Below are positions 1-64,000 of a stretch of DNA of 64,000 bases, in pieces. The notes beneath the pieces were generated by a model that was given only the letters and a program-made list of their open reading frames with translations, made no database searches and was not told the origin of the DNA. The stretch's first letter is position 1; the number at the start of each line of letters is the position of its first letter. Source of the stretch: Phytoactinopolyspora halophila (GTDB lineage Bacteria > Actinomycetota > Actinomycetes > Jiangellales > Jiangellaceae); assembly GCF_003287285.1 (NCBI RefSeq), contig NZ_QMIG01000015.1, forward strand, positions 62,001 through 126,000, in the 5' to 3' direction. The translations under genes and the position numbers were made by a program.

Positions 1-73
1 CGGCCGTCGGCCCGAAACGGCCGACACGGGTACTACCAATGATCACAGTCAGGCGGAGTGGTTCGTCGATCAT
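1..73 (-). CDS. NAD(P)H-dependent FMN reductase family protein, N-terminal part (truncated by window edge)
   Basis: Only the first 24 codons lie in the window. They translate to MIDEPLRLTVIIGSTRVGRF and onward. The hydrophobic strand followed by GSTR.GR is the phosphate-binding start of NADPH-dependent FMN reductases (flavodoxin-like fold), which bind FMN and reduce flavins, azo dyes or quinones. A strong Shine-Dalgarno (GAGAGGAG) sits just upstream of the ATG on the minus strand, supporting this start. It is divergent from the SARP-like gene at 198, with 124 bases between the two starts. The exact substrate cannot be told from so short a fragment. Confidence 0.7.
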   Translation of the reverse strand, partial: MIDEPLRLTVIIGSTRVGRFGPTA

Positions 74-164
74 GTTGGTGGCTCCTCTCAAAGGCTTTCG
101 CATCGCCCGGGCGATCTGAGGACGACCATGCACGTCCCCGCTTCGGATCCACTTCGGGCCGACT

Positions 165-191
165 TTGGATCTGCTCCTGCTCGGTTAGGGT
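165..191 (+). promoter_or_regulatory. candidate promoter of the SARP-like gene (leaderless transcript)
   Basis: TTGGAT (165-170) and TAGGGT (186-191) form a -35/-10-like pair with a short 15-base spacer. The -10 ends six bases before the GTG start and no Shine-Dalgarno is visible. Together this suggests a leaderless mRNA, common in actinomycetes. Confidence 0.35.
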
Positions 192-197
192 TGAAGT

Positions 198-3100
198 GTG
201 AGGTTCGGTGTTCTCGGGACGCTGGAGGTGCACACCGACCGTGGAGAACCGGTCCGGGTGCCCGAGCTCAAGGTCCGTGTCCTGCTCGCCGACCTGCTCG
301 CACACAGGGGCACGGTGGTCTCCGCCGACCGCTTGATCGAGGATCTGTGGGACGCTCAGCTGCCGGCCAACCCCCGCACGGCCCTGCAGGCACGCGTGTC
401 GCAGCTTCGTCGGGCTCTTGACGACGCCGAACCGGGCGCTCGTGAATTGGTTGTCTCAGAGGGGCCGGGTTACGCCCTTCGCGTCCGGGATGACGCAGTG
501 GACGCTGACCGGGTCGCCGAGTTGCTACAACGGGCGCGCGACACCGACGATCCACGACAGCGCGCCGCGCTGCTCGACGACGCATTGGCCCTGTGGCGAG
601 GTCCGGTGTTTGCCGATACGGCTGACGCGCCGTTCGCGCGCGCCGCCGTCGCCCGGCTCGACGAGCTGTGGCTGACCATTCATGAGGAGCGCGCCGAAGC
701 GCATCTTGCGGCGGGGTCTCCAGCGGAGCTGACCGGACAGCTCGCCGCGTTGGTCGCCGAGCATCCGCTGCGTGAGCGGCTGCGAGCAGCGCTGATGCGC
801 GCGCTCTACCAGGCCGGCCAGCCCAACAAGGCACTGGAGACATACCGGGACATCGACACCCGGTTGCGCGACGAGCTCGGGACCGAACCCGGTCCCGAGC
901 TCGTCGCCGTGCACCACGCCGTGCTCACTCACGACCCGCAGCTGCGCCCGGCGCACCCGTCCAGCAGCGACGAGCACCTGGCGCTGCCAGCAACCTTGAC
1001 TCCACTGGTTGGCCGAGACAACGACCTCGCGCGAGTGCAACGGGCGCTCGACGGGCGGCGCCTGGTGACCCTCGTCGGTCCGGGCGGGGTCGGCAAGACC
1101 CGGCTGGCGCTGGCCGTCGCTCACCAGGTGGCCGATCAGTCTGCTGACGGTGTCCGGCTGGTCGAGCTGGACCAGGTGCCCACTGGAGCTGGCGAGGCTG
1201 ATGTGGCGGGCGCGATCTCTGCAGCCTGCGGGGTGCGCTCAAGCGCGACGTCCCGCGTGCGCGACCCGGAGGCTTGGGCGGACCCCGTCAGCCAACTGAT
1301 CAATGCTCTGCGCGGGCAGGACATGCTGCTGGTGCTGGACAACGTCGAGCACCTGGTGGACGCCGTTGCCGCTATGGTGAGCCGGCTGCTCTCCGCCGCG
1401 CCAGGGCTCCGGGTGCTCACTACCAGCCGGGAGCCGATCACGCTGCCGGCCGAGACGGTACTTCCGGTCGATCCGCTGGACGTCGACGGTTCCGACGGCA
1501 CCGACTCCGCCGCCGCCGTGGAGCTATTCACTGCCCGCGCCCGCACAGCCGACCCCGACGCCGAGCTCGACCCGGCGACCGTGCGCAGGTTGTGCCATCG
1601 CCTCGACGGTATTCCACTCGCGCTCGAGCTGGCTGCCGCGCGGGTCCGCGCGCTTGGGGTAGCAGGCCTGGTCGAACGCCTCGACGACCGGTTCGCGCTC
1701 TTGAGCCGGGGTGGTCGTGACTGGGGCCCGCAACGGCAACGGACGCTTCGGGCGACACTGGACTGGAGCTGGGAACTCCTCGACGATGCTGAGCGAGCGG
1801 TGCTACGTCGACTGGCCCCGTGCATCGGAGGGTGCACCCTGGAGGCCGCCGAGGATCTGGCCACCGGGTCAGACGTTGCCCCCGACGAGGTCGCTGATCT
1901 GGTCGCACGACTGGTGGACCGCTCCTGGCTGGTCTCGTCCGGTCAAGGCCAACCGCGACGCTTCCGGATGCTCGAATCGATCGCAGCCTACGCTGCCGAG
2001 GCGCTGGCCGTCGCCGGTGAGGAGCGCGCGGCGCGCGACCGGCATCTCGCCCACTATCTCGCCGTGGTCGAACAGGCGGATGCCGGGCTGCGGGGTCGCG
2101 AACAGCGTCGCTGGCTGGAGCGGCTCGACCTCGAGTCCGCCAACGTCCGCGCCGCACTGGATCATGCCGTCGCCACTGGCGCCGCCGATGCCGCATTGCG
2201 GCTGGTTGACGCCACAGAGTGGTATTGGTTCCTGCGAGGACGCGCCAACGTGGGAATCCGCGCGGCCACCACGGCGTTGTCGGCGATCGGCGACGGCGTC
2301 GAGCCGCCGAAGGCGGCATCGGTGCGGGCGTGGCGGTCCGGCCTGGCCCTCTGGACGAACACTCCCGACGTTCCTGTGCAGGCCGTTCCCGTCGCCGCGC
2401 CGCCGCGTGTGCGCTGGTTCAATGCATTCGCACACTGGGCGCTGGACGTCGCTACCAGTCACGTGCAGCTGTCCGAATTGCTCACCGAGTTTCGGGCGAG
2501 CGGAGACGAGTGGGGCACGGCAGCCGCCCTGGTCACACGGGCAAATGTCGCATTGGGTACAGATCATCTCGACGCCGCGTTGCGAGACGCGGAGCTGGCC
2601 GGAGCGATATTCACCGAATTGGGCGATCAGTGGGGGCACCTGCAGGTAGCGACCTGCCTGGCCCTCGTGGCCGAGATCCGTGGTGACTACGACGAGGCCC
2701 TGCACCTGCACACCACTGCCCTGCGCATGGCGGAGGATCTGGATCTCGCCGCCGAGACATCCGGACTGCTCGCGGCCCTGGGACGGTTCGCCCTGGTCGT
2801 CGGCGACTTCGATACCGCCGAGGCGCACCACCGCCGCGCCCGCGAACTAGCCCGCGATCAGGGCAACCCGGGGCTTGTGGACTATGCCGAGTTCGGCCTG
2901 GCGCTCACCTTGCGTCGCCGCGGGGACCTGGAGGGAGCCGAGGCGCTGCTGCTCGACTGGTTCGGCCGCCAGCACGGGCACGGCAAGGTCGACGGGCCGT
3001 TCAGCCCACTGCCGCTGATCGAGCTGGGATTCGTCGCCGAGCAGCGCGAAGACGGGCCGGGCGCGCTGGAACGGCAGCGCCAGGGCCACGCGCAGGCGGT

Positions 3101-3401
3101 CCTCTCGTCGTCTCCGCGGACGATGGCGCTGGCTCTCGAAGGGCTCGCTGGCGCGCACAGCCTGCTTGGTGCATCGACTAAGGCCGCGCACCTGCTTGGA
3201 GCCGCGGACGCACTGCGCCGAGGACTGGGGACCCCGTTGGGCCCCGGAGAGCGCGGTGACGTCGATCGCATCCGTTCCCGGGTGCAGACGGCCCTGGGGG
3301 TCGAGGCAGCGAACGCCGCCGAGGCCGAAGGCGCCGCTCACCCGTCCACGGAGCTAGCGTGGGATCACGGCAAGCCGTCAAGACTACTCTGGCCAAGCTA
3401 A
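198..3401 (+). CDS. SARP/AfsR-like transcriptional regulator (BTAD + NB-ARC ATPase + TPR)
   Basis: This 1067-aa protein has the AfsR-like order. An OmpR-type winged helix comes first (about 1-95, starting RFGVLGTLEV), then a bacterial transcriptional activator domain (about 95-245), an NB-ARC-type ATPase with P-loop GPGGVGKTR (about 295) and Walker B LLVLDNVEHL, and a TPR-rich C-terminal half. Such proteins usually activate secondary-metabolite genes or act as pleiotropic regulators, with ATP binding as a switch. The GTG start directly precedes the HTH domain. The next gene is convergent; the deoxysugar genes beyond it may be targets, but that is inference from proximity only. Confidence 0.88.
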   Translation: MRFGVLGTLEVHTDRGEPVRVPELKVRVLLADLLAHRGTVVSADRLIEDLWDAQLPANPRTALQARVSQLRRALDDAEPGARELVVSEGPGYALRVRDDAVDADRVAELLQRARDTDDPRQRAALLDDALALWRGPVFADTADAPFARAAVARLDELWLTIHEERAEAHLAAGSPAELTGQLAALVAEHPLRERLRAALMRALYQAGQPNKALETYRDIDTRLRDELGTEPGPELVAVHHAVLTHDPQLRPAHPSSSDEHLALPATLTPLVGRDNDLARVQRALDGRRLVTLVGPGGVGKTRLALAVAHQVADQSADGVRLVELDQVPTGAGEADVAGAISAACGVRSSATSRVRDPEAWADPVSQLINALRGQDMLLVLDNVEHLVDAVAAMVSRLLSAAPGLRVLTTSREPITLPAETVLPVDPLDVDGSDGTDSAAAVELFTARARTADPDAELDPATVRRLCHRLDGIPLALELAAARVRALGVAGLVERLDDRFALLSRGGRDWGPQRQRTLRATLDWSWELLDDAERAVLRRLAPCIGGCTLEAAEDLATGSDVAPDEVADLVARLVDRSWLVSSGQGQPRRFRMLESIAAYAAEALAVAGEERAARDRHLAHYLAVVEQADAGLRGREQRRWLERLDLESANVRAALDHAVATGAADAALRLVDATEWYWFLRGRANVGIRAATTALSAIGDGVEPPKAASVRAWRSGLALWTNTPDVPVQAVPVAAPPRVRWFNAFAHWALDVATSHVQLSELLTEFRASGDEWGTAAALVTRANVALGTDHLDAALRDAELAGAIFTELGDQWGHLQVATCLALVAEIRGDYDEALHLHTTALRMAEDLDLAAETSGLLAALGRFALVVGDFDTAEAHHRRARELARDQGNPGLVDYAEFGLALTLRRRGDLEGAEALLLDWFGRQHGHGKVDGPFSPLPLIELGFVAEQREDGPGALERQRQGHAQAVLSSSPRTMALALEGLAGAHSLLGASTKAAHLLGAADALRRGLGTPLGPGERGDVDRIRSRVQTALGVEAANAAEAEGAAHPSTELAWDHGKPSRLLWPS

Positions 3402-3402
3402 C

Positions 3403-3457
3403 CCATGATCATGAACTCTTACCGTCCACATACGTCGATAAGAGTTCATGATCATGG
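3403..3457. terminator. bidirectional hairpin between convergent genes (TGATCATGAAC family)
   Basis: A perfect 19-bp inverted repeat (3403-3421 with 3439-3457, loop 17 bases) begins two bases after the TAA of the SARP-like gene and ends just before the convergent epimerase stop. Position and strength suit a shared terminator. Its arm TGATCATGAACTCTTA nearly matches the hairpin at 30186-30234. Confidence 0.7.
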
Positions 3458-3464
3458 AGTCACG

Positions 3465-4484
3465 TCATAGCGCGGCCTCACCACCACGCACGCAGAACTC
3501 GACAGTGCGGCACAGCCCTTCGACGAGCGGGACCATCGGCCGCCATCCGGTCACGCCCCGGAAGGCCGACGAGTCGATCGTGATGCTGCGAAAGTCACCT
3601 GGCTCCGCATAGTCCGGCGGCGGGACCGGCACGACCTTCACCGGCGGCTTCCCCGTTTGCCTCGCGACGGTTTCGGCGATCGTCCGGAATACGTCACCGA
3701 GAGCCTCACCACGTCCAGTGCCTAGCAACCATCGCCGACCGGACAGGTGGGGAACGTAGTGGGTTGCGGCGACCAGTCCCGCTGCAGCGTCCTCGACGTA
3801 GAGCAAATCCCGCCGGACCGTACCGTCGTGCCACATCGTCAACGGCTCGCCGTCGAGCGCCCGGCGCACCATCGTGGAGACCACTCCCTTGTCGCGTGCC
3901 GTGGAATCCGGGCCATAGCCGTACATGGCTGGCAGACGCACCGAGACACCGTGCAGCACACCTTCCGCATCGGCCGCGAGCAGCGCACGCTCAGCGGCCA
4001 GCTTCTGCCGGCTGTACTCGTCGCTCGGGCGATCGGGCTCGGTACCGTCGATGACCTCCCTGTCGTGCGCACCAACCTGAGAGGTAGCCCCAGCAAACAC
4101 GATCCGCTGCCGGTCGCGACCCCGCCGCCGGCGCGCGGCCTCGACCAGGTCATGAACGAGCCCGACGTTGACCCGTTCGGCCGCGCGGTCCCCGTCATCG
4201 ATCCGCCACGTCGACGAGCCGGCGATGTGAGCAACCGTGTGCACCACGACGTCGGCATCTGCGACCACGTCGGCGACCGCTCCCGGCTCGGTCAGCTCGA
4301 GCGGGCACACCTCGATATCGGCAACCGCACCGTCCGGAACTGCCGCGGGACGCCGGGAGACCGCACGAACTCGAAGTGGCTGCGCAGCGAGATGCCGTAA
4401 CACGGCCGAACCGACAAAACCCGTGGCGCCGAGCAGGACCACGTGCGCCGGCTGCACCGCGGACATTGTCTGAATCGACGTCAT
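3465..4484 (-). CDS. NAD(P)-dependent epimerase/dehydratase, probable nucleotide-sugar 4-ketoreductase
   Basis: An extended short-chain dehydrogenase of 339 aa. The N-terminal nucleotide-binding motif is GATGFVG (residues about 19-25). The active site has a Thr/Ser in the FAGATSQ stretch and a YSRQK motif with Tyr and Lys. In actinomycetes this family reduces the 4-keto group of dTDP-deoxyhexoses at the last step. It stands divergent from an aminotransferase and a 3,5-epimerase, which supports a deoxysugar role. No clear Shine-Dalgarno is seen; ATG 4484 is used, with an internal ATG at 4466 as alternative. Dehydratase or epimerase activity cannot be excluded from sequence. Confidence 0.75.
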   Translation of the reverse strand: MTSIQTMSAVQPAHVVLLGATGFVGSAVLRHLAAQPLRVRAVSRRPAAVPDGAVADIEVCPLELTEPGAVADVVADADVVVHTVAHIAGSSTWRIDDGDRAAERVNVGLVHDLVEAARRRRGRDRQRIVFAGATSQVGAHDREVIDGTEPDRPSDEYSRQKLAAERALLAADAEGVLHGVSVRLPAMYGYGPDSTARDKGVVSTMVRRALDGEPLTMWHDGTVRRDLLYVEDAAAGLVAATHYVPHLSGRRWLLGTGRGEALGDVFRTIAETVARQTGKPPVKVVPVPPPDYAEPGDFRSITIDSSAFRGVTGWRPMVPLVEGLCRTVEFCVRGGEAAL

Positions 4485-4756
4485 AATCCGTCACACCCGA
4501 CCTCACGAACTAGGGTAAATGTCACGGAAAGAAATCCAGAATTCAACCATTCATTCTTCGAAACACGGCTCTGGGGGCGTGGCTTCGAGATTAGCGTCCG
4601 CAGCACACCATCGAACCCAGTTTGCACAGACTCTACGCAAATCTGGAATGAATATGACGTCGGCGAAAACCTCACACGGAATTGACCAAATTAGTATTGA
4701 TCCTTTTCCTGCGATGCACGCACTCTGGATCCCAACCATCCACGAGGAGCGTGCAC

Positions 4757-5899
4757 ATGTCGATATCCGTGTGGGACTACCTGCCCGAGTACGAAAACGA
4801 ACGCGAGGAAATCCTCGAGGCGGTGGATACGGTGTTCCGGTCCGGGCAGCTCGTTCTCGGCAAGAGCGTACGGGGATTCGAGCGCGAGTTCGCCGACTAC
4901 CACGGTCTCCCCCATTGCGTTGGCGTCGACAACGGCACCAACGCCGTCAAGCTGGCACTGGAAGCAGTCGGGGTCGGGCCCGGTGACGAGGTGATCACCG
5001 TGTCGAACACGGCAGCACCGACCGTGCTCGCAATCGACAGCGCCGGAGCGACCCCGGTATTCGTCGACGTGCGGCGCGACGACTACCTGATGAACGTCGA
5101 CCAGGTCGCCGCCGCGATCACACCGCGGACCAAGGCTCTGCTTCCTGTCCACCTCTACGGCCAGTGCGTGGACATGACACCGCTGCACACACTCGCCGCA
5201 GAACACGGGCTGGCCGTCGTCGAGGACTGCGCCCAGGCCCACGGCGCCACCCAGCGCGGCCAGCTGGCCGGAACGTTCGGTGACACCGCGGCGTTCTCGT
5301 TCTACCCAACGAAGGTTCTGGGCGCCTACGGCGACGGCGGCGCGGTCGTAACGCCGAATCAGAAAACCGCCGAAGAGCTGCGAAAACTACGCTACTACGG
5401 GATGCGCGACGTGTATTACGTCGTCCGCACCCCCGGACACAACAGCCGCCTCGACGAGGTGCACGCCGAGATCTTGCGCCGCAAGCTGCGCCGGCTGGAC
5501 GACTATGTGGCCGGCCGCCGCACGGTCGCCGCGCGCTACGCGGAGGCCCTCGGCGATACCGAGCTGGAACTTCCGAAGGTGAACGACGGAAACGAGCACG
5601 TGTACTACGTCTACGTGGTGCGTCACCCCGACCGGGACAGGATCATCTCGGAGCTCGCCAACCACGGGATCAAATTGAACATCAGCTATCCGTGGCCGGT
5701 TCACACCATGACCGGGTTCGCCCACCTCGGCTACGAGCGCGGATCCTTGCCAGTCACCGAGGAACTGGCCGATCAGATCTTCTCACTGCCCATGTACCCG
5801 TCGCTCGACCTGGACCGCCAACACCGCGTGATCGACGCCGTGCGCCAGGTTCTGGGCGTGGATCGGGCAGGAATGGCGGTGGCCCGTGAAGGCGCGTGA
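4757..5899 (+). CDS. DegT/DnrJ/EryC1/StrS-family sugar aminotransferase
   Basis: A 380-aa PLP enzyme of the sensory-type aminotransferase family that transfers an amino group to keto-deoxysugar nucleotides. Visible features: [13 protein letters not shown], the EDCAQAHGA stretch holding the PLP-ring Asp, and the Schiff-base lysine in [15 protein letters not shown]. The closest family types are dTDP-3-keto-6-deoxyhexose 3-aminotransferases of macrolide sugars. The start is the ATG after GAGGAG (4744-4749, spacing 7); a longer open frame upstream has no support. Its last 14 bases overlap the 3,5-epimerase gene, so the two are cotranscribed and probably translationally coupled. Confidence 0.88.
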
Positions 5900-6539
5900 G
5901 CTGGCCATACCTGGCACGTTCGAGCTCGTGTCTTCGACGTTCACGGACGAGCGTGGGACGATCGCGATCCCGCACGACGAGCGGGAGCTTGTCGCGGTCA
6001 CCGGGCATCCGATGTTCCCGGTGCGGCAGTGCACCCACAGCCGATCTGTCTGCGGCGTCGTGCGTGGTGTGCACTACACCGCCACCCCGCCGGGAAGTGC
6101 CAAGCTCGTGTACAGCCTCTGGGGGCGGGCGTTGGACATCGTGATCGACCTGCGGGTCGGATCGTGGACATTCGGCCAGTGGGACGTGGTCGTACTCGAC
6201 GGGGAATGGCCGAGCGCGCTGTTCATGCCGATCGGCATCGGGCACGCGTTTGTGGCGCTGGAAGACGACACGACGATCCACTACATGCTTTCAAAACGGT
6301 TCGTGGTGGAAGAGGAGTATGCGATCTCCGTTCGCGACCCGGAGCTGGGATTGCCGCTGCCTACGGACATGGAGCTCATCCTGTCAGACCGTGACCAGGG
6401 TGCTCCGACGCTGAAGCAGGCATGCGACACGGGGCTGCTCCCGAACTACGAGACCTCCCGCGCACTCGATGACGCCCTCTATGTGGGCCACGAAAATCCA
6501 GTCACGATCACCGGGTCCACACGCGCGAGCTCCGCGTAG
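5886..6539 (+). CDS. dTDP-4-dehydrorhamnose 3,5-epimerase-like protein (RmlC/EvaD type)
   Basis: A 217-aa cupin-fold sugar epimerase. It shows the family landmarks RGVHYT with the catalytic His, [19 protein letters not shown] and the metal-free cupin stretch [16 protein letters not shown]. RmlC-type enzymes epimerise C3 and/or C5 of dTDP-4-keto-6-deoxysugars; relatives in antibiotic clusters act only at C5. The GTG start lies inside the end of the aminotransferase gene. Together with the divergent ketoreductase this makes three deoxysugar genes, but no dTDP-glucose synthase, 4,6-dehydratase or glycosyltransferase is present in the window. Confidence 0.85.
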
Positions 6540-6604
6540 GGCGCAACCAAATCACGGCTCGTTATCTGTGCCCGGGAGCTCGTTACGATCAATATTCCTC
6601 AACA

Positions 6605-6859
6605 TTAAATGAACCCAATCCCCGCAACGTCCCTCTTCGTCCGACCAACCACGTCGGGACGGCTGGAATGAAGCCAGCCGGCTGTCGAGAGGAACTCGCG
6701 AGTGATCGGTGGGGTGAAGTCGAAGAACTTGGGCGGCTCGGGTAGCTGGACCTGGCCGAGGATGGTGGCTTGACCTGAGGTGATGATGGAGCGTGGAGCC
6801 ACGATGCCGTCGGCGGTGGCGAGGGTGCGCGGTTCGAGGGTGCCACGCATCGAGGACAC
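6605..6859 (-). other. unrecognised 84-codon open frame in a 530-base gap
   Basis: The stretch 6540-7073 holds no recognisable gene. One minus-strand frame reads 84 codons and contains ATILGQVQLPEPPKFFDF, a plausible-looking protein segment. No family is recognised and no good Shine-Dalgarno is visible. It could be the decayed end of a larger gene or chance. The rest of the gap shows no clear terminator or RNA structure. Confidence 0.25.
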
Positions 6860-7073
6860 TCACCCCATGTCGATCGCGCGCGGGCGCCGACCATCCCATC
6901 ACGGAGAGTGCGCCCGAACCAGATCATGAGACCACCGGGATGCCGACCAAAACGGGACGACCCAGCGAGGGAGAGTGCTCCGTCTCCTTCACACGCCCTG
7001 AAGCCGACAATTTCCTGTAGATCATCTGCCCTAGACCGGCTTGGCAGCTAGGGTCGGTCCAGACGACGTGGTG

Positions 7074-8003
7074 TCAGGCAGGGGCAAGGGTATTGTCAAC
7101 CAGGCCGAGGCGCTCGTAGATCTCCCGAGTCGCCGGTGAGCGGTTCAGCGTGTAGAAGTGGAAACCTGGCGTCCCTTCAGCCAGCAGCCGCTCACACATG
7201 GCCGTCGCATAGTCCACGCCGATGGCCCGGACCGCCTCGCGGTCGTCGCCGGCAGCATAGAGGCGCTCGGCCAGCGACTCGGGGAAGGCCGCGCCGCAGA
7301 GTTCCGCAAACTTCTGGATCTGCTTGACATTCGTCACGGGCATAATGCCCGGAATAATCGGCTTGTCGCCCCCGATGGCCACGGCGTGATCACGTAGCCG
7401 CAGGTAGTCCTCAACGTTGAAGAACATCTGGGTAATGGCGAAGTCCGCACCGGCACGGAACTTGCCCACCAGGTAGCGCACGTCGGTCTCCACGTCTGGT
7501 GAGCGCGGGTGCTTCTCCGGGAACGCGGCAACGCCGACAGAGAAGTCGCCAACCGACTTGATCAGCCGGACCAACTGTTCAGAGTAGAGCAGACCTTCCG
7601 GGTGGGGCGTCCACTCCGCCTGCGGGTCACCGGGCGGGTCGCCACGCAGCGCAAGGATGTTGCGGATACCGGCGTCGGCATACTGTCCGATGACGTGGCG
7701 CAGCTCGGCCACCGAATGGTTCACGGCGGTGAGGTGCCCCATCGCGGTCAACGTGGTGTCCAGCGCCACCTGCCCGGTGAGGCGGACTGTTGACTCTCGT
7801 GTGGTGCCGCCTGCGCCGTAGGTGACGGAGATGAACGTCGGGCGCAGCCGCTCCAGCTCCCGCATCGTCCGCCAGAACAGGCCCTCGGCCTCCGGTGTCT
7901 TGGGTGGCGAGAACTCGAACGAGTACGACCGCTCGCCTGCGGCCAGCAGCTCGCGGATAGCCGGGCCGTTTCCTTGTGGGGTGCTCGGCAATCCTCGAGA
8001 CAT
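7074..8003 (-). CDS. metF: 5,10-methylenetetrahydrofolate reductase
   Basis: A 309-aa flavoprotein that reduces 5,10-methylene-THF to 5-methyl-THF for methionine synthesis. Family marks: [11 protein letters not shown] near the N-terminus with the catalytic Glu, [12 protein letters not shown], and [11 protein letters not shown], which binds FAD/folate. Length matches bacterial MetF. The start chosen is ATG 8003, preceded by AAGGTGA five bases upstream; an open frame extending ten codons further lacks a ribosome site. It appears monocistronic. No riboswitch was recognised in the 265 bases upstream. Confidence 0.95.
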
Positions 8004-8268
8004 ACCAGTCACCTTATCGAGGCTCGTCCACATTTCGAACGGTAGATCTCATTAAGTGGGATCTCGTGCCCGCCAACCTGCAATGATGCACCGAGACGTC
8101 GATGCCCAGCCAGCCGAGGCACATCGGCTAGCCCGCCTTCACGCCAGGTGGCTCCACCTCTGACCTCTGGCGCATCGCTCACGATGGCTCTCACAGTGGA
8201 GCACGACCAGGGCAGCGAGATGGTCTCTTCCGCCTTCATTAATCGCACCCCCACGCCACGCCGATGCC

Positions 8269-9286
8269 ATGCTCAACAGCCAGATGCGCGCCATGGGCGC
8301 CGTTCTCATCGAAGGGGTGAAGGGCTGCGGCAAGACTGCCACCGCCCGCCAGGTCGCCGCCAGTGAAGTCCTGCTCGACTCGGATCCCAACGCCGAGAGG
8401 AGAGCCGCGCTCGATCCCCGGCTGCTGTTGGATGGGGATACTCCACGCCTGCTCGACGAGTGGCAATGTGTCCCTCGCATCTGGGATACCGTTCGTCGAA
8501 CAGTCGATGATCGCGGTTTGCGTGGCCAGTCCATCCTCACCAGCTCAGCCACGCCCCGGGACGATGCTCAGCGTCATTCCGGAGCTGGTCGCTTCGGCGT
8601 CGTTCGGATGCGCACCATGACCTTGACCGAGAACAGGCGACCACGCCGACCGTGTCGGTCGCCGACCTCCTCAACGGAATCGCGCCCGTCCCAGCGAACA
8701 GCCCACTAGAGCTACGCGACTACCTGCACCACATCGCCGTCGGCGGGTGGCACCTACTGGTCGGCTCAGACGATACCGACGCCCGCACCTACCTGGACGG
8801 CTACCTCAACATCATCGTCGAGCACGACAGGTTCCCGCCTGGGACCCCTCGGTACGCTCGTCCAAGCGCCTGATCACCACCGCGAAGCGACATCTCGGCG
8901 ATCCCTCCCTCGCCGCCGCGATACTCCAGATGTCACCCGAGCGCATGCTCGCCGACCTCGAGATCACCGGATTCCTCTTCGAAAGCCTCGTCGCACACGA
9001 TCTGCGCATGTATACCGAAGCAGTCGGAGCCTCCTGCTTCCACTACCGGGAAGCCGACGCCCGACTCGAGGTCGACTACACCCTCGAGACCCGCGACGGC
9101 GACTGGGCCGGAGTCGAGGTCAAGCTCGGCGAGAACGAGATCGACAAGGCAGCGGCATCACTCCTGAAGCTCGCCGAGCACGTCACGCGGAAGCCAAAGG
9201 CACTCGTCGTCATCACCGGAACCTCCCTGGCCTACACCCGCGACGACGGCGTCCACGTCGTCCCGCTCGGCTGCCTCGGCCCCTGA
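8269..9286 (+). pseudogene. broken AAA_14/DUF4143 ATPase gene
   Basis: The remains read in three frames. Frame 1 (8269 to about 8630) carries the P-loop GVKGCGKTATAR and GDTPRLLDEWQ with the Walker B. After a shift near 8630 a second frame gives VSVADLLNGIAPVP and YLDGYLNIIVEHDR. After a deletion near 8845 a third frame resumes with the C-terminal half (KRHLGDPSLAAA, FESLVAHDLRMY, EVDYTLETRDG, VEVKLGENEIDKAA), which is the DUF4143 nuclease-like domain. An intact homologue should be continuous at about 400-430 aa, so this copy is dead. It lies beside the degraded integration region. Confidence 0.85.
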
Positions 9287-9307
9287 CAGACAGGCATCAC
9301 TCAAACC

Positions 9308-9520
9308 AAGATCGACCAGGCGCTCAGCCGCTCGCTCAGCGACTGAAAACTTTGACACGTATTGGGCGAGAATGGCCGCGGGCAACCGGTCTCAGCCGGG
9401 GATAGCCGGACACAACAAGAACGCCATTCACCCGCATCTCCGCAGGTGAATGGCGGCCTACCGGTAGTAGCCCCGACGGGATTCGAACCCGCGCTACCGT
9501 TTGAGAGAGCGGCATGCCCA
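9308..9520. repeat. duplicated integration-site segment: integrase tail plus partial tRNA-Glu 3' end
   Basis: This segment parallels 12985-13219. It holds a decayed copy of an integrase 3' end, an 11-bp perfect hairpin (9422-9432 with 9445-9455), and 32 bases (9468-9499) identical to the 3' part of the intact tRNA-Glu gene (13147-13178). Similarity continues, with mismatches, through the anticodon arm. It is best read as the far attachment site (or the site left by an earlier insertion) of an element that entered the 3' end of tRNA-Glu. It is not a functional tRNA: the 5' half is missing. Confidence 0.75.
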
Positions 9521-9569
9521 AGCCAAGCACACATGTGATCACCTGCGATAACGCGCGCTCGACGGCCGT

Positions 9570-9645
9570 GCGAAAGTAAACTTGGGCACGTATTCGACAC
9601 AACCCCGTCGACCACGACCGGGGACAGCCGGCCACTATTGCCCGT
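9570..9645 (+). repeat. third degenerate copy of integrase 3' tail
   Basis: The stretch AAACTTGGGCACGTATTCG (around 9580-9598) repeats the tail found at 13026-13044 (AAACTTGGGCGCGTATTCG) and, in decayed form, near 9346. The following bases keep partial similarity (GACAGCCGGCCAC). It suggests more than one insertion event at this site. The bases from 9500 to 9865 otherwise hold no supported gene. Confidence 0.45.
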
Positions 9646-9865
9646 CAGCGTCCCCGTCGGCATGTCACCAACGGAATACCCCGCTGGGCATGGTGAGCAT
9701 ATGGGCACGCCAGCCGAACCGCTGCCACCGGCGGGGCAGAGCACGCTGAGCGATCAGACCACGGCGGGATGGGGTGGGGCCATCCGGACTTGTTCCGGGA
9801 TCCAACGGCGTCCCAGACAGCCGTCATCGAGCCAACTCCGACGACGGTGGCTGGCCGAGTCTGCG

Positions 9866-10109
9866 ACGTGAGCGCGTCGGCGATCATGTCGAGCGGCAGC
9901 CGGTACCCGTCGTCGAACGATAGTGGCACCACGTCGACCTCTGCGCCGAGTCCTTCCCGGACGGTACGCGCGGGCGGAAAGCACGGCGTGGCGAGCAGAA
10001 GCCCGTCGCGGGGATCGTATGTGGCCTGGGCGACCAGGAACATCGCCTCGGTCGCGACAACCGTCACCAGTGCTTTGATCCCGGTCAGGGATACGTGGCT
10101 GCGCCTGTG
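9866..10109 (-). pseudogene. fragment of a class I/II PLP aminotransferase
   Basis: Minus-strand translation gives LVTVVATEAMFLVAQATYDP and then LLLATPCFPPARTVREGLGA, VDVVPLSFDDGYRLPLDMI and ADALTSQTR. This matches the PLP-site entry segment of fold-type I aminotransferases, where TVxATEA is followed by the substrate-loop region. Neither the N-terminal arm nor the lysine-containing domain is present, and the reading becomes unrelated below about 9866. At roughly 80 codons of an expected 380 it is a remnant. It abuts the 3' end of the MFS gene. Confidence 0.65.
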
Positions 10110-11330
10110 TCACTGGGCGTACTCAGGTGCCCTCGGCGAAGTTGTCGCCCGGATCGCTCGCCCCTCGGCGAAGGTTACTGTCGTGGCGAGCAGTGCCAGA
10201 ACGGCGGCGGGAACGCCGAGCAGGGTGACCGACAGCCAGTCTTGGGCTAGGCCGCCGAATACGCCACCCACCGCGACGCCGACGTAGATCGCGGAGGAGT
10301 TGAGGCCGAAGAGAACCGGAGCTGAGGCGGGCGCAAAGGTGACCAATCGGTGTTGTTGCACGACCGAGGCCATGCCGTCGGTCGCTCCCCAGATGGTGGC
10401 CCAGACGGCAGCAATGACCAGGTGGCTGACCGTGAGTGGGCTGATCGCAAGGAGCACGGTGCCGCCGGCGAATGCGGTGACCGCGACGCCGAGCGCCGGA
10501 CGCTTGTCCACGAGGTAGCCGGCGAAGAAGTTGCCAGCGAAGACCCCGACTCCCCAGGCGAACAGGATCATGGTGAGCGCCTGCGGAAACGATCCGGTCG
10601 TGGCGTCGGCAGTCATCGCGCCGATGTAGGTGTAGACGGTGTAATGGCCGGCCATCACCAGTAGCGTCGCCATCAAGATCGTGAGCACCTTGGGCTGGCG
10701 CAGCGGAGCCAGGCGGGCCGCTAGGCTCGTCGTCGGCAACATCACCTTGGGCAATGACGCTGAGATGCCGACCGCGGCTACGACGCCCAAGGCGGCCACG
10801 GCCCACAGCGTGAGGCGCCAATCGACACTGCCGATCAAGTTGCCTAACGGCATGCCCAGCGCGGTAGACAAGGTCAGCCCACCGATCACCACTGCCATGG
10901 CACGACCGCGCCGTTCGGCAGGTGTGATCGCGACAGCTGCGCTCGAGGCGGTGGCCGTGATGGTGGCCGCCCCAAGCGCGGTGAGAATGCGGGCCAGCAA
11001 AGCCAGCAGGTAGGTCGGGCTGAGCGCCGTCACGATATTACCGACGACGAACACGACCAGCGCCAGTTGCAGGGCCTTGCGGCGATCCAGCGGGCTCAAC
11101 AGCCAACTCAGAACCGGCGCCGCGATGGCAAGTGTCAACGCGAACACTGTCACCAACTGACCAGCTGCCGGAATGCTCACGCCGAGGTCCGTGGCGATGG
11201 CAGGCAGGAGTCCCGCGATCACGAACGCGTCGGTACCGACCGCGAAGGTGGCCAACGCCAGTGGGAACAGCGGTCTGACGAAATCGTTGGACCTCGGCGT
11301 ACGTGGCTCGTCGGTGTCGGCCCGAATCAA
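10110..11330 (-). CDS. MFS transporter, DHA1-type drug exporter (Cmx/CmlA-like)
   Basis: A 406-aa membrane protein with about 12 hydrophobic segments. It carries the DHA1 signature motifs: RRKALQLALVVF in the 2/3 loop, and RGRAMAV with SVDWRLTLW near helices 5 and 6. Such proteins export chloramphenicol-like and other hydrophobic drugs with proton antiport. It overlaps the VOC gene by four bases and is cotranscribed with it. The divergent MarR gene with paired operators implies ligand-relieved repression. It lies between duplicated tRNA-Glu ends, so it may be surviving cargo of the integrated element. Confidence 0.85.
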   Translation of the reverse strand: MIRADTDEPRTPRSNDFVRPLFPLALATFAVGTDAFVIAGLLPAIATDLGVSIPAAGQLVTVFALTLAIAAPVLSWLLSPLDRRKALQLALVVFVVGNIVTALSPTYLLALLARILTALGAATITATASSAAVAITPAERRGRAMAVVIGGLTLSTALGMPLGNLIGSVDWRLTLWAVAALGVVAAVGISASLPKVMLPTTSLAARLAPLRQPKVLTILMATLLVMAGHYTVYTYIGAMTADATTGSFPQALTMILFAWGVGVFAGNFFAGYLVDKRPALGVAVTAFAGGTVLLAISPLTVSHLVIAAVWATIWGATDGMASVVQQHRLVTFAPASAPVLFGLNSSAIYVGVAVGGVFGGLAQDWLSVTLLGVPAAVLALLATTVTFAEGRAIRATTSPRAPEYAQ

Positions 11331-11671
11331 GCGTTGTCTCCTGTCTCTTGGGACAGGCTGAACTCCACGCCCTGATCGTCGGTGCAGTGGGCGTATGCGC
11401 CGGACGGAATGGTGACTGGATCTTCCGCCGTACCGCCGAGTTCGCGCACCCGAGCAACTGCAGCCTCGATGTCGTCGACAGCGAAGAAGATCCGCGGGTG
11501 TCGTGACGAATCGTCGTGCGGTGACCCGCCCATCGGCTCGGGCCCCTGGATCATCGAGTACCCCGGAAAGTTGCCCTCGTAGAACGTCCAGCCGAACAGC
11601 GAGTTCCAGAACCGCTGCGTCGCTGCGATATCGCTACTCGGCAGTTCGAAGTACGTGACCTGTCCACTCAT
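11327..11671 (-). CDS. VOC-superfamily (glyoxalase/bleomycin-resistance-like) protein
   Basis: A 114-aa single-domain VOC protein containing TYFELPSSDIAATQRFWNSL and FFAVDDIEAAVARVRELGG, with a C-terminal ending DQGVEFSLSQE. It resembles the CFP30B/Rv0887-type family of small dioxygenase-like or binding proteins. The precise activity is not known from sequence. The ATG follows AAGGAG by seven bases. It is first in the operon with the MFS exporter, and its promoter overlaps the MarR operators. Confidence 0.8.
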   Translation of the reverse strand: MSGQVTYFELPSSDIAATQRFWNSLFGWTFYEGNFPGYSMIQGPEPMGGSPHDDSSRHPRIFFAVDDIEAAVARVRELGGTAEDPVTIPSGAYAHCTDDQGVEFSLSQETGDNA

Positions 11672-11686
11672 AACCTAGCTCCTTTA

Positions 11687-11727
11687 TGTCAACGTGCTGA
11701 CATTCAGTATATGTCAGAATGCTGACA
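11687..11727. promoter_or_regulatory. two MarR-type operators in the divergent promoter
   Basis: Two 16-bp inverted repeats, TGTCAacgtgcTGACA (11687-11702) and TGTCAgaatgcTGACA (11712-11727), have centres 25 bp apart. They fill the space between the VOC-MFS operon and marR, and the second overlaps the marR start codon. This arrangement is typical for autorepression and repression of the divergent exporter. Confidence 0.75.
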
Positions 11728-12173
11728 TGGAGCAAGCAGAGACCGTCGGCGACCTTGAACTGTCCCTGGGCTACGTCGTCAAGCAGGTACACGCCGCACT
11801 GCGCACCGCGATGGACGAGGTCCTGCGGCCACTGGAGCTGACCGTCCCCCGATACGCCTGCCTCGAACTACTCGGTCAGCACCCCGGACTGTCCAACTCC
11901 GAACTCGCCCGCCACGCCTTCGTCACCCGCCAGTCGATGAACCTCCTCCTACGCCGGCTACAAGAGCGCGGCCTACCGGCGCGGCCCGATCAAGCACCCC
12001 GCGGGCGGGCACTACCGACCGAGCTCACTGAGGACGGGCAGGCAACACTGCGTAAAGCCAGCATCGCGGTCCGCGCCGTCGAAAAGCAGCTGTTCTCGCC
12101 CTTGTCCGAGGAGCAGCAGCACAGGCTTCGTGAGGATCTTGCCGCCCGCGTGGACTCTTCCATCGCCATCTAG
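11727..12173 (+). CDS. MarR-family transcriptional repressor
   Basis: A 148-aa winged-helix protein. The recognition-helix region reads LSNSELARHAFVTRQSMNLL and the wing PRGRALPTELTEDG; helical dimerisation segments lie at both ends. It probably represses itself and the divergent VOC-MFS operon through the two dyads in the shared promoter, releasing on binding a small hydrophobic compound. The ATG used coincides with the right edge of the second operator; an upstream in-frame ATG at 11694 would lie inside the operators and is less likely. Confidence 0.87.
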   Translation: MEQAETVGDLELSLGYVVKQVHAALRTAMDEVLRPLELTVPRYACLELLGQHPGLSNSELARHAFVTRQSMNLLLRRLQERGLPARPDQAPRGRALPTELTEDGQATLRKASIAVRAVEKQLFSPLSEEQQHRLREDLAARVDSSIAI

Positions 12174-12249
12174 CCGTACTCGGCCGGGACGTTGACGCCG
12201 TCGTGGTGACCTGTTAAGAGCGGCTTCACGACGCGATACGCCTGCCTTT

Positions 12250-12540
12250 CACCGGTTCGCCGGTACCGCCAGCCGTGCCGAAGTCACCCGCGCCGCGTCC
12301 GCCAGATCACTGCTGAAGCGGGCGGCGACACTACGCCCATCGCTGGCCACGCCGCGACCTGCTGATATCGGCTACCTGCTCGGCACGGCCCTCGCCAACA
12401 TCGCGGCCCGGTGGCCGCACGCATGCCCGCCGCCCGCTCCACCGGCGCCCGGATGGACCCACCCCTGCTGCTTGCCCTGGATGAGATCGGCAACCTCGCA
12501 CCGCTACCGTCCTTGCCGACTCTGATGATGGGCTTCAACA
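12250..12540 (+). pseudogene. remnant of a TraG/VirD4-like conjugal coupling protein
   Basis: Two fragments of an actinomycete conjugation coupling ATPase are fused by a deletion. The first (about 12250-12400) reads AEVTRAASARSLLKRAATLR, then PSLATPRPADIGYLLGTA, the region just before the P-loop. The second (about 12410-12530) reads MDPPLLLALDEIGNLAPLPS and LPTLM, the Walker B region. The P-loop and several hundred residues are missing. At about 12540 the reading passes straight into an integrase segment. Confidence 0.7.
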
Positions 12541-13184
12541 CCAGGCGCCGCCACGACCCGGACCGTCCTGATTGGGTCGAAGAGTCACTTCGTTGGGCCA
12601 GCCGGAACATCCGCCCCGTCACGGCACTCACCGATCCAACCGTGCTCAGAGGCGTCCTCGATGGTCTCGCCGTCCGGCTCGATGGCACACCGCGAGCGGC
12701 AAGCGTCGTGTCACGATGGCGCAAGATCCTCGCCGTCAACCCCATCCCAGCGTTGAAATGAAGGGCGCCGGTCTGGAAACAGGCGAGGAAAGCCGTGTTC
12801 GGCAAAACAGCCGACCAATCACCCTTGACCGCTCGCCCCTACGACCTACGCCACGCGGGCGTATCAACCTGGCTCAACGCCGACGCCGACCCCTCTCAGA
12901 TCGCGGAGTGGCCGGATCACTCCGTCGACATCCTGCTGAGGATCTACGTCAAATGCATCGACGGCGACGCCGCCCGAAACCGCGCCAAGATCGACCAAGC
13001 CCTTGGCCGGCCCCTCGGCGACCGAAAACTTGGGCGCGTATTCGGCGTGAATGGCCGCCAGCAACCGATTTCAGCCAGTGATGGCCCGACACAACAAGAT
13101 CGCCCCTCACCCGCGTTTCCGCAGGTGAAGGGCGATCTACCAGTGGTAGCCCCGACGGGATTCGAACCCGCGCTACCGCCTTGA
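12541..13184 (+). pseudogene. remnant of an AICE-type tyrosine integrase
   Basis: The first part (12541-12760) matches the N-terminal/core-binding region of pSAM2-like integrases (RRRHDPDRPDWVEESLRWAS, LTDPTVLRGVLDGLAVRLDG). After a deletion and frame change near 12765 the catalytic C-terminus follows: LTARPYDLRHAGVSTWLN (Arg of the RHxxR region), AEWPDHS (GHS box with Gly to Asp) and ILLRIYVKC with the nucleophilic Tyr. The frame runs into the tRNA-Glu gene before stopping. The integrase end next to the tRNA is the standard layout for such elements. It is not functional as it stands. Confidence 0.8.
13097..13138. terminator. hairpin between integrase remnant and tRNA-Glu
   Basis: A 15-bp inverted repeat with one mismatch (13097-13111 with 13124-13138) around a 12-base loop. 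The same structure, with compensating base changes, occurs at 9422-9455 in the duplicated att segment. It could end the integrase transcript on the plus strand or the tRNA transcript on the minus strand. Confidence 0.6.
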
Positions 13185-13219
13185 GAGGGCGGCGTGCTAG
13201 GCCACTACACAACGGGGCC
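13147..13219 (-). tRNA. tRNA-Glu (CTC anticodon)
   Basis: A 73-base cloverleaf with acceptor GGCCCCG pairing to CGGGGCT. The anticodon stem CCGCC/GGCGG carries CTC and the T-loop is GGGTTCGAATCCC. The CCA end is encoded (13144-13146). The 3' half is duplicated at 9468-9499, marking it as an integration target. It lies downstream of tRNA-Gln on the same strand. Confidence 0.95.
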
Positions 13220-13317
13220 GTATGTGCTTTCGACACTTGACGTCGCAGTCCGGAACTCTACCCGAGGACGAGTGAGACTCCAAATCATCTGACTCGGCGT
13301 CATGCTTGGCCGAAGCG

Positions 13318-13389
13318 CTGGGGTACCAGGATTCGAACCTAGACTAACTGAACCAGAATCAGTCGTGCTGCCGATTACACCATACCCCA
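13318..13389 (-). tRNA. tRNA-Gln (CTG anticodon)
   Basis: A 72-base cloverleaf starting TGGGGTATGGTG, with acceptor TGGGGTA/TACCCCA and discriminator G. The anticodon stem ACTGA/TCAGT carries CTG and the T-arm contains GGTTCGAATCC. CCA is not encoded. It precedes tRNA-Glu by about 100 bases on the same strand; gltX lies upstream. Confidence 0.95.
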
Positions 13390-13501
13390 CCGATGCAGGC
13401 CGGATTCCGCGCCCGATCGCCTGGATAGGATAGCTGGCGATCGCCAGCGACTCCAAACTCGCACGACGTGTGGCGCGTCACCGCGGCGACACGCCTCGCG
13501 G

Positions 13502-15040
13502 TCAGCCAACTTCGGCACGCACGAGGGCGGAGTCGATACGCGAGAGGGTGCGTTCCCGGCCAAGCAGCACGAGGGACTCGAACAGCGGCGGCGAGACCCG
13601 ACGGCCCGTCACGGCGACGCGCACGGGCCCGAAGGCCAGCCGGGGTTTGAGGCCCAGCTCGTCGACGAGTGCCGTTCGCAGCGCTTCCTCGATGGCGTCG
13701 AGCGTCCACGTCTCCAGCGTTCCCAGTGCGGAACGCGCTGCTTCGAGAACCTGCTTGGATTCGCCGTTCAGGACCTTCGCCGCGTCCGTCTCGTCGATCT
13801 GGAAAGCGTCTTCGCTCACGAAGAGGAAGCCGAGCATGCCGACGCACTCGTCGAGCACGGTCATCCGCTCCTGCACGAGTGGCGCCGCCGCGCGCAGGAT
13901 CTCCATCGACTCCGGCTCCGGCGGGTGATCCAGGAGACCGGCCTCCTGCAGGTGCGGCACCATGCGCTCGGCCAGCTCGTCGACGTTGAGCTGGCGCATC
14001 CAGGCCCCATTGATCGCCTCGGCCTTCTTGATGTCGAACCGGGCCGCGCTCGGGTTGACCTGGGTGACGTCGAACGCTTCGGCCATTTCCTCCATGGAGA
14101 AAACTTCGCGGTCGTCGCCGATGGACCAGCCGAGCAGCGCCAGGTAGTTCAGCAGCCCCTCACGCAGGAACCCGCGGTCCAGGTATAGCTGCAACGACGA
14201 TTCCGGCTCGCGCTTGGACAGCTTCTTGCCGCCTTCTCCGGTGACGAGCGGGAGGTGCGCGAACCGCGGCATGGGCCCCGAGGCGATCCCGAGTTCGCGT
14301 ACGGCCTCGTGCACGATCAGCTGCCGGGGGGTCGACGAGAGCAGATCTTCGCCCCGCAGGACGTGGGTGATCCGCATGAGCGCGTCGTCGACGGGGTTCA
14401 CCAGCGTGTACAAGGGATGGCCGTTGGCCCGGACGAGGACGAAGTCGAAGAGGTTGTCGGGGTCGACACTGATCTCGCCACGGATCAGGTCGGTGAACGT
14501 CACCGTGTCGTCGGGGGTGCGCATCCGCAGTACGGATTCGCGTCCTTCGGCCTCGTACGCGGCGATCTGATCGGCACTCAGGTCGCGGCACGTCCCGTCG
14601 TAGCCGCTCGGCTTGCCCGCGGCCCGCGCGGCCGCCCGGCGCTCTTCGAGCTCCTCCGGGGTGCAGTAGCACCGGTACGCGTATCCGGCGTCGAGCAGCC
14701 GGTTTGCCACGTCGGCGTAGATGTCGAAACGCTCGGACTGCCGGTACGGTCCGTACTCTCCCCCGGCCTCCGGGCCTTCGTCCCAGTCGAGCCCGAGCCA
14801 GCGCAGCGTGGCGAGCAGCGCTTCGTACGACTCTTCGGTGTCTCTGGTCGCGTCGGTGTCTTCGATCCGGAAGACGAAGGTGCCTCCGAAATGCCGCGCG
14901 AACGCCCAGTTGTACAGTGCCGCACGGACCAGCCCGACGTGCGGGTTACCCGTCGGTGACGGGCAGAACCGCACGCGCACGTCCTTCGGAGCGACCTCGC
15001 CGAGCACGAACGTGTTCGACGAACTGGCGCTGTCAGTCAC
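13502..15040 (-). CDS. gltX: glutamyl-tRNA synthetase
   Basis: A 512-aa class I aminoacyl-tRNA synthetase that charges glutamate onto tRNA-Glu (and, in bacteria lacking GlnRS, onto tRNA-Gln). The HIGH-type motif is [13 protein letters not shown] and the KMSKS-type motif is [17 protein letters not shown] and the C-terminal anticodon-binding helices are present. The GTG at 15040 follows GAGGGTGG and is preferred; an in-frame GTG three codons upstream is possible. The tRNA-Gln and tRNA-Glu genes lie just downstream on the same strand, a fitting neighbourhood. Confidence 0.96.
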
Positions 15041-15114
15041 TGCAACCACCCTCGAATTTGCGGATCTGTATGTCCGGACACGACAACGGACTGCTGCCTA
15101 GGGAAGGGTATCGC

Positions 15115-15897
15115 TCACTCGCCGGTGACCACTTGGTTGGCGAGGACTCCGATGCCCTGGACGGAGACGACGACGTGGTCGCCCGCTTCGATGGGGCCGA
15201 CGCCCGCCGGCGTTCCCGTGAGGATCACGTCGCCGGGCAGCAGCGTGAACGCGGAGCTGATGTAGGACACGAGTGTCGGCACGTCGAACACCATCTGCGC
15301 CGTCCGTCCCGATTGCCGCTCGTCGCCGTTCACGGTGCAGCGCACGGCCAAGTCGGAGGTGTCGAGCTCGGTCTCGACCCACGGGCCGATCGGGCACGAC
15401 GAGTCGAATCCCTTTGCCCGGGCCCACTGGTGATCGCGACGCTGCAGGTCACGGGCGGTGACGTCGTTCGCGCAGGTGTATCCGAGGACGACGTCAGGCA
15501 CCCGCTCGGGCGGCACGTCCTTGGCGATCCGGCCGATGATCACGGCGAGTTCCGCCTCGTGGTGCACTTCCTCCGATTGCGGGGGCAGGATGATGGGATC
15601 GTCCGGGCCGATGACTGCCGTGTTGGGCACGAGGAACAGCAGCGGTTCCTCCGGGACGTCGTGCCCCAGCTCGGAGGCATGCTCGACGTAGTTGCGGCCG
15701 ACGCCCACCACCTTGCTGCGTGGCAGAACGGGCGCCAGCAGGCGCACCTCGTCCAGAGCGATCTTCTCACCGGTGAGCTGGATGGGCTTGTAGAGCGGAT
15801 CCCCTTCGAGCACCGCCAGCACGGTCTGGCCGTCCTGGTCCTCACCGACGGCAGCGAAACGGGGATCGTCACCCGTTGTGAACCTCGCGATACGCAC
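15115..15897 (-). CDS. fumarylacetoacetate hydrolase family protein
   Basis: A 260-aa FAH-fold protein. Metal-site residues are visible in SEEVHHEAELAVIIG (E...E.E), and KVVGVGRNYVEHASELG and ILTGTPAGVGP are family motifs. Members hydrolyse or decarboxylate C-C bonds in small diketo acids, for example 2-hydroxyhepta-2,4-diene-1,7-dioate isomerase, acylpyruvase or oxaloacetate decarboxylase. It lies 74 bases upstream of gltX on the same strand, a pairing I recall as common in actinobacteria. The specific substrate is not evident. The start is GTG. Confidence 0.85.
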   Translation of the reverse strand: MRIARFTTGDDPRFAAVGEDQDGQTVLAVLEGDPLYKPIQLTGEKIALDEVRLLAPVLPRSKVVGVGRNYVEHASELGHDVPEEPLLFLVPNTAVIGPDDPIILPPQSEEVHHEAELAVIIGRIAKDVPPERVPDVVLGYTCANDVTARDLQRRDHQWARAKGFDSSCPIGPWVETELDTSDLAVRCTVNGDERQSGRTAQMVFDVPTLVSYISSAFTLLPGDVILTGTPAGVGPIEAGDHVVVSVQGIGVLANQVVTGE

Positions 15898-15974
15898 GCA
15901 CCGGAGGTTATCTTGCCTACGTTGGTGCTGCCGAATCGACTCGGCGATCGCCGAGTCGATTCGTCGCCGCCCAT

Positions 15975-16022
15975 GTCATCGGTCGCGCCTGCGTCATCGG
16001 TCGCGCCTGCGTCATCGGTCGC
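15975..16022. repeat. short tandem repeat, 18-bp unit, 2.6 copies
   Basis: The unit GTCATCGGTCGCGCCTGC is repeated exactly twice with a partial third copy, in the gap between the divergent FAH gene and the gene at 16090. No function is evident. Confidence 0.7.
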
Positions 16023-16089
16023 CGCACGTGTCATCCGTCGGCGTCGGTCATATCCGCATGGTCGCCCTCATACGCTGGAAGACGTGCGG

Positions 16090-16974
16090 ATGAACCAGGA
16101 CGTGTGGCGCGCCCGCAGCGCGGCACACGAGCATCGCGTCGACGAGCTCGTCGGGGATCACCTGGCGCGTCGCGACGCTGGCGAGAAGCACCCGGTCTTC
16201 GACTTCTTGTTCACGTACTACTCTTACCGGCCCGCTCACCTGCGGCGCTGGCACCCCGGCCCCGGCATCGTCCTGAGTGGCGAGCCGCCGCACGCGGGCT
16301 GGCGCGGTTACCGGCGAACCGGCGACGGCGTGGAGCTCGATCCGGTTTTCGTCGAACGCCGCTGGCCCACCGTCACCTGGGTCCGTGACCTCCTCGCCGC
16401 GACGGCCTCGCGCCCGGCATTCACAGGGTGCTTCGGGCTGCACGAGTGGGCGATGGTCTATCGCACCCGCCCGGGAGAGGTGCGCCACGAGGACTGGCCG
16501 TTGCGGCTGGGACATGAGGGCACGGACGCCGTGGTGGAATCGCATCAGGTCCGGTGTTCCCACGTGGACGCGTTCCGGTTCTTCACCGAGGACGCGCGCC
16601 CGCGCAATGCCCTGCAGCCGACGCGGGACCAGCAGGCCACGCTGGAACAGCCGGGCTGCCTGCACGCGAATATGGATCTGTACAAGTGGGCGTACAAGCT
16701 GGCCCCGCTGGTGTCGAGTGAGCTGATCACGGACGCGTTCGAACTGGCCCGCGACATTCGCGAGCTGGACATGCGGGCATCCCCGTATGACCTCAGCGAT
16801 CTGGGCTATGAGCCCGTGCGCATCGAGACTCGCGAGGGCAAGGCCGAGTACGTGGCGGCCCAGCGGGAATTCGCGGCGCGCGCGTCCGGCCTGCGCAATC
16901 GGCTGATCGACGTGATCGATCAGATCGGCGAACTCGCCGCCCCGCCAGTATCAACGTCCGGCTCGCCGTCGTAA
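16090..16974 (+). CDS. '3-methyladenine DNA glycosylase'-annotated actinobacterial protein
   Basis: A 294-aa soluble protein with conserved-looking blocks HPVFDFLFTYYSYRPAHLRR, GCFGLHEWAMVYR and RWSHVDAFRFF-like CSHVDAFRFFT. Close homologues are usually labelled 3-methyladenine DNA glycosylase, but I see no helix-hairpin-helix or other classical glycosylase motif, so the label is inherited rather than shown. ATG 16090 is chosen because GGAAG sits eight bases upstream; much longer open readings upstream run antisense through gltX and are not supported. The 3' end overlaps the convergent membrane-protein gene by 24 bases. Confidence 0.7.
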   Translation: MNQDVWRARSAAHEHRVDELVGDHLARRDAGEKHPVFDFLFTYYSYRPAHLRRWHPGPGIVLSGEPPHAGWRGYRRTGDGVELDPVFVERRWPTVTWVRDLLAATASRPAFTGCFGLHEWAMVYRTRPGEVRHEDWPLRLGHEGTDAVVESHQVRCSHVDAFRFFTEDARPRNALQPTRDQQATLEQPGCLHANMDLYKWAYKLAPLVSSELITDAFELARDIRELDMRASPYDLSDLGYEPVRIETREGKAEYVAAQREFAARASGLRNRLIDVIDQIGELAAPPVSTSGSPS

Positions 16975-17436
16975 CGCCGCGGCGAGACTGCCGTCGAGCC
17001 GCGCGGCCACCGCGAGACCGGTGACCCCCACAACGAGAACACTCAGCAGGGAGCCGATGATCGCGCCGGCCGTCGACATGGTGTCGCCTACCAGCCAGCC
17101 CGCGACGATGACCCAGCCGGCCGAAACCCATACCATCGCGTCGGCACCAACGTCCTGAGCGGCTTGCGCCGCATCGCTCGTCCGGGTGACAACGGCATAG
17201 CAGATCGCCAGGACGACCACGGCACCGACCGTGATTCCGATCATGACACCGGAGCGGCCCGCCACGACGTGGCCGAGCACGCCCGGACCGGCAAGCGCGA
17301 CAAGAACCGCGATTATCTTCGCCATCCAGGCCAGTACGATCAGGCCTAGTGCTAGCGGCACCGCTCGGGCCCAGAGGCCGACACGGCCCCCAGCAGGTTC
17401 GTTCTCGCGGTGAGGCTCGCCGGGACCGCTGAGCAT
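16951..17436 (-). CDS. small hypothetical integral membrane protein
   Basis: 161 aa with about four hydrophobic helices (around residues 24-52, 62-85, 98-115 and 120-145), a basic C-terminus (RRRAGR) and no recognised catalytic motif. It overlaps the preceding convergent gene at the 3' ends. Codon use fits a real gene. Function unknown. Confidence 0.65.
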   Translation of the reverse strand: MLSGPGEPHRENEPAGGRVGLWARAVPLALGLIVLAWMAKIIAVLVALAGPGVLGHVVAGRSGVMIGITVGAVVVLAICYAVVTRTSDAAQAAQDVGADAMVWVSAGWVIVAGWLVGDTMSTAGAIIGSLLSVLVVGVTGLAVAARLDGSLAAALRRRAGR

Positions 17437-17514
17437 GGCCAGATGCTACAACGTGTCGTCCGCACACAGCAGCCGCCCGTTCCCCTGCGCTGGTTGACCC
17501 CCGTGCAGGTGGCG

Positions 17515-18573
17515 TTACGGCACGCGGTGCAGCCACTCCTCGGTGCCGAACTTTGTCTCCACGCGTTCTCGTGCCAACTCCAGCGTGCGCGCGTCGAGCT
17601 GCTCGTCGGTCAGGCCGTGCCGGCTCCGGAAACTTCCCACCAGCCGGTCGATCACGTCAGCGCGGGCGAGTCCGGTCTGGCGGCGCACCGGGTCCACCCG
17701 CTTGTTGGCGCTCTTCGTGCCCTTGTCCGACACTTTCTCCCGGCCGATCCGCAAGACGTCGAGCATCTTGTCGGCGTCGATGTCGTAGGCCATGGTCACG
17801 TGGTGCAAGACGACGCCGCCGGCCAGCCGTTTCTGCGCCGCTCCGGCGATCTTCCCCGCCGGGGATGTGATGTCGTTGATCGGCTGGTATGTCGCCTCCA
17901 CCCCGAGCTCGTTCAACGCACCCACGACCCAGTCGTCGAGAAAGGCATAGGAGTCCACGAACGAGAGCCCGGACACCAGGGACTCCGGCACGTACAGCGA
18001 GTAGGTGATCGTGTTGCCGGGCTCGACGAACATCGCCCCGCCGCCGCTGATCCGGCGCACCACGGACACGTCGTGCCGCGCCGCCGCATCCAGGTCGACC
18101 TCGTTGCGCACCGACTGGAAGCTGCCGATGATCACCGCATTCGACGCCCACTCCCACACGCGCAGCGTCGGCGGCCGCTCCCCTGCCCCGACCTGCTGCG
18201 CCAGCACCTCGTCCAGCGCCATCTGCACCGCTGGCTCGTACGGTTCGCCACGCAGGAACCGCCAGTCATGATCGGTCCACGTCGTCGCCCCCGTCACGGC
18301 CCGGCGCACGGCCGTGGCCACGGCGTCGGCCGAGAACCCGAGCGGTACCGCGCCGTCGAGCGCTCCCGCTACCCGCGCGGACAGCTCCGCCGTGGACGCA
18401 CCCACCGGCGCACCGGCCAGGGCCGCGTCCATCCGCTCCAGCGCGTCGTCGGGCTCCAGGAAGAAGTCCCCGCTGATCGTCGCCTTCTCGATCACGCCGT
18501 CACCGACGACGAGATCGGCGACGACGAGTTTCCCGCCCGGCACCTTGTACTCACCAGTCACGTTCGAGTTCAC
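17515..18573 (-). CDS. lipoate-protein ligase A family protein with N-terminal accessory domain
   Basis: A 352-aa protein. Residues 1-100 (GEYKVPGGKLVVADLVVGDG, ISGDFFLEPDDAL) match the small lipoate-ligase accessory domain usually found at the C-terminus or as a separate LplB subunit. Residues 105-352 form the ligase core with RRISGGGAMFVEPGNTITYS and the lysine-containing DITSPAGKIAGAAQKR. Such enzymes attach free lipoate (or octanoate) to lipoyl domains using ATP. The order accessory-then-core is the reverse of E. coli LplA. GTG 18573 is used; a second in-frame GTG at 18561 is possible. Confidence 0.82.
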   Translation of the reverse strand: MNSNVTGEYKVPGGKLVVADLVVGDGVIEKATISGDFFLEPDDALERMDAALAGAPVGASTAELSARVAGALDGAVPLGFSADAVATAVRRAVTGATTWTDHDWRFLRGEPYEPAVQMALDEVLAQQVGAGERPPTLRVWEWASNAVIIGSFQSVRNEVDLDAAARHDVSVVRRISGGGAMFVEPGNTITYSLYVPESLVSGLSFVDSYAFLDDWVVGALNELGVEATYQPINDITSPAGKIAGAAQKRLAGGVVLHHVTMAYDIDADKMLDVLRIGREKVSDKGTKSANKRVDPVRRQTGLARADVIDRLVGSFRSRHGLTDEQLDARTLELARERVETKFGTEEWLHRVP

Positions 18574-18649
18574 ATCCGGTTCAACCCCACGCGCCAGGCT
18601 CGTGTTCCCACAGCCGCGCCCACCCGCTGCGTCGCGCCACCCGGGGCCG

Positions 18650-18728
18650 TCACCGGGCGGCCGGCGGGATGTTGTGGTTGTGCCGGAACATGTTGGTGGG
18701 ATCGTAGACCGCCTTCAGCCCGGCCAGA
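18650..18728 (-). pseudogene. C-terminal stub of a berberine-bridge-type FAD oxidoreductase
   Basis: About 25 codons read LAGLKAVYDPTNMFRHNHNI then PPAAR and a stop. YDPxNxFRxNHNIPP is the hallmark ending of BBE-domain FAD-linked oxidases (normally about 450 aa). No FAD-binding domain is found upstream on this strand, so this is a remnant. The rest of 18574-19016 holds the long hairpin described next and nothing else I can support. Confidence 0.65.
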
Positions 18729-18839
18729 CTTCACCGCCACCGGATCGGACGACGCCATCGACTTCCTGCGCACCATCGGGCACCGCTTCCTCGCCGCGAG
18801 CGAATTCGCCCCCGACGGAGGCGACGAAGGAGCTGTCCC

Positions 18840-18913
18840 CTCACTGTGATGGCGAGACGTGCGAAAAACGACGCTTTCGGAGCCTTTCCCGCACGTCTCG
18901 CCATCACAGTGAG
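18840..18913. repeat. 24-bp perfect inverted repeat
   Basis: Arms 18840-18863 and 18890-18913 are fully complementary (left arm begins CTCACTGTGATGGCGAGACG), with a 26-base loop. It lies downstream of the BBE remnant and upstream of the ynfA stop region, so it could terminate the ynfA transcript. It is longer than usual for a terminator and lacks a T-run. Confidence 0.65.
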
Positions 18914-19016
18914 AGCTTTCACCGGAACGCGACGACGTACCGGGACTGACAACCTGCCCCCGGACTGACGACGTGTCGGGACTGACAACGTGCCGGAACC
19001 GATGACGTACCAGCAC

Positions 19017-19349
19017 TCAAGGGCGAGGCGCGTACATGATCACGGCCGCACCGGCCAGGCAGATCGCGGCGCCGATCAGGTCCCACCGGTCTGGCCGGAA
19101 CCCGTCGACGACGACGGCCCACGCGAGCGCCCCAGCGATGAACGCCCCACCATACGCAGCCATCACCCGGCCGAAGTGTGTTTCGGGTTGCATCGAGATG
19201 AGGAATCCGTACGCACCGAGCACCACGATCCCGAGCCCGATCAAGGCGAAGCCGCGATGCTCGCGCCAGCCTTGCCAGATGAGCCACGCGCCGCCGATTT
19301 CGGCCAGGCCGGCCAGCACGAACAGCACGAGCGAGCGGGCTACCGTCAT
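19017..19349 (-). CDS. ynfA: YnfA family (UPF0060) small membrane protein
   Basis: 110 aa with four transmembrane helices, similar in size and fold to small multidrug resistance proteins. Characteristic pieces are [17 protein letters not shown] in helix 1 and loop, [25 protein letters not shown], and [18 protein letters not shown] at the end. YnfA proteins are proposed efflux pumps of SMR type. It follows the MerR gene by 21 bases on the same strand and is probably regulated by it. Confidence 0.9.
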
Positions 19350-19370
19350 GCTGCCGCACTGTATCCGGCG

Positions 19371-19943
19371 TCACTGGCGTGAGCCATCGCCACGCCGCTC
19401 GTCCCCGGCACCACGCCGTTCCTCCCCGGCGCCATGCCCCACTTCTCCATCACCATGCCGCTCGTCCCCATCACCACGCCGCACTTCCCCCTCGACACGC
19501 CGCTCCTCTCCGGCGAGATCGGCCAGCGACAACGGACATCCCGGCGTTTCCACGCAGTCAGCTAGATCGTCGCACTCCGCATCCAGCGCCGAGCGCAGCG
19601 CCGTCCGGATGACCTCGAGATCGCGGATCTTCTCTTCCACCTCGGCCAGCTTTCCTGCCGCGCGTTCCCGCAGGCCCGCGGCTGCGGGATCGCCGTGACG
19701 GTGCCGCGCGCCAGCGATCAGCTCGGCGATCTCGTCGAGCGCGAAGCCGAGCCGCTGCGCGGCCTTGATGACGCGCACCGTGGTGACGGTGTCCGCCGGA
19801 TACAACCGGTGTCCGCCCCAGGTGCGCTCAGGTTGCGGCAGCAGGCCACGCCGCTCGTAGTAACGCAGCGTCTGCCGGTTGACTCCGGCGGCCGCCGCGA
19901 CTTGCCCGCTCCGCAACGGCGCCTCCATCTGCGTGGCACCCAT
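19371..19943 (-). CDS. MerR-family metal-responsive regulator with acidic/His-rich tail
   Basis: 190 aa. The N-terminal helix-turn-helix and wing read SGQVAAAAGVNRQTLRYYER and RGLLPQPERTWGGHRLY; a dimerisation helix follows. The effector region contains Cys (DAECDDLADCVETPGCPL), typical of MerR/ZntR-like thiol-metal sensing. Beyond residue 140 the protein ends in a low-complexity run of GDGDERHGDGEVGHGAGEE type, encoded by imperfect DNA repeats at about 19388-19500. The start is ATG 19943 (or 19928). The transcript is nearly leaderless because the operator lies immediately upstream. It probably controls the cotranscribed ynfA. Confidence 0.85.
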   Translation of the reverse strand: MGATQMEAPLRSGQVAAAAGVNRQTLRYYERRGLLPQPERTWGGHRLYPADTVTTVRVIKAAQRLGFALDEIAELIAGARHRHGDPAAAGLRERAAGKLAEVEEKIRDLEVIRTALRSALDAECDDLADCVETPGCPLSLADLAGEERRVEGEVRRGDGDERHGDGEVGHGAGEERRGAGDERRGDGSRQ

Positions 19944-19951
19944 ACCCCGAC

Positions 19952-19986
19952 GGTAAACCTGTACCCGGGTACCAGATGCAACCCGT
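19952..19986 (-). promoter_or_regulatory. MerR-type operator/promoter
   Basis: On the minus strand TTGCAT is followed by the dyad CTGGTACCCGGGTACAGG (perfect core GTACCCGGGTAC, 19961-19972) and then TTTACC. A dyad between widely spaced -35 and -10 elements is the hallmark of MerR-family activated promoters. Confidence 0.65.
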
Positions 19987-20003
19987 CCACCAACGTCGGT
20001 CAC

Positions 20004-20245
20004 CGCTATCGCACAGCCATATGGGCAACTTGTTGGGCCTGCGGAACGTCCAGGACCAGATTTGGGCCGCTGAACGTTTCACAGACCCAACAAGATAGCC
20101 CCAGCAGCCCCGGAAGCGGTCCAAGATAGCCCCGGCGGCTGCAGCGCTCCGGGGCCGCCGGGACTCACCGAGTGCCGATGGTCCGGGCCCCGGGGCTGCC
20201 CGAGGCCCGGAGCGCGGGCTGACCCGGGGGTCCGGAGCGCGGGCT
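20004..20245. other. non-coding stretch between merR promoter and glucanase terminator
   Basis: No gene is supported here. It contains CTTGTTGGG (20029-20037) and its complement CCCAACAAG (20086-20094), which could pair around a 48-base loop. A repeated AAGATAGCCCC (twice) and a tandem GGGTCCGGAGCGCGGGCTGA-like repeat (about 20205-20250) are also present. Confidence 0.5.
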
Positions 20246-20279
20246 GACCGGGGGTCCGGCTGCGTCCGGACCCCCGGTC
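20246..20279. terminator. strong GC hairpin downstream of the glucanase gene
   Basis: A perfect 14-bp stem GACCGGGGGTCCGG with a 6-base loop and the complementary arm 20266-20279, 18 bases beyond the glucanase stop on the minus strand. It probably terminates that transcript, although no T-run follows. Confidence 0.65.
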
Positions 20280-20297
20280 GCCGCGCTGCTGCGTGCC

Positions 20298-23200
20298 CTA
20301 GTCCTCGATGACCAGGTCGAACGTATCCGTGTTGTTGCGGATGTCCTCGTGGTTGTCCTCGAGGTGCAGGTTACGGAACGTCGCGGACCCGACGGCCGGA
20401 CCCTGCCCCTCTTCGGGCATCTCGTTCACCCAGATCCCGATACCGGAACGGTCTTCGTACTCGTCCCCGCTCAGCTGGGCACCGGTGATCGAGATGTTGT
20501 CGAAGACGGTGTCGGTTACCGGGTTCACCGGCTCCCCGCCTTCATAGTGCGTCTGGAACATGATCCCGGCGTAGGTCGGATCGATGATGTCAACGTCGTT
20601 GACCCGGATTCCCTGGAACGCCTCGGACGCCGAGAAGAGCCACATGCCGGGGAACGTCTGGCCGCCCCAGAAGTTGCCACCAGCACGCTCGATCGAGATG
20701 TTCTCGAACACGGTGGGAGGATCGGCACCGAATCCCTCCATCGGGTAGCCGAAGTCGAGCGAGCTGATCGTCACACCGGAGTAGACGAGCGTGTCCTCGA
20801 TGTGGATGTTCCGGAAGGTGTTGTCGTACCCGCCGTACACCGCGAGCCCGGCCGCGCGCCAGGGGAGCATCGAGGTGAGGTTCTCGTAGACGTTGCCGGT
20901 CTGCTCGCCCCCGCCGGAGTCGGTGGCGGCGAACAGGGCGAAGCTGTCGTCGCCGGTGCCGCGTGCCTCGACGTTGCGCACGACGTTTCCGGAGCTCCCG
21001 TTGGTCATGTTGAGACCGTCGGCCCACAGGTTGCGCATCCGGGCGTTCGTGATGGTCATGTTGTCGACGTTCGTGCCCCAGTACATGCAGACCATGTGCT
21101 CGACCCACACGTCGTCGATGGTGATGTCGGAGACGTTCTGGAAGTCGAACACCTTGCCGGGGCCGTCGATCCGCGACGTGTAGTTGCCGAAGTAGGCGAA
21201 GCCACGGAACGTCGAGCCGTTCACCGACGAGTCGACCCGGAAGCCGACGTCGGTGTTCTCCTGGTCCTGTGGCGCGTAGAACCGGGTGAACCATGGGCCC
21301 GCGCCGATGATCTCGATCGGCTCGCCGTACACCTGGAACTTCTGCGCGGTCTCGTAGTCACCGGGCGGCAGGTAGACGCCGTCCAGGTCACCGGAGGTGT
21401 CCATGCGCACCTGGTCGAGCGCGTTTTGAACATCATTGTGCGAGTACCCGTCCGGCTCGATGTAGCGGTCCGGGTCCGGGTTCGGCTCCGGTTCCACCTG
21501 TTCCACGCTGATGAAATCCACGGCGTACGTGGTCGTGTTCTCCGGGTCCTTCTGCAGCCGGATGGTGCTGCCGGCGGGGATCGTCGTGTCGAACATGACG
21601 TTGGCCTCGTCGTAGATGTTGCGTGGCGGGCCGAGCGATGGCGACGTCCCGGGATCCGCCTCGTCGCCGTACAGCCACGAGTACCGCGAGGTCAGCGTGA
21701 TCGGTTTGATGTACTCGCCGTCGACGTAGATGTTCAGCGTGTCGGTGATGCCGCCGCCTTCGGGTGCGTCCGGGATGGAGGCGCGCACGACGAGCGTGTT
21801 CGTGTCCATCCGCGTGGTGAACTCGACGTAGTCACCCGTGTTCTCCAGCGTCACCGCCTGGCGCCCGGACGCCTCGCCGGCGCCGTCGCCCACCTCGCGG
21901 TTCGGCCCGACGATGTCCGCACCACCGCCGGTCTCGGCGTCCTGGGCCTGGTAAATGTCGTACGGCAGGTTCGCACCGCGGCCGGCGAACAGCGACGTGG
22001 ACGCCGTGTTGTTGTCCCGCTTGACCGCGTGCTCGTTGCCGTCGGCTTCCACCTCGACGGTGACGGCGTGCCGCCCGTCGCCGGCGTCCCACGTGCCGAG
22101 CACCACGGGTGCGGCGGTCTCGCCTGGTTCGATGACACCGGAATGGGTGCCGGTGAGGGTCTGGAGCACGTCTCCGGTCGAGCCATCTTCGATCACGAGT
22201 GTGATCTCGTGCGGACCGCCGGTGGTGGCGATGCTGCCCTCGTTGGACAGGGCGACGGAGAATTCGACCGCGTCTCCCGAGCCCGGGCTGTCCGGCGTCC
22301 ACGTGACGTCCGGTACCAGGTCGGACGTCTCGATCTCGCCGATCACCACCGGCTCGCCATGCACGTAGCCGTTGTTGCTCTCGTCGCGCTCGATCACCTG
22401 CCCGTCCGGGTCGGCTTCCGCGCCGATCTCGTGGCTGCCCGCGCCGAGCGCGCCGACGTCGGCGGTGACGGTGGTGCTGGCACCGGCATCGAGTGCGTCG
22501 AGGTCGACGTTCGCGGCGACGGCGCCGTCGACGTGCAGGTCGACGCTGGTGCCCGCCGACGATGCGTCGCCGGCGTTCTCCACGGTGGCTTCGAGAGTGA
22601 GCTCGTCGGTCTCGACGGGCTCGACGGGGCTCCACGACATGTCCGTCACGGTGAGATCGGGGTTGGCACCCGGCGTGCCGATCACGCCGAGTTCGGCCAC
22701 CTGGCCGTTGGGAGCGCCCGTGTTCCCGGTGAACTCCAGGCGCACGTCGGCGACCGTTGCGTCCACCGGGACCGAGATGGTGTTGCCGGTGGCCGGGTCG
22801 AAGTCGTAGTCGGCTTCCGGTACGAGGGTGGTGAACTCGTCGGAGTTCTGGTCGCGGCCGAGGATCTCGAACGTCTGGGTGCGCGCTTCCCACACCGGGT
22901 CCGGGTCGAGCGCCACGGTCACCTCGCTGATGTCGGCGTTCGCGCCGAGGTCGACGGTGAGCGTGCCGGGATAGGCCCCGGGCGCGCCTTCCCAGTAGGT
23001 TGTGAGATCGCCGTCGTTGGCGTTGCCGGCTTCGAAGACGTGCACGTGCGACGACGCGTCGATGGGCCGGCCGGCTGCCAGGTTCGAGCCGTCCCCCTCG
23101 CCGCCGTCGTCACCGTTTCCGTCGTCGGGTCCGTAGACCTCCAGCGCGGACAGCTGCGCCGCAGGCCATCCCGTGTTCTCGGTGACGTGGACCCGCACGT

Positions 23201-23717
23201 ACCTCGTGGTGGTCTCGGACATGTCGATGGTGACGGCGTTGCCGTCGTCGGGGTCGAAGACGTACGCGTCGGACGGCACGATCGTGTCGAACTCGGTGCC
23301 GTCCGTGCTGCCCTCGACCGTCAGCGTCTGGGTGCGCTCTTCCCAGGAGTTCGGCAGTCTCAGGACCACCTGCTCGACATCGGTGGCGGCGCCGAGGTCC
23401 ACCTGCGCCCACTGCGGCAGCTCGTGGTTGGTGCTCTCCCAGTAGGTGTCCGGGTCTCCGTCGGTCACGTGAACGGCTTCGTAGGGCCAGTTCTCGCTGC
23501 TGGCGGAGGCGGGGGCACCGCTGGCGAGATCGGTGCCCTCTGCCGGGGCGGAGGTGGCGGCGGGGACGGCCGTCGCCGTGGCGGCGACGAGAGCACCAGC
23601 TGAAACAACGCCCAGGAGGCGCTTGTGCAGGCGTGTTCGTTTCCAGGGCACGGCGGACCTGGAAGGTCTCGACGTGGGGGTTGACGGTACGGGTGTGGAT
23701 GGTCTCGACGGCGACAT
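20298..23717 (-). CDS. secreted multidomain glycoside hydrolase, probable GH87 alpha-1,3-glucanase
   Basis: 1139 aa with an exported N-terminus (KRLLGVVSAGALVAATATA). Domains in order: two F5/8-type C (discoidin) carbohydrate-binding domains (about 65-195 and 205-350), two CARDB-like modules (about 355-460 and 465-590), a CBM6/35-like module (about 600-755) and a right-handed beta-helix catalytic domain (about 765-1139). In the beta-helix, ADGLN (Asp900) and GTGDDS (Asp923, Asp924) have the 0/+23/+24 spacing I recall for the three catalytic aspartates of GH87 alpha-1,3-glucanases (mycodextranase family). The predicted role is cleavage of alpha-1,3-glucan such as fungal wall glucan or mutan. 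The ATG follows AGAGG. The neighbouring LacI, GH13 and ABC genes fit this role. Confidence 0.8.
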   Translation of the reverse strand: MSPSRPSTPVPSTPTSRPSRSAVPWKRTRLHKRLLGVVSAGALVAATATAVPAATSAPAEGTDLASGAPASASSENWPYEAVHVTDGDPDTYWESTNHELPQWAQVDLGAATDVEQVVLRLPNSWEERTQTLTVEGSTDGTEFDTIVPSDAYVFDPDDGNAVTIDMSETTTRYVRVHVTENTGWPAAQLSALEVYGPDDGNGDDGGEGDGSNLAAGRPIDASSHVHVFEAGNANDGDLTTYWEGAPGAYPGTLTVDLGANADISEVTVALDPDPVWEARTQTFEILGRDQNSDEFTTLVPEADYDFDPATGNTISVPVDATVADVRLEFTGNTGAPNGQVAELGVIGTPGANPDLTVTDMSWSPVEPVETDELTLEATVENAGDASSAGTSVDLHVDGAVAANVDLDALDAGASTTVTADVGALGAGSHEIGAEADPDGQVIERDESNNGYVHGEPVVIGEIETSDLVPDVTWTPDSPGSGDAVEFSVALSNEGSIATTGGPHEITLVIEDGSTGDVLQTLTGTHSGVIEPGETAAPVVLGTWDAGDGRHAVTVEVEADGNEHAVKRDNNTASTSLFAGRGANLPYDIYQAQDAETGGGADIVGPNREVGDGAGEASGRQAVTLENTGDYVEFTTRMDTNTLVVRASIPDAPEGGGITDTLNIYVDGEYIKPITLTSRYSWLYGDEADPGTSPSLGPPRNIYDEANVMFDTTIPAGSTIRLQKDPENTTTYAVDFISVEQVEPEPNPDPDRYIEPDGYSHNDVQNALDQVRMDTSGDLDGVYLPPGDYETAQKFQVYGEPIEIIGAGPWFTRFYAPQDQENTDVGFRVDSSVNGSTFRGFAYFGNYTSRIDGPGKVFDFQNVSDITIDDVWVEHMVCMYWGTNVDNMTITNARMRNLWADGLNMTNGSSGNVVRNVEARGTGDDSFALFAATDSGGGEQTGNVYENLTSMLPWRAAGLAVYGGYDNTFRNIHIEDTLVYSGVTISSLDFGYPMEGFGADPPTVFENISIERAGGNFWGGQTFPGMWLFSASEAFQGIRVNDVDIIDPTYAGIMFQTHYEGGEPVNPVTDTVFDNISITGAQLSGDEYEDRSGIGIWVNEMPEEGQGPAVGSATFRNLHLEDNHEDIRNNTDTFDLVIED

Positions 23718-23814
23718 CGCGGGGATACCTCTCCGTACGGGGACACGGGATGCCAGCGATACATGCCCGCTGAATTTCAGACTCGCTCTTCTTTTTGAGC
23801 AATGAAGTACGAGT

Positions 23815-23824
23815 CTTGCGTAAT
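23815..23824 (+). promoter_or_regulatory. candidate LacI-family operator half-site, glucanase promoter
   Basis: CTTGCGTAAT lies about 100 bases upstream of the glucanase start. The identical decamer precedes the lacI gene, and its complement lies before the GH13 gene. Shared placement before all three transcription units suggests binding by the local LacI regulator. Confidence 0.45.
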
Positions 23825-23953
23825 ATTGCCCTGAGATTACAAAGAGGCGATGCGCGGGTCAACGGTCAGTGACCCACGAATTCCCATCACCACTGATCCC
23901 GAGACTCGCCCGCACCCCGTTGGCCAGCCGACACGCGACCCCGTTGAAAGTAT

Positions 23954-23963
23954 CTTGCGTAAT
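23954..23963 (+). promoter_or_regulatory. candidate LacI-family operator half-site, lacI promoter
   Basis: A second exact CTTGCGTAAT, 21 bases before the lacI start codon, consistent with autoregulation. See the matching sites at 23815 and 24997. Confidence 0.45.
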
Positions 23964-23983
23964 CCTGTCGTAGGCTTGCAGCC

Positions 23984-24997
23984 ATGGCAGGACGACTCAC
24001 TGAAGTAGCGGAGAAGGTCGGGGTCAGCGAAGCGACCGTCAGCCGGGTACTCAACGGCCGGCCTGGCGTATCGGATGTCACCCGCGAGGCCGTGCTGACC
24101 GCACTCGACGTGCTCGGGTACGAGCGCCCCACCAAGCTCCGCGGCGAACGCGCCCGGCTGGTGGGGCTGGTCCTGCCCGAACTGCAAAACCCGATCTTTC
24201 CCGCGTTCGCCGACGTCGTCGGCGGGCTGCTGGCCCAGCAAGGCCTGACACCCGTGCTGTGCACCCAGACCGTGGGTGGCGTCTCCGAGGCGGACTACAT
24301 CGACTTGCTGTTCCAGCAGCGGGTCTCCGGCGTCCTCTTCGCCGGCGGGCTCTACAGCGGCGAAGAGGGCGCGCACGAGCACTACGCCCAGCTCGTCGAG
24401 CGCGGACTCCCCACAGTCATGATCAACGCCGGCGTCGACACGCTCCCGTTCCCGCGGGTGTCCTGCGACGACGCCGTTGCTGCCGATCAAGCGGTGAGCC
24501 ACCTCCTCTCCCTGGGGCATACCCGGATCGGCCTCGTCCTCGGACCGCACGATCACGTGCCCTCGGTGCGCAAGCTCGCCGCCGCCCGGGCCACGATGGC
24601 CGCGGCCGGCGTCGAGTTCGGCGAGGACCTCGTCGAACACGCGATGCACTCGCTCGAAGGCGGGCAGGCCGCCACCAGCAGGCTGCTGCGCAGGGGCGCC
24701 ACGGGCGTAATCTGTGCCAGCGATCCAATGGCGCTCGGCGCCATCCGCGCGGCGCGGCGAGCCGGATTCGCCGTCCCGCGGGACTTCTCGGTGGTCGGCT
24801 ACGACGATTCGGCTTTCATGAACTGCACCGAACCACCCCTGACCACCGTCCGGCAGCCGATCGAGGCGATGGGCAAGGCGTCGGTGGACTTGCTCGTCGG
24901 CCTGATCAACGGCCACCGCGTCGAGCCCGATGAGCTGCTGTTCGAGCCCGAGCTCGTCGTCCGGGGCTCCACCGCGCCGGCGCCATCCTCCCGCTGA
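23984..24997 (+). CDS. LacI-family transcriptional regulator of the glucan locus
   Basis: 337 aa. The N-terminal helix-turn-helix reads RLTEVAEKVGVSEATVSRVL followed by the hinge helix region; the remainder is a periplasmic-binding-protein-like effector domain (LVGLVLPELQNPIFPAFADV, GVICASDPMALGAIRAARRA, SVVGYDDSAF). It probably binds a glucan-derived oligosaccharide or sugar and represses the divergent glucanase and the downstream GH13-ABC operon. The operator candidates are the CTTGCGTAAT motifs. A weak Shine-Dalgarno precedes the ATG. Confidence 0.9.
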   Translation: MAGRLTEVAEKVGVSEATVSRVLNGRPGVSDVTREAVLTALDVLGYERPTKLRGERARLVGLVLPELQNPIFPAFADVVGGLLAQQGLTPVLCTQTVGGVSEADYIDLLFQQRVSGVLFAGGLYSGEEGAHEHYAQLVERGLPTVMINAGVDTLPFPRVSCDDAVAADQAVSHLLSLGHTRIGLVLGPHDHVPSVRKLAAARATMAAAGVEFGEDLVEHAMHSLEGGQAATSRLLRRGATGVICASDPMALGAIRAARRAGFAVPRDFSVVGYDDSAFMNCTEPPLTTVRQPIEAMGKASVDLLVGLINGHRVEPDELLFEPELVVRGSTAPAPSSR

Positions 24998-25005
24998 TTA
25001 CGCAT
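24997..25005 (-). promoter_or_regulatory. candidate LacI-family operator half-site, GH13 promoter
   Basis: ATTACGCA(T), the complement of CTTGCGTAAT without the first base, begins right at the lacI stop codon, 80 bases before the GH13 start. A related CTTGCG occurs at 25039-25044. Confidence 0.4.
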
Positions 25006-25076
25006 TGGCATCTACTTCCTGCAAAAATCTGTTCAACTCTTGCGCTCAGATGTCGGGCTCGTTAACGTGACTCGGC

Positions 25077-26768
25077 ATGACGCAGGAATCGCCCGGCGAC
25101 GCCGGGCCCACCGCATGGTGGCGCAGTGCCGTGATCTACCAGGTGTACGTGCGCAGCTTCGCCGACGCCGACGGCGACGGTGCGGGGGACATCGCCGGGG
25201 TCCGATCCCGGCTTCCCTACCTTCGTGACCTCGGCGTCGACGCGCTCTGGTTCAATCCCTGGTACGTCTCGCCGTTGGCCGACGGCGGCTACGACGTCGC
25301 CGACTACCGCGCGATCGATCCCGTCTACGGGACGCTGGCCGAGGCCGAGCAGCTGATCGCCGAAGCTCGCGAGCTGGGCATGCGCACCATCGTCGACATC
25401 ATCCCCAACCACGTCTCCGACCAGCACGAATGGTTCGTCGCAGCACTCGGAGCCGAGCCGGGCGCACCCGAGCGAGACCGGTTCTGGTTCCGTCCCGGCC
25501 GCGGCGCCTCGGGCGACGAGCCACCCAACTCCTGGACATCCAACTTCGGCGGTCCCGCCTGGACCCGCACCAAGAACCCCGACGGCTCCCCCGGCGACTG
25601 GTACCTGCACCTGTTCGCTCCGGAGCAGCCCGACCTCAACTGGAACCATCCGGACGTGCAGCGCGAGTTCGACGACGTCATCCGCTTCTGGTTCGACCGC
25701 GGTGCCGCCGGCATCCGCATCGACTCGGCGGCGCTTCTCGTCAAGGACCCGGAGCTGCCGGAAGTCGATCCGTCCCACGCTCCCGGCCAGCACCCGTACG
25801 TCGACCGCGAGGAGCTGCACGACATCTATCGACGCTGGCGGCGGCTCGCCGACAGCTACCCCGAGCCGCGTGCGCTGATCGGCGAGGTCTGGCTCCCGGA
25901 CATGCGGCGCACCGCCCGCTACCTGCGCGGCGACGAGCTGCACGCGGCTTTCAACTTCGACTTCCTCACCTGTCCCTGGCAGGCCGACCGGCTGCGGGAG
26001 TGCATAGACACCACGCTGCGCACGCACGCCGAGGTCGGCGCGCCGGCCAGCTGGGTGCTGTCCAACCACGACGTCACCCGGCCGGTCACCCGCTACGGGC
26101 GGGCCGACACGTCGTTCTCGTTCGCGGACAAGCGCATGGGCATCCCCACCGACCCGCATCTCGGCGAGCGCCGGGCGCGTGCCGCGGCGCTGCTGGCGAT
26201 GGCACTGCCCGGATCGGTCTACATCTACCAGGGCGAGGAGCTGGGACTGCCGGAGGTCGAGGACATCCCCGTGGAGCGCCTCCAGGATCCGATGCACGCG
26301 CAGTCCGGTGGCACCGACCCGGGCCGCGACGGCTGCCGGGTGCCGCTGCCCTGGAGCGGCGATGCCGCACCGTACGGATTCAGCCCACCTGACGCCGCGC
26401 AGGAGCCCTGGCTGCCCCAACCTGACCGCTGGGCCGCGCTGAGCGTCGAAGCGCAAGACGCCGACCCGACGTCGATGCTCACCCTCTACCGCCACGCGCT
26501 GGCGACCCGCCGCCGCGAAGGACTCGGCGACGGCCCCATGAGCTGGCTCGACAGTACCGACACCGTTCTGGCCTTCACCCGGGGCGAGCATTTCGCCTGC
26601 CTGGTCAACCTCTCGTCCGCCCCGGTGGACCTTCCCGCACACGAGCACGTGCTGCTCTACAGCCGCCCGCTCACCGGTGGCCAGCTGGCCCCGGACACGG
26701 CGGTGTGGCTCCGGCTCTCCCCCACATCCGACGAGCGGTCCCGCGACGGGATCCGAATGGAGCGATGA
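25077..26768 (+). CDS. GH13 alpha-glucosidase
   Basis: 563 aa with the four conserved GH13 regions: DIIPNH, GIRIDSAA with the nucleophile Asp216, ALIGEVW with acid/base Glu270, and SNHDVTR with Asp332. It has no signal peptide, so it acts in the cytoplasm on imported oligosaccharides, releasing glucose. It resembles the GH13 alpha-glucosidases found beside actinomycete alpha-glucoside importers. It is first in an operon with the importer; its stop overlaps a candidate start of the binding-protein gene. Linkage preference (alpha-1,3 versus 1,4) cannot be read from sequence. Confidence 0.9.
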   Translation: MTQESPGDAGPTAWWRSAVIYQVYVRSFADADGDGAGDIAGVRSRLPYLRDLGVDALWFNPWYVSPLADGGYDVADYRAIDPVYGTLAEAEQLIAEARELGMRTIVDIIPNHVSDQHEWFVAALGAEPGAPERDRFWFRPGRGASGDEPPNSWTSNFGGPAWTRTKNPDGSPGDWYLHLFAPEQPDLNWNHPDVQREFDDVIRFWFDRGAAGIRIDSAALLVKDPELPEVDPSHAPGQHPYVDREELHDIYRRWRRLADSYPEPRALIGEVWLPDMRRTARYLRGDELHAAFNFDFLTCPWQADRLRECIDTTLRTHAEVGAPASWVLSNHDVTRPVTRYGRADTSFSFADKRMGIPTDPHLGERRARAAALLAMALPGSVYIYQGEELGLPEVEDIPVERLQDPMHAQSGGTDPGRDGCRVPLPWSGDAAPYGFSPPDAAQEPWLPQPDRWAALSVEAQDADPTSMLTLYRHALATRRREGLGDGPMSWLDSTDTVLAFTRGEHFACLVNLSSAPVDLPAHEHVLLYSRPLTGGQLAPDTAVWLRLSPTSDERSRDGIRMER

Positions 26769-26770
26769 CG

Positions 26771-28165
26771 ATGAACGGCACACGTACCCGGCTGGGCACG
26801 GCCACCACGGTGGCCCTGGCGCTCGGCCTGATCGCGGCATGCGGTACCGGCGACGACTCGCCGTCCGCCGGCGACGACACCGGTGACGGCGCGTCCGAGG
26901 ACGTCACCATCAGCGTCAGCAACCTGCCACCGACCACCGAAGAAGGTGCACGCGAGGCCTTCCTCGCCCGGGTAGAGGAGTTCGAGGAACGTCACCCGCA
27001 CATCACGGTGGAGCCCAACGAGTACGAATGGGACGCCACCACGTTCGCGGCGCAGCTGGCTGGCGGCACGCTGCCCACGGCGTTCCAGTTTCCGTTCACC
27101 GACGGGCAGAGCCTGATCCAGCGGGGCCAGGTCGCCGACATCACCGCCGAGGTCGAGGAGCTCTCCTACGCCGGTGACTTCAACCCGAGCGTGCTCGACG
27201 TCGTCCAGGACGACGCCGGCCAGATCTACGGGATACCGATCGCGGCCTACGGGATCGGCCTGCACTACAACCGCACGCTGTTCGAGGAGGCCGGTCTCGA
27301 CCCGGACGAACCGCCGCAGTCGTGGGACGAGGTACGGGAGTACGCGCGGATCATCGCCGAGGAGACCGGCCAGGCCGGGTACGCGCAGATGACCCAGGAC
27401 AACACGGGCGGGTGGATGCTCACCACGCTCACCTACGCGCTGGGCGGGCGCATGCAGGAGGGTGGCGCCGACGACGTCGACGTCACCATCGACAACCCGC
27501 AGACCCGGCGGGCCCTGGAAATGCTGCACGCCATGCGGTGGGACGACGACTCGATGGGTGAGGACTTCCTCTATGACTGGGGCACCATCAACCAGGCCTT
27601 CGCCGCCGGTCAGATCGGCATGTACATGGGCGGCTCGGACGTCTACGACAGCCTCGTCACCGAGAACGACATCGACCCGGACGACTACGGCCTGACCGTC
27701 CTGCCGCTCGACGGCGCCGACGCTGGCGTCCTCGGTGGCGGTTCGATCGTCGGGGTCCGGCCCGATGCCAGCGCCGCCGAGCGCGAAGCCGCCGTTGCCT
27801 GGGTCGACTTCTACTACATGTCGAAGCTGACCGACGAGGACGCCGCCGTCGCCGATGCCGAGACTCTGGTGGAGAGCGGCTCTCCCGTGGGCACCCCGGC
27901 GTTGCCGATCTTCGACGCCGAGCAGCTCGCCCAGGCCGAGGAGTGGGTGGCCGACTACGTCAACGTCCCGCTCGACCAGATGCGCCCGTTCCGCGATCAG
28001 ATCCTCGACCAGCCGCTGGTGCCGGAACCTCCGGTCAAGGCCCAGGAGCTCTATGCCGAGCTCGACGGCGTCGTCCAGGCGGTGCTGACCGAGGAGGACG
28101 CCGACATCGAGCAGTTGCTCCAGGAGGCCGACGCGAACGTCACGGCGCTCGTCGGAGCCGGCTGA
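26771..28165 (+). CDS. extracellular sugar-binding lipoprotein of an ABC importer
   Basis: 464 aa, family 1 solute-binding protein. The signal peptide ends in the lipobox LIAAC, so the mature protein is anchored outside the membrane and delivers an oligosaccharide to the permeases. The mature protein is very acidic. ATG 26771 lies eight bases after GGAG; ATG 26765, overlapping the GH13 stop, is the alternative. The substrate is probably an alpha-glucan oligosaccharide given the neighbouring glucanase and glucosidase. Confidence 0.9.
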   Translation: MNGTRTRLGTATTVALALGLIAACGTGDDSPSAGDDTGDGASEDVTISVSNLPPTTEEGAREAFLARVEEFEERHPHITVEPNEYEWDATTFAAQLAGGTLPTAFQFPFTDGQSLIQRGQVADITAEVEELSYAGDFNPSVLDVVQDDAGQIYGIPIAAYGIGLHYNRTLFEEAGLDPDEPPQSWDEVREYARIIAEETGQAGYAQMTQDNTGGWMLTTLTYALGGRMQEGGADDVDVTIDNPQTRRALEMLHAMRWDDDSMGEDFLYDWGTINQAFAAGQIGMYMGGSDVYDSLVTENDIDPDDYGLTVLPLDGADAGVLGGGSIVGVRPDASAAEREAAVAWVDFYYMSKLTDEDAAVADAETLVESGSPVGTPALPIFDAEQLAQAEEWVADYVNVPLDQMRPFRDQILDQPLVPEPPVKAQELYAELDGVVQAVLTEEDADIEQLLQEADANVTALVGAG

Positions 28166-28173
28166 CGCCGATT

Positions 28174-28217
28174 CCGGTCGAACCGGGCGGCCACCCGTGA
28201 GCGGCCGTTCGAGCCGG
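28174..28217 (+). other. intercistronic hairpin after the binding-protein gene
   Basis: CCGGTCGAAC (28174-28183) can pair with GTTCGAGCCGG (28207-28217) with one bulged base. Hairpins at this place often raise the amount of binding-protein mRNA relative to the permease part. Confidence 0.4.
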
Positions 28218-28273
28218 CCGTTCGAACCAGCCATATGAGCCGGTCACCGGGCCGGCCACGAAGGAGGGTACGA

Positions 28274-29161
28274 GTGCACGCGACGGTCCGCTGGGTGCGC
28301 AGTGGCGGCATCAGCACGCTGATCTTGCTGTTGCCGCTGCTGCTCACCTTCGGCTACTTCGCCTGGTTCCCCATCGGCAACGCCGTGGTCATGAGCTTCC
28401 AGGAGACGAACCTGGTCGACGAACCCACGTGGATCGGCCTGGACAACTTCACCACCATCTTCGGCGATCCGCTGTTCTGGACCTCGGTACGCAACACCGT
28501 CTACTTCACCTTCCTGGCGCTGCTGTTCGGCTATCCGGTGCCGCTGGTGCTCGCGGTGCTCATGAGCGAGTTCCGGCGCGGGCTCGGCCTGTACAGCATG
28601 CTGGCCTACCTGCCCGTGGTCGTCCCGCCGGTCGTCGCCGTGCTGCTGTGGCGGTTCTTTTACGACGCCAGCACCACCGGCGTGTTCAACACGATCCTGG
28701 GTTGGGTCGGGCTGGGCCCGTTCGAGTGGATCCAGTCGGCGTCGATGGCGATGCCATCACTGGTGCTGCAAGCCACGTGGGCCAACGCGGGCGCGACCGT
28801 GATCATCTATTTGGCGGCGCTCACCTCGGTGCGGGCCGAGCTGTACGACGCGGTCGAGGTCGATGGCGCGGGAATCTGGTACAAGATCTGGCACGTGACG
28901 CTGCCACAGCTCCGGCACATCCTGCTGATCACACTGATCCTGCAGGTGATCGCGACCTTCCAGATCTTCACCGAGCCGTTCCTCATGACCGGTGGCGGCC
29001 CGAACAACGCGACCACCACCATCTTGCTGCAGATCTACAACTACGCGTTCCGCTTCGGCGACTACGGCGCGGCCACGGCGCTGTCCCTCGTGCTCGCCGT
29101 GTTCCTCGCGATCATGTCCGCGATCTACTTCCGCGCCACCCGGTCCTGGAGTACGTCATGA
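28274..29161 (+). CDS. sugar ABC transporter permease (MalF type)
   Basis: 295 aa with six transmembrane helices and the permease EAA loop (EVDGAGIWYKIWHVTLPQL) that docks the ATPase. The GTG start is chosen because AAGGAGGG lies five bases upstream (28261-28268); an ATG at 28235 has no such site. The last bases overlap the next permease gene (ATGA). No cognate ATPase gene is nearby, so a shared MsiK-type ATPase elsewhere is likely. Confidence 0.9.
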   Translation: MHATVRWVRSGGISTLILLLPLLLTFGYFAWFPIGNAVVMSFQETNLVDEPTWIGLDNFTTIFGDPLFWTSVRNTVYFTFLALLFGYPVPLVLAVLMSEFRRGLGLYSMLAYLPVVVPPVVAVLLWRFFYDASTTGVFNTILGWVGLGPFEWIQSASMAMPSLVLQATWANAGATVIIYLAALTSVRAELYDAVEVDGAGIWYKIWHVTLPQLRHILLITLILQVIATFQIFTEPFLMTGGGPNNATTTILLQIYNYAFRFGDYGAATALSLVLAVFLAIMSAIYFRATRSWSTS

Positions 29162-30168
29162 ACCATCTCGTACGCACCCCCGAACGGGCCCGGCCGGGCG
29201 CGGCCTCGACCGGGACGCCACCCTCGAAGGCCCCGGAAACCCGCCGCCACACCCGGCGCCGTCTGCGGACGGCCCGGCGGGCGCCCGCGCCGGAGGAGCG
29301 TGGCGTCCTCTCCGAGTTCGATCGGGATCGCGCCGCGGTGCGCTGGGGACTGCGGATCGCGCAGGCGCTCGTTCTCGTGGGGCTGATCGCGGCCAGCCTC
29401 GGCCCGATGCTGTGGCTGGCCAAGGCGGCCATCAGCACGACGCAGGACACGCTGCGCGAGCCGCTCGCCTTGTGGCCGAGCGGCATACAGTGGGAGAACC
29501 TGGCGACAGCGTGGAACCAGGCCGAGATCAACCGCTACTTCCTCAACACCGTCTGGGTGGCGACGGGCTCGTGGTTCTTCCAGCTTCTCGTCGCCACCAC
29601 CGGCGGCTACGTGCTCGCGGTACTGCGCCCCCGGTTCACGAAACTCCTCACCGGCGCGGTGCTCGCCACGCTGTTCGTCCCCGGAGTCGTCGTCCTCGTC
29701 CCGCTGTTCCTCACGGTGCTCGACGTGCCGCTGTTCGGGGTTTCGCTGCTCAACACCTACTGGGCGGTGTGGCTGCCAGCGGGCGCGAACGCGTTCAACG
29801 TGCTCCTGGTCAAGCGGTTCATGGACAATCTGCCGCGTGACGTGTTCGAGGCGGCACGGGTGGACGGCGCCGGCCCGTTCCGGTTGCTGCTGTTCGTGGT
29901 GCTGCCGATGTCCAAGCCGATCCTCGGCGTCGTGTCGATCTTCGCCGTGCTGCACGCGTGGAAGGACTTCCTGTGGCCGCTCATCGTGCTACCCGAGCCG
30001 CAGCTGCAGCCACTGTCCGTGCGGTTGCCCGTCATCCGCGACACGGTCACGCTCGACGTCTTCCTCGCGTCGCTGCTGATCTCCACGCTGCTGCCGATCG
30101 CGATCTTCCTCATCTTCCAGCGGCTGTTCCTGCGCAACGCCGGCCTCGGCAACGCCGTGAAGGCCTAG
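29158..30168 (+). CDS. sugar ABC transporter permease (MalG type)
   Basis: 336 aa. About 75 residues of basic, low-complexity cytoplasmic tail precede the six transmembrane helices, longer than usual for MalG homologues. The EAA loop reads EAARVDGAGPFRLLLFVVLP. The start ATG overlaps the stop of the MalF-type gene, implying coupled translation. It is the last gene of the glucan importer operon, followed by a hairpin shared with the convergent cimA gene. Confidence 0.9.
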   Translation: MNHLVRTPERARPGAASTGTPPSKAPETRRHTRRRLRTARRAPAPEERGVLSEFDRDRAAVRWGLRIAQALVLVGLIAASLGPMLWLAKAAISTTQDTLREPLALWPSGIQWENLATAWNQAEINRYFLNTVWVATGSWFFQLLVATTGGYVLAVLRPRFTKLLTGAVLATLFVPGVVVLVPLFLTVLDVPLFGVSLLNTYWAVWLPAGANAFNVLLVKRFMDNLPRDVFEAARVDGAGPFRLLLFVVLPMSKPILGVVSIFAVLHAWKDFLWPLIVLPEPQLQPLSVRLPVIRDTVTLDVFLASLLISTLLPIAIFLIFQRLFLRNAGLGNAVKA

Positions 30169-30185
30169 CCCCCGCAAGCCTCCGC

Positions 30186-30234
30186 TGATCATGAACACTA
30201 ATCGACCTATGAGGTCGACTAGTGTTCATGATCA
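30186..30234. terminator. bidirectional hairpin between convergent operons (TGATCATGAAC family)
   Basis: Arms TGATCATGAACACTA (30186-30200) and its exact complement (30220-30234) enclose a second 7-bp stem, TCGACCT/AGGTCGA, with a 3-base loop. The right arm contains the cimA stop codon. The outer arm shares 11 identical bases with the hairpin at 3403-3457. Confidence 0.75.
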
Positions 30235-31854
30235 TGAGGTGAGGCGGTCGAGGTCCTGGTGCAGCAGGCCGTAGTTCACGCCGTCGACGAGCGCGGCCCA
30301 CGACGCCTCGATGACGTTGGCCCCCACCCCGACGGTCTCCCACGAACTCGCGCCGTCGGTCATCTCGACCAGGACGCGGGTCACCGCGTCGGTGCCGTGC
30401 GCGGCGTCCAGGATGCGCACCTTGAAGTCGATCAGCTCGATCTTGTCGATCTCCGGGTAGAGCGTGCCGATGGCAGTGCGCAGGGCGTGATCCAGCGCGT
30501 TGACCGGGCCGTTGCCCTCACCGGTGACCACGGCGCGTTCCCCACCCGCGCGCAGCTTCACCGTCGCCTCGCTCACGGCCTCGCTGTCCGGGCGCGATTC
30601 GGTGATGACCCGCCACGACTCGACGTCGAAGAACCGGGTGCGCTCCTCTCCAGCTTCCTCGCGCAGGAGAAGCTCGAACGACGCGTCAGCCGCCTCGAAC
30701 GTGTACCCGGCCGCCTCGAGTTCCTTCACCCGGCGGGTGACCCGGGTGACCAGATCGTGGTCGTTGGACAGGTCGAAGCCGAGCTCGCGTCCCTTCAGCT
30801 CGACGCTGGCCCGGCCGGCCATGTCCGAGACGAGCATCCGCATGTCGTTGCCGACCTCGGATGGATCGGTGTGCTGGTACAGGTCCGGATCGACCTTGAT
30901 GGCACTGGCGTGCAAGCCGGCCTTGTGCGCGAAGGCGCTGCTGCCGACGTAGGGCTGGCGGGAATACGGCACCAGGTTGCTGAGCTCGGCGATGGCGTGC
31001 GCGATCCGGGACGCTTCCGGCAATGCACCAGCGGGCAGCACCTGCTGCGAACGCTTCAGCTCGATGTTGGCGACCACCGTGATCAGATCGGCGTTGCCGG
31101 TACGCTCGCCGGTCCCGTTGATGGTGCCCTGCACGTGGCTGGCTCCGGCGTCGATGGCGGCCAGCGAGTTCGCCACCGCGCAGCCGGTGTCGTTGTGCGC
31201 GTGCATACCCAGCCGGGCACCGGTGGCGTCGGACACCTCGGACACGACGGAACGGACGTCGTCGGGAAGCATGCCGCCGTTGGTATCGCACAGGACGACG
31301 ACCTCGGCCCCGGCGTCGACGGCCGCATGGACCACGTCCAGCGAGTAATCCGGGTGGCTGCGATAGCCGTCGAAGAAGTGCTCGGCGTCGAGGAACACCC
31401 GCCGTCCCTCACCGACAAGGAAGGAGACCGTGTCCCGGATCATCTCGAGGTTCTCGGACAGCGTCGTCTTCAGCGCGCGCTCGACGTGCCCGACGTGGCT
31501 CTTGGCCACCAATGTCACGACCGGAGTGTGCGCGTTGAGCAGGGCGCGCACCAGCTCGTCGTCAGCGGCCGCGGCGTGGGCCTTGCGCGTCGATCCGAAG
31601 GCCACGAGCGTGGCCGTCGACAGATCCAGCTCGGTGCGGGCCCGCTGGAAGAACTCGGTGTCCCTGGGGACGGCGCCCGGCCACCCGCCTTCGATGAACC
31701 CGACGCCGAGCTCGTCGAGGAGCCGCGAAATCGCCAGCTTGTCCTGGACCGACATGGACAGTCCTTCTTGCTGGGCGCCATCGCGCAATGTGGTGTCGTA
31801 GACGTGGAACCGTTCGACGTCCACCGTGCTCGCCCGTTGACCTTCGCTGCTCAC
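30232..31854 (-). CDS. cimA: (R)-citramalate synthase
   Basis: 540 aa, of the 2-isopropylmalate synthase/homocitrate synthase family. It condenses pyruvate and acetyl-CoA to citramalate, the threonine-independent route to 2-oxobutanoate and isoleucine. The TIM-barrel catalytic part shows YDTTLRDGAQQEG, AEHFFDGY, VLCDTNGG and the metal-binding HAHNDTG; the C-terminal about 130 residues form the regulatory LeuA dimer domain. The GTG start follows GAGGAG by eight bases. The 3' end lies inside a shared terminator hairpin. Upstream are an intrinsic terminator and a short Ile-rich open frame, suggesting attenuation control. Confidence 0.92.
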   Translation of the reverse strand: MSSEGQRASTVDVERFHVYDTTLRDGAQQEGLSMSVQDKLAISRLLDELGVGFIEGGWPGAVPRDTEFFQRARTELDLSTATLVAFGSTRKAHAAAADDELVRALLNAHTPVVTLVAKSHVGHVERALKTTLSENLEMIRDTVSFLVGEGRRVFLDAEHFFDGYRSHPDYSLDVVHAAVDAGAEVVVLCDTNGGMLPDDVRSVVSEVSDATGARLGMHAHNDTGCAVANSLAAIDAGASHVQGTINGTGERTGNADLITVVANIELKRSQQVLPAGALPEASRIAHAIAELSNLVPYSRQPYVGSSAFAHKAGLHASAIKVDPDLYQHTDPSEVGNDMRMLVSDMAGRASVELKGRELGFDLSNDHDLVTRVTRRVKELEAAGYTFEAADASFELLLREEAGEERTRFFDVESWRVITESRPDSEAVSEATVKLRAGGERAVVTGEGNGPVNALDHALRTAIGTLYPEIDKIELIDFKVRILDAAHGTDAVTRVLVEMTDGASSWETVGVGANVIEASWAALVDGVNYGLLHQDLDRLTS

Positions 31855-31920
31855 TTCCTGGCTCCTCGATTGTTGTCGGAATTCACCGTAGCGACGCCGC
31901 GCCGTCACCGCCGCCCGGAA

Positions 31921-31954
31921 CGCAAAAAACCCTTCGCACGAATGCGAAGGGTTT
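31921..31954 (-). terminator. intrinsic terminator upstream of cimA (attenuator)
   Basis: On the minus strand a 12-bp stem (31927-31938 with 31943-31954) closes on a TTCG tetraloop and runs into six T residues (31924-31929, partly in the stem). It lies between the leader open frame and the cimA start, about 70 bases before the start, so readthrough must be regulated or partial for cimA to be expressed from further upstream. Confidence 0.85.
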
Positions 31955-31986
31955 GCGCGCCGGCCGTGGTGCTGGTGCCGGCGCGC
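31955..31986 (-). other. leader hairpin between leader peptide and attenuator
   Basis: A perfect 10-bp GC stem GCGCGCCGGC/GCCGGCGCGC with a 12-base loop begins directly after the leader-peptide stop codon and abuts the terminator stem. A ribosome stalled on the last codons would cover its 5' arm. I could not identify a convincing antiterminator pairing by eye. Confidence 0.65.
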
Positions 31987-32013
31987 CTAAATAATGATCA
32001 TCCAATGGGTCAT
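31987..32013 (-). CDS. candidate cimA leader peptide MTHWMIII
   Basis: An 8-codon open frame (MTHWMIII, stop TAG) ends with three consecutive isoleucine codons ATC ATT ATT immediately before the leader hairpin and terminator of cimA. Isoleucine is the end product of the citramalate route, and ATT is a rare codon in this GC-rich DNA. This is the classical layout of ribosome-stalling attenuation. No Shine-Dalgarno is seen, so a leaderless start would be needed. A caution: the Ile codons include ATGATCATT, a motif also found at the tips of several hairpins in this window, so coincidence is possible. Confidence 0.6.
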   Translation of the reverse strand: MTHWMIII

Positions 32014-32154
32014 CGTTCTGAAGCATGCCACAGATACCGTCACGCGCGCCAGCACATGTAGCCACATGACGAGACGCGGACAGACACGGAGTGGACACAC
32101 CGCTGGCTCGACGCCAGGCTCATAGCATCAGAACACCCCAGAGATGAGGTCTGC

Positions 32155-33111
32155 ATGCAGCTTGACGGTCTGCTTTCCTTCCCGCTGACGCCCTTCACCT
32201 CCGATGACGAGATCGCCCTCGACGTTTTCGCGGAGCACCTCGAACGGCAGATCGCCGCCGGACCGGCAGCGCTGTTCGTCGCGTGCGGCACCGGCGAGTT
32301 CACCGCACTGGGCCAGGACGAATACCAGAAGCTCGTGAGCACGGCGGTGCGGGTCGCCGATGGCCGGCTTCCCGTCGTCGCCGGCGCCGGGGGTGGTCCG
32401 CGAGTGGCGAGAAGTTTCGCCCGTCATGCCGCCGACGCCGGTGCCGACGGCATACTCCTGCTTCCGCCGTATCTGGTCGCGTGCCCGCCTTCCGGGCTCG
32501 TCACTCACGTCCGGTACGTCACGCACAGCATCTCGCTGCCCGTCGTCGTGTATCAGCGGGCCAATGCGGTGCTCGATACGGACGCGGCACGTGCCCTTCT
32601 CGACGTTCCGGGCGTCGTCGGTGTCAAGGACGGCGTCGGCGACGTCGAAGCGATGCGACGCGTGACCGTCGCGGTCACGGCGAGCGGGCACCCGGCGGCA
32701 TCCGGGTTCTCGTTCCTCAACGGCCTCCCCACGGCCGAGCTCTCCGTTCAGGCTTACCGCGCGATCGGGGTGACCGGCTACTCGTCCGCCGTGCTGTGTT
32801 TCGCACCGGACATCGCGACGGCGTTCTTCGCCGCCGTGCGAGACGGTGATCAGGCCCTGGTGGACACGCTGCTGGCGGAGTTCTACCTGCCCCTTGCCCA
32901 GCTCCGGGACACGGTTCCCGGGTACGCGGTGTCGTTGGTCAAGGCGGGGGCGCGGCTCACCGGGCTCCCTGTGGGACCAGTCCGGCCACCGCTCGTCGAC
33001 GCGACCACGGAACACCTCGACCGGTTAACCCAGATCATCGAGCACGGCCGGGCGGCACTCGCCCGCGCGACGGCGGCCAGGACCGCGGAGACGCCGGTGA
33101 CCGCGCCATGA
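32155..33111 (+). CDS. kdgD: 5-dehydro-4-deoxyglucarate dehydratase
   Basis: 318 aa, dihydrodipicolinate synthase family TIM barrel. It dehydrates and decarboxylates 5-dehydro-4-deoxy-D-glucarate to 2,5-dioxopentanoate. The N-terminus LLSFPLTPFTSDDEIAL, the ACGTGEFTALGQDEY stretch and the Schiff-base lysine in VVGVKDGVGD fit the KdgD subgroup rather than DapA. It overlaps gudD by four bases. The next enzyme (oxoglutarate semialdehyde dehydrogenase) is not in the window. Confidence 0.9.
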   Translation: MQLDGLLSFPLTPFTSDDEIALDVFAEHLERQIAAGPAALFVACGTGEFTALGQDEYQKLVSTAVRVADGRLPVVAGAGGGPRVARSFARHAADAGADGILLLPPYLVACPPSGLVTHVRYVTHSISLPVVVYQRANAVLDTDAARALLDVPGVVGVKDGVGDVEAMRRVTVAVTASGHPAASGFSFLNGLPTAELSVQAYRAIGVTGYSSAVLCFAPDIATAFFAAVRDGDQALVDTLLAEFYLPLAQLRDTVPGYAVSLVKAGARLTGLPVGPVRPPLVDATTEHLDRLTQIIEHGRAALARATAARTAETPVTAP

Positions 33112-34397
33112 GCGACGACACCACCAGGTATGACGATGCCGTGCGCGTCACCGGCGTGACGATCACACCGGCCGCGTTCCCCGACCCTCCCCTGCTGAAC
33201 TCCGTCGGCGTGCACCAGCCGTGGGCACTGCGAGCCGTCGTCGAGGTGCACACAGCTGGCGGGCTCGTCGGCCTGGGTGAGACGTATGGCGACGCGGCGC
33301 ACCTGTCGTTGCTGTCCGACGTGGCGGCGACCCTCACCGGCCTGGACGCCTACGACATCGCGGGTCTCGCCCGGCGGGTCACGACCGTACTCGGAACCGC
33401 CGAAGCTCCGGATCGCCACGGCCTGACCGGGCATTCCAGCCCTTCGAAGACGGCGGCCAGTGTCATCGCCGCGTTCGAGACCGCGCTGCTCGACCTCCAG
33501 GGGCAGGCCGCCGGTCGGCCCGTGTACGCGCTGCTCGGCGGCAAGTACCGGGACCACGTGCCCTTCGCCGCGTACCTCTTCTACAAGTGGGCGGCCCACC
33601 CCGGCGCCGAACCGGACGGGTGGGGTGAAGCCCTGGACCCTGACGGCGTCGTCGCCCAGGCCCGGGGGATGATCGACCGGTACGGTTTCCGGTCGATCAA
33701 GCTGAAGGGCGGCGTGTTCGAGCCGGCCGAGGAGATCGGCGCCGTGCGCGCCCTGCGGCACGCCTTTCCCGGACACCCGCTCCGGCTCGACCCGAACTGC
33801 GCCTGGACCGTAGACACGTCGGTCCGGGTCGCCCGCGAGACGGACGGGCTGCTGGAATACCTGGAGGATCCGACACCCGGTATTGGGGGCATGGCCCGGG
33901 TGGCAGAGCGGGCCGCCATGCCGCTGGCCACCAACATGTGCGTGGTGCAGTTCGCCGACCTTCCCGAGGCGTTCGAACGCGGCGCCGTGCAGATCGTGCT
34001 GGCCGACCATCACTACTGGGGCGGGCTGCACGCGTCGATCCAGCTCGCCAAGATCTGCGAGACCTGGGGCGTCGGCGTGTCGATGCACTCCAACAGCCAC
34101 CTCGGTATCAGCCTCGCGGCTATGACCCACCTCGCCGCGGCGACGCCCGTCTTGCAGCATGCCGTCGACACGCATCTGCCCTGGCAAGAGGGAAACGACG
34201 TGGTACAGCAGCCGCTGCGGATCATCGACGGCGCCGTGCAAGTACCCGGGGAGCCCGGCCTGGGAGTCCGTCTTGACCCGGACGCGCTCGCGCGGATGCA
34301 CGAAAACTACCTGACATGTGGCATCCGCGAACGCGACGACACGACGTACATGCAACGGTTCCACCCCGAGTTCGAGTTGCGGCGACCGCGATGGTGA
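33108..34397 (+). CDS. gudD: glucarate dehydratase
   Basis: 429 aa, enolase superfamily, converting D-glucarate (and L-idarate) to 5-dehydro-4-deoxyglucarate. The catalytic KxK-type lysine lies in IKLKGGVFEP; metal ligands appear in LRLDPNCAW, EYLEDPTPG and ATNMCV; the His base is in GVSMHSNSHLG. The ATG start overlaps the kdgD stop (ATGA), so the two form a tight pathway operon. No glucarate transporter gene is adjacent; the next gene is an AraC regulator separated by 135 bases. Confidence 0.93.
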   Translation: MSDDTTRYDDAVRVTGVTITPAAFPDPPLLNSVGVHQPWALRAVVEVHTAGGLVGLGETYGDAAHLSLLSDVAATLTGLDAYDIAGLARRVTTVLGTAEAPDRHGLTGHSSPSKTAASVIAAFETALLDLQGQAAGRPVYALLGGKYRDHVPFAAYLFYKWAAHPGAEPDGWGEALDPDGVVAQARGMIDRYGFRSIKLKGGVFEPAEEIGAVRALRHAFPGHPLRLDPNCAWTVDTSVRVARETDGLLEYLEDPTPGIGGMARVAERAAMPLATNMCVVQFADLPEAFERGAVQIVLADHHYWGGLHASIQLAKICETWGVGVSMHSNSHLGISLAAMTHLAAATPVLQHAVDTHLPWQEGNDVVQQPLRIIDGAVQVPGEPGLGVRLDPDALARMHENYLTCGIRERDDTTYMQRFHPEFELRRPRW

Positions 34398-34532
34398 CCA
34401 CCTGCTGTCGGCGCGGCCGACCCGCACGCGCGGTGCCCGGTCCATCCGTACACATATCTCGCCGCAGCTGATACGATCCAGCATCACAGATCATATACGA
34501 AGTCTGATTTGTCCGGGTGGCGGTGAGCTATC

Positions 34533-35492
34533 GTGAGCGACCTCAGCCAGACGGCGCACGCCGATCACATCACGACGTCGGTGGTCCACGACTTCCACGA
34601 CTTCCGGCACCTCGTCTCGTCATCGTTCGTGCCGCTGAACGTGACGAGCGACCGGCCCGAAGCCTTCCGTGGACGGATGCGCTCGTGCGGCGTGGACAAC
34701 GTGCACCTGACCGAGATCAGCGCGACGGAGCACGTCGTCGAGCGGACACCGGAGCTCATCGAACGCGCCGACAGGCGCTACTACAAGCTCAGCCTGCTGC
34801 TCTCCGGTACCGGCATGTTGATTCAGGACAGCCGGCAGGCGGTGCTGCAGCCGGGTGATCTCGCGGTCTACGACACCCACCGGCCGTACTCCCTGGTCTT
34901 CGAAGGTGATTTCCGGACCATGGTGGTGATGTTCCCCCAGCACCTCATCCCGCTGCCGGTCGAGATGGTCGGCCAGCTGACCGCGGTGCGGCTGTCGGGC
35001 GGTTCCGGCGTGGGCAACGTCGTCGTGCCGTTCCTGGCCCAGCTGAACGGGAACCTCGAACAGCTGCGTGGTGCCACCGGTACCCGGCTGGCGCACGGGG
35101 CCCTCGACCTGGTCACCACGCTGTTCGCCAGCGAGCTCGACATCGAGCGCACGGCCACCGACCCGCACCACGCACTCATGCAGCGCATCCGCGCCTACAT
35201 CGACGAGAACCTGGCTTCCACCGATCTGGGGCCCAGCCGGATCGCCGCGGAACATTACATCTCCACCCGTCACCTGCACGGGTTGTTCCGGGAGCAGGGC
35301 ACCACCGTGTCCAGCTGGATCCGTTCGCGGCGGCTGGAGCGCTGCCGGCGCGACCTCCTGGACCCGGTGCTCGCTCACCGGCCCGTGGCGTCCATCGCGG
35401 CAAAGTGGGGCTTCGTCGACGCCGCCCACTTCAGCCGGGTGTTCAAGGCGACGTTCGGCCGCTCGCCCAGCGAGGTGCGCGCCGGGCGGTGA
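34533..35492 (+). CDS. AraC-family regulator with AraC_binding_2 domain (FeaR-like)
   Basis: 319 aa. Residues 20-195 form the cupin-like sensor of the FeaR/TetR-independent AraC_binding_2 family (HVVERTPELIERADRRYYKL, QPGDLAVYDTHRPYSL). Residues 210-319 carry the double helix-turn-helix (AAEHYISTRHLHGLFREQG, VASIAAKWGFVDAAHFSRVF). FeaR-like members activate aromatic amine catabolism in enterobacteria, and this gene leads the region holding a copper amine oxidase. It could alternatively respond to glucarate. The start is GTG after GGTGAG. Confidence 0.85.
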   Translation: MSDLSQTAHADHITTSVVHDFHDFRHLVSSSFVPLNVTSDRPEAFRGRMRSCGVDNVHLTEISATEHVVERTPELIERADRRYYKLSLLLSGTGMLIQDSRQAVLQPGDLAVYDTHRPYSLVFEGDFRTMVVMFPQHLIPLPVEMVGQLTAVRLSGGSGVGNVVVPFLAQLNGNLEQLRGATGTRLAHGALDLVTTLFASELDIERTATDPHHALMQRIRAYIDENLASTDLGPSRIAAEHYISTRHLHGLFREQGTTVSSWIRSRRLERCRRDLLDPVLAHRPVASIAAKWGFVDAAHFSRVFKATFGRSPSEVRAGR

Positions 35493-35522
35493 CGGGCTCA
35501 CCGGGGAGGTGCGCGCCGGGCG
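35472..35522 (+). repeat. short duplication at the end of the araC-like gene
   Basis: GAGGTGCGCGCCGGGCG at 35472-35488 is repeated at 35506-35522, with further CACCGGG-containing similarity after each copy. It looks like a local tandem duplication of the gene's 3' end and extends the intergenic gap to about 190 bases. Confidence 0.6.
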
Positions 35523-35683
35523 ACGACTTCACCGGGGAGTTCACCGGGACTGCCGGGCCGGTGAACGCTTGACCGGGAGTGCCTGGCCGTTGACGGCCCG
35601 TGCGCGGACCCCGCGTTCGTCTTGAGGTGCGCACGTCCGGCGCGACAGCGTGGGCGCAACCCCGTTCGCCCAGGGAGCCCACG

Positions 35684-36823
35684 ATGACAACGTTGCCCGC
35701 GACCAGCCGCCAGGTGGTCTTTCCCGGTCCGGATCGGATCGAGCTCGACGACATCGACGTGCCCGCGCCAGGTGCCGACGACGTGCTGGTCCGCATCCGG
35801 AAGGTGGGCATCTGCGCGACGGATCTGCACCTGCTGGCCGGTCACATCGGCGACCCGTTCCCGCTGGTCCCCGGCCACGAGTTCGTCGGCGAGGTGGCCG
35901 CACTGGGGGACCGTGCCGCGGCCACGCGCGGCCTCGCGGCCGGCGATCCGGTGGCGGTCGAGATGCTGCTTCCCTGCCAGGCGTGCCCGCGCTGCCGGGA
36001 AGGCCGGTACAACCTGTGCGACGCCGACGACATGGCGACGGGCCTGGAACGCGGCCGGCAGTACGGCGTCAACGTCGGGCGGGACGTGCCGCCCGGGCTC
36101 TGGGGCGGATACGCCCAGTACCTGATCGCGCCCCGGGAGGCGATCGTGCACCGGCTGCCGCGCGGGCTGGACTGGAACGTCGCCGTCCTGGTCGAGCCGC
36201 TGGCGGTGGCCTACCGGGCCGTTGCCCGGGCTGCCGTCCGTCCCGGCGAATCGGTCGTCGTCATCGGCCCCGGGCCGGTGGGACTGCTGGCCGCGGCGGC
36301 CGCCCGCAGCGCCGGGGCCGCACCGGTCACCGTCGCCGGTACCCGCGCGAACCGGCTGGAGCTGTCCCGCCGGTTCGGCGCCGACGTCACCGTCAACGCC
36401 CGCGAGGCCGACGTGCGCGAGACAATGATCGAGCAGACCGGCCGGCTCGCCGACGTCGCCATCGAGGTCGCGGGCAGCACGGCGGCGCAGCAGGAAGCGG
36501 TCACGTTGGTGCGGCGTGGCGGCCGGGTAGTGCTCGCCGGCGCGTGCGGCGCGCACACCACGGTGTCCTTCCGGGCCGACGACGACCTGCTGACCCGCGA
36601 GATCGACCTGCTGCCGGCGTTCCTGTCGGCCGGCGGCTTCGAGCCCGCGATCGGCTTGCTGGCCCGCGGCGACGTCCCGTTCGCGGAGCTGGTCACACAC
36701 CAGTTCCCGCTCGACGACGTGGCTGGAGCGTTCAAGGTCATCGAAGGCCGCGAGGGAAACGTGGTCAAGGCCGTTCTCGACCCGTGGCCGGACGGCGACC
36801 CGGCGGATCCCGGCCATGCCTGA
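35684..36823 (+). CDS. zinc-dependent alcohol dehydrogenase (MDR family)
   Basis: 379 aa. The catalytic zinc site has Cys in VGICATDLH and GHE in VPGHEFVGEV. The structural zinc cluster is CQACPRCREGRYNLC. The Rossmann motif is VVIGPGPVGLLAAA. It belongs with threonine/sorbitol-type dehydrogenases. The start follows GGGAG by six bases; upstream extensions have no ribosome site. In this context it may handle an alcohol or aldehyde from amine oxidation, which is inference. The next gene follows after 60 bases. Confidence 0.88.
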   Translation: MTTLPATSRQVVFPGPDRIELDDIDVPAPGADDVLVRIRKVGICATDLHLLAGHIGDPFPLVPGHEFVGEVAALGDRAAATRGLAAGDPVAVEMLLPCQACPRCREGRYNLCDADDMATGLERGRQYGVNVGRDVPPGLWGGYAQYLIAPREAIVHRLPRGLDWNVAVLVEPLAVAYRAVARAAVRPGESVVVIGPGPVGLLAAAAARSAGAAPVTVAGTRANRLELSRRFGADVTVNAREADVRETMIEQTGRLADVAIEVAGSTAAQQEAVTLVRRGGRVVLAGACGAHTTVSFRADDDLLTREIDLLPAFLSAGGFEPAIGLLARGDVPFAELVTHQFPLDDVAGAFKVIEGREGNVVKAVLDPWPDGDPADPGHA

Positions 36824-36883
36824 ACGCGCCAGACGGCGACCGCCCCAGCTGGCCACCACCGGAACGAAAGGATCATCAAACCC

Positions 36884-37702
36884 ATGCCGGAAGTCAGCAA
36901 CCAGGCCCTGGCCGAAGCGCCGGAGGACGAATGGCGCGACTATGAAGACTTCGCCGCCGGAATCGACACCTACCGGCTGCCCAACGCCGACCTGTCCGGG
37001 CGCGCACTGCGGGTGAACCTGATCGACGGCCCGGACATCACCCTGCGCTTCCAGGACGCCAGCACCGTCACGTGGGAGGCGACGGGGACCGTGAACGCGC
37101 CGCCCGGCACCGACGATCCCTACGACGCGGTGCCGATCCGCGACGACGTGTTCTACGTTCACCTGCCGCTGACCAGCGTCGACCGCCAGGCGCTGACCAT
37201 CATCTTCTCCACGACGACGCATCGCGCCCTCGGGGTGCACACGGTGATCCAGCCCGAGCCCATACCCGAGATGCCCCAGGTGACCCAGGAGTTCTGGTCC
37301 GGCATCACCGACGGCGGCGAGCCCGCCGGCGAGGCACCGGGGCCGTCCCGGTACCTGATCGGCAAGCGCAACATCTACCGCTACAGCCCCGCGCACCTGT
37401 ACGAGCACGTGTACATGTCGTCGCAGCGGTACGCCTGGCAGTGCCTGCAAGGGGCGCAGCGCGGGCATGGCGACATGGACCTGTCCACGGTCTGGAAATT
37501 CCAGGAAGAGCTCTACCTGTTCTGCTTCCGCGAGTTCCGGATCCCGGTCGCCAGCGTCTGGCTGCACGACCTCGGCTATGCCCTGCGCACCACCGGCAAT
37601 TTCCTCGGGTTGAACGGGGACGGCGAGCCCGAGCACAGCCGGGCCGGCGGGCACATCTACCCCCTTGGCTCGGTCGCCTATCCCGACGTCCAACCCGTCT
37701 GA
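36884..37702 (+). CDS. MoaF-family protein (first copy)
   Basis: 272 aa. Two similar beta-rich halves are apparent, and the second contains LIGKRNIYRYSPAHLYEHVY followed by a YAWQCLQG stretch, matching the MoaF C-terminal domain. Database names call this family 'molybdenum cofactor biosynthesis protein F', but in Klebsiella moa refers to the monoamine regulon, where moaF belongs to the tyramine pathway; the amine oxidase nearby agrees with the latter. The biochemical role is unknown. It is related to the second copy at 45858. It precedes a SnoaL-like gene by 15 bases. Confidence 0.72.
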   Translation: MPEVSNQALAEAPEDEWRDYEDFAAGIDTYRLPNADLSGRALRVNLIDGPDITLRFQDASTVTWEATGTVNAPPGTDDPYDAVPIRDDVFYVHLPLTSVDRQALTIIFSTTTHRALGVHTVIQPEPIPEMPQVTQEFWSGITDGGEPAGEAPGPSRYLIGKRNIYRYSPAHLYEHVYMSSQRYAWQCLQGAQRGHGDMDLSTVWKFQEELYLFCFREFRIPVASVWLHDLGYALRTTGNFLGLNGDGEPEHSRAGGHIYPLGSVAYPDVQPV

Positions 37703-37717
37703 TCTGAGAGGACCTTC

Positions 37718-38104
37718 ATGGCGAACATCGATGTCATCGCGGAGCACTATGCCGCCAGCGACCGCGGCGACCTGGAGGGCATGCTGGCCATGCTCGCCCC
37801 GGACTGCACCTGGACCGAGGCGGAAGGCTTCCCGTACGCGGGAACCTACGTCGGCCCCGAGGCGGTGCGCGCCAACGTGTTCGAGCGGATCGCCCGGGAC
37901 TGGGACGGTTTCACCTTCACCCTGGCCGAGCTGCTCGATGCCGGTGACACCGTCGTCGCCCTCGGCCGCTACAGCGGCACCAACCGCGCCACCGGCCGCA
38001 CGTTCACCGCCCGGGTCGCGCACGTCTGGCGGCTGTCGGACGGGCGCGTCACGAGCTTCGAGCAGATCGTCGACTCCGCGATGGTCGACGCCGCAATCAG
38101 GTAG
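37718..38104 (+). CDS. SnoaL-like/NTF2-fold protein
   Basis: 128 aa, a single cystatin-like NTF2 domain (YAASDRGDLEGMLAMLAPDC, GPEAVRANVFERI, RVAHVWRLSDGRVTSFEQ). Members act as small isomerases, cyclases, dehydratases or binding proteins. Active residues cannot be assigned. It is tightly linked to the MoaF-like gene and followed by the importer genes after 119 bases, so it probably takes part in the same pathway. Confidence 0.8.
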   Translation: MANIDVIAEHYAASDRGDLEGMLAMLAPDCTWTEAEGFPYAGTYVGPEAVRANVFERIARDWDGFTFTLAELLDAGDTVVALGRYSGTNRATGRTFTARVAHVWRLSDGRVTSFEQIVDSAMVDAAIR

Positions 38105-38223
38105 GACCGCCGCCTCCCCACGCGGCGGCCAACGGTCGAGCGACACCGCCACCACGACGCTGCCAGCAGCGTCCGCAGCCGAGAAATCCACCAGGGGCAC
38201 CATGCCCACGAGGAAGGAAACCC

Positions 38224-39426
38224 ATGAGAAGTCTGCTCGGGTTCACCGCTCTCACCGCGGCCGGCGCGCTCGTGCTGAGCGCCTGCAGCGAGGACGGCAC
38301 CGCCGGCGGCGAGTCCGGCGGCACGATCGTCGTCGGGTCGGTCAACACGCTCAGTGGCTCTGCCACGTTCCCGGAGGCATCCGAGGCGGCCGCGGCCGTG
38401 TTCGACGCCGTCAACGCCGAGGGCGGGGTGAACGGCTACACCATCGACTACACGATCGTCGACGACAAGGGCGATCCCGCCGCGGCGGCGTCGGCCGCCC
38501 GCGAGGTGGTGGCGCAGGACGAGGCCGTCGCCCTGGTCGGGTCCGCCAGCCTCATCGAATGCCAGGTCAACGCCGACTACTACGTCCAGGAGGACATCCT
38601 GTCCATCCCCGGTATCGGCGTCGACCCGGACTGCTTCACGACGCCGAACATCGCGCCGGCCAACGTCGGCCCGTTCCACGACATGACCCTCTCGCTGCTG
38701 TACGGGTCCGAAGAGCTCGGCCTGGACAACATTTGCGCCCTGCTGGAGATCGCCGGCAACACGCTTCCGGCCTACAAGGAGGCGATCCAGCGGTGGAGCG
38801 ACATCACCGGCAAGGAGCTGCTGTACATCGACGAGGAAGTCCCCTACGGCGCGTCCGACTACACGTCGTACATCGTGCGGGCCCGGGAGGCCGGCTGCGA
38901 GGCGATCACCGTGAACCCCGTGGAACCGGACTCGATCGGGCAGCTGAAGGCCGCCGAGCAGCAGGGCTGGGACGACGTGACATGGCTGCTGCTGACCAGC
39001 GTGTACAGCGAGAACTACGCGGAGGCCGTCAGCGAAACCGGCAACGGCGTGTACGTGCCCGCCGAGTTCTACCCGTTCACCGACTCCGACAGCCCGGAGA
39101 CCGAGGAGTGGCGCGACCTGATGGTCGAGAACGACATCGACCTGACGTCGTTCAGCCAGGGCGGGTTCCTCGCCGCCACATACTTCGTCGAGGTCCTCGA
39201 AGGCATCGAGGGCGACATCACCCGCGAGTCGGTGCGAGAAGCCCTGCGCAGCATGGAACCGATCGAGAACCCCATGGTGGGCACGCCGTACGTCTTCGGG
39301 CCGGGCGACACCCACCACGACAACACGGCGGGATTCCCGGTGCAGCTGCAGAGCGGCACCAACGAGTGGGAGCTCGCGGGAGACGAGTGGCTGCACATTC
39401 CCGAGGAACACCTGCCCGGCGAATGA
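38224..39426 (+). CDS. branched-chain/amide-type ABC substrate-binding lipoprotein
   Basis: 400 aa with lipobox LSAC near residue 20 and a type I periplasmic-binding fold (IVVGSVNTLSGSATFPE, SAAREVVAQDEAVALVGSAS). This fold in HAAT transporters binds branched-chain amino acids, amides, urea or aromatic acids. Given the nearby amine oxidase and amidohydrolase, an amine, amide or related substrate is plausible but unproven. It heads a transporter set with LivH, LivM-G and LivF homologues. Confidence 0.88.
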   Translation: MRSLLGFTALTAAGALVLSACSEDGTAGGESGGTIVVGSVNTLSGSATFPEASEAAAAVFDAVNAEGGVNGYTIDYTIVDDKGDPAAAASAAREVVAQDEAVALVGSASLIECQVNADYYVQEDILSIPGIGVDPDCFTTPNIAPANVGPFHDMTLSLLYGSEELGLDNICALLEIAGNTLPAYKEAIQRWSDITGKELLYIDEEVPYGASDYTSYIVRAREAGCEAITVNPVEPDSIGQLKAAEQQGWDDVTWLLLTSVYSENYAEAVSETGNGVYVPAEFYPFTDSDSPETEEWRDLMVENDIDLTSFSQGGFLAATYFVEVLEGIEGDITRESVREALRSMEPIENPMVGTPYVFGPGDTHHDNTAGFPVQLQSGTNEWELAGDEWLHIPEEHLPGE

Positions 39427-39524
39427 GCGGCCCGGCTGCTGGTGCGTCCGGCAGGGCGTGATCCACAGCGCTCACCCCTGCGAGGACGCACCGGCACGGG
39501 GATGTGACGAGAGAGGAGCGGCGG

Positions 39525-40385
39525 ATGCTGCAGGGAGCACTGGCCGGGCTGGCCGCCGGCGGCGTGTACGCCGTGCTGGGCGTGTGCCTGACACTCATGT
39601 CACGCCTCGTGCGCGTGGTGAACTTCGCCCAGGCGGCGGCCGGCATGTTCGGCACGTACATCGCCGTGTGGCTGGTGAGCAACCAGGGAGTGCCGATCTG
39701 GCTGGCCACGGTGGTGGCCGTCGGGTGTGGAGCGGCCATCAGCGCGGCGATCGGGTGGGTGGTCAGCACGTGGCTGTCCGAAGCCGACACCAGCGCCCGT
39801 TCGGCCGTCACGGTCGCCGTGCTGCTATTGCTGATCTCGCTGTCGTTCATCCTGTTCGGCAACAAGCCGCAGCCGTTCCGCCCGATCCTGGGCGGTCCGG
39901 CGTTCCAGGTCAGCGGCGTGGTGATCAGCCAGGTCGCAGTGTTCACGGTGACCATCGCGGCCGTCGTCGCGGCCGCGTCGCATGCCCTGCTCACCCGGAC
40001 CGCGGTGGGCATCAAGTTGCGCGCGCTCTCGGAGCGTCCGACCACCGCGGAGCTGATCGGGATTCCGGCCAAGCTGTTCGGCATCGCGGTCTGGGCCGCG
40101 ACCGGCGCCGTCGGCACCCTGGTCATCGCCATCGTGGCGCCGAGCCAGTCAAACGACGCCATCGCGCTGTCGATGCTGGTGGTGCCGGCGGCGGCCGCCG
40201 CCCTGCTGGGCGCGTTCCGGCGGCTCGACCTGGCCGTCGTCGGCGGGCTGGCGCTGGGTGTGCTGCAAGGCGCGGCCGCGCAGATGACCGAGCTGTCCGT
40301 CGCCCGGCACTTCCTGCCGTTCCTGTTCATCGTCGGCCTGCTGGTGTGGTTCCAGCGCAAGGAGGTATGGGATGCCGCACGCTGA
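39525..40385 (+). CDS. LivH-type ABC permease
   Basis: 286 aa, about eight transmembrane helices, starting MLQGALAGLAAGGVYAVLGV, typical of LivH. The conserved ERPTTAELIGIPAKLFGIAV loop contacts the ATPase. ATG 39525 is preferred over an upstream GTG because AGAGGAG is six bases before it. The 3' end overlaps the next gene by 14 bases. Confidence 0.88.
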   Translation: MLQGALAGLAAGGVYAVLGVCLTLMSRLVRVVNFAQAAAGMFGTYIAVWLVSNQGVPIWLATVVAVGCGAAISAAIGWVVSTWLSEADTSARSAVTVAVLLLLISLSFILFGNKPQPFRPILGGPAFQVSGVVISQVAVFTVTIAAVVAAASHALLTRTAVGIKLRALSERPTTAELIGIPAKLFGIAVWAATGAVGTLVIAIVAPSQSNDAIALSMLVVPAAAAALLGAFRRLDLAVVGGLALGVLQGAAAQMTELSVARHFLPFLFIVGLLVWFQRKEVWDAAR

Positions 40386-42123
40386 CACGGCCCGCGTGCT
40401 CCGGCTGGCGGCGCCGTTCGCGGTGGCCGTCGCGGCGATCGCCGCCGGCTACGGATTCAGCGTCACGCTGTCTGGCTACCTGGTTTACCTCGGCATCAGC
40501 GTGATCGTGGCCTGCATCGCCATCCTGGGCCTGGGCGTGGTGACCGGCAGCGCCGGCATGATCGCGCTGTGCCAGCTGACGTTCGCCGCGGTGGGGGCGT
40601 GGTTCGTTTCCGGGCTGAACGTCATCGGCGCTCCGGGCGGGTTCGTCGCGTGGCTCGCCGTCGGCGGGGTGGCTGCCGGGGCGGCCGGGATCCTCGTGGG
40701 CCTGCCGGCGCTGCGGCTGCGCGGCGTCAACCTGGCCGTCGTCACCCTCGGCCTGGCGGCCGCCGCCGACGTCGCGCTGGTCCAGGTGCAGTTCCCCGGC
40801 ACCGCGTCGGGAACGTTCGTCCCGCGTCCCGGCCCGTTCGCCGACGACCGCTCGTACTTCGTCTTCTCCGTCATCGTTCTCGTCGCCTGCGCGACGACGC
40901 TGTACGTCCTCCAGCACAGCAGGTGGGGCAGCAGCTGGAAGTCGGTCGCCTTCTCCGAGCGCGGCACCGCGGCCGCCGGGACGAGCGTGCCCAGGTCGAA
41001 GTTGACGGCGTTCGCGGTCAGCGCGGCCCTCGGCGGCATCAGCGGTGGCCTGCTGGCCGGCCAGGTCGGGCTCGCGCTCCCGGCCAGCTTCACCCCGCTC
41101 CAGTCGCTGGCGCTGTACGTGCTGTCGATCATGGCGGGGGCCTACCTGATTGACATGGCGCTGTTTGGCGCGCTCCTCTGGGTGGCCGTGCCGGAGCTGC
41201 TCAAGAGGTGGGGCGTGCCGCAGGACTGGGGTTTCGTCGTCTTCGGCGCGCTGGGCGTGCAGGCGCTGGCCAGCGGCACCAACCTGGGCGCCGTGATCCG
41301 CACGACGTGGTGGAATCGCACTGCCGGACGTGCCCGCCGGCAGGCGGCCACGCGGACGCTGGCCGCGCCAGTCACCGACGTGGCGGCGCAGCCGCCGGCG
41401 GCTGCGCCCGGCGGTGCACCGGTGCTGGAGGTCTCGAACCTCAGCGTCAGCTTCGGGCAGGTGCAGGCGCTGCGCGACGTGAACCTGGCCGTCCCGCAGA
41501 ACGCGGTGGTCGGGCTGATCGGGCCGAACGGTGCCGGGAAATCCACACTGGTCGACGTCATCAGTGGCTTCCTCCCGCGTGCGGAAGGAACGGTCACGCT
41601 GGACGGTACGTCGATGGCCGGCCTGTCCCCCACCCGGCGCGCCCGCCTCGGCCTGCGCCGCACGTTCCAGCAAGACCGCGTGCCACCGGGCCTGACCGTC
41701 GACGCGTACGTGCGGTTCGTGGCCCGGCGCCGGCTGTCTCACGACGAGCTCGCCGGCACGCTGGAGTTCTTCGGCTGCCCGCCACCCCGAACCCGGCTGA
41801 GCACGGTCGACGTGGGAACCCGGCGGATCATCGAGGTGGTGGGGCACCTGCTTGCCCGGCCGCGGGTCATGCTGCTCGACGAACCGGCCGCCGGCCTCTC
41901 GCACGACGAGCACATCGCCCTGGCCGAGCGGCTGCGCCAGGTCCCCCACCGATTCGGGGTGTCGGTGCTGCTGATCGAGCACGACCTCGACCTCGTGCGG
42001 TCGGTGTGCGACACCATCACCGTGCTCGACTTCGGCGAGGTCCTCGCGGCCGGGCCGCAGGAGGAAGTCCTGTCCGACCCGGCCGTTCTGAAGGCGTACA
42101 TGGGCGAGACGGAGATGCTGTGA
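40372..42123 (+). CDS. fused LivM-type permease and LivG-type ATPase
   Basis: 583 aa. Residues 1-310 are a LivM-like permease with about nine hydrophobic segments; residues 345-583 are an ABC ATPase. The Walker A is GPNGAGKST and the Walker B MLLDEP, with a switch His in IEHDLD. The signature motif normally near LSGGQ is degenerate: the corresponding stretch reads LSTVDVGTRRIIEVV. A linker rich in Ala/Pro joins the parts. The ATG follows AAGGAGG by six bases. Confidence 0.88.
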   Translation: MPHADTARVLRLAAPFAVAVAAIAAGYGFSVTLSGYLVYLGISVIVACIAILGLGVVTGSAGMIALCQLTFAAVGAWFVSGLNVIGAPGGFVAWLAVGGVAAGAAGILVGLPALRLRGVNLAVVTLGLAAAADVALVQVQFPGTASGTFVPRPGPFADDRSYFVFSVIVLVACATTLYVLQHSRWGSSWKSVAFSERGTAAAGTSVPRSKLTAFAVSAALGGISGGLLAGQVGLALPASFTPLQSLALYVLSIMAGAYLIDMALFGALLWVAVPELLKRWGVPQDWGFVVFGALGVQALASGTNLGAVIRTTWWNRTAGRARRQAATRTLAAPVTDVAAQPPAAAPGGAPVLEVSNLSVSFGQVQALRDVNLAVPQNAVVGLIGPNGAGKSTLVDVISGFLPRAEGTVTLDGTSMAGLSPTRRARLGLRRTFQQDRVPPGLTVDAYVRFVARRRLSHDELAGTLEFFGCPPPRTRLSTVDVGTRRIIEVVGHLLARPRVMLLDEPAAGLSHDEHIALAERLRQVPHRFGVSVLLIEHDLDLVRSVCDTITVLDFGEVLAAGPQEEVLSDPAVLKAYMGETEML

Positions 42124-42812
42124 ACGCATTGGAACTGCGCGACGTGACGGTGTCCCGGGGTGCCGGGCCGGTCATCCGGGACGTCAGCCTGGACGTGCGC
42201 CCGGGAGCCATCACCGCGCTCGTCGGGCCGAACGGCGCCGGCAAGACGAGCCTGCTGGAGGCGGTCTCCGGGGTGGTCCCGGTGTCCGGCGGCTCGATCA
42301 GCGTGGACGGCACGCCGATCACCCGGCTGTCCCGGGTGGCCCGGTCAAGGCTCGGGCTCGTGCACATCGAGCAGGGCCGGGCGGTGTTTCCCAGCTTGAC
42401 GGTCGTGGAGAACGTGCGGCTGTCCGCTCGCAGCAGCGCCGAGCTGGACGACGCGCTGGCCCTGTTCCCGGAGCTGGACGAGCGCCGTGACTCCCCGGCG
42501 GAGCTGCTCAGCGGCGGCGAGCAGCAGATGGTGGTACTGGCCCGGGCGTTCGCCGCGCGGCCGGCGTTCCTGCTGATCGACGAGATGTCGCTGGGCCTGG
42601 CGCCGGTGGTGTTCACCCGCCTGCTGCCGATGGTGCAACGGTTCGCGGACCAGGGTGTTGGCATCCTGCTGGTGGAGCAGTTCACCCACCTGGCGCTCGG
42701 GCTGGCCCGGGAGGCGCTCGTGGTCGCGTCCGGGCGGGTCACCTATCACGGCGACGCGCAGGCGCTGCGCGACTCTCCCGACACGCTGCACGCCGCCTAC
42801 CTCGGCGGCTAA
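42120..42812 (+). CDS. LivF-type ABC ATPase
   Basis: 230 aa with Walker A GPNGAGKTS, canonical signature LLSGGEQQMVVLARAF, Walker B FLLIDEMSLGL and switch His replaced by a Gln-Phe-Thr-His stretch (VEQFTHLALGLA). It pairs with the fused LivM-G protein to form the heterodimeric motor, supplying the intact signature. The GTG overlaps the preceding stop (GTGA). It is the last gene of the importer operon. Confidence 0.9.
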   Translation: MNALELRDVTVSRGAGPVIRDVSLDVRPGAITALVGPNGAGKTSLLEAVSGVVPVSGGSISVDGTPITRLSRVARSRLGLVHIEQGRAVFPSLTVVENVRLSARSSAELDDALALFPELDERRDSPAELLSGGEQQMVVLARAFAARPAFLLIDEMSLGLAPVVFTRLLPMVQRFADQGVGILLVEQFTHLALGLAREALVVASGRVTYHGDAQALRDSPDTLHAAYLGG

Positions 42813-42830
42813 CCACCGCCGGCCCGCCTG

Positions 42831-42916
42831 AATGATCATGTTTGGTACGTTTTCTCGGGCGATAACACGTCTACAGGCGTGTTATCGCCCGAGAAAACGT
42901 ACCAAACATGATCATT
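42831..42916. repeat. 39-bp perfect inverted repeat between convergent genes (AATGATCATGTTTGG family, copy 1)
   Basis: Arms 42831-42869 and 42878-42916 are exactly complementary over 39 bp with an 8-base loop. The outer end contains AATGATCATG, and the right arm includes the stop codon of the SDR gene. About 55 of the first 66 bases match the element at 57598. It can terminate both strands but is far longer than a normal terminator, so it is treated as a dispersed repeat. Confidence 0.85.
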
Positions 42917-43718
42917 CGGAGTTGGCGGCGCGTTCGAACGCCAGCGTCGGGAGGTCGACGACGTGCGCCCCGCCGTCGGCGACCAGCACCGAGCCGGTCA
43001 TATACGACGAGTCGGGCGAGCCGAGGAACCGGATGATGGTGGCGATCTCTTCCGGCTCGGCGGCTCGGCGCAAGGGCACTTCGGCGGTGGCCATCTGGTA
43101 GCCGTCACCCGGATCGGTGAGCCCGCCCAGTTCGGCGAGCTTGGCCATCTCGTCGTCCGCCATGGGGGTGTGCACCCAGCCGGGACACACCGCGTTGGCA
43201 CGCACTCCCTGCGGGCCGTAGTCGCGGGCGAGCGTGCGGGTCAGCCCGATCAGCGCGTGCTTGCCCACGGTGTAGCCGGCCAGGTTCGGACCGGCGAACA
43301 GGCCCGCCAGCGAGGAAACGATGACGATCTGGCCGCGCGACTCCAGCAGGGCCGGCACGGCGGCGCGGGCGAACACGAACGCGGTGGTCAGGTTGGACTG
43401 CAACGCAAACGCCCACTCGTCGTCATCGGTGTCGGTCACCGAGGACAGGCCCTGGCCTCCGGCGTTGGCCACGGCGACGTCCAGCCGGCCGTACTCGGCC
43501 AGCGTCGTGGCCACTGCTGCCTCGGCCTGCTCGCGCTCGCTCACGTCGGAGACGACGGCCAGGCCACCCGTCTCGGCCGCGACCTTCTCCAGCGGGTCGC
43601 GGCGGCGCCCGGTGACGACGACGCGCGCCCCGGACGACGCGTACAGGCGTGCGGTGGCGGCGCCGATGCCGGTGCCACCGCCGGTGATCATGACGACGGT
43701 GCCCTCAAGAGTGCTCAT
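42912..43718 (-). CDS. short-chain dehydrogenase/reductase
   Basis: 268 aa classical SDR. The cofactor motif is TGGGTGIG; NAGGQG marks the NNAG position; the catalytic Ser is in IVSSLAG, Tyr and Lys in YTVGKHA, and PGWVHTPM follows. It oxidises or reduces a secondary alcohol/ketone with NAD(P). The stop codon lies in the long inverted repeat. The start MSTLEG is chosen by homology; a longer open frame upstream lacks a ribosome site. It is divergent from the copper amine oxidase gene, 151 bases away. Confidence 0.88.
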   Translation of the reverse strand: MSTLEGTVVMITGGGTGIGAATARLYASSGARVVVTGRRRDPLEKVAAETGGLAVVSDVSEREQAEAAVATTLAEYGRLDVAVANAGGQGLSSVTDTDDDEWAFALQSNLTTAFVFARAAVPALLESRGQIVIVSSLAGLFAGPNLAGYTVGKHALIGLTRTLARDYGPQGVRANAVCPGWVHTPMADDEMAKLAELGGLTDPGDGYQMATAEVPLRRAAEPEEIATIIRFLGSPDSSYMTGSVLVADGGAHVVDLPTLAFERAANSE

Positions 43719-43869
43719 CGGGTCCGATGATGCCTGGCCACAACGGTGCTGATAGGGCTCACAGGCGCGGCATGCCGATGCCGACAACAACCGTGCGCTG
43801 CACGACAATCACCAGCCGCGCGGATCCGGCGACACTGGTTCGACCGCTCCGAACCGTCGAAGGATGAGC

Positions 43870-45846
43870 ATGTCGCATGCTGCTTGCCACGGATCCGTGT
43901 CCGAACCCCGTGCTGTCCAGCACCCGCTCGATCCGCTGACCGCCGACGAGATCCGGGTGGGGTACGCGGTGCTTGCCGCAGCCGGCCGGCTCACCAGGTC
44001 GACCAGGTTTCCACAGGTGCTGCCAGTGGAGCCGGCCAAGGACGTGGTGGCGTCGTTCAAGGACGGCGACCCGATCGAGCGGCGCATCCTGTTCACCGTC
44101 CTGGACACCGACACCGGGGAGTCGGCGGAGGCGGTGGTGTCGGTCACCGAGAACCGCATCGTGTCCTGGCGGCCCCTGGACACCGCGAACCCGCCGTACG
44201 GCCAGCCGCAGTACCTGTTCGAGGAGTACGATCGCGCCGAGGCGATCGTCAAGGCGTCGCCGCAGTGGCAGGCGGCGATGGCCCGGCGGGGCCTGGCCGA
44301 CCGGATGGAGCACGCTTTCTGCAGCCCGCTCGCGCCCGGCTTCCTCGGACGCGCCGATGAGGCCGGCCGGCGCGTCATCCGTTCGCTGACCTTCCTGCGC
44401 GACGACGAGGACGACAGCCCGTGGGCGCACCCGGTGGAGGGACTGATCGCGCACGTCGACCTCACGGCTCGCGAGGTCATTCGGCTCGAGGACGAGGGCG
44501 ACGTGCCAGTCCCGGCAGCACACGGACGGTACGACGCCGCGTCCGCCGGGCCGGCACGCGCGTCGCTGAAGCCGATCGAGATCACCCAGCCGGACGGGCC
44601 GAGCTTTCACGTCGACGGATCGGCGGTGACCTGGGAGAACTGGACGTTCCGGGTCGGTTTCAATGCCCGCGAAGGGCTGGTGCTGAACCAGGTGGCTTTC
44701 CGCGACGGCGACGAGGACCGGTCGGTGCTGCACCGCGCGTCCGTGCCGGAGATGGTGGTGCCGTACGGCGACACGTCACCCACCCGGTTCTGGATCAGCT
44801 ACTTCGACGCCGGCGAGTACCTGCTGGGCAAGAACGCGAACTCGCTGGAACTCGGCTGCGACTGCCTGGGCGTCATCCACTACTTCGACGCGTTCGTCGC
44901 CGACGACCAGGGCAACCCGGTCAAGATCCCGCAGGCGGTGTGCATGCACGAGGAGGACTACGGGATCCTCTGGAAACACACCGACCTCAACGGCCGCAGC
45001 GAGGTGCGCCGCTCGCGCCGGCTGGTGATCTCGTACTTCGCCACCGTCGGCAACTACGACTACGGCTTCTACTGGTACTTCTACCTGGATGGGACGATCG
45101 AGCTGGAGGCCAAGGCCACCGGCATCGTGTTCGCTGGCGCCGGTCACCCGGGAGAGCCCAACCCGCACGCGCCGGAGATCGCGCCCGGCATCTTCGCCCC
45201 GGTGCACCAGCACCTGTTCTGTGCCCGGCTCGACGTCGCCGTCGACGGCGCGGCCAACTCCGTCTACGAGGTGGATGTCGAGGGCATCGCGGCGGGTCCG
45301 GAGAACCCGCATGGCAACGCGTTCACCTGGCAGGCCACGCCGCTGCGCCGGGAGCGTGACGCGCAGCGGATGGCCGACCCCGCCCGGGCCCGGGTGTGGG
45401 AGGTGCGCAGCGCCGAGCGCACCAACCGGGTGGGCAGGCCGACGTGCTACCAGCTGGTGCCGAAGACGTCGGCGACGCTCATGGCCCGGCCCGAGTCCAG
45501 CGTGTACGCGCGGGCCACGTTCGCCACCAAGCACCTGTGGGCCACCGCGTACCACCCGGACCAGCGGTTCCCCGCCGGCGACTACCCGAACGCGCACGCC
45601 GGAGGCGCCGGATTGCCGGCGTGGACGGCGGAGAACCGCAGCCTGGAGGGCACCGACATCGTGCTCTGGCACGTGTTCGGCCCCACGCACATCCCCCGGC
45701 CCGAGGACTGGCCGGTGATGCCGGTCGACTACTCCGGCTTCGCGTTCAAACCGTACGGCTTTCTCGACCAGAACCCCGCTCTCGACGTGCCGGATGGCCG
45801 CCCTGCGGCGGCGGGGGCGTCGGACGCCTGCCACTGCGGCCCCTAG
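43870..45846 (+). CDS. copper-containing primary amine oxidase
   Basis: 658 aa, the size of soluble actinobacterial amine oxidases. It oxidises primary amines to aldehydes with release of ammonia and hydrogen peroxide. The topaquinone precursor tyrosine is in VGNYDYG (about Tyr396), and the catalytic base is in YFDAGEYLLG (about Asp313). Two copper-ligand histidines lie in PVHQHLF and a third is supplied downstream near KHLWATAYHPDQRFP. No signal peptide is seen, so the protein is probably cytoplasmic. The start follows AAGGA by six bases (ATG 43864 possible). A MoaF-family gene follows by 11 bases. Confidence 0.95.
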   Translation: MSHAACHGSVSEPRAVQHPLDPLTADEIRVGYAVLAAAGRLTRSTRFPQVLPVEPAKDVVASFKDGDPIERRILFTVLDTDTGESAEAVVSVTENRIVSWRPLDTANPPYGQPQYLFEEYDRAEAIVKASPQWQAAMARRGLADRMEHAFCSPLAPGFLGRADEAGRRVIRSLTFLRDDEDDSPWAHPVEGLIAHVDLTAREVIRLEDEGDVPVPAAHGRYDAASAGPARASLKPIEITQPDGPSFHVDGSAVTWENWTFRVGFNAREGLVLNQVAFRDGDEDRSVLHRASVPEMVVPYGDTSPTRFWISYFDAGEYLLGKNANSLELGCDCLGVIHYFDAFVADDQGNPVKIPQAVCMHEEDYGILWKHTDLNGRSEVRRSRRLVISYFATVGNYDYGFYWYFYLDGTIELEAKATGIVFAGAGHPGEPNPHAPEIAPGIFAPVHQHLFCARLDVAVDGAANSVYEVDVEGIAAGPENPHGNAFTWQATPLRRERDAQRMADPARARVWEVRSAERTNRVGRPTCYQLVPKTSATLMARPESSVYARATFATKHLWATAYHPDQRFPAGDYPNAHAGGAGLPAWTAENRSLEGTDIVLWHVFGPTHIPRPEDWPVMPVDYSGFAFKPYGFLDQNPALDVPDGRPAAAGASDACHCGP

Positions 45847-45857
45847 AGGAGATTCAT

Positions 45858-46742
45858 ATGGACATGACCAGTACCAGCACGAACGGTGACGGCTCGACGG
45901 CGCGGCAGGTGGACCTGTCGGATCGTTCCACCTGGTTGCCGCTGGACGGCCTGGCACCCGGGTTCGACGCGCACAAGGCGCCGCCGGTGGATGACCTGGC
46001 GGGGTGCACCGTCGTCACCGAGAACCCGGGCGGGACGGCGATCACGTACCACTTCACCGGCCGGCACGTCCGCTGCGAGCCCGGTGCGACGGGCGACGTC
46101 GACGACGATGACGATGGGCGCGGCGCGGCCGGGCAGCACGGTGACGACGAGTACGAGGCGTTCGTCGTCGACGACGACCTCTACTACGTGCAGTACCACA
46201 TGGCAGGCCAGCCCGAGAGCGCCGTCTCGCTGGTCCTGGACCTGCGGTACGGGCGCGCGCTGCGGGTGGTGAGCACCATCGGCACCGCCGCGGAGGTGCC
46301 CCGCGTCACGCAGACCTTCACCCCGGCCACGATCCAGGGCCGGCAGGCGGCGGGCGCGATCGCGCCGAGCACCACGCTCGTCGGGCGCCGCACCATGTGG
46401 GTGTACAGCGACGAGCACGCCTACGAGCACGTCTACCTGAGCCCGCACTGGTACACGTGGCAGTGCCTCGCCGGCCCGGAGAAAGGGCTGGCCGACACCG
46501 ACGAGAACACCGTCTACGAGATCCGGCCCGGGATCTGCCTGTTCGCCTGGCGGGAGAAGGTCGTCCCGTGCGCCGCCGTGACCGTCGCCGACCACCGCGA
46601 TGCTCGCGACCTGCGCTCGCACGGCGTGCTGTTCGGGCTCGACGAGACCGGGAAGCACCCCACCTACTTCACGTTCGGCGCGTTCGGCCGGTTGCTCAGC
46701 GTCACCGCGCACCCGGACCGCTACGACCCGGCGCTGGCGTAA
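45858..46742 (+). CDS. MoaF-family protein (second copy)
   Basis: 294 aa, related to the protein at 36884: the C-terminal half holds LVGRRTMWVYSDEHAYEHVY and a YTWQCLAG stretch, like the LIGKRNIYRYS...YEHVY and YAWQCLQG of the first copy. An acidic insert (GDVDDDDDGRG) interrupts the N-terminal half. It is placed immediately behind the amine oxidase gene with its own AGAGGAG site, echoing the tyramine-oxidase/moaF association known from Klebsiella. The activity of the family is not established. Confidence 0.75.
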   Translation: MDMTSTSTNGDGSTARQVDLSDRSTWLPLDGLAPGFDAHKAPPVDDLAGCTVVTENPGGTAITYHFTGRHVRCEPGATGDVDDDDDGRGAAGQHGDDEYEAFVVDDDLYYVQYHMAGQPESAVSLVLDLRYGRALRVVSTIGTAAEVPRVTQTFTPATIQGRQAAGAIAPSTTLVGRRTMWVYSDEHAYEHVYLSPHWYTWQCLAGPEKGLADTDENTVYEIRPGICLFAWREKVVPCAAVTVADHRDARDLRSHGVLFGLDETGKHPTYFTFGAFGRLLSVTAHPDRYDPALA

Positions 46743-46753
46743 CGGAGGTTGGC

Positions 46754-48409
46754 ATGGCCGTGCACGCTGACCTGATCTTCACCAACGCGGCGGCCTACAC
46801 GGTCGATCCGGCCCGGCCGTGGGCGTCGTCGGTCGCGATCCACGACGGCCGGGTTCTCGACGTCGGCGGCGACGACCTCGCCCGCGACCTGCGCGGCCCG
46901 TCAACGGAGGTCCGCGACCTGCGCGGGGCATTCGTCATGCCGGGCCTCGTCGACGTGCACGTCCACCATGCCCTGGCCGGCAAGGCTGACCTGTACGAGC
47001 TGACCTTCTCCGCGAACGCGGGGCTGGCCGAGATCCTCGACGCGGTGCGCGAGCGGGCCGCCGCGCTCGGGCCGGACGAGTGGGTGCTGGGCGGCGCCTG
47101 GGGGTCGACCCTGGTGGAGACCGTGAACCGGGAGTCGGCCCGGCGGGCGCTGGACGAGGCGTCGGGCGGGCGCCCGGTGATGCTCAGCGACGACAGCCGG
47201 CACAACCGCTGGGTGAACACTCGCGCCCTGGAACTCGCCGGGATCACGGCGGACAGCCCGGACCCGGACGGCGGGGCGATCGCGCGTGACCCCGAATCGG
47301 GCGAGCCGACCGGCGTCCTGCTCGACGGCGCGAGCACGCTGGCCGAAGCAACCGTGCGGGCCACCGGTGCGCTGTCGGCCGAGCAGCACGTGCGCTGCTC
47401 GGAGCGGGCCATCGAGATGCTGCACTCCTACGGCGTGACGGCGTTCCAGGACGCCGGTGTGTCGGTCGACATCCTGCGCGCGTTGAAGTCGATGGACGAC
47501 GGTGGCCGGCTCGACGCGTGGGTGGTGACATCGATGCTGATCAACGATCCGCTGTTCGGCTTCTCCCCCATCGGCGAGGAACTGATCGCCGTCGGCGACA
47601 GGTTCCGCAGCACCCATCACCGCCCGGATTTCGTGAAGATCTTCCTCGACGGCGTGCCGCCGACGCGCAGCGCGGCGTTCCTGGAGCCGTACCTCCCGGA
47701 CGGAAAGCATGGCGCGGACTACTGCGGCTCGCCCACCATGACGCCCGACGAGCTGGCCGGCTGGCTGCGCGGCACGGCCCGTTCCGGCCTGTCGGCCAAG
47801 GTGCACTGCACCGGCGATGCCGCCGTGCGGGCCTTGCTGGACGCGGTCGCGGCCGTCCGCACGGAGGGACACGTGGACGTCCAGTACCAGGTGGCGCACG
47901 GCCAGTTCGTGCACCCCGAGGACATTCCCCGGTTCGCCGCTCTGGACGTCGCGGCGGACATCTCCCCGTACATCTGGGTGCCGGGCGTGATACCCGAAGC
48001 CATCGCGGGAGTGCTGCCGGCCGAGCGGGCGGCGCGCATGCAGCCCAACCGGGCGCTGATCGACGCGGGAGCGCTCGTGGCCGGCGGGTCGGACTGGCCG
48101 GTCAGCGAATCGCCGAACGCGTGGGAAGGCATCCAGGGCCTGATCACCCGGCAGGACCCGACCGGGCAGCATCCGGGGACGCTGTGGGCCGAGCAGGCGA
48201 TCACGCTGGCCGAGGCGATCGAGGTCTTCACGCTCAACGGCGCGGTGGCGATGGGCCTGGGCACGGTGACCGGCTCGTTGCGGCCGGGCAAGTCGGCCGA
48301 CCTGATCGTGACAGATCAGAACCCGTTCGAGGTGGATCCGATGTCGATCATCGGTACCCGGGTGACGGAGACGTGGTTCGCCGGGAGGCAGGTCTTCGAA
48401 GCGGGCTGA
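46754..48409 (+). CDS. amidohydrolase family 3 (YtcJ-like)
   Basis: 551 aa metal-dependent hydrolase. The HxH motif is VMPGLVDVHVHHALAG, a carboxylated-lysine candidate lies in DFVKIFLDGV, further His ligands are in SAKVHCTGD and YQVAHGQF, and the metal Asp is in AGGSDWPVS. Family members hydrolyse amides such as N-substituted formamides. It is the third gene of the amine oxidase operon, with ACGGAGG before the ATG. A role in freeing a primary amine from an amide before oxidation is a reasonable inference. Confidence 0.88.
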   Translation: MAVHADLIFTNAAAYTVDPARPWASSVAIHDGRVLDVGGDDLARDLRGPSTEVRDLRGAFVMPGLVDVHVHHALAGKADLYELTFSANAGLAEILDAVRERAAALGPDEWVLGGAWGSTLVETVNRESARRALDEASGGRPVMLSDDSRHNRWVNTRALELAGITADSPDPDGGAIARDPESGEPTGVLLDGASTLAEATVRATGALSAEQHVRCSERAIEMLHSYGVTAFQDAGVSVDILRALKSMDDGGRLDAWVVTSMLINDPLFGFSPIGEELIAVGDRFRSTHHRPDFVKIFLDGVPPTRSAAFLEPYLPDGKHGADYCGSPTMTPDELAGWLRGTARSGLSAKVHCTGDAAVRALLDAVAAVRTEGHVDVQYQVAHGQFVHPEDIPRFAALDVAADISPYIWVPGVIPEAIAGVLPAERAARMQPNRALIDAGALVAGGSDWPVSESPNAWEGIQGLITRQDPTGQHPGTLWAEQAITLAEAIEVFTLNGAVAMGLGTVTGSLRPGKSADLIVTDQNPFEVDPMSIIGTRVTETWFAGRQVFEAG

Positions 48410-48500
48410 CCGGGCTGCACCCGGCGAGCTGGCCCGGCGGGCTCGCTGACCGGGCTGGTGGCTCTGCGAGCCTGCCCGTGATCGTGCGGCACCGGCCACA

Positions 48501-48517
48501 GTCCTACACTGGTAGAC
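48501..48517. promoter_or_regulatory. candidate TetR operator at the tetR promoter
   Basis: GTCCTACACTGGTAGAC is an imperfect palindrome 46 bases before the tetR start. Half-sites resemble those at 51153, 51275 and 61291, so it may be the autoregulatory site. Confidence 0.5.
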
Positions 48518-48563
48518 GCAAATCGCCGTACGATCAGCTCGAGTTGCGGACCAGGGAGCCCAG

Positions 48564-49151
48564 GTGCCGAAGATCATCGACCATGACCAACGCCGCCAGG
48601 ATATCGTCGACGTGACGTGGGAGTTGATCACCAAGGGCGGCATCGAGGCCGCCACCATGCGCGAGATCGCTGCCGCCGCGGGTTTCGCCAACGGCGCGCT
48701 CAAGCACTACTTCCCCAGCAAGGACGACATCATCCAGGCCACGTACGAGCGCGCGCTGGAGTTCATGAAGGGCTACGTCTCCATCGAGGGCCGCCGCGGG
48801 TTCGAAGCGCTGCGCGAGGTGTGCCTGTCCTCCATGCCGATCGACGACGAGCGCATCACTGCCGGCCGCGTCCTGCTCACGTTCTGGCAGAAGTCGCTGA
48901 CGAACCCGAAACTGCACGACAAGTACCTCGAGCACCTGCGCGAATGGCGCGCCCTGCTGCACCGGCTGATCGCCGAGGGCCGCGAGGACGGCGACATCGT
49001 CACCGAGACGCCGGACGAGCAACTGGTCGACGAGATCGTGCTGATCAACGCCGGGGCCAACGTGATGAGCCTGGTGGGTCCGCAGTACACCACCATCGAG
49101 CTGCAACGACAGCACGTGGAATCGCTGCTCGACCGGCTCACCCGCCCCTAG
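48564..49151 (+). CDS. TetR-family transcriptional regulator
   Basis: 195 aa. The N-terminal helix-turn-helix reads GGIEAATMREIAAAAGFANG then ALKHYFPSKDDI; the rest is an all-helical ligand-binding domain of the BetI-like type. It has a GTG start after GGGAG. It is convergent, with a 4-base overlap, to the alpha/beta hydrolase gene. The palindrome in its promoter recurs at two divergent promoters downstream, so it is the best candidate regulator for the 49-64 kb region. Confidence 0.9.
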   Translation: MPKIIDHDQRRQDIVDVTWELITKGGIEAATMREIAAAAGFANGALKHYFPSKDDIIQATYERALEFMKGYVSIEGRRGFEALREVCLSSMPIDDERITAGRVLLTFWQKSLTNPKLHDKYLEHLREWRALLHRLIAEGREDGDIVTETPDEQLVDEIVLINAGANVMSLVGPQYTTIELQRQHVESLLDRLTRP

Positions 49152-50083
49152 CCAGCGAGGGTGCGGCGCAGGAACCCGGCCGCGTGCGCGTGCGAGCGGG
49201 CGGCAGCGGGCAGTTCGGTGTGCAGGCCGTAAAAGCCGTGGATCTGGCCGTCGTAACGGGCCAGCTCGACGTCGACGCCCGCATCCGCCAGCCGCCGCGC
49301 GAACTCCTCGCCCTCGTCCCGCAGCACGTCATACTGCGCCGTCATGATCAGCGCCGGAGGGAGACCACGGAGGTGGGTGGCGCGCAGCGGCAGCAGGTAC
49401 GGGTCGGCCAGCTGCGCCGGATCGGTCACGTACTGGTCGAAGAAGAACCGCATCGCGCCGGCCGTCATCCCGTAGCCGGTCGCGCACTCCACGTACGACG
49501 CGAAGCCGTCGTCCGGATGCCCGTACACCGGGCAGACCGGCACTTGAGCCCGGATCGGCGGCCCGCCACGGTCGCGGGACATCATGGCGACGACGGTGGC
49601 CAGGTTGCCGCCGGCGCTCTCCCCGCCGATCGCCACCCGGGTGCCGTCGACACCCAGCTCGCCGCCGTGCGCGGCGACCCACTCCAGGACGGCGTAGCAG
49701 TCGTGCGGCGCGGCCGGGAACGGGTGCTCGGGAGCCAGCCGGTACTCGGCGGCGACGACGGCGACGCCAGCGGCGTTGCACACGGCGCGCGAGGCGACCT
49801 CGTTCTCGTTGGCCGAGCCGATGGTCCATCCCCCGCCGTGCAGCCAGATGTAGGCGGGCCACGGACCGGGTGTGTCGGGCGTGTACAGGCGCACCGGTAT
49901 GGCACCACCGGGTCCGGGAACGTGCAGGTCGCGAACGGAGCCGACCGGTTCGAGCGGGTCGGGCAGCCGGATGCCGGCGGCGAAGGCGGCGCGCATCTGG
50001 GGCGCGGAGATCGGCCCGGGCGGCGCGCTCTCGCTCCCCGCCATGCCGTCGAGCAGGGTCTTCACAGCTGGGTCGAGGGTCAT
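49148..50083 (-). CDS. alpha/beta hydrolase, hormone-sensitive-lipase-like esterase
   Basis: 311 aa. HSL-family oxyanion motif YIWLHGGGW, nucleophile elbow GGESAGGN, a DVLRDEG stretch with the catalytic Asp and QIHGFYG with the His. It hydrolyses short-chain esters or lactones in the cytoplasm. It lies 12 bases after the O-methyltransferase gene and is probably cotranscribed with it. Similar to, but distinct from, the hydrolase at 63467. Confidence 0.9.
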   Translation of the reverse strand: MTLDPAVKTLLDGMAGSESAPPGPISAPQMRAAFAAGIRLPDPLEPVGSVRDLHVPGPGGAIPVRLYTPDTPGPWPAYIWLHGGGWTIGSANENEVASRAVCNAAGVAVVAAEYRLAPEHPFPAAPHDCYAVLEWVAAHGGELGVDGTRVAIGGESAGGNLATVVAMMSRDRGGPPIRAQVPVCPVYGHPDDGFASYVECATGYGMTAGAMRFFFDQYVTDPAQLADPYLLPLRATHLRGLPPALIMTAQYDVLRDEGEEFARRLADAGVDVELARYDGQIHGFYGLHTELPAAARSHAHAAGFLRRTLAG

Positions 50084-50095
50084 GTCGCGCTCCCG

Positions 50096-51079
50096 TCAGG
50101 CCGCGTCGGCGTGCAGGACGCGCGGGCTGCCGGGTAGCGGGGTCATGCCGGTGGCGCGCCACCCGGTTTGCGCCAGCCAGCCGCGCACGTCGGCCTCGGG
50201 ATAGACCACGGTGCCGTCGATGACCAGGTACTCGCCGGCGTGCAGGGCGTCGATGGAGCGTTGATGCTGGTCGTCGTCGAGGTAGAAGTCGAGGAGCAGC
50301 AGCCGTGCGCCGGGCGTCGCGGCGGCCCGGGCGCGCCGGAGGATCTCGACGTTCTGCTCGGGGCTGAAGCGGTGGATGACGTGATTGACCATGATGAGGT
50401 CGAACTCGCCGGCCGGCTCGGCGGTCGCGGTGGGCTCGCCGATGACGACGCTGCGGTCGTCGACGCCGGCGGCTGTCACGTCGGCCGTCACGGTATCCAC
50501 GGCCTTCGGGTCGAAGACGAACGTCGCGTGCAGCTGCTCGTTGGCGCGCATCGCCTCGATGCTGAAGGCGCTGGACAGGCCACCGAGATCGAGCAGCCTC
50601 CGGTACGGGGTGAGGTCGACGTGCTGCGCCAGCATGCGCGCGTGCAGCCGGTTGTAGGCCATCACCCCGGCCAGGAAGGTCGCCCAGCGGTCGTCGTCCA
50701 TGCCGAGGTCGCCCGGTTCACCGGTGCGTACCGTGGCGTCGAACTGCTGCCAGTGCCCGTAGCTGATCTCGTCGAGGAACGTCAGGTAGGGCCCGAGGTC
50801 GAGGGCGGCGTGGTCTCCGGTGAGATAGGCCCGCGCATCAGCCGGGAGCGAGTAGCGGCCGCCGTCGCGGTTCACCAGCCCCTGCGCGGCCATGCCGTCG
50901 GCGAGGATGCGGGCGACCACTGATGGGGTGCCGGTGCGCCTGGCCAGCTCGTCGGCGTCGAGCGGGCCGTCGGCGAGGGCGTGGAACAGGCCGGTCCGGC
51001 TGGCCGCGAACAGCAGCTTGGCCCCCATGTAGCTGGTGGCGATGTCGAGGATGCGGGAGGGGTCGGGGGTGGACGTCAT
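50096..51079 (-). CDS. SAM-dependent O-methyltransferase with winged-helix dimerisation domain
   Basis: 327 aa, the acetylserotonin/plant-type small-molecule O-methyltransferase fold. Residues 5-85 form the dimerisation domain (ELARRTGTPSVVARILADGM). The SAM-binding region begins LLDLGGLSSAFSIEAM, where the usual GGGxG is reduced to GGLSS. A catalytic His may be the one in MVNHVIHRFS. ATG 51079 has AGGAG seven bases upstream; ATG 51085 would be too close. Divergent from the peptide-type importer, with two TetR-like sites between. Confidence 0.85.
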   Translation of the reverse strand: MTSTPDPSRILDIATSYMGAKLLFAASRTGLFHALADGPLDADELARRTGTPSVVARILADGMAAQGLVNRDGGRYSLPADARAYLTGDHAALDLGPYLTFLDEISYGHWQQFDATVRTGEPGDLGMDDDRWATFLAGVMAYNRLHARMLAQHVDLTPYRRLLDLGGLSSAFSIEAMRANEQLHATFVFDPKAVDTVTADVTAAGVDDRSVVIGEPTATAEPAGEFDLIMVNHVIHRFSPEQNVEILRRARAAATPGARLLLLDFYLDDDQHQRSIDALHAGEYLVIDGTVVYPEADVRGWLAQTGWRATGMTPLPGSPRVLHADAA

Positions 51080-51152
51080 GATCATGCTCCTTCGTGGGCG
51101 ACGGCGGCGCGGCGCCCGGACGTCCGAAACCGTCCGGGCGCGCGGCCAGAAA

Positions 51153-51168
51153 GTCTACATATGTTGAC
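51153..51168. promoter_or_regulatory. candidate TetR operator in divergent promoter (site A)
   Basis: GTCTACATATGTTGAC is palindromic at 7 of 8 half-site positions. It lies 74 bases from the O-methyltransferase start. Confidence 0.55.
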
Positions 51169-51274
51169 AATAACCTCACAAGACCGCTCTCTCCAGGAAG
51201 AATGCCACCCTGACACGACTCGGTTTCGATTTCCTACAGCCGTGGAATAACCATTGACAGTGCTCATGGGCCCT

Positions 51275-51290
51275 GTCAACATGTGTAGGA
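51275..51290. promoter_or_regulatory. candidate TetR operator in divergent promoter (site B)
   Basis: GTCAACATGTGTAGGA repeats the site A pattern with two outer changes, 51 bases before the ABC ATPase start. Together with site A it occupies the only spacer between the two operons. Confidence 0.5.
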
Positions 51291-51341
51291 ATATCAGCCT
51301 GGTCGGCTCGAGAACCGGCGCCAGGAAGGGGATCTCACCCG

Positions 51342-53120
51342 ATGCCGCTGCTCGACGTGAAAGACCTGACGATCAGTGTCGTGACCGACGAGACCGAGAC
51401 GGAGCTCGTCCACGAGCTGTCGCTCGATCTCCAGCACGGCCACACCCTGTGCGTCGTCGGCGAGTCGGGCAGCGGGAAGACCGTGACGGCGCTGACCATC
51501 ATGCGGCTGTTCGAGTTCATCGCCCCCGTCTATACCGACGGCGAGATCCTGGTCGACGGCGTCGACATCACCACCCTGACCGCGGACGAGATGCGCGCAT
51601 ACCGCGGCGCCCGGATCGGGATGATCTTCCAGGAGGCACTCGACTCGCTGAACCCCAGCCAGCGCATCGGACCGCAGCTCATCGAGGCGTACCGGCCGCC
51701 GGGCACGCAGCCGCGCCAGGCCAGCCGGAAGGGGACGCAGCTGCACAAGGAGGCGCACGCGAAGGCGTGCAGCCTGCTGGCCGAGGTGGGCTTGACGGAC
51801 ACGGGGCGCATCATGTCGATGTATCCGCACCAGCTCTCCGGCGGCATGCAGCAGCGAGTGATGATCGCCATGGCGCTCATGTCGGATCCGGACCTGCTCA
51901 TCGCGGACGAGCCGACTACGGCGCTCGACGTCACCACCCAGGCGGAGATCCTGACCCTGTTCCGCCGGGTGCGACAGGAGCACCACACCGCCTGCGTCTT
52001 CATCACCCACGACATGGGCGTCGCCGCGGAGATCGCCGACCGGATCGCCGTGATGTATCGCGGCCGCCTGGTCGAGATGGGCACCGCGCACGACATCCTC
52101 AGCGCACCCGAGCATCCGTACACGCGCGCCCTGCTCGACTGCGTCCCGCAGATCGGGGTGAACCGGCGAGACGGATTCCCGACCATCTCGGAGGAGCTGC
52201 TCGAAGCCGCCACCCGCGGCGGCGACGACAGCCCGGGCACGGCCCCGGCGACGCAGGTCACCGCCCTCTCCGAGCGGGCCACGCCGTCGCCCGGCGCCGA
52301 CACACCGGCACTGGTGCTCGACGAGGTGTCCAAGGTCTTCGGCGCGCATGGCACCGGCCGGCTGCGCCGGCTCCTGTCCGCACGCCCACCGGTCCACGCG
52401 GTCAACGACGTCTCGCTGGAGATCCCGGCCGGCGAGTTCTTCGGCCTGGTGGGCGAGTCCGGGTCGGGCAAGACCACGCTCGGCCGGATGGTGAGCGCCC
52501 TCGACACTCCGACCGGCGGCACGCTCACCTTCGGCAGGCATACGGTCGACGCCGGCGGGCTGCACGGCGACGAGCGCGCCTTCCGCCGCCGCGTGCAGCT
52601 GATCTTCCAGGACCCGCAGAGCTCGCTCGACCCCCGCCATCCGGCGGGGCGCATCATCGCGGAACCGTTGCGCGAGCTCACCAGCTTGCGCGGCGCCGAG
52701 CTCGACCGGCGGGTGGCCGGGCTGATCGACGAGGTGGGCCTGCCTGCCGACAGCGCGCGCAAGCTCCCGTCACAGCTCTCCGGCGGGCAGCGGCAACGGG
52801 TGGCCATCGCCCGCGCCGTCGCCGCCGAACCGCAGCTCATCGTCGCCGACGAGCCGACGTCGGCGCTCGACGTCTCCGTTCAAGGCCAGGTCATGAACCT
52901 GCTGCTGCAGTTGCAGCGCACGCACGGCATCAGCTTCCTGTTCATCACGCACAACCTCAGCCTGGTGCTCTCGGTCGCCGACCGGGTGGGAGTGATGTTC
53001 GAGGGAAACCTCATCGAGGTCGGATCCCCGGCGGCCATCCGCACGTCGTCCACGCACGAGTACACCCAGCGGTTGCTCGCGGCCAACCCGGACCTGTCCA
53101 GCTACCAGCGCGGCGGCTGA
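51342..53120 (+). CDS. fused DppD-DppF-type ABC ATPase (two nucleotide-binding domains)
   Basis: 592 aa with two complete ATPase halves of the oligopeptide/dipeptide/nickel family. First half: Walker A GESGSGKTVTALT, signature LSGGMQQRV, Walker B LLIADEPTTALD. Second half: Walker A GESGSGKTTLGRM, signature LSGGQRQRV, Walker B LIVADEPTSALD. Each ends with a short oligopeptide-transporter C-terminal extension. It drives the importer encoded by the next three genes. First gene of the operon, ATG after AGGAAGGGG. Confidence 0.92.
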   Translation: MPLLDVKDLTISVVTDETETELVHELSLDLQHGHTLCVVGESGSGKTVTALTIMRLFEFIAPVYTDGEILVDGVDITTLTADEMRAYRGARIGMIFQEALDSLNPSQRIGPQLIEAYRPPGTQPRQASRKGTQLHKEAHAKACSLLAEVGLTDTGRIMSMYPHQLSGGMQQRVMIAMALMSDPDLLIADEPTTALDVTTQAEILTLFRRVRQEHHTACVFITHDMGVAAEIADRIAVMYRGRLVEMGTAHDILSAPEHPYTRALLDCVPQIGVNRRDGFPTISEELLEAATRGGDDSPGTAPATQVTALSERATPSPGADTPALVLDEVSKVFGAHGTGRLRRLLSARPPVHAVNDVSLEIPAGEFFGLVGESGSGKTTLGRMVSALDTPTGGTLTFGRHTVDAGGLHGDERAFRRRVQLIFQDPQSSLDPRHPAGRIIAEPLRELTSLRGAELDRRVAGLIDEVGLPADSARKLPSQLSGGQRQRVAIARAVAAEPQLIVADEPTSALDVSVQGQVMNLLLQLQRTHGISFLFITHNLSLVLSVADRVGVMFEGNLIEVGSPAAIRTSSTHEYTQRLLAANPDLSSYQRGG

Positions 53121-53166
53121 GTCAGGTGCCAGATCCCCGCTCTCCGTACAGCGAAGGAAGCCAACC

Positions 53167-54786
53167 ATGAGAACTCGACTGAACAAGGGGCGACCGCCCG
53201 CTACCGGTCTCGTCGCCGTGGCGGCCGCCGGTGCACTGCTCCTGTCGGCGTGCGGCGGGGACCAGCCGTCGTCGGCCAACCCGGACGGCGATGGCAGCGT
53301 CGACGCGGGTGAACCCGTCGTCGGCGGCAACCTGACCGTCGCGATCCCGTCCGATCCACAGTCGCTGGACGCCGCGGTCAACCCCACCCAGGTGGCGGTG
53401 CACCTGGCCAACACGCTCTACGAGAAGCTGTTCGACGTCGATGAGGACAACCAGGCCCATCCGATGCTGGTGGACGACTACACCATCAGCGACGACCGCC
53501 TCACCTACACGTTCACGCTGCGCGACGACGTGACGTTCCACGACGGTCACCCGCTGACGGCGGAGGACGTCGTCGCCAGCCTGGAACGGTGGCAGGAGTT
53601 CAACCGCACCGGCCAGATGATCGCCCCGGATATCGAATCCATCGAGGCCGTCGACGAGCTGACCGTCGAGCTGACACTCAACACACCCCGCTACCCGCTC
53701 ATCGACGAGCTGGCCAGCCCCGGCAGCGAGATCTTCCGCGCCGAGCTCATCGAAGACGTGGGCGCCGAAGGATTCGAGCAAGAAGGGGCCGTCGGCACCG
53801 GCCCGTACCAGCTGAAGAGCTGGGAGGTCGGCCAGGAGATCGTCCTCGAACGGTTCGACGAGTACAAGTCGCGCTCCGAGGAAGACCTGGGCGGCCTGGC
53901 CGGCGCCAAGCACGCCTACCTGGACACCATCACCTTCACCGTGGTCGGCGACCAGGATGCGCTGATCAACGGCCTGCTCACCGACCAGTGGCAGCACATC
54001 ATGCCGACACCGGACCACTACGAGCAGCTGAAGAACGACCCCAACGTGGTCGTTTCCACGCTCAGCGGCGGCGACCTGAACGTGATCGTCCCGAACCACG
54101 ACGAGAGTTCGATCTTCTCCGACAAGCAGGCCCGGCACGCGCTCAACCTGGCGATCGACAAGCAGGCGATCAACGCCGCCACCGGGGGCAGCCCGGAGAT
54201 CGTCGAGGAGCACGGCGCGTTCGTGTCCAAGGACAACGTGGACTTCTACTCGACGGAAGGCTCGGAGGTCTACGAAGCGTACGACCCGGAGAAGGCCAAA
54301 CAGATGTTCACCGAGGCCGGCCTCGAGGAGGGCGACACCCTGCGCATCGTCACCTCCAACACGTTCCCGCAGTTCAACCAGTGGGCGGTGTTGCTGCAAG
54401 ACCAGCTCGGGGAGCTCGGCTACAACGTCCAGATCGACCCGTATGACTTCACCACGATGCTCGACATCCTCCAGGAGGAGGAGTGGGACATCACCACGCT
54501 GTTCTTCAACGGCTTCCTGAACTCCCCGCAGCAGATGCCGCCGCTGACGCTGGGGGCCATGAACAGCTCCGGCTCGCCGGAGATGGATCAGCTGCTGGCC
54601 GACTACAACGCGGCGACCAGCGAGGAGGAGGCCAAGGCTGTCGTGGATGAGATGCAGGCACTGGTCTGGGAGGAGCTGCCGGTGATCGTGCTCAGCTCGG
54701 CGAAGCCGTGGGCCGCCTACTCGCCGAAGCTGAAGGGCTACGACGACTACTGGCGGGTGTTCTGGAACTCGTGGCTGGAGGAGTGA
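53167..54786 (+). CDS. family 5 ABC substrate-binding lipoprotein (dipeptide type)
   Basis: 539 aa, lipobox LLSAC near residue 29, then an SBP_bac_5 fold (DAAVNPTQVAVHLANTLYEK, DVTFHDGHPLTAEDV). The mature protein is strongly acidic. Family members bind peptides, nickel, opines, glutathione or aryl glycosides, so the substrate is open. It lies between the ATPase and permease genes in the operon. A GC hairpin follows the stop. Confidence 0.9.
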   Translation: MRTRLNKGRPPATGLVAVAAAGALLLSACGGDQPSSANPDGDGSVDAGEPVVGGNLTVAIPSDPQSLDAAVNPTQVAVHLANTLYEKLFDVDEDNQAHPMLVDDYTISDDRLTYTFTLRDDVTFHDGHPLTAEDVVASLERWQEFNRTGQMIAPDIESIEAVDELTVELTLNTPRYPLIDELASPGSEIFRAELIEDVGAEGFEQEGAVGTGPYQLKSWEVGQEIVLERFDEYKSRSEEDLGGLAGAKHAYLDTITFTVVGDQDALINGLLTDQWQHIMPTPDHYEQLKNDPNVVVSTLSGGDLNVIVPNHDESSIFSDKQARHALNLAIDKQAINAATGGSPEIVEEHGAFVSKDNVDFYSTEGSEVYEAYDPEKAKQMFTEAGLEEGDTLRIVTSNTFPQFNQWAVLLQDQLGELGYNVQIDPYDFTTMLDILQEEEWDITTLFFNGFLNSPQQMPPLTLGAMNSSGSPEMDQLLADYNAATSEEEAKAVVDEMQALVWEELPVIVLSSAKPWAAYSPKLKGYDDYWRVFWNSWLEE

Positions 54787-54800
54787 CGCGTCGCGCCCGT

Positions 54801-54824
54801 CCCGGGGCCGCGCACGGCCCCGGG
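54801..54824 (+). other. intercistronic hairpin after the binding-protein gene
   Basis: A perfect 10-bp stem CCCGGGGCCG/CGGCCCCGGG with a 4-base loop lies in the 70-base gap before the first permease gene. It probably stabilises the upstream mRNA or partly terminates, raising binding protein over permease. Confidence 0.55.
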
Positions 54825-54856
54825 GCGCTCGCTCGTCCCGACAGAAAGGGGTTGCC

Positions 54857-55801
54857 GTGACAGGCCTGCTGCTGCGCCGGTTTCGCGACCTGATCATCAT
54901 CCTGCTGGTGGTCGGGACCATGATGTTCCTGATCATCCGGCTCGTCCCCGGCGATCCGGCCGTCGCGATCCTCGGCGCGAACGCACAGCCACAGGAGCTG
55001 GCCAACCTCCGCCAGGCGCTGGGCCTCGACGGAGCCCTGTACGAGCAGTACCTCGCCTGGCTGGGCCAGGTGGTGACCGGGAACCTGGGCGAGTCCATCA
55101 CGCACAACGCCCCGGTACTGACGGTCATCGGCCAGCACATTGGCCCCACCCTCACCCTCGCGGTGATCAGCACGGCCATCAGTTTCTGCATCGCGGTTGC
55201 GATCACGACGTGGTACGCGGTGCGCCCACGCAGCCCGCTCGCCCGGCTGGTCAACCAGTCCGCTCCGCTGGGGATGGCGATCCCGGACTTCTGGATGTCA
55301 CTGATCCTGATCCTGGTGTTCGCATTGACGCTGCGCTGGCTGCCCACCAGCGGATACACCAGCCTGTTCAGCGACCCGGCCGCGGCCGTCCAGAGCCTGG
55401 TGCTGCCGGTGGCCGTGCTGGTCATCGCCCAGTCCGCGCTGTTCACGCTGACCCTGCGGGAGAGCGTGCTGGGCGAGCTGACCCAGATGTACCTGCGCAC
55501 CGCCCGGATCAAGGGACTCACCGAGACCCAGGTGGTGCTCCGGCACGTGCTGCCGAACGCCCTGATGCCGATCCTGACGATCGTCGGCACCAACTTCGCC
55601 GTGCTGATCGGCGGGATCGTCATCATCGAGAGCATCTTCGTGATCCCCGGGCTCGGCTCGCTGCTGCTCGGTGCGATCCACACCCGGGACTTCCCGCTGA
55701 TCCAGGGCATCACCCTGTTCATCGCGCTGCTGTTCGTGGCGGTGAACCTGCTCGTCGACCTGTCCTATGCGCTGATCGACCCGAAGGTGCGTGTGTCATG
55801 A
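54857..55801 (+). CDS. DppB-type ABC permease
   Basis: 314 aa, six transmembrane helices, N-terminus LRRFRDLIIILLVVGTMMFL and LVPGDPAVAILG typical of DppB/OppB. The EAA-like loop is TARIKGLTETQVVLRHVLPN. GTG start after AAAGGGG. The 3' end overlaps the DppC gene (ATGA). Confidence 0.92.
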   Translation: MTGLLLRRFRDLIIILLVVGTMMFLIIRLVPGDPAVAILGANAQPQELANLRQALGLDGALYEQYLAWLGQVVTGNLGESITHNAPVLTVIGQHIGPTLTLAVISTAISFCIAVAITTWYAVRPRSPLARLVNQSAPLGMAIPDFWMSLILILVFALTLRWLPTSGYTSLFSDPAAAVQSLVLPVAVLVIAQSALFTLTLRESVLGELTQMYLRTARIKGLTETQVVLRHVLPNALMPILTIVGTNFAVLIGGIVIIESIFVIPGLGSLLLGAIHTRDFPLIQGITLFIALLFVAVNLLVDLSYALIDPKVRVS

Positions 55802-56817
55802 CCGCAGGCGTGGCCCAGCAGACGACTCCCCGAGCCGCCAGGCTGCCGCGGGTCCGGCGGGCGGTACGGCGCAACCCGGTGCTGGTCGTGGCCACGGCCG
55901 CGCTCGGCCTGATCGTGCTGATCGTCGTCGTCCTTCCGTTCTTCCTGCCCGATCCGAACGCGACCGATCCGGTCAACCGGCTGCTGCCGCCGTCAGCGGG
56001 ACACCCGTTCGGCACCGACCTGTACGGCCGCGACGTCTTGAGCCGCCTGGTGTCCGGCGGGCGGGCCTCGCTCGGGTTGGCGGCGCTGATCACGCTGTGT
56101 GCCGCGACGGCCGGCATGCTGATCGGCCTGATCAGCGGCTTCTTCCGGGCCGCGGATGTGGTTCTGATGCGGATCATGGATGCCTGGATGGCGTTCCCGG
56201 CCATCATCCTGGCCACCGCCCTGGCTGTGGCGCTCGGTGCCAGCCTGTGGACCGAGCTGATCGCCCTGTCGGTCATCTTCACGCCGTTCGTGGCCAGGGT
56301 GATCCGCAGCCGGGTACTCAGCGTAGCCAACCGGTCGTTCATCGACGCTGCCCGGGTGTCCGGCATGGGCCGGTGGAAGACGCTGTTCGTGCACGTCTTC
56401 CCGAACGTGCTGCCGCTGGCACTGGTGCAGATCATCATCCTGTCGGCCGCCGCGATGCTGATCGACGGTGCGTTGAGCTTCCTCGGGCTCGGCATCGCGC
56501 CTCCCACGCCGACGTGGGGCAACATGATCGCCGAAGGTCGCGCGTACATGCACGAGGCGGCCTGGCTGATCATCATTCCCGGCCTGGCCATCATCCTGTG
56601 CGTGTACGTGCTCAACCTCATCGGCGGGAGCCTGCGCCAGGTCGTCGACCCGCGCAGCCGGACGCTGACCGAGCTGCAACGGCTGCGCAGTCGAGGCCGG
56701 CCGGGCAGCCGGAAGGGACCTGCGCGGACCGGCGATACCGACGACGGCCACCGGAGCCAGCCGGAGCGACCGGCCGACGCAGCCGACACGAGTCACGAGA
56801 GGACCGTTTCCCCATGA
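55798..56817 (+). CDS. DppC-type ABC permease
   Basis: 339 aa. Motifs PFGTDLYGRDVLSRLVSGGR and the EAA-like loop DAARVSGMGRWKTLFVHVFP are typical of DppC/OppC. A hydrophilic tail of about 45 residues follows the last helix. ATG overlaps the DppB stop, and its own stop overlaps the hydrolase start, so translation is coupled through the operon. Confidence 0.92.
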   Translation: MTAGVAQQTTPRAARLPRVRRAVRRNPVLVVATAALGLIVLIVVVLPFFLPDPNATDPVNRLLPPSAGHPFGTDLYGRDVLSRLVSGGRASLGLAALITLCAATAGMLIGLISGFFRAADVVLMRIMDAWMAFPAIILATALAVALGASLWTELIALSVIFTPFVARVIRSRVLSVANRSFIDAARVSGMGRWKTLFVHVFPNVLPLALVQIIILSAAAMLIDGALSFLGLGIAPPTPTWGNMIAEGRAYMHEAAWLIIIPGLAIILCVYVLNLIGGSLRQVVDPRSRTLTELQRLRSRGRPGSRKGPARTGDTDDGHRSQPERPADAADTSHERTVSP

Positions 56818-57602
56818 CCAAGCCCACGACCGACCTGACGGTCCGCCGCTTCACCCCGAGCCAGGCGCCGTCCGGCCCTCCGGTACTGCTGCTGCACGGC
56901 TTCGCGTCGTCCGGCAAGCGGGATTGGCTCGACGGCACCGCGTCATCGCCTGGACAGGCGGGGTCCGACGGCGGCCAGCCCGGATGGGTGGATGCCCTGA
57001 CGGCCGCCGGTCGCGTCGTCGTCGTTCCCGATCTGCCCGGACATGGCACCAGCCCGGCCCCGCGCACCCTGCAGGAGGCAACCACCAGCGGCATGGTGCG
57101 AGCCCTGAGCCGGGTGATCGAGGCGGAGGGCGCACCAGTGGTGGATGTCGTTGCCTACTCGCTCGGGGCGCGGCTGGCGTGGGAACTGCCCCGGTCGGCT
57201 CCCGCCCGGGTGGCGCACCTGGTGCTCGGCGGGATCAGCCCCGGTGAACCGTTCGCCACGGTGAACGTGGAGGAGGCGCTCGCGTTCGCCACTGACGGCA
57301 CGCCGCCTGGCGACCCGCTGACCGGGATGATCGCGCAGATGATCGCCGCGCCCGGGCAGGACGCGAGGGCGCTGGCGACGTGTATCGAAGGGTTGCGCTC
57401 CGAGCCGTTCACGCCGGGCGCGGGCGACGTGGACGTCCCGGTGCTCTTCGTGGCCGGCGCGGACGACCCGGTCAGCGATGGGATCGAGAAGCTCGTGGAG
57501 CTGGTGCCGGGCAGCGTGCTGCGCCGGGTGACCGGCGGCCACATGGCCGCCCTGCACGGCGACGAGTTCCGCTCCACCACCCTCACCTTCTTGTCAGAAT
57601 GA
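56814..57602 (+). CDS. alpha/beta hydrolase (MhpC/DmpD-like fold)
   Basis: 262 aa. LLLHGFASSGK forms the oxyanion region, AYSLGARLAW the nucleophile elbow (GxSxG variant YSLG, Ser), and VPVLFVAGADDPVS and GGHMAAL carry the Asp and His. Last gene of the dipeptide-type importer operon, so it probably acts on the imported compound, for instance as an esterase or C-C hydrolase. Its TGA stop lies in the dispersed repeat that follows. Confidence 0.85.
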   Translation: MTKPTTDLTVRRFTPSQAPSGPPVLLLHGFASSGKRDWLDGTASSPGQAGSDGGQPGWVDALTAAGRVVVVPDLPGHGTSPAPRTLQEATTSGMVRALSRVIEAEGAPVVDVVAYSLGARLAWELPRSAPARVAHLVLGGISPGEPFATVNVEEALAFATDGTPPGDPLTGMIAQMIAAPGQDARALATCIEGLRSEPFTPGAGDVDVPVLFVAGADDPVSDGIEKLVELVPGSVLRRVTGGHMAALHGDEFRSTTLTFLSE

Positions 57603-57673
57603 TCATGTTTGGTACGTTTCCTCTGGCCGTGACACGGCTGTAGACGTGTTACGGCCCGAGAAAGCCTGGTACG
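57598..57673. repeat. dispersed intergenic repeat, AATGATCATGTTTGG family, copy 2 (decayed right arm)
   Basis: The first 22 bases are identical to the element at 42831, and about 55 of 66 match overall. The central stem (57621-57636 with 57645-57660, 8-base loop) is kept, but the outer right arm no longer pairs. The TGA stop of the hydrolase gene is part of the element. The remaining bases to 57759 show no gene. Confidence 0.75.
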
Positions 57674-57759
57674 GCACACGCGTCAGGGTGGACGCTCCCC
57701 TACTCCGCCACACAACCGACACCGCACGCGCGTCGGAGCGTCCAACACGGCACGCGCCG

Positions 57760-58725
57760 TCACAGTGTGCCGTCGGGATTCACCTCCCGGTCCAGCCAGA
57801 GCTCATCGAGTGCAGCGCGCAGCGCCGCACCATGGTCTCGCCATAGCAGGAGGGCAGCCAGGTTATCGTCGAGCTGCTCGCGCCGGCTGACGCCAAACAA
57901 CACGTTCGCCACGGCGGGATTCTGCAGGCAGAACGCGATGGCGACCTGCGCCGGCGTGACACCGAAGTCGGCCGCGATCCTGGCCACAGAGTCGGCGGCC
58001 TCGCGGATCTGGTCCCGGATGCCGCCCGGGTCGGCGCCGATCTTGCGTTCCGGGTGTTTCGTGCCGAGCAGGATCCCGCCCTCGAAAATGTCGGAGGCCT
58101 GCAATGCCAGCCGCCCGGCCGAGAAGTGCTCGCCGTAGAAGGGGCCCTCGGCCATGGACCGGCGGGCCACGCTGTACTTGAGCTGGGCGAAGCTGGGCGG
58201 CGGCATGCCCTCCGCCGTGGCGAATTCGATGGCCAGGTCCAGGTCGGTGGCGGGCCAGTTGTTGACGCCCCAGCTGTCGAATCGCCCGGCCCGGATCTGC
58301 TCAGCGACGTCCGTGACGATCTGCCGGATGTCCGGCCGTTCCAGGTAGTCCCCGACCACCACGGCGTCGGCCTTGTCGATCCCGATCCGGTCCAGGGAGG
58401 TGGCCATCTGATCGGCGAATCCCTTGGCCGGATACTCCCACAGCCAGAGCTTGCCGCACAGCTGAAACTCCTCACGGCGCAGGCCCAGGGCCCGGACGAT
58501 CTCGCCGAAGATGATGTCGGTGCGGGCCTGCTCGGCATGCGGACCCATGTTGTAGTGGGCGACGTCGAACAGCGTCACGCCAGCATCCAACGCGGCACGA
58601 ACCAGGTTAACCGCGTCGTCGAACGGCATCCGGTCCCAGGTGTTCCACGATCCGAGGCCGAATATCGACGTCGTCATCCCTCCGGGTCCGAGTTGCCGGA
58701 CCGGAACCTCCGTCTCGTCGCTCAC
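57760..58725 (-). CDS. aldo/keto reductase-like protein lacking the catalytic His (first of two paralogues)
   Basis: 321 aa TIM-barrel AKR related to the potassium-channel beta-subunit branch. The Asp and Tyr of the tetrad are present (TLFDVAHYN), as is the Lys (CGKLWLWEY), but the position normally His in IHxPD reads VVVGDYLERPD, giving Gly. NADP-loop residues follow at the C-terminus (VLFGVSRREQL). It is related over its length to the protein at 62484. No other gene is in its operon; an SDR gene is divergent. Confidence 0.85.
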   Translation of the reverse strand: MSDETEVPVRQLGPGGMTTSIFGLGSWNTWDRMPFDDAVNLVRAALDAGVTLFDVAHYNMGPHAEQARTDIIFGEIVRALGLRREEFQLCGKLWLWEYPAKGFADQMATSLDRIGIDKADAVVVGDYLERPDIRQIVTDVAEQIRAGRFDSWGVNNWPATDLDLAIEFATAEGMPPPSFAQLKYSVARRSMAEGPFYGEHFSAGRLALQASDIFEGGILLGTKHPERKIGADPGGIRDQIREAADSVARIAADFGVTPAQVAIAFCLQNPAVANVLFGVSRREQLDDNLAALLLWRDHGAALRAALDELWLDREVNPDGTL

Positions 58726-58753
58726 GCGCTTCCTCCACGTCGCTGCCGGGCTC

Positions 58754-58781
58754 TTCCACTTAATTTCTACGCTTGTATAAT
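58754..58781 (+). promoter_or_regulatory. candidate promoter upstream of the SDR gene
   Basis: TTCCAC (58754-58759) and a perfect TATAAT (58776-58781) with a 16-base spacer. The AT-rich spacer TTCTACGCTTGTATAA matches 10 of 16 positions of the TetR-type palindrome, possibly a weak operator. It leaves an untranslated leader of about 225 bases before the SDR start. Confidence 0.4.
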
Positions 58782-58853
58782 ATAACGCACCTGTCCACAG
58801 TGATCATCGGGCGGCGCACCGTCCGGATCCATCGAGGCCCCGGCATGACGGAA

Positions 58854-58932
58854 CCGGCAGGGACCTTCCGGCGCATAAAGGAACCCGCAGGGACCTGAAC
58901 CAGCAGGACCTTCCCGGCAGGGACCTTCCGGC
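58854..58932. repeat. direct repeat in the SDR leader
   Basis: CCGGCAGGGACCTTCCGGC occurs at 58854-58872 and 58914-58932, exactly 60 bases apart, with a shorter CCCGCAGGGACCT between. Each copy is partly self-complementary. Function unknown. Confidence 0.6.
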
Positions 58933-59011
58933 ATTCGCTGGTCACGCGTGGGCAGCCAGACACGGTGTGGCGCGGCCTCGTGGTCGCGCACGAGCGGAGA
59001 GGACGGCGTGC

Positions 59012-59782
59012 ATGACACGAACCAGCCAACCCAGTCCAGCCACCAGTCCAGCCGCCAGGACCGTCGTCGTGACCGGCGGTGCCAGCGGCATCGGCACGGG
59101 CATCGCCGAAGCGTTCAGCGAGGCTGGCGAGCGCGTCGTCGTCGCCGACGTATCGGCTGCGGGCGCGAAGTCTGCCGCCGCAGGCATGGGAGCCGAGCAC
59201 GGCGAGGTGGACATCGGCGACGCCGCATCCGTCGACGCCTTCGTGGCCGACCTGGAGAACCGGTTCGGCGCGGTCGACGTGCTGGTGAACAACGCCGGGC
59301 TCGCGGGCGGTGGCGGACCTCTCGTGGAGCTGGACGTCGACGTGTTCGACACGTGCGTCCGGGTGAACTTCCGCGGGACGTTCCTGATGACCCGCGCCAT
59401 GGGGGCCCACATGGCCCGGCACGGAACCCGCGGGGCAATCGTGAACATCTCGTCGATCGGGTCCCGGCAGCCCACGCCGGGCCTCGGGCATTACGAAGCC
59501 ACCAAGGCCGCGGTTGACGCGCTGACCCGCTCGGCGGCGATCGAGCTGGCCGCGCACGGTATCCGGGTCAACGCCGTGGCACCCGGCCCCGTCTACACCC
59601 CGATGACGGCGGGCTTCGCGTCCAACGACGAGGCGCGGACCGCGTGGGAAGCGCGGATCCCGCTGGGATCGATCGCGCAGATCGCCGACGTCGTGCCCGC
59701 GGTCGCCTTCCTCGCCTCCGACGACGCCCGGCACATCACCGGCGTAAGCTTGCCGGTGGATGGCGGCCAGCTCCTCACCTGA
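59012..59782 (+). CDS. short-chain dehydrogenase/reductase
   Basis: 256 aa classical SDR: cofactor motif TGGASGIG, NNAG motif LVNNAGLAGG, catalytic Ser in VNISSIGS, YEATKAAVD with Tyr and Lys, and PGPVYTPM. It resembles 3-oxoacyl-reductase/glucose-dehydrogenase-type SDRs. The ATG follows GAGAGGA by about eight bases. Convergent with the amidohydrolase gene, 11 bases apart. Confidence 0.9.
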   Translation: MTRTSQPSPATSPAARTVVVTGGASGIGTGIAEAFSEAGERVVVADVSAAGAKSAAAGMGAEHGEVDIGDAASVDAFVADLENRFGAVDVLVNNAGLAGGGGPLVELDVDVFDTCVRVNFRGTFLMTRAMGAHMARHGTRGAIVNISSIGSRQPTPGLGHYEATKAAVDALTRSAAIELAAHGIRVNAVAPGPVYTPMTAGFASNDEARTAWEARIPLGSIAQIADVVPAVAFLASDDARHITGVSLPVDGGQLLT

Positions 59783-59793
59783 CGGCCGCATGA

Positions 59794-61260
59794 TCACTGT
59801 GCGCGGGTGAAGACGGGCTGGCCGGCGACGACGGTCGTGTCGACGGCGACGTCCGGCAGCTCGGCTGGCGGTACCGTCAGCGGATTCTCGGCGAGCACGC
59901 AGAAGTCGGCGACCTTGCCGGCCTCCAGCGAGCCTTTCCACGCCTCGGCACCATCCTGGACGGCTGCCTCGGTGGTGTAGCAGCGCAGGAGGCGCGCCGT
60001 GAGCTCCGGCTGGGTGCCGGAGCTGCCCATCCACTCGGCCGCCGCCGCGACGTGCTGGCGCCAGTCCGGCCCCAGCACGGGGGCGTCGCTGCTCAGGGTG
60101 AGGGTGACGCCGGCCTTCAACGCGCGGGCCAGCGGCCATGCCGCAGCCGCGACGTCGTCGCCGAGCGCCGCCGCGACCAGTTCGGCCGTGGCGGTGGCGA
60201 TACCGGGCTGGGCGCACAGGCCGATCCCCAGCTCGCCCATGCGCGCGAGCTGCCCGGGCGCGGCCAGGTCGCCGTGGATGACGTAGTGCCGGGCCCGGCG
60301 ACCGTGCCGGCGCACCGTGTCGGCGACGGCGTCCACGAACACCTCGATGCTGCGGTCCCCGGTGGCGTGCACGCCGATCTGCCAGCCGGCCGCGTGCGCC
60401 AGCTCGACCATGCGCCGGAAGCGCCGCTCGCGCTCGTCGTCGTCGCGCCCGTCGACCAGCAGTCCGCCGTGGCCGGTCCCGCCATCCGCTCCGTGGCCGG
60501 TCGCGCCATCCGCTCCGTGCCCGGTCCCGCCATCCGCTCCGTGCCCGGTCCCGCCATCCGCGCCGTGCCCGCTGCTCGCGCAACCATGTGCTGTCCAGGC
60601 CGTGCCCATGGGCGGGATGCCGTCGGCAAAGATCTTCACACCGGTGACGTTGAGCCATGCCGGGTCGGCCACAGGGGCCGGCAGGCCCATGCCGCGCTCG
60701 AAGTCGTCCAGCGTGCTCGGCCCGTCGAGCAGGCCGAACAGCCGCAGGACGGTCACCCGGGCCCGCAGCATCCCGGTGGCGGCGAGCGCGGCGTAGTCGT
60801 CGAGGACGGCCTGCGAGAAGCAGCCGGTCTCGCCGCCGTCCTCGCCGGGACCCAGGCCGGGCTCGGTGTAGCTGGTGATGCCGAGTGCCGCGCACAGCTC
60901 CCCGGCACGCAGGATGGCCGCGCGCCGCTCGGCCGCGTCGCGCAGCCGGACGGCGGGAGGTGGCTGCATGGATTCGCCACTGGTCAAGAGCGTGCGCGGC
61001 CACATCGCGCCGAGCCAGGTCGCGTGCAGGTGGGAGTCGTTGATGCCGGGGACGACGGTGCGCCCGGCCAGGTCGATGACGTGCGTGTGCGGGCCGATGT
61101 GCCGTTCCATCTCGGCTGCGGATCCGACGGCGACGATTCTTCCGGCGCGGGTGGCGAGCCCGGCTGCGCACCGGTTCCTGCCGTCGAAGGTCAGCACGGT
61201 TCCGCCGGTGGCGACGAGATCGGCTAGCGAGTCTGGCTGGCCGGTGTGGTCAGCGGTCAC
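59794..61260 (-). CDS. amidohydrolase family 3 (YtcJ-like) with internal GHGADGGT repeats
   Basis: 488 aa. The HxH motif is INDSHLHATW, the lysine region is TGVKIFADG, further ligands lie in GVHATGD and HYVIHGDL, and the metal Asp is in LTLSSDAPVLG. Residues about 233-265 are a low-complexity insert of GHGADGGT units encoded by a 24-bp tandem repeat, directly after the lysine-bearing strand. The GTG start lies just before a TetR-like palindrome shared with the divergent ADH gene. Distant relative of the amidohydrolase at 46754. Confidence 0.87.
   Translation of the reverse strand: MTADHTGQPDSLADLVATGGTVLTFDGRNRCAAGLATRAGRIVAVGSAAEMERHIGPHTHVIDLAGRTVVPGINDSHLHATWLGAMWPRTLLTSGESMQPPPAVRLRDAAERRAAILRAGELCAALGITSYTEPGLGPGEDGGETGCFSQAVLDDYAALAATGMLRARVTVLRLFGLLDGPSTLDDFERGMGLPAPVADPAWLNVTGVKIFADGIPPMGTAWTAHGCASSGHGADGGTGHGADGGTGHGADGATGHGADGGTGHGGLLVDGRDDDERERRFRRMVELAHAAGWQIGVHATGDRSIEVFVDAVADTVRRHGRRARHYVIHGDLAAPGQLARMGELGIGLCAQPGIATATAELVAAALGDDVAAAAWPLARALKAGVTLTLSSDAPVLGPDWRQHVAAAAEWMGSSGTQPELTARLLRCYTTEAAVQDGAEAWKGSLEAGKVADFCVLAENPLTVPPAELPDVAVDTTVVAGQPVFTRAQ
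60467..60562. repeat. 24-bp tandem repeat, four copies, inside the amidohydrolase gene
   Basis: Four successive 24-base units (60467-60490, 60491-60514, 60515-60538, 60539-60562), differing at one to three positions, with a partial fifth. The period is a multiple of three, so the frame is kept while copy number can change by slippage. Confidence 0.9.
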
Positions 61261-61290
61261 GAGGCGCTCCCGGGAGTATGGACGCTTTTG

Positions 61291-61306
61291 TTCAACGTAT
61301 GTAGAC
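61291..61306. promoter_or_regulatory. candidate TetR operator between amidohydrolase and ADH genes
   Basis: TTCAACGTATGTAGAC fits the palindrome seen at 51153 (two base changes in the left half). It lies in the 84-base spacer between the divergent starts at 61260 and 61345. Confidence 0.5.
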
Positions 61307-61344
61307 TAACCGACACATTCACCCCCGGCGAAGACACAGGACCG

Positions 61345-62484
61345 ATGGCGTTACCAACCACGACCGCGGCCGCGGTGCTCACCGAGCACGGCCAGCCGCT
61401 GACCCTGCAAGACGTCCCGCTCCCCGAGCGCCTGGAGCCCGGCGGCGCGCTCGTGCGGATCACCTGCACCACGCTCTGCGGCACTGATGCGCACCTGTGG
61501 AGCGGGCAGATGTCGCTACCCGGGATGCTGCCCATGATCCTCGGCCACGAGATGGTCGGAGAGGTCGTGGCCACCGGTGCGGGCACGGTCGACACGCTGG
61601 GCCGCCCGGTCAACGTCGGCGACCGGATCGGCTGGTCGGAGTCGACGTGCGGCACGTGCTACGGGTGCAGCGTGCTGCGGCAGCCGGTGGCCTGCCGCGA
61701 CCGCGGCTACGGCTTCCGGCAGCGAGCAGACCAGCCGCCCTACGTCACCGGCGGGCTGGCCGAGTACTGCGTCGTCACGCCGGGCGCGGCCAAGCTGCTG
61801 CTCCCCGCCGACGTCAAGGACACCTGGGCGGCCATGTCCGGGTGCGCCGCCAAGACCGTGCTGCGCGCGGTGGAGCGCACCGGCGGGATCCGGACCGGCT
61901 CGACCGTGGTGATCCAGGGCGCGGGTGCGCTCGGGATCTTCGCCGCGGCCGTGGCCAGCATCTCCGGCGCGGCGGCGGTGATCGTCGTCGGAGGGCCCGA
62001 CGACCGGCTGGCCGCCGCCACCCGGTTCGGCGCCACGGCGACGGTGCCGGTCGAGGCGACGACGACGGACGAGCGTGCCAGCCGGGTTCTGGGCCTAACC
62101 GGCGGGCTCGGAGCCGACCACGTCTTCGACTTCGCGGGCGCGCCCACCGTCGGCGAGGAGGCCGTGGCGTTCGCCGCCCAGCGCGGCACCATCACCGTGG
62201 TCGGCTCCACCGGGCCGCGGCCGGCACCGGTCGCGCTGGGCACGGTCATGGGCAAGGAGCTGACCGTCGTCGGCTCCCTGAACGGGGACATCGCGGACTA
62301 CTACCGCTCGATCGAGTTCTTCCGCACCTTCGCCGGTCGGCTGCCGTGGGACGAGCTGTTCAGCGCGCCGGTCGCGCTGTCCGAGGCCAGTGCGAGCGTC
62401 GACGCCATGTCCAGGCTCGCGCAGATCAAGGCGGTCATCGACCCGCGGCTGCCGTCCGGCACGACAGCGACCACGAGCACGTGA
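61345..62484 (+). CDS. zinc-dependent alcohol dehydrogenase (MDR family)
   Basis: 379 aa. Catalytic zinc ligands lie in TLCGTDAHLW and ILGHEMVGEV; the structural cluster is STCGTCYGCSVLRQPVACRD with four Cys. The Rossmann motif is VIQGAGALGIFAA. It resembles alcohol dehydrogenases of phosphonate and aromatic-alcohol pathways. The start is the ATG before ALPTTTAA; further upstream bases hold the operator, so a longer protein is unlikely. One base overlaps the following AKR start codon. Confidence 0.9.
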   Translation: MALPTTTAAAVLTEHGQPLTLQDVPLPERLEPGGALVRITCTTLCGTDAHLWSGQMSLPGMLPMILGHEMVGEVVATGAGTVDTLGRPVNVGDRIGWSESTCGTCYGCSVLRQPVACRDRGYGFRQRADQPPYVTGGLAEYCVVTPGAAKLLLPADVKDTWAAMSGCAAKTVLRAVERTGGIRTGSTVVIQGAGALGIFAAAVASISGAAAVIVVGGPDDRLAAATRFGATATVPVEATTTDERASRVLGLTGGLGADHVFDFAGAPTVGEEAVAFAAQRGTITVVGSTGPRPAPVALGTVMGKELTVVGSLNGDIADYYRSIEFFRTFAGRLPWDELFSAPVALSEASASVDAMSRLAQIKAVIDPRLPSGTTATTST

Positions 62485-63470
62485 TGGAGGAGAGACTGTT
62501 GGCCGAGACACGTCGCACCCGCAGCCGCATCCCGCAGCGCCGCATCGGCCGGACCGACCTGGAGGCCGGCGTGCTTTCCCTGGGGTCGTGGCACACCTAC
62601 GACCGGATGGACTTCCCGGACGCGGTCGCTATGCTGCGCGAGGCCGTCGACTCCGGGATCAACCTGTTCGACGTGGGCGTGTACGGGCTTCCCGGCGGGC
62701 CACGCTCGTTCACCGACATCATCTTCTCGGCCATGGTCCGCGGCGCCGGGCTGCGCCGCGACGAGTACCTGCTGTCCGCCAAGCTGTGGCTGGAAGGCTA
62801 CCCGGAGCGGAGCTTTCGCACCCAGCTGGAGGACGCGCTGGTGCGAGCCGGCACCGACTACGCGGACCTGGTGATCCTTGGCGACATCCGCCGAGACGGC
62901 ATCGACCTGCACCAGGTGGTGCATGACCTGGCAAAGCTGGTGGACGCGGGGCTGATCCGCGCCTGGGGTGTGAACAACTGGTCGGCCTCGAACATCCAGG
63001 AGCTGATCGACCACGCAGCCGAGGCGGGCGTGCCCGGCCCGGCCGTGGCGCAGCTGAAGTACAGCGTGTCCCGGCGGGCGATTCCCGACGGTGAACCGTT
63101 CGCCCGCATCTTCGAGCAGGGCGTGAGCCTCGAGTCGTCGGACATCCTGGAGGGCGGCGTGCTGCTCGGCAAGGAATCCCGTCAAGTGGGCCGCGATCCG
63201 GGCGGAGTGCGCGAGCGCATCGCCGCCTCCGCTGCGGAGCTGGCGACGATCAGCGAGCAGCTGGGGGTCAGCCCGGCCCAGTTCTGCGTGGCGTTCACCC
63301 TCACCCATCCCTCCAACGCCACCACGCTGTTCGGGGCCACCAGCATCAACCAGCTACGGGACAACATCGGTGCCGTGGACCTGGTGGAGCAGGTCGGCGC
63401 GGACCGGGTGCGCGAGCTGGCCAAGCCGTTGTGGGCGGACCAGGGCGTCGTCGACCCGGAGGGGCCGTGA
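62484..63470 (+). CDS. aldo/keto reductase-like protein lacking the catalytic His (second paralogue)
   Basis: 328 aa. Asp and Tyr lie in NLFDVGVYG and Lys in SAKLWLEGY, but the usual His position reads LVILGDIRRDG (Gly), as in the paralogue at 57760. Other shared pieces are GVNNW, AQLKYSV.RR and ILEGGVLLG. The ATG at 62484 overlaps the ADH stop; however GGAGGAGAG inside the first codons suggests translation may start at TTG 62499. Its stop overlaps the next hydrolase start. Confidence 0.85.
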   Translation: MEERLLAETRRTRSRIPQRRIGRTDLEAGVLSLGSWHTYDRMDFPDAVAMLREAVDSGINLFDVGVYGLPGGPRSFTDIIFSAMVRGAGLRRDEYLLSAKLWLEGYPERSFRTQLEDALVRAGTDYADLVILGDIRRDGIDLHQVVHDLAKLVDAGLIRAWGVNNWSASNIQELIDHAAEAGVPGPAVAQLKYSVSRRAIPDGEPFARIFEQGVSLESSDILEGGVLLGKESRQVGRDPGGVRERIAASAAELATISEQLGVSPAQFCVAFTLTHPSNATTLFGATSINQLRDNIGAVDLVEQVGADRVRELAKPLWADQGVVDPEGP

Positions 63471-64000
63471 CCGGCGACGACGCATTCACCCGCGCGCCGT
63501 ACGATCCGGAGCTGGCGGCTGCCGCGGAGCCGATGTTGGCGGCCGCCGCCGGCCAGCCGCCGCTGAGCACCGACACGCTGGCCGACGCCCGGAAACGAAT
63601 GGCGGCCATGAACCTCACCTGCGCGGACGCGATCGGAGATCGCGACATCACGTGGGAGGACCGGCTCGTGCCGGGCCCGCCCGGCCAGCCGGACATCACG
63701 GTGACGGTGCTGCGTCCGGGCTGGACCCGCCCGGACGCACCCGGTTTCTACAACATTCACGGCGGCGGCATGGTCATGGACAATCGCTTCAGCGACCTGC
63801 CGCGCATGGTGAACCTGATCGGCGAGTTCGGTTGCGTCGCGGTGACGGTCGAATACCGGCTCGCTCCCGAGCACCCGCATCCGGCACCCGTCGAGGACTG
63901 CTACGCCGGGCTGACCTGGATGGCCGGGCACGCTGGTGAGCTGGGGTTCGACCCGCGCCGGCTGGTTATCGGCGGGGGAAGCGCGGGCGGCGGGCTGGCC
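63467..64000 (+). CDS. alpha/beta hydrolase, HSL-like esterase (3' end beyond window)
   Basis: The first 178 codons are present. The oxyanion motif is FYNIHGGGMV, YRLAPEHPHPAPVEDCYAGL is the family signature, and the nucleophile elbow is GGGSAGGG. The catalytic Asp and His would lie beyond the window edge. GTG overlaps the AKR stop (GTGA), so the ADH, AKR and hydrolase genes form one tight operon. Confidence 0.88.
   Translation, partial: MTGDDAFTRAPYDPELAAAAEPMLAAAAGQPPLSTDTLADARKRMAAMNLTCADAIGDRDITWEDRLVPGPPGQPDITVTVLRPGWTRPDAPGFYNIHGGGMVMDNRFSDLPRMVNLIGEFGCVAVTVEYRLAPEHPHPAPVEDCYAGLTWMAGHAGELGFDPRRLVIGGGSAGGGLA

Follow-up and report, generated by a model that had tools for sequence, protein, structure and literature searches.

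A conserved leader with isoleucine codons and two abutting hairpins in front of cimA in Actinomycetes, a likely isoleucine-specific attenuator of citramalate synthase

The trp, ilv and thr attenuators of enteric bacteria use a 2:3 antiterminator and leaders that are led by a Shine-Dalgarno sequence. For actinobacteria, Seliverstov et al. 2005 (PMC1262725) described leaders for trp, cys, ilvB, leuA, leuS and ileS, found nothing for other pathways and did not name cimA, and cimA is also absent from the leader set of S. lividans (PMC8079986). In ilvB1 of M. tuberculosis, a ribosome at the stop codon was proposed to mask the antiterminator and a ribosome stalled at LVVI to leave it free, and the change of LVVI to AAAA abolishes induction (PMC13236596). 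Codon substitutions in the ilvB leader of S. coelicolor were without effect, as reported in PMC1262725, and this counts against the attenuator reading. A text search of the literature, with many subscription papers outside its scope, found no description of a cimA leader of the kind treated here; the preliminary description of this DNA had likewise known of none.

The window, which is the whole analysed stretch of 64,000 nucleotides from Phytoactinopolyspora halophila, carries this leader on its minus strand (Table 1). The preliminary description had claimed an 8-codon frame ending in Ile codons, a 10-bp GC hairpin (P1) directly after its stop codon, and a 12-bp terminator hairpin (P2) with TTCG loop and six Ts, about 70 bases ahead of cimA. 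The frame was present exactly, both hairpins were perfectly paired, and P2 ran into the T run. The distance from the terminator U run to the GTG of cimA (31854) was 69 nt, and the identity of the gene was upheld by TIGR00977. The 3' end of P1 and the 5' end of P2 are neighbouring bases, with 0 nt between them. No promoter-like site was found in the window sequence between terminator and cimA, which is a weak negative.

Table 1. Coordinates of the cimA leader and its gene in the window
Feature	Position	Strand	Remarks
Extended -10 promoter element TGG-CATGCT	32022..32030	-	Ends 8 nt before leader start codon; putative promoter, by sequence
Leader ORF ATGACCCATTGGATGATCATTATTTAG, ATG ACC CAT TGG ATG ATC ATT ATT TAG (MTHWMIII)	31987..32013	-	Class-wide conservation
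Control codons ATC ATT ATT (Ile-Ile-Ile)	31990..31998	-	At -12, -9, -6 from first P1 base pair
Hairpin P1: GCGCGCCGGC, 12-nt loop, GCCGGCGCGC	31955..31986	-	10 perfect pairs; covariation
Hairpin P2, intrinsic terminator AAACCCTTCGCA-TTCG-TGCGAAGGGTTT	31927..31954	-	12 perfect pairs; covariation
Run of six U	31924..31929	-	First three U also close P2
Putative Shine-Dalgarno GAGGAG of cimA	31862..31867	-	7 nt before GTG
cimA, citramalate synthase	30232..31854	-	TIGR00977, 629 bits (cut-off 450), E 3.6e-189; GTG start assigned by Shine-Dalgarno

The motif ATGATCATTATTTAG occurred once in the 5.04-Mb genome, and a covariance model (R1) built from 18 leaders of relatives found two places in the whole genome, at cimA (89 bits, E 2e-23) and at ilvB (24.6 bits, E 0.002). 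A window scan gave eight terminator-like places, five of them with an abutting hairpin, and only the cimA leader consisted of two clean hairpins beside the U run. Twin hairpins arising by chance were rejected as an explanation, the other window candidates being long irregular folds. Copies of ATGATCATT had been noted in unrelated hairpins as well. These extra copies belong to a separate long inverted repeat (42831-42916) and a decayed half copy at 57598, and a common origin with the cimA leader is ruled out. The inverted repeat is near-perfect, each arm measuring about 39 nt (AATGATCATGTTTGGTACGTTTTCTCGGGCGATAACACG), its decayed single copy (57598-57665) lies 15 kb away, and the two resemble members of a small family of mobile or palindromic repeats. 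Rfam gave no relevant family above gathering score in the window, the own ilvB locus and six sibling loci, and NCBIfam gave no identity for the cimA leader. A riboswitch was rejected too, as the weak SAM-IV match sits elsewhere, at 32242-32340, and its 24 bits fall short of the gathering score of 38.

Upstream regions of cimA were collected from related genomes, as the preliminary description had proposed, and the Ile-rich short ORF and the terminator were kept; the refuting condition set there, relatives lacking such an ORF at this place, thus did not hold. Eighty named cimA loci were fetched by protein alone, and 77 of them had a full-length leader match upstream; being chosen without the leader, this set gives the fairest rate, though it leans towards relatives of the query and a few of its genomes are also represented among the model sequences. 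Thermobifida fusca, Streptomyces, Nonomuraea, Kribbella, Nocardioides, Cellulomonas and Knoellia are included. Among the three loci lacking the element, two (L150, L178) have no leader, and in the third (L169) an aminotransferase-like reading frame comes immediately before cimA. With R1, 270 of 395 genomes of the class matched at E up to 0.01, some of these matches being ilvB. From other families, 60 of the better listed matches were followed, and 58 lay directly upstream of cimA; the remaining two lay before ilvB (L071) and before a threonine dehydratase-like gene (L093), the latter called by reading its translation. This second element (L093, 243-335) was seen in one genome, and its leader ends with ..MGIT. 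The weakest model matches, before isocitrate lyase-like (L228) and glutamine synthetase-like (L229) genes, are probably due to chance, and L222 and L223 may be chance or true matches. Sequence comparison thus shows that the leader and its neighbouring Ile codons, P1 and the abutting P2 are conserved as a unit before cimA. Because it was also found before genes fetched without using the leader, it is not due to chance. In loci of three relatives (L005, L010, L020), REP-like repeated palindromes TCACCTGATCGT..ACGATCAGGTGA stand in several tandem copies just upstream of the cimA promoter.

All but two of 158 cimA leaders encode 7-19 residues, and their start codons are GTG (81) or ATG (77). At least two Ile codons are found at -16 to -4 from the first P1 pair in 148 of the 158, these 148 having two or three in that zone. 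The stop codon lies at -4 to -2, as in the window, or at +10 to +23, inside P1, except for one odd ORF call at +51. Since the Ile codons are fixed though the stop varies from -4 to +23, what is constrained is the place at which the ribosome would stall. Codon choice is also peculiar: AUU makes up 199 of 345 control codons (58%) against 86 of 2458 Ile codons of the cimA genes (3.5%). When the stop is late, the peptide runs on into GRRAG or a similar tail, an in-frame translation of the 5' arm of P1, and some Streptomyces (L183, L191, L206) read this tail in another frame, with SAPVRS compared with IIGSRRAGPQ. So it is the RNA and the Ile codons that are kept and not the peptide tail.

Fewer than two Ile codons near P1 were found in 10 of the 158 leaders. 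Several of these end with ITT or LIT, and one (L117) is a wrong ORF call. In L024 and L100-L103, mostly of family f9, the Ile pair is replaced by one Ile and then Thr (MASTCITT, MTSCITT, MSTACCITT, MSYRLITH, MTQHCITP); threonine feeds the other isoleucine route.

The leaders begin in a way that points to leaderless translation. An extended -10 element (TGn before a CAnnnT-like sequence) was seen, with the TG in 147 of 158 leaders, and it mostly ends 6-10 nt before the start codon. This spacing leaves no room for a Shine-Dalgarno sequence and is what leaderless mRNA has. The preliminary description had counted the missing Shine-Dalgarno as a weak point; the absence stands, but it fits a leaderless start. 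So the MTHWMIII leader is probably translated from a leaderless mRNA. Several leader peptides of S. lividans, including ilvL, were also reported as leaderless (PMC8079986).

P1 and P2 account for the conserved part of the cimA leader. In alignment A4 (80 rows) 95.8% of cells pair and 15 of 21 pairs changed on both sides, counts which lean towards the model's structure, to which A4 was fitted. None of 500 shuffles reached this covariation and sliding the partners destroyed the signal; alignment A2 gave a similar but less extreme result. The P1 foot (GCG..CGC) is invariant in full-length rows, beyond what pairing requires. Of 157 leaders, 122 had P1 and P2 with 0 nt between them, 33 had a spacer of 1 nt and 2 had one of 2 nt.

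Clustered codons for the end product (148 of 158 leaders) and a terminator between leader ORF and gene are what an attenuator has. Together with the 77 of 80 loci and the gene-fitting codons of the sibling leaders described below, they support the earlier reading as an isoleucine attenuator, and on this sequence evidence we consider control through the Ile codons very likely. As a whole, the best explanation is that the cimA leader acts as an isoleucine-specific, ribosome-mediated transcription attenuator, which we hold to be likely. Citramalate synthase would then very probably be made only when isoleucine is short.

Counted from the first base of the A-site codon, the leading edge of a ribosome lies about 12 nt ahead. 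A ribosome decoding the first or second Ile codon would then reach to P1 or 3 nt into it. In this footprint arithmetic on the window RNA, P1 paired with a probability of 1.00 for the A site on Ile6 and 0.96 for Ile7, and it was unpaired once the A site held Ile8 or the stop codon. The starved ribosome would therefore keep P1 and the replete one lose it. Stalling at the third Ile would disagree with this, because P1 is already blocked when the A site is on Ile8.

We propose the following course. Transcription may start at the leader start codon or no more than about 2 nt away, and 70S ribosomes would load on the leaderless 5' end. When Ile-tRNA is plentiful, the ribosome would reach the stop codon, at the P1 foot or inside P1, and its leading edge would cover the 5' arm of P1, which then could not form. 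P2 would fold, and RNA polymerase would halt before cimA. Under a shortage of charged Ile-tRNA, the ribosome might wait on the first or second Ile codon with its edge just at the P1 foot. P1 would stay folded as the on-state structure and the polymerase would read through. That P1 is formed in the starved state seems fairly probable to us. The hairpins share no bases, so P1 would act by its position; in the most speculative step, P1 at the 5' foot of P2 might obstruct the closure of P2 at the RNA exit channel. In nearly all leaders sampled, P2 forms at equilibrium with or without P1, so this link from P1 to P2 is hypothetical, and we put obstruction by the abutting hairpin slightly short of an even chance. 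The direction of this regulation agrees with that of the M. tuberculosis ilvB1 mutant (PMC13236596). New in cimA is that P1, which the replete state would lose, lies next to the terminator without overlapping it.

P1 might instead aid termination, by stacking on P2 or by pausing the polymerase for the ribosome, and a stalled ribosome would disrupt P1 and so weaken termination. The exact abutment would allow coaxial stacking, the P1 foot is invariant, and pause hairpins belong to classical attenuators. However, the footprint runs the wrong way round for such a role, a ribosome on the first Ile codons sparing P1 and one at the stop covering it, and P2 alone, at a median of -17.5 kcal/mol, needs no help. 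We regard this possibility as unlikely.

In the trp and ilv leaders of E. coli, a base-paired antiterminator is the proposed mechanism. In a corresponding switch in cimA, stalling would free the 3' arm or the loop of P1 to pair with part of P2, in the style of the Corynebacterium ilvB-II motif, for which pairing between the P1 loop and the right shoulder of P2 was proposed (PMC10272879). This was checked by a swap test, with partners exchanged among 61 distinct cimA leaders. As positive controls, arm against arm gave z -11.4 for P1 and -11.9 for P2. P1 or upstream segments against P2 arms or tail showed no clear own-partner pairing in the 61 leaders (z -1.2 to +4.0, or -0.9 to +4.0 against P2 arms only, the value for P1 loop against tail being unreliable), and the 3' arm of P1 was less complementary to the left arm of P2 than swapped pairs were. 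Outward extension of P1 into P2 was impossible in 142 of 157 leaders. By equilibrium folding, P2 of the window leader was fully formed with P1 free or masked, and with P1 masked it stayed formed in all sampled leaders but L126 (0.45). The preliminary description had seen no obvious antiterminator and had suggested folding alternative structures; that absence is now measured by swap test and outward extension, and the alternative folding was run. No classical antiterminator sharing bases with the terminator was thus seen in the cimA leaders, and the two tests reject it there. A classical base-pair switch cannot then be what links the stalled ribosome to readthrough, and we find such a switch quite improbable. 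An ilvB leader (L231) leans the other way, as its P1 could be extended by GGGUU/AACCC into the left arm of the terminator, a true overlap; no such extension was seen by eye in two other ilvB leaders (L232, L233).

If P2 were a plain terminator with a fixed leak, the ORF would be incidental and cimA would have its own downstream promoter. But the position, number and choice of Ile codons are conserved in an otherwise unconserved peptide, the element goes with cimA and its sibling genes for branched-chain amino acids, and the region lacks a promoter-like site, which makes this explanation very unlikely. Short leader ORFs can act as arrest-peptide sensors, in which the nascent peptide stalls the ribosome on a ligand rather than through tRNA charging, but for cimA this is hardly credible, as many leaders with 7-9 residues are too short to fill the exit tunnel, and beyond Ile-Ile the sequence is free, up to the shifted frame of the three Streptomyces tails.

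Returning to the isoleucine attenuator, leaders of the same plan stand before other branched-chain amino acid genes. The own ilvB leader encodes MRFGILVPH, with the stop at the foot of GCGCGTAGGC..GCCGACGCGC and the terminator within 2 nt. Three other ilvB loci have LVVI or LVVL as control codons, and in other classes the ilvB leader has ...LVLIT. Twin hairpins, matched by the covariance model, were also seen before leuA (L211, 1393-1477; leader MSQNLLLT) and before leuS (L218, 1263-1362; leader MRTGLLLTEPR), which means that the twin-hairpin design is not limited to isoleucine. The control codons follow the gene (Leu for leuA and leuS; Leu, Val and Ile for ilvB), so tRNA charging would be sensed rather than the peptide. 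Outside the class, MSFSQVVIIR with twin hairpins was seen before an isopropylmalate/isocitrate dehydrogenase-like gene (L222, 252-338). It is possible, though we would not count on it, that an abutting hairpin, toggled by a ribosome that masks its 5' arm at the stop codon and acting as antiterminator by obstruction without mutually exclusive base pairing, is the general design of actinobacterial branched-chain leaders (cimA, ilvB, leuA, leuS). If true, it would explain why an antiterminator is never obvious in them.

The cimA leader places citramalate synthase, the entry of the threonine-independent isoleucine route, among the codon-controlled genes, with a putative sensor that reads isoleucine only. 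Its gap-free twin hairpins lack a base-paired switch, so the old puzzle of branched-chain attenuation without an antiterminator becomes testable. The leader, of about 90 nt, is small enough for direct single-round transcription tests.

Compared with known systems, the cimA leader shares with the enteric trp, ilv and thr attenuators that the ribosome position on control codons would decide termination, but it has neither their 2:3 antiterminator nor their Shine-Dalgarno-led leader. The LEU element of leuA (PMC1262725) likewise comes with an actinobacterial leader peptide whose control codons match the pathway; there a pseudoknot sequesters the Shine-Dalgarno of leuA and no terminator is described, whereas cimA has a clear one. 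The ilvB-II motif of Corynebacterium (PMC10272879) has stem-loops P1 and P2, a uORF with branched-chain codons and a P2 terminator like cimA, and a P1-loop/P2-shoulder antiterminator was proposed for it. Its P1 and P2 are about 8 nt apart by our reading of the published oligos; in contrast, the cimA hairpins abut and no cross-pairing was found. Also close are the actinobacterial ilvB leaders (ilvL of Streptomyces, MRTRILVLGKRVG; the LVVI uORF of Mycobacterium ilvB1), in which, as in cimA, a short leader has branched-chain codons right before a GCGCG hairpin and a terminator comes immediately after that hairpin. In most ilvB leaders examined P1 abuts P2 as well, and the tails of ilvL (GKRVG) and of some cimA leaders (GRRAG) both arise by translation of the 5' arm of P1. 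With its branched-chain codons before a GCGCG hairpin that abuts the terminator, the cimA leader belongs to these ilvB-type twin-hairpin leaders. It differs from ilvB in having Ile only, 2-3 codons, mostly AUU, and often a shorter leader. This probable attenuator of cimA, class-wide and isoleucine-specific, is known in its general logic, new as to the gene and a variant as to the architecture.
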